From Oscillospiraceae bacterium (lineage in GTDB: Bacteria > Bacillota > Clostridia > Oscillospirales > Oscillospiraceae), in contig JAFRAF010000034.1 of NCBI GenBank assembly GCA_017405545.1, forward strand, positions 1 through 12,461: a stretch of DNA of 12,461 bases, in the 5' to 3' direction. The translations under genes were made by a program, and so were the position numbers. The notes under the pieces were generated by a model that ran no database searches, was not told where the DNA came from, and saw nothing but the letters and a program-made list of their open reading frames with translations. Below, in pieces: positions 1 through 12,461 of this stretch (the stretch's first letter is position 1; each line of letters opens with the position of its first letter).

Positions 1-1
1 C

Positions 2-2170
2 GTAGAACATGCTCAATGATGCCACAACCGCCTCTTTGGCTATGAATCCGGTGAGCAGCGCCACGATTGCCTGCCACATGCCAAAGCCCAGCGGGGTGAA
101 TATGGGGGCCAACTTGCCGCCCAGCGCGCCCAAGATACTGACGCTCATGTCATCCGTCATCCTCAGGCTTGTGTCGAAGCTCTGCAGGAACCAGAGTATG
201 ATGCTCATGACGAGAATTATGGTTCCCGCCCGGGTGAGAAAATCCCTGATCCTTTCCCACAAACGCTTAAGGCAGTTTGTCATGCTGGGCATACGGTATG
301 GCGGAAGCTCCATCACAAATGGCGCAGGCTCGCCCTTGAAGAGGGTGTTTTTGAATGTAAGCCCCGATATGATGGCCATTATCATACCGAGAATGTATAA
401 CGCAAAGATCACTATTCCCGCGCTCGCGCCGAAAAAGGCTGAGGCCACCAGTGCGTAGACGGGCAGCTTTGCTGAACAGCTCATAAATGGGACCAGCATG
501 ATTGTCATGCGCTTGTCCTTTTCATTCTCCATGGTTCTGGCGCCCATTATGGCCGGAACGGAGCAGCCGAAGCCCATCAGCATGGGTATAAAAGCCTTTC
601 CGGACAGCCCGAATCGGCGCAGGAGTCTGTCCATGATGAAAGCCGCTCTGGACATATAGCCGGAGTCCTCCAGCAGGGCCAGGAAGAAGAACAGCAGCGC
701 TATTTGCGGCAGGAAAGTGAGCACGCCGCCCACGCCGGAGATGATGCCGTCACAGATGAGGCTGACCAGCCAGGGCGCGCAGCCCATGCCCTCGAGCCCG
801 GTTCTGAGCCAGACGCTCAGGCCGTCTTCCATAAAAACCGAGACGAGATCTGAGAGCCAGGAGCCGAGGGTCGTAAATGTTATGATGAATACCAGCAGCA
901 TCGTGACGAGAAACACGGGCACCGCCAGAAAGCGGTTGGTGAGCACCTTGTCTATCCTGTCGGACAGAGTCTCCGCGTCTCTCCCGCTGCCCTTTGTTAT
1001 GGATGCCGATACGACCTTCTCGATAAAGCTGTAGCGGCTGTCTGCGATAAGCGTCTCCCTGTCGCCCAGGGAGGTCGCGCTCTCATAGTCCCTTGCTATT
1101 TTATCAAGCCTGCTTTTTTCCTCATAGCTCAGGCCCAGAGCCTCCTCCACCAGATGGTCGCCTTCTATCAGCTTTATTGACGCCCAGTGGTCCGGGAGCC
1201 CGACCTCGTGGGCCTTGTCATGGATAACTTCAAATACACGGTGGTGTATCTCGTGGGTGAAATCATCGTAGAGATCGTCCGGCTCTATGGTCCAGCCCAG
1301 ATGCATCTGCCGATGGGCCGTGTGCAGCAGCAGGTCCAGGCCCGTACCGGCCTTTGCCGAGATGGGAATGACTGGGATACCGAGTTCCTTCGCCAGCCTG
1401 TCTGTGTCTATCTTGTCCCCCGCCTTCTCGGCCTCGTCCATGAAGTTCAAGGCCACGACCATGGGCCGCTCAAGCTCCAGCAGCTGCATCGTCAGATACA
1501 TGTTGCGCTCGATATTTGTCACATCCACAAGATTGATGATGCAGTCGGGCTTTTCGTTTATTATGTGGTTTCGGGCGATTATCTCCTCCATGGAATAGGG
1601 GGAGAGGGAATATATGCCCGGCAGATCGACTATGGTTATCTCACGCCCGGACAGATTCGCTGTACCCTCTTTCTTTTCCACGGTAACGCCGGGCCAGTTG
1701 CCCCCCTATGGATGGGAGCCCGTAAGGGCGGTGTAAAGGGTCGGTTTTCCGGAATTCGGATTGCCTACAAGGGCGATTTTCATGGCCCTCGTGTCATGGA
1801 TGTTGGCGTCGTAGGGCTCCTCATGGGCATTTAGGTGATGCTCATGGTCTGCCAGCATCCTTTTAAGGACCTCAGGGTCCAGCTGACGCGGCGCGTAGCT
1901 TTTTTCCGCCTTTTTTCTCGTCCGAAGGGGAGGCAGTTCCCCTATGGTTATCTGAGCTGCGCTGTCCTTTCTTATGGACAGAGTGTAGCCGCGAAGCTTC
2001 AGCTCTACCGGATCCCCGAAGGGCGCGATTTTTACGACTTTGACTTCGGTGCCCGGGGTCAGGCCCATGTCCACAAGCCTTTTTTTCACTGCGGCGGACT
2101 TGTTTGACACGCCGGTTATTATCCCGCTCTGCCCCGGGGCGAGCATTTCCAGGGTCCGTATGTTCTCCAT
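2..2170 (-). CDS. feoB: FeoA-FeoB fusion ferrous iron transporter, internal TAG, 3' end off window
   Basis: This is a GTP-gated inner-membrane Fe(II) importer. Residues 1 to about 80 form a FeoA (SH3-like) domain. A His/Asp/Glu-rich linker follows at about 105-127, then the FeoB G domain: G1 at 136-143, G3 DLPG at 182-185, G4 NFMD at 242-245, and a G5-type ISAKAG. The membrane core follows, with the Cys-containing FGCSVPAI and SCSAKLP gate segments and IAKEAVVASL at the window edge. The frame is open from codon 156 to the edge, so only codon 155 (TAG, 1706-1708) breaks it. Several G1-region residues around it also depart from the family (GKP instead of GKT). I chose ATG 2170 because AGGTGA lies 7 bases upstream; the earlier ATG at 2191 has only a GGGAG about 16 bases away. 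A full FeoB would extend roughly another 100 or more residues. FeoA-FeoB identity is certain; whether the gene is truly broken is open. Confidence 0.93.
1704..1744 (-). other. Patch of clustered A>C/T>G departures in the FeoB G1 region, including the TAG stop
   Basis: Read on the coding strand, six codons in 41 bases differ from what FeoB proteins carry: CCG (P) for Thr in GKTT, ACC (T) for Asn in TLYN, CAT (H) for Asn and CCA (P) for Gln in SNQ, TAG for Tyr, and GGG (G) for Val in YVGN. Each is restored to the family residue by a single change of C back to A or G back to T. The intervening and flanking codons match the family well. The pattern is directly visible; its cause (base-calling error, assembly of poor reads, or real mutation) is inference. 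Confidence 0.7.
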
Positions 2171-2177
2171 AGGCAGA

Positions 2178-2183
2178 TCACCT
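2178..2183 (-). promoter_or_regulatory. Ribosome binding site deciding the feoAB start
   Basis: AGGTGA on the minus strand lies 7 bases before ATG 2170. This favours that start over the upstream in-frame ATG at 2191, which would add seven residues. Confidence 0.6.
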
Positions 2184-2229
2184 GATATCATTTAGTAATA
2201 TGTTTAACTCCCGTTTATGGAGCCATTTA

Positions 2230-2258
2230 AAGTTAGCATTTGCTAACTATATTGTCAA
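2230..2258 (-). promoter_or_regulatory. Candidate sigma-A promoter of feoAB
   Basis: On the minus strand a perfect TTGACA (2253-2258) is followed, after a 17-base spacer, by TAACTT (2230-2235). The -10 is weak but keeps the key T1, A2 and T6. The start of transcription would fall near 2222-2224, giving a leader of about 50 bases before ATG 2170. The spacer is filled by an 18-base palindrome. Confidence 0.65.
2231..2248. promoter_or_regulatory. Palindromic operator overlapping the feoAB promoter, probably metal-responsive
   Basis: AGTTAGCATTTGCTAACT has perfect 8-base arms around a 2-base centre. It occupies most of the -35/-10 spacer of the feoAB promoter and overlaps the -10, so a bound dimer should block RNA polymerase. 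Its placement before an iron importer suggests an iron-dependent repressor. The GTTAG/CTAAC half-sites resemble those of DtxR/IdeR-type boxes, but they are spaced further apart than in the classic DtxR box, and the site does not resemble a Fur box. The palindrome is seen directly; the regulator is inferred. Confidence 0.65.
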
Positions 2259-2294
2259 TAGACTGACAGGATATTTTTAAAATAATTTTCACTG

Positions 2295-2323
2295 TTGCGA
2301 ATGGAGACATTTTATGGTATTAT
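2295..2323 (+). promoter_or_regulatory. Possible promoter of the methyltransferase-ecf-truA run
   Basis: TTGCGA (2295-2300), a 17-base spacer and TATTAT (2318-2323) make a reasonable sigma-A-like promoter on the plus strand. It would give a leader of about 150 bases before ATG 2482. The -35 matches four of six consensus bases and the -10 five of six. No other plus-strand promoter stands out upstream of this gene run. Confidence 0.35.
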
Positions 2324-2481
2324 CATAGTTCAGGATAGTATATAGTATATTTCGGATGACGACAGTGTGAACACGTTCTTATCCGGGGCTTATATATTAC
2401 GATTTTAGGCGCGCGCTTAAAAGCAACGCTGTGCGGCGGACGCTTCAGAAGGGCCGCGCCCTGCCAGATCGGGAGCAGAGC

Positions 2482-3348
2482 ATGTGGGTTGCGGACAATT
2501 GGAAGGACTATGAGCTTTTGGATTGTTCCGGCGGTGAAAAGCTGGAGCGCTGGGGGAAGTATACCCTCGTAAGGCCGGACCCCCAGGCTATATGGACAAC
2601 ACCGAGAGAGCACCCGGGCTGGAGGAACTGCCAGGGCAGGTATCTCAGATCCAGCACAGGCGGGGGCAGGTGGGAAAAGGACAGGCTGCCCCAGAGCTGG
2701 CAGATAAGCTATAAGGACCTTGTCTTCAACGTAAAGCCCATGAATTTCAAGCACACGGGCATCTTCCCCGAGCAGGCCTCGAACTGGGACTACGCACGGG
2801 AAAAGATAGCCGGGGCCGGACGGCAGATCAATGTGCTAAATCTGTTTGCCTATACAGGGGCGGCGACGGTGGCCTGCGCCAAGGCAGGCGCATCCGTCTG
2901 TCATGTGGACGCTGCCAAGGGCATGGTGAACTGGGCAAGGGAGAACGCCAGGACCTCCGGACTTGAAAACAGTCCCATAAGATGGATAGTGGACGACTGC
3001 ATAAAGTTTGTCCAGCGTGAGATCAGAAGAGGACGGCAATACGACGCCATCATTATGGATCCGCCCTCCTACGGACGGGGCCCCACGGGTGAGATTTGGA
3101 AGCTGGAGGAGAGCCTTTTTGACTTCGTCACTCTCTGTGCGGACCTTATGTCGGAAGAGCCCCTTTTCGTGATAGTGAACTCATATACAACAGGTCTGTC
3201 GGCCTCTACCCTCACGTATATAGTCGAGTCGGTATTCTCCAAGCGCTTCGGCGGCAGCGCGAGAAGTGAGGAACTGGGCCTTCCGGTCACAGCGAGCGGG
3301 CTTTATCTGCCCTGTGGAGCCGCCTGCCGATGGGAGTGCATGAGATAA
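2482..3348 (+). CDS. RlmI-like class I SAM-dependent methyltransferase
   Basis: This 288-residue protein has a Rossmann-fold methyltransferase core resembling the C-terminal part of RlmI-type 23S rRNA cytosine methyltransferases. It lacks the N-terminal PUA domain of full RlmI. Visible motifs are LNLFAYTGAATV (SAM-binding motif I, about residues 119-130), CHVDAAKGMV (140-149, acidic residue contacting the SAM ribose), IVDDCIKFV (159-167), and MDPPSYGRG (182-190), the DPP catalytic-loop signature seen in RlmI/RlmK-like and other nucleic acid methyltransferases. I chose ATG 2482 because GGGAG sits 6 bases upstream; a GTG at 2431 would add 17 residues of unlikely sequence. It ends 1 base before the TTG start of ecfA1, so the two are probably co-transcribed. 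The substrate is inferred as rRNA and the exact base is unknown. Confidence 0.82.
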   Translation: MWVADNWKDYELLDCSGGEKLERWGKYTLVRPDPQAIWTTPREHPGWRNCQGRYLRSSTGGGRWEKDRLPQSWQISYKDLVFNVKPMNFKHTGIFPEQASNWDYAREKIAGAGRQINVLNLFAYTGAATVACAKAGASVCHVDAAKGMVNWARENARTSGLENSPIRWIVDDCIKFVQREIRRGRQYDAIIMDPPSYGRGPTGEIWKLEESLFDFVTLCADLMSEEPLFVIVNSYTTGLSASTLTYIVESVFSKRFGGSARSEELGLPVTASGLYLPCGAACRWECMR

Positions 3349-3349
3349 A

Positions 3350-4198
3350 TTGAAGAGCATAATCAGTACAGATAAGCTGACTTATTTTTACCCCGAGAGG
3401 GAGGGCGAGGTCTCTCCCGTGGTAATTGACACCCTGGACCTTGAGATAGAGGAGGGGAGCTTTACCGCGATTCTCGGGCATAACGGCTCGGGCAAGTCCA
3501 CCCTTGCCAAGCACTTTAACGGTGTGCTCCTGCCCATGGGCGGGAGAGTCTATGTGAGCGGTATGGACACCCGGGACGAGAACCTTATGCTGGAGATACG
3601 GCGGAGCTGCGGCCTGCTGTTCCAGAATCCCGACAACCAGATAGTGGCCAGCGTTGTGGAGGAGGATGTGGCCTTCGCGCCTGAGAACCTGGGGATGCCC
3701 CCTGCGGAGATACGTGAGCGGGTGGACGAGGCCCTTAAAGCCGTGGACATGTATGAGTACCGGGAGCGGGCGCCCCATCTGCTGTCCGGCGGACAGAAGC
3801 AGAGGGTGGCCATAGCGGGCATCCTGGCCATGCGTCCCCGCTGCATTGTGCTCGACGAGCCCACGGCCATGCTGGACCCGGGCGGCCGGGCGGAAGTCGT
3901 ACGGCTCATCGCGGAGCTCAAGTCCCGCTACGGCATCACTGTTGTCCATATTACCCACCATATCGACGAGGTTATCGGCGCTGACAGGATCGTTGTCATG
4001 CACAGGGGGAAGATAGCCATGGACGGGACGCCCGCGCAGGTATTCACTCAGGTGGAACGCCTCAAAGAGATAGGGCTGACCGTACCGGATACCACCGCGC
4101 TTTTATACGAGCTGAACAGGGGCGGATTTGATCTGCCTCTGGACGCCCTCACAGTGGACGACTGCGCCGCTGCTATATATCAAAGTTTGAAAGGCTGA
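3350..4198 (+). CDS. ecfA1: Energy-coupling factor transporter ATP-binding protein EcfA1
   Basis: One of two ABC ATPases that power group II ECF transporters, which take up vitamins and trace metals through interchangeable S-components. All ABC motifs are present in the 282 residues: Walker A GHNGSGKS (43-50), Q-loop FQNPDNQ (91-97), signature LSGGQ (135-139), Walker B CIVLDE (155-160) with following PTAMLDP, and H-loop ITHH (191-194). The FQNPDNQ and AMLDPGGR forms are typical of EcfA1. The start is TTG at 3350, one base after the methyltransferase stop. A GGGAG lies 13 bases upstream, which is long, so translation may depend on coupling to the upstream gene. ecfA2 follows after 4 bases. No S-component gene is in the window, as is normal for shared ECF modules. 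Confidence 0.95.
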   Translation: MKSIISTDKLTYFYPEREGEVSPVVIDTLDLEIEEGSFTAILGHNGSGKSTLAKHFNGVLLPMGGRVYVSGMDTRDENLMLEIRRSCGLLFQNPDNQIVASVVEEDVAFAPENLGMPPAEIRERVDEALKAVDMYEYRERAPHLLSGGQKQRVAIAGILAMRPRCIVLDEPTAMLDPGGRAEVVRLIAELKSRYGITVVHITHHIDEVIGADRIVVMHRGKIAMDGTPAQVFTQVERLKEIGLTVPDTTALLYELNRGGFDLPLDALTVDDCAAAIYQSLKG

Positions 4199-4202
4199 AG
4201 AG

Positions 4203-5069
4203 ATGTCAGTTCCCATACTCAAAACCGAAGGGCTTACCCATGTGTACTCCCAGGGTACGCCGTTTGAGACCACGGCTGTCGAAAACGTGGATTTTCAGGC
4301 GGAGCGGGGAGAGTATCTGGCTGTCATCGGACACACCGGCTCCGGGAAATCCACATTTATCCAGCACCTGAACGGGCTTATCAGGCCCACTTCGGGCAGA
4401 GTGCTGTTTGACGGCGAGGATATATCAAAATCCAAGGAAAAGCTCCGGAACATACGCTTCAAGGTGGGCATGGTGTTCCAGTATCCTGAATACCAGCTCT
4501 TTGAAGAGACGGTATATAAGGATATTGCCTACGGCCCCGGCAACATGAAACTGTCCAAAAGCGAGATAGATGAGAGAGTGCGGGAGGCGGCCGCATTTAC
4601 TGGCCTGTCAGAGGATTTGTTCGAGAAATCTCCCTTTGAGCTGTCCGGCGGACAGAAGCGCAGGGTGGCTATTGCCGGCATAATGGCCATGCGCCCCGAA
4701 GTGCTTATTCTGGACGAGCCCACCGCCGGACTTGACCCGGTGGGACGGGAGGACATACTTGCGAATATCCGCAAATACCACGACAGCATGGGCAGCACCA
4801 TAATAATGGTCTCCCACAGCATGGAGGAGGTCGCCAAAAACGCCCAGCGCCTTGTGGTTATGAGCGGGGGACACATCGTCATGGACGGCAGCCCGGCCCA
4901 GGTGTTTGAGCATGGCCGGGAGCTCACGGAGATGGGCCTCGATATACCCATAGCTGCCCAGATCGCCATGAAGCTGCGCGACATGGGCCTTTCCGTTGAC
5001 AAATCGGTGTTCACGGTTAAGCAGCTGGCGGATTCGCTGGTACGCATGGGGAGGAAAGACTGTGATTAA
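4203..5069 (+). CDS. ecfA2: Energy-coupling factor transporter ATP-binding protein EcfA2
   Basis: The second ECF ATPase, expected to form a heterodimer with EcfA1 on the EcfT scaffold at the cytoplasmic face of the membrane. In 288 residues it shows Walker A GHTGSGKS (43-50), Q-loop FQYPEYQLF (92-100), signature ELSGGQKRR (from 146), Walker B VLILDE (157-162) with PTAGLDPVG, and an H-loop VSHSMEE. The FQYPEYQLFEETV stretch is characteristic of EcfA2. A GAAAGG element lies 8 bases before ATG 4203. Its last 8 bases overlap the GTG start of ecfT, so the two are probably translationally coupled. It appears intact. Confidence 0.95.
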   Translation: MSVPILKTEGLTHVYSQGTPFETTAVENVDFQAERGEYLAVIGHTGSGKSTFIQHLNGLIRPTSGRVLFDGEDISKSKEKLRNIRFKVGMVFQYPEYQLFEETVYKDIAYGPGNMKLSKSEIDERVREAAAFTGLSEDLFEKSPFELSGGQKRRVAIAGIMAMRPEVLILDEPTAGLDPVGREDILANIRKYHDSMGSTIIMVSHSMEEVAKNAQRLVVMSGGHIVMDGSPAQVFEHGRELTEMGLDIPIAAQIAMKLRDMGLSVDKSVFTVKQLADSLVRMGRKDCD

Positions 5070-5864
5070 GGATATTACACTTGGCCAGTACTTTCCGGGC
5101 AATTCCGTCATACACCGGCTGGACCCCAGAACGAAGATAATCTGGCTCATACTCTATATTGTCGCCTTGTTCACGGCAAAGGGCCCTTGGGTTATATATT
5201 GGCGGCGGTGGTGGCCGTCCTGTTTATCGCGGTATCCACCGTCAGCGTAAAGACGATACTCAGCGGCCTTAAACCGCTTATCATAATTATTGTCCTTACG
5301 GGCCTGCTGAATATGTTCTACACCAGCGGGACGGTGCTGGTGGAGTTCTGGATAATAAAAATCACCAGAGAGGGCATAATCAACGCGGCGTACATGGTGA
5401 GCCGTATAATCATGCTCATTACGGCGACCTTCATGCTCACATATACGACCTCGCCCCTGTCCCTCACAGACGGGCTCGAGCGGCTGCTGTCGTTCCTTAA
5501 AAGGTTCAAGGTGCCGATACACGAGCTGTCCATGATGATGAGCATAGCCCTGCGCTTTATACCCACGCTCATTGAGGAGACCGGCAAGATCATGAACGCC
5601 CAGAATGCCAGGGGAGCGGATTTCGATACGGGCGGGCTTGTGAAAAAGGCCAAGGCCATGATACCCCTGCTTGTGCCGCTGTTTATCAGCGCTTTCAAGC
5701 GGGCGGACGAGCTGGCCGTTGCAATGGAGAGCCGCTGCTACCACGGCGGAGAGGGGCGCACGAGGATGCGTGTGCTGCGAATGAGAGCGGCGGACTGGGT
5801 CGTTATCGCCTTGAGCATAATGCTCTGTGTGGCCTCATGGCTGTTAAGAGGAGTGACTCTTTGA
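5062..5864 (+). CDS. ecfT: Energy-coupling factor transporter transmembrane protein EcfT, frame broken at ~5185
   Basis: EcfT is the membrane scaffold joining EcfA1/A2 to the S-components. The gene starts at GTG 5062, overlapping ecfA2, and begins IKDITLGQYFPGNSVIHRLD, a standard EcfT start. After about 43 codons (FTAKGPW) the frame leads to a TAA at 5248-5250. The rest of the protein (GYILAAVVAVLF onward) continues in the -1 frame to TGA 5862-5864. With one extra G in the GGG at 5189-5191 the product would be 267 residues, the normal family length. The coupling-helix motifs are present: NARGAD and, in variant form, ESRCYHGGEGRTR (family forms usually have A-R). Either a base was lost, in the cell or in sequencing, or ribosomes shift at an AAAGGGC heptamer (5178-5184). 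The stop overlaps the truA start in TGATG. Confidence 0.88.
5178..5184 (+). other. Heptamer of -1 slippery form at the ecfT frame break
   Basis: Read in the starting frame the sequence is gcA AAG GGC, which fits the X XXY YYZ rule for -1 frameshifting. A -1 slip here would join directly to the downstream EcfT frame, giving GPLGYIL rather than GPWGYIL. A possible stem (5204-5211 with 5236-5243) begins 19 bases after the heptamer, further than in known stimulators. I know of no report of frameshifting in ecfT, so a missing G is the simpler explanation. Confidence 0.2.
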
Positions 5865-6643
5865 TGAGGAATATAGCTCTGCGGCTGAGATATGACGGTA
5901 CGGCCTACCACGGCTGGCAGATACAGCGTGATCAGGACACGGTACAGCAGCAGCTGCAGCAGGCGCTGACGAAGCTCTGCTGCCACGAGGTAAAGATCGT
6001 GGGCTGCGGAAGAACGGACGCCGGCGTCCACGCCGAGCGCTATTGCGCCAACTTCCGCTCCGACACCAGAATACCCATTGACAGACTGCCTTTGGCAATA
6101 AACGGGCAGCTGCCTGAGGATATATGCGTACAGGCCGCGATTGAGGCCCCCGAGGATTTCAACTCCATACTGTCATGTAAAAAGAAAGAGTACACTTATC
6201 TGATATACAATTCACGAATAAAAGATCCCTTTTTGCGTTCCAGGGCCTGGTTTTATCCCTCGCCCCTGAAGCGTGATGTTATGAGAGAGGCCGCGTCCAT
6301 GTTTGTGGGCACCCACGATTTCGCGGCCGTGCGGAGCGTGGGGACGGAGACAAAGACCACGGTTCGCACCGTATATTACTACGAGGTCGAGGGAGAGGGA
6401 CCCATATTCAGGCTCCGTGTCTGCGCAAACGGCTTCCTGTACAACATGGCAAGGGCCATGGCCGGGACGGTTATCTACGCCTCGGAGGGAAAGATAAGAC
6501 CCGGAGATATCCCCGGACTGCTTGAAAAGGGCGACAGAAGGCTGGCAGGTCCCACCGTGCCCGCCTGCGGCCTGTATATGACGCGGCTGTGGTATGACGG
6601 GGCTGTGGGAGAAATGATGGAAAGGGCTGGAGATGCGATGTGA
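5864..6643 (+). CDS. truA: tRNA pseudouridine(38-40) synthase TruA
   Basis: TruA converts uridines 38-40 of the tRNA anticodon arm to pseudouridine and acts as a homodimer in the cytoplasm. The 259 residues begin RNIALRLRYDGTAYHGWQIQ, the standard TruA N-terminus. The catalytic aspartate is D52 in GCGRTDAGVHA. Later conserved stretches include KKEYTYLIYN, MFVGTHDF, and FLYNMARAMAGT near the C-terminus. I chose ATG 5864, which overlaps the ecfT stop (TGATG) and has GAGGAG 10 bases upstream. An upstream ATG at 5837 lies inside ecfT and would add nine uncharacteristic residues. The gene ends in GTGA, overlapping the next start by 4 bases. Position after ecfA1-A2-T is the common Firmicutes arrangement. 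It looks complete. Confidence 0.95.
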   Translation: MRNIALRLRYDGTAYHGWQIQRDQDTVQQQLQQALTKLCCHEVKIVGCGRTDAGVHAERYCANFRSDTRIPIDRLPLAINGQLPEDICVQAAIEAPEDFNSILSCKKKEYTYLIYNSRIKDPFLRSRAWFYPSPLKRDVMREAASMFVGTHDFAAVRSVGTETKTTVRTVYYYEVEGEGPIFRLRVCANGFLYNMARAMAGTVIYASEGKIRPGDIPGLLEKGDRRLAGPTVPACGLYMTRLWYDGAVGEMMERAGDAM

Positions 6644-7767
6644 AATTGCCGTTTGAAATAAAAATGCCGGATCTGTCTGAGAACCGGAATATAATAATCA
6701 TAGCCGCAGCCTGCCTGCTCGTGATAATACTGCTTGTCGTACTCATTGCGACCGGGGCCATATCCTTCGGAGGGCAGCGCGACGCCGACGCCGGGCCGGA
6801 CACGGACCGGAAAGGCGACACGGTCTTTTACTATGAGACCGGCAGCCGTGCTGTTTTCGGCGACCTCAACGGTCGGCTCATGGTGGCCTCATCTCTGGGA
6901 GCATCCTTTTATAACAGGGACGGCAGCGAGGTGTTTACAAGCGTAAGGCCCATGGACTGGCCGGTGCTAAGCACAGGCGGCGGCAAGGCCGCGGTGTGGG
7001 AGACCGGCGGGGATAAGTTCATGACCGTAGACTCGGGCGGCATAGACATGGACATGAAAACCGAGAGCCCGGTTATCACGGCTTCGCTCAACGAAAAGGG
7101 CTGGCTCTGCCTTTGCACTGAGGACAGCGCCTATTACGGTGTCGTGACTGTGTATAATGACAAGGGCGTGGCCGAATACAAATGGTATTCCGGCAACGGA
7201 TATCTGATGAACGCGAAGCTGGCGGACAACTGCAAGGACATGGCTGTCCTTACACTCAACACTGAGGGGAGCGCCATTGTCTACTATAAATTGGACAGTG
7301 AAGAGGAACAGGCGCGTTTTGAGCTTGACGGGGAGCTTATAATTGATATATGCTATACATCGGCGGGTGATCTCGCTGTCCTCAGCAATAACTGCCTGCG
7401 CATACTCAGCGGAGATACCCTGAAGGCAAAGTTTGATTTCCCGTCACAGCATTTGGGCGCCTATGCCTTTGCCGATGGCTATACAGTGATATTCTGCAAT
7501 GAAAGCCAGTTCGGAAACGGCGGCAGTCTGATAACGCTCAATGACAGCTGCGAGGTCATCGGGCTTGTGGAGCTGGGAAAAAACGTGGATGTAATAGCGA
7601 CTTGCGGCAGCAGAGTGGCCACGCTCAGCGCGGATGTTGTCACCGAGTATAACCGGGCTCTTGACCAGAAGGACTGTTATGAGACGGATACCGGAACGAT
7701 AAGCATCATCGTGGGTTCGGACAAATCTGTGCTCGCGCTGGGAAAATACAGCGCGGAACGGTTTTAA
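6640..7767 (+). CDS. Membrane-anchored protein with extracytoplasmic beta-rich domain, DUF5711-like
   Basis: Function unknown. The 375 residues start with about 18 charged or mixed residues, then one strong membrane segment (about 19-42, IIIIAAACLLVIILLVVLIA), then a long soluble part that should lie outside the membrane. That part is rich in short repeated beta-strand stretches with Gly/Asp turns, for example LDGELIIDICYTSAGDLAVL, which suggests a beta-propeller. The architecture and the position before a cvpA-like gene fit the DUF5711 family; that family assignment is from memory and not tested. The start GTG 6640 overlaps the truA stop by 4 bases, so it is translationally coupled to truA. 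It is followed by a 62-base gap before cvpA. No catalytic motif is visible. Confidence 0.72.
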   Translation: MKLPFEIKMPDLSENRNIIIIAAACLLVIILLVVLIATGAISFGGQRDADAGPDTDRKGDTVFYYETGSRAVFGDLNGRLMVASSLGASFYNRDGSEVFTSVRPMDWPVLSTGGGKAAVWETGGDKFMTVDSGGIDMDMKTESPVITASLNEKGWLCLCTEDSAYYGVVTVYNDKGVAEYKWYSGNGYLMNAKLADNCKDMAVLTLNTEGSAIVYYKLDSEEEQARFELDGELIIDICYTSAGDLAVLSNNCLRILSGDTLKAKFDFPSQHLGAYAFADGYTVIFCNESQFGNGGSLITLNDSCEVIGLVELGKNVDVIATCGSRVATLSADVVTEYNRALDQKDCYETDTGTISIIVGSDKSVLALGKYSAERF

Positions 7768-7829
7768 TATTATTGTTTCAAGCGGAGAAGATTAAAATAT
7801 AAGTTCGATTATAAGTGGGGATTAGAGCT

Positions 7830-8540
7830 ATGAGTTTTGTGCTGGATATTATTTTGGTTTGCATCATTGTCTACTGCGCGATAAGGGGATGGCAGAAGGG
7901 CTTTCTCATCAGTCTGTGCGGTATTGTCGCCGTTATTATTGCCATTGTCGGCGGCAATATTGCCGCAAAGGTCTACTGCAATGAATTTGTGGGGCTCATC
8001 GACCCCTTTACCACCGGAATTACGGAAAAGCTTGTGCTGACCGTGACCGGCGACGTGCCGCCGGGGGAGGAAGGCGCCAGATTCCCCCTGACGAATTCCG
8101 AGAGAAAAGACGTGTACACCGTATGCAATGCGGCTATGCGTGAGTTCGGACTGCCCGAGGATGTGGCGGACGAGATAGCCAGAACCGTGGCCGAGGATAA
8201 CGACACGGTGAACGAGGCCATGGGCGTAGCGCTGGCCGAGCAGCTCACTCAGCGCTTTGCATACCTGGCGGTGTTCACAGTTGCCTTCGTGATAATTTTG
8301 CTTGTATTGAGCGTTGTGGGCAGTATTCTGGATTTGAGATTGGAACTGCCAAAGCTGCGAACGGCCAACAACATATCGGGCGCGGTACTGGGCGCCGTAA
8401 AGGGCCTGCTTATAGTAATGGTCATCGCGCTGATATGCAGGTATGTCGTTTTTGTGCTCGGTATAGATACTGTGGAAAAGACCACGCTGCTTGAGGGCAT
8501 GGCCAATCACAATCTCATTGCAGATCATCTCGGACTGTAG
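7830..8540 (+). CDS. cvpA: CvpA family membrane protein
   Basis: The 236 residues begin SFVLDIILVCIIVYCAIRGW, followed by QKGF, the typical start of CvpA (colicin V production) proteins: a first membrane helix and a G-x-x-K-G-F turn. Two helices lie in residues 1-50, then an extracytoplasmic stretch of about 85 residues rich in acidic and polar side chains, then two more helices near 148-170 and 187-215. The later part, LRTANNISGAVLGAVKGLL, matches the conserved second half of the family. CvpA is linked in other bacteria to envelope homeostasis and, in E. coli, to colicin V export, but its mechanism is unclear. ATG 7830 has a GGGG element about 10 bases upstream; a GTG at 7815 would add five residues. 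The stop is TAG, showing that TAG is read as stop in this organism. Confidence 0.85.
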   Translation: MSFVLDIILVCIIVYCAIRGWQKGFLISLCGIVAVIIAIVGGNIAAKVYCNEFVGLIDPFTTGITEKLVLTVTGDVPPGEEGARFPLTNSERKDVYTVCNAAMREFGLPEDVADEIARTVAEDNDTVNEAMGVALAEQLTQRFAYLAVFTVAFVIILLVLSVVGSILDLRLELPKLRTANNISGAVLGAVKGLLIVMVIALICRYVVFVLGIDTVEKTTLLEGMANHNLIADHLGL

Positions 8541-8690
8541 GCATCCCGGGCTGTAACGCCTGAAAGGTACATCGGTTTTTCCCTTATCAAAGCATGTACT
8601 GTTCAGCCGGATACAGTGTCCCTGAATATATATGCTGCAGGCCACTCCGGATGAGAATAAAGAGGGAGTGGGAGGAGGAACAAAGCCCGA
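8541..8690 (+). other. 150-base gap between cvpA-like and pgsA
   Basis: No gene or clear terminator is visible. The sequence includes an AT-rich AATATATATG (8624-8633) that might be part of a promoter, but no matching -35 at good spacing stands out. It ends in a purine-rich stretch with the pgsA ribosome binding site. Confidence 0.4.
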
Positions 8691-9245
8691 ATGAAGGCTG
8701 CCATTAAAAACGTACCGAATATACTGTCAGTGATCAGGCTCTGCCTGGTACCTGTTTTTCTCATAGTGTTTTTTGAATATGACAAAAAGTATGCGCTTGC
8801 GGTCTATGTTATCGCGTCGATTACGGATGTTCTGGACGGTTTTCTGGCCAGAAAGCTCAACGCACAGTCCAATGTAGGCAGGATCCTTGACCCGCTGGGA
8901 GATAAGCTCATGGCTATCGCCGTGATAAGCTGTCTTACGGTCTCCGGGATACTGCCGCTGTGGGTGTTGCTCTTTTTCCTGGTAAAGGATGCGCTCATGA
9001 TACTGGGCGGCGTGATAATACACAAGCACTACGGAATGGAGATGCCGTCTTCGAACTTCCTGGGGAAAGCTGCGTCCGCAATACTGTTTATTGTATGCAG
9101 CCTTATGATGATTTTCCCGGGAAGGATAGGGGAAGAGGCGATAATGATCGCAGTGGCAGTTGCCGCCGCTGCCTTCGTAAGCTATCTGTTCACATTCAGG
9201 AATGTGACAAAAGCCGGCAACAGCTCTGAAAATGCACGCGGTTAA
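8691..9245 (+). CDS. pgsA: CDP-diacylglycerol-glycerol-3-phosphate 3-phosphatidyltransferase
   Basis: This integral membrane enzyme makes phosphatidylglycerolphosphate from CDP-diacylglycerol and glycerol-3-phosphate, the committed step to phosphatidylglycerol and cardiolipin. The complete CDP-alcohol phosphotransferase signature is present: D46-x2-D49-G50-x2-A53-R54-x8-G63-x3-D67-x3-D71. The start KNVPNILSVIRLCLVPVF and the length of 184 residues, with several predicted membrane helices, are typical of PgsA. A close relative with another head-group acceptor is possible but less likely. AGGAGG lies 12 bases before ATG 8691, a slightly long spacing. The gene follows a 150-base gap after cvpA and is 14 bases before the clpE-like gene. 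No lesion seen. Confidence 0.9.
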   Translation: MKAAIKNVPNILSVIRLCLVPVFLIVFFEYDKKYALAVYVIASITDVLDGFLARKLNAQSNVGRILDPLGDKLMAIAVISCLTVSGILPLWVLLFFLVKDALMILGGVIIHKHYGMEMPSSNFLGKAASAILFIVCSLMMIFPGRIGEEAIMIAVAVAAAAFVSYLFTFRNVTKAGNSSENARG

Positions 9246-9259
9246 AAAGGAGTGATACC

Positions 9260-11566
9260 ATGCAACCGACTCTTTGTGCCAGATGTAAGAAAAATGTGGC
9301 TGTAATATTTATTACCAAGATAGAAAACGGTCAGTCCACAAATGAGGGACTGTGTCTTAAATGCGCAAGGGAATTGAAAATAAAGCCTGTTGATGATATA
9401 ATACAGAAAATGGGCCTGTCCGATGAGGATCTGGAAAACCTGTCCGATGAGATGATGCACGCCTTCGGCGGGGTGGAGAGTCTCACCCTGTCCGACGACG
9501 ACAGCGGGGATGACGACGATGAGAGCGGAAAGACCGCAACCTTCCCCTTCCTCAATAAGCTTTTTTCCGGACCGGATTCCCCAATACCGAATCCCGAGAA
9601 GTCCCGTCCCGGAAGGGATGGTTCCAGGGAGGAGAAAAAAGAGAAGGAGAAAAAGAAAAAGTTTCTTGACAACTATTGCATCTGCCTGACAAAGCGGGCC
9701 AGAGAAGGCAAGCTGGATAAAATGATAGGCAGAGAAACCGAGACTGAGCGTGTCGTTCAGATACTCAACCGCAGACAGAAGAATAACCCCTGCCTCATAG
9801 GCGAGCCCGGAGTCGGAAAAACGGCTATAGCCGAGGGCCTTGCCCAGCGCATAGCTGAAAAAGACGTGCCCTACAAGCTTCGGGAAAAAGAGGTATATCT
9901 TCTGGATCTGACCGCCCTGGTGGCGGGCACCCAGTTCCGCGGCCAGTTTGAGTCCAGAATGAAGGGCCTTATAGAGGAGATAAGGTCAGAGGGCAATGTG
10001 ATATTGGTCATCGACGAGGTCCACAACCTTGTGGGGGCCGGCGACGCCGAGGGCTCCATGAATGCGGCCAACATCCTCAAGCCCGCCCTGTCAAGGGGCG
10101 AGATACAGGTCATCGGCGCCACCACATTTGCCGAGTACCGTTCCCATATAGAAAAGGATTCCGCCCTTGAGCGGCGCTTCCAGCCCGTTATTGTCAACGA
10201 GCCGTCAATCGAGGACAGCGTTGCCATAATAAAGGGCATCGCCCACTACTACGAGCAGTTCCACGGGGTAAAGATACCCGACGCCATTGCAAGGCAGGCT
10301 GTCATACTGTCTGAGCGGTATATCACAGACCGCTTCCTGCCGGATAAGGCCATCGATCTGATTGACGAGGCCTGCTCGGATGTGAACCTGAAAAACAAGG
10401 ACTACGCCGAAGCGGCCACCCTTGAAAAAGAGCGGGACGATATAAGCAAAGAAAGAGAGCTCCTGCTGAGTACTACCGAGGGGGAGGGTGACTATGAGCG
10501 GCTGGCGGCCCTGCGCAGCCGCGAGATGCAGATCAACGAGCAGCTTGACAGGATAGCGGCAAAGGGCATGCCGGAGCTGGGCGTGGATAATCTTGCCAGG
10601 GTCATCGAGCTCTGGACACACATACCGGCCAGCAGCATCCAGGAGGATGAGCACAAGCGTTTGAGCGAGCTGGATAAGCGGCTTAAACAGCATATCGTCG
10701 GTCAGGATGAGGCTGTGGATTTGGTCTGTGCCGCCATAAAGCGCGGAAGAGTGGGCATATCACCGAAGCGCAAGCCCGTGTCATTCATTTTTGTGGGCTC
10801 CACAGGCGTGGGTAAGACCGAGCTTGTCAAGCGGCTTGCGGAGGATCTGTTCAGCGAGCCGGAGTCCCTCATAAGGCTCGACATGTCCGAGTTCATGGAA
10901 AAGCACGCGGTGTCCCGTATAATCGGTTCGCCTCCGGGCTATGTGGGCTATGACGAGGCGGGACAGCTCACGGAGAAGATACGCCGCAGACCCTATTCCG
11001 TGGTGCTCTTCGACGAGATAGAGAAGGCCCATCCCGACGTGATGAATATCCTGCTCCAGATTCTGGACGACGGGCACATCACCGACGCCCACGGCCGCTC
11101 CGTCAATTTCGAAAACACGGTCATAATCATGACCACTAACGCCGGCAGCGACAGGAAGGACGGCTCTGTGGGCTTCAACCGCAGCATAAATGAGCAGGGC
11201 AAGGAGAAAGCTATAAAGGCGCTCAACGATTTCCTGCGCCCCGAATTCATAAACAGGGTAGATGAGATCGTATACTTCAACAAGCTCACGGAGGAAAACT
11301 TCCGGAATATCGCCGGCATACTCCTCGGGGAGCTGAAGGACTGCATGGCGGAAAAGGGCATAGAGCTCAGCTATGATGACAGTGTAATAGACTATCTCAC
11401 AAAGGAATCTTATTCCATCACCTATGGCGCGCGGAACCTCAGACGCACCATACAGAAGGAAGTTGAGGACAAAATAGCCGAGGAGATAATTTCAAATTAC
11501 GCACACCCCCTGAGCCGAATTGGAATTACGGCTGTGGAGGGCAAAATACAAGTAATTGGAGTATAG
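9260..11566 (+). CDS. clpE: ClpE-like Clp ATPase with N-terminal zinc finger
   Basis: An HSP100 AAA+ unfoldase expected to feed proteins to ClpP. The 768 residues start with a four-cysteine zinc finger (C6, C9, C32, C35), the mark of ClpE, in place of the Clp-N repeat domain of ClpC. A charged linker follows, acidic at 78-90 and Lys/Glu-rich at 123-134. The first AAA+ domain has Walker A GEPGVGKT (181-188), Walker B VILVIDE (247-253), pore loop FRGQF (226-230), and arginines R305/R306. A UVR-like coiled segment (about 376-400) follows. The second AAA+ domain has Walker A GSTGVGKT (513-520), Walker B VVLFDE (581-586), pore loop GYVGYDE (560-566), a ClpP-docking VGF (637-639), and R666 in [18 protein letters not shown] sits 8 bases before ATG 9260. 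At 768 residues it is longer than the roughly 700 of B. subtilis ClpE. The stop is TAG. Confidence 0.9.
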
Positions 11567-11595
11567 AAATAATAAATACAGGAGGATATGAATCA

Positions 11596-12399
11596 ATGAG
11601 TGGATGTAATGGAAATTGCGGAGCCTGCGGCGGCTGCTCGCAGATGCCGTTCCTGGATGAAGAGCAGGAAATCAACCCCGATGTAAAGAAAGTATATGCG
11701 GTAATAAGCGGTAAAGGCGGCGTCGGCAAGTCTATGGTCTCCTCAATGATGGCTGTGGCCATGCAGCGCAAGGGCTACAAGACAGCCATACTGGACGCTG
11801 ATATGACCGGCCCTTCCATCCCCAAGAGCTTCGGTATTTCGGAAAAGGTCAAGGGCGGGATGTACGGTATTGAGCCCGCCGTCTCAGAGAAGGGGACTAA
11901 GGTCATGTCCGTGAACCTTCTTCTGGAGAACGAGACTGACCCCGTACTATGGAGAGGACCCATAATCGCCGATGCGGTGGACCAGTTCTGGAGCAATGTG
12001 CACTGGGGAGAAGTGGACTTTATGTTTGTCGATATGCCTCCCGGAACAGGCGATGTGGCCCTCACGGTCTTCACAACCATCCCCGTGGACGGCATCATCA
12101 TCGTTACCAGCCCCCAGGAGCTTGTTTCCATGATAGTTTCAAAGGCCGCGAAGATGGCGGACATCATGAAGATACCCATCGTGGGCATTGTGGAAAACAT
12201 GTCCGGCTTCGTCTGCCCGGACTGCGGGAAGACCCACAAGATATTCGGCGACAGCCATATCGATCAGATCGCGTCCACCTTCGGTATCGAGAAGGTGTTC
12301 CATATGCCTATCGATCCCAAGCTGGCCGAGCTGTGCGACAATGGCAGCATAGAGAACTTTGAGGGCGACTGGCTCGACGACCTCGAGACCCTTCTTTAA
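11596..12399 (+). CDS. mrp: Mrp/NBP35-family Fe-S cluster carrier ATPase
   Basis: A cytoplasmic P-loop ATPase of the Mrp/ApbC/NBP35 group, which binds and delivers iron-sulfur clusters. The 267 residues begin with a Cys-rich tail (C4, C8, C11, C14), a possible extra cluster or metal site. The deviant Walker A is GKGGVGKS (39-46), followed by ILDADMTGPSIP (65-76), WRGPI, and FVDMPPGTGD (144-153). The dimer-bridging CxxC is C207/C210 in VCPDCGK. The N-terminal domain of unknown function found in E. coli-type Mrp is absent. AGGAGG (11580-11585) lies 10 bases before ATG 11596; the nearer ATG at 11588 is out of frame and stops after three codons. It follows the clpE-like gene by 29 bases and ends just before a terminator. 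It looks complete. Confidence 0.93.
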   Translation: MSGCNGNCGACGGCSQMPFLDEEQEINPDVKKVYAVISGKGGVGKSMVSSMMAVAMQRKGYKTAILDADMTGPSIPKSFGISEKVKGGMYGIEPAVSEKGTKVMSVNLLLENETDPVLWRGPIIADAVDQFWSNVHWGEVDFMFVDMPPGTGDVALTVFTTIPVDGIIIVTSPQELVSMIVSKAAKMADIMKIPIVGIVENMSGFVCPDCGKTHKIFGDSHIDQIASTFGIEKVFHMPIDPKLAELCDNGSIENFEGDWLDDLETLL

Positions 12400-12412
12400 A
12401 AATAAAAAAACC

Positions 12413-12446
12413 AAAACGGTCGACGCTGATGCGTCGGCCGTTTTTT
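12413..12446 (+). terminator. Strong intrinsic terminator after mrp, possibly bidirectional
   Basis: A 14-base-pair stem (12413-12426 with 12431-12444, one T-G wobble) closes a TGAT loop and runs into TTTTTT (12441-12446). On the other strand the A-rich stretch before the stem (12398-12410) becomes a T-rich tail, so it could also stop leftward transcription from a gene beyond the edge. It closes the plus-strand gene run. Confidence 0.92.
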
Positions 12447-12461
12447 GTGCGTTTAACAGCA

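Follow-up and report, generated by a model that had tools for sequence, protein, structure and literature searches.

The window analysed here, a stretch of 12,461 nucleotides that makes up the entire contig C27 of the genome G000, opens with a gene for a fused FeoA-FeoB ferrous iron transporter, feoAB, which lies on the minus strand at 1..2191, is cut off at the contig start and was recognized by a FeoB profile, a FeoA model and its nearest relative, P0001. Positions 2-1681 alone, comprising the GTPase and transmembrane parts, match the NCBIfam feoB profile TIGR00437 at 539.7 bits (cut-off 315.65), and the FeoA model PRK09555 scores 45.7 bits on 1706-2191, under its cut-off of 102. P0001 is uninterrupted, 804 aa long and 86 % identical over a 560-aa query; 74 PDB sequences match it, FeoB G domains best, and the corresponding family is PF02421. 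In frame, domain order and constraint, the window gene is like the FeoAB fusions and FeoB transporters described by TIGR00437, but it differs from this family in that its consensus has an altered G1 Thr, an altered next conserved segment and a stop. Elsewhere in the genome, contig C176 (L002, L164) carries a second Feo system, whose FeoB has an intact G1 and which, judged by eye, has a separate FeoA-like reading frame upstream. The few named relatives among the matches listed were mostly Oscillospiraceae or other Clostridia, so that the organism itself probably belongs there. RNA families and tRNAs were sought in the window and none was found, and a plasmid search returned three weak matches only.

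The departures of feoAB from its family are concentrated in a patch at 1703..1744 (minus strand), in which 7 of 14 codons carry residues unseen in relatives, affecting the Thr of G1 (the P-loop) and the SNQYVGNW segment. G1 has the form GxxxxGK[T/S], and its Thr binds Mg; here, the consensus reads GNPNSGKP, at a column where T follows GK in 119/119 relatives. Furthermore, the reading frame is interrupted by a single in-frame TAG at 1706..1708 (minus strand), in place of a Tyr present in 119/119 relatives, and is open on both sides of it. An earlier, sequence-only reading had located the changed bases at 1704-1744 in a minus-strand feoB gene, with the G1 Thr removed, a stop introduced and an open, family-like frame to either side, and its coordinates and strand were confirmed. 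To describe the changes themselves, the translated gene, with X at the stop and numbered along the translation of 2191..1, was aligned with its 120 best homologues, of which 119 have a residue at the patch columns. The residues that depart are T150, F153, N154, N160, Q161, Y162 and V163, and the corresponding changes are T>P, F>Y, N>T, N>H, Q>P, Y>stop and V>G (codons 150-163). At each of the seven columns, the window residue occurs in 0/119 relatives; six of the columns are 100 % conserved as rounded, N160 92 %. There are thus seven departures, not the six initially counted, as F>Y had been missed: GKTTLYN had been taken for the family form, while position 153 is F in 119/119 relatives and in both FeoB G-domain structures for which an alignment was shown.

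With respect to substitution classes, A>C or T>G covers five of the seven changes, and F>Y is a T>A change. The stop is either T>G or C>G, because either Tyr codon could be its parent; the two Tyr codons are equally used in long open stretches of the sampled contigs. The assertion that a single C-to-A or G-to-T reversal restores each changed codon was accordingly too broad, as five of the seven changes fit it and one possibly does. By hand arithmetic, with the 12 substitution classes assumed equally likely, the probability that at least five of seven changes fall into two named classes is about 0.002, a bias that is notable, if weaker than six of six.

The clustering itself is real. In feoAB, 341 columns are near-invariant (at least 98 % conserved); eight of them hold a residue unseen in relatives, and six of these eight lie within 14 codons (six and not seven, since N160 is under the conservation threshold), an arrangement that 0/200,000 shuffles reached. 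The remaining two, beyond the patch, are R>K and V>I, both conservative. A genuine pseudogene would be expected to show relaxed constraint beyond its lesion, and two conservative departures in 341 columns do not show it. Ordinary decay of a redundant feoAB copy would account for an in-frame stop, and the FeoB on C176, with its intact G1, would be the other copy; such decay, however, would scatter along the gene, with transitions and indels, instead of leaving the frame open on either side and nearly every conserved column intact, and we consider it very improbable, in agreement with the earlier impression that the cluster does not look like ordinary pseudogene decay. As far as the alignments tell, the lesion in feoAB is a patch, not decay. 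The relatives and the constraint on the rest of the gene together suggest that the real feoAB gene is intact.

A window-wide control placed these numbers in a broader frame. Across 1,019 conserved columns in seven genes, compared with 174 relative loci (each counted once, some genomes contributing several; Mrp and PgsA had no usable columns), there were 24 departures, 16 of them in FeoAB (6 in the patch). The six other genes account for the remaining 8, among which there is no single-step A>C or T>G and three are multi-step. In FeoAB beyond the patch, A>C or T>G accounts for 3/10 departures (I>L, S>A and S>A), and two of these three residues are common to P0001. A mutT-type mutator lineage would yield A:T>C:G changes, as 8-oxo-dGTP opposite A leads to A to C transversions according to PMC3556519. 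Against it, feoAB beyond the patch differs from P0001 by 8 A>C and T>G steps vs 9 C>A and G>T steps, a count made in this one gene over 61 single steps of unambiguous class and without the 14 ambiguous and 18 multi-step differences, and a mutator would not restrict its changes to 41 bp, which together make such a lineage hardly credible. If gene conversion or a chimeric assembly had involved a paralogue or another species, the second FeoB of the genome would be a candidate partner, but the C176 copy has the normal motif, without the changed residues, and is excluded as donor, and none of the seven residues is found in any of the 119 relatives. Moreover, identity to P0001 is 127/142 before the patch and 489/567 after it, and because both flanks are similarly close to this relative there is no sign of a chimeric joint; we hold this origin to be extremely improbable.

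A second patch was found in the same assembly, in livG on contig C1 (L035, about 11206-11256, minus strand), whose TAG was ranked first by a screen for in-frame stops. Relative to the 93 %-identical P0198, livG shows K>stop, K>T, I>L and M>L in 17 codons, that is, an in-frame TAG and three A>C changes. The three new residues occur in 0/120 homologues, in which the I and M sites are conserved in 120/120 and the second-site K in 113/120. In a comparison with 11 relatives, 153 conserved columns contained no departures other than two A>C changes, 12 and 16 codons past the stop; of the 176 columns that are at least 95 % conserved, four show a residue absent from relatives, two of them being sites of the patch. 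The rest of livG has 15 scattered differences from P0198, two of which are unseen in relatives and two of which are A>C or T>G. Furthermore, the I>L change replaces ATA, which makes up 49 % of Ile codons in the sampled stretches, with CTA, which makes up 1 % of their Leu codons. The column of the stop is variable (Q 89, E 18, K 6, D 4, R 2, F 1), and for this reason it is uncertain from which codon the stop arose, with C>T, a transition, among the possible steps: depending on the parent, the stop is A>T, C>T or G>T.

The patches in feoAB and livG are alike in length (about 40-50 bp), in their in-frame TAG and in an A:T-transversion spectrum. When both are pooled and the nearest relatives are taken as parents, A:T>C:G makes up 8/11 changes and T>A one (F>Y); for the two stops, the class varies with the parent codon. 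With suitable parent codons assumed for these two stops, each of the 11 changes can be expressed as an adenine turned into C or T on either of the read strands. The presence of more than one patch in the assembly is what would be expected of a base-calling artefact. As the livG patch was found through its stop codon, patches that lack a stop would escape detection. Among 30 ABC-ATPase loci (49 matches, some overlapping), no further clear patch was seen in the 23 usable columns, outside of which the livG patch itself lies.

The in-frame-stop screen covered 41/374 contigs, or 210,310/1,782,791 bases of G000, and its output, which included many natural gene ends, was sorted by eye, rank alone being no proof. 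In addition to livG, it yielded a TAG at 7043-7045 (minus strand) of contig C8 (L042), in an RsbU-like phosphatase gene assigned by eye and from the alignment of relatives, those listed being at most 43 % identical. On contig C174 (L163), another match to the RsbU-like query, at 6265-6906 (minus strand), has one TAG inside, and a TAG at 4173-4175 (minus strand) of contig C3 (L037) lies within what by eye appears to be a single small basic protein. The three stops judged by eye to lie inside conserved genes (C27, C1 and C8) are all TAG, as would be the case if this organism decoded TAG as an amino acid. TAG nevertheless ends 24/117 long open stretches on the 41 sampled contigs and is thus an ordinary stop here, and recoding would leave the six adjoining missense departures of feoAB unexplained; it strikes us as barely conceivable. 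None of chimera, mutator, gene conversion and recoding is supported.

Two further sites lie in the window itself. In ecfT (plus strand), an apparent one-base loss at 5169..5190, with approximate borders, changes the frame where relatives are continuous, as seen in a three-frame translation set against 12 relatives; the downstream frame was matched in 59/60 genomes, its own included. The frame change falls in a short segment made up of G and C runs. At 3947-3964 (plus strand), EcfA1 has L>H and M>I, 15 bases apart, at columns invariant in 55/55 relative loci; not being A:T>C:G, these departures are perhaps lineage-specific. A gene-structure decoder run over the same 210,310 bases reported 1 interior stop, that of livG, and 12 frame changes, and it overlooked both the FeoB stop and the ecfT frameshift.

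The explanation that we favour, at a probability of about 0.86, is that the feoAB patch represents a consensus error from poor reads, the gene in the cell presumably being intact. Assemblers bridge thinly covered stretches. Here, a thinly covered stretch of feoAB would have been closed by one or few low-quality reads, presumably of an Illumina type, with miscalls of adenine, chiefly to C and in some cases to T, which on opposite-strand reads give T>G and T>A; the gene as it exists in the cell would then encode a normal FeoAB transporter. Several observations favour this reading: G000 is a draft assembly of 1,782,791 bases in 374 contigs, 68.56 % complete and 2.14 % contaminated; ecfT, also on C27, shows an apparent one-base loss and so points to local consensus error; a second A>C-dominated patch with a TAG exists in livG; and 0/119 relatives carry any of the seven feoAB residues, the rest of that gene being without A:T>C:G bias. 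On these grounds, the poor-read consensus that the sequence-only reading had put first is also the best supported, and the patch is most likely not a real feature. Points against an artefact are that the patch is interior to the contig, 1.7 kb from its end, that the sampled part of the assembly looks mostly sound according to the decoder, and that the cell, having an intact FeoB on C176, could tolerate losing this copy.

The adenine miscalls of four-colour Illumina sequencing, as described in parts of PMC3156955, PMC2745764 and PMC4381044, can account for the spectrum of both patches if the two stops arose from suitable parent codons. In this chemistry, one laser serves A and C and the other G and T, and the members of each pair are confused (passages of PMC4381044 and PMC3156955); at low quality, A is miscalled chiefly as C (in a passage of PMC3156955), and in late cycles A is called T through T accumulation (in a passage of PMC2745764). 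The confusion of laser pairs alone does not cover the patch, however, because F>Y is T>A, which needs A>T, and the stop is ambiguous. The comparison also differs in that the errors here would have reached the consensus and that the platform is assumed. Moreover, in one MiSeq study T was misread most often as C and not as G (part of PMC4381044), and T>C misreads, the commonest for T in that study, are absent from both patches. According to PMC11017572, internal stops are a sign of a poor assembly, and poor data and low coverage lead to spurious ones; the spurious pseudogenes of draft bacterial assemblies treated there share with feoAB an internal stop in a conserved gene and a fragmented assembly, but those are internal stops and frameshifts, whereas here a multi-base patch is involved.

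Three further ideas were set aside. Error-triggering inverted repeats were sought in 101-base stretches around both patches, and on neither strand do these fold more stably than shuffled sequences (z 0.07 to 0.93). A meeting of two read tails, with A>C on the left and T>G on the right, would explain six changes, but the T>A at 1734 does not follow this arrangement. A diversity-generating retroelement was set aside because coding-strand T is altered as well as A and because no reverse transcriptase is among the matches listed for 10 window proteins.

If the changes were nevertheless real, they could stem from a recent multi-hit event, for which an error-prone polymerase tract (SOS, translesion or gap repair) is an unlikely candidate. 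Such a tract would have introduced several A:T transversions over about 40-50 bp in feoAB and, as a separate event, in livG, both genes being inactivated by changes too young for further decay, a course of events to which we give little credence. Two patches of similar length and like A:T-transversion spectrum would fit it, SOS mutator activity raises transversions in E. coli (in a passage of PMC2680738), and the loss of feoAB might be tolerated owing to the second FeoB on C176. On the other hand, the transversions linked to pol V are CG>AT and AT>TA, and not AT>CG, in the passages of PMC2680738, and two consensus-level knock-outs without other decay require two events, both of which became common. 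The lesion was also sought elsewhere: the 161-aa truncated FeoAB piece gave 77 matches among 5.8 billion proteins, the best 62 % identical and none the same protein, the window's own being likewise unlisted, and a search of the genome collection for the same lesion returned 11 loci with 28-68 % identity in the best segment, near-identical records possibly being left out. That both patches are real, the trace of a repair or translesion tract that leaves dense A:T transversions in this lineage, comparable to clustered local hypermutation but in a bacterium and seen before purifying selection could remove it, is a reading that we would put at long odds.

The consequences differ for the two cases. 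If the consensus were true, the FeoB part would lack its G1 Thr and the product would stop after 161 residues; should the artefact reading be wrong, the lesion would exemplify dense local transversion mutagenesis in nature. Whether or not the consensus holds, the second FeoB, on C176, may provide for iron uptake. If, instead, consensus error from poor reads is the right explanation, neither a pseudogene nor a FeoB with an altered P-loop should be annotated at feoAB, and the same caution would apply to other genes of this assembly. Further, dense A:T-transversion patches at family-invariant positions, together with an in-frame TAG, could serve to flag errors in draft assemblies even without the reads.
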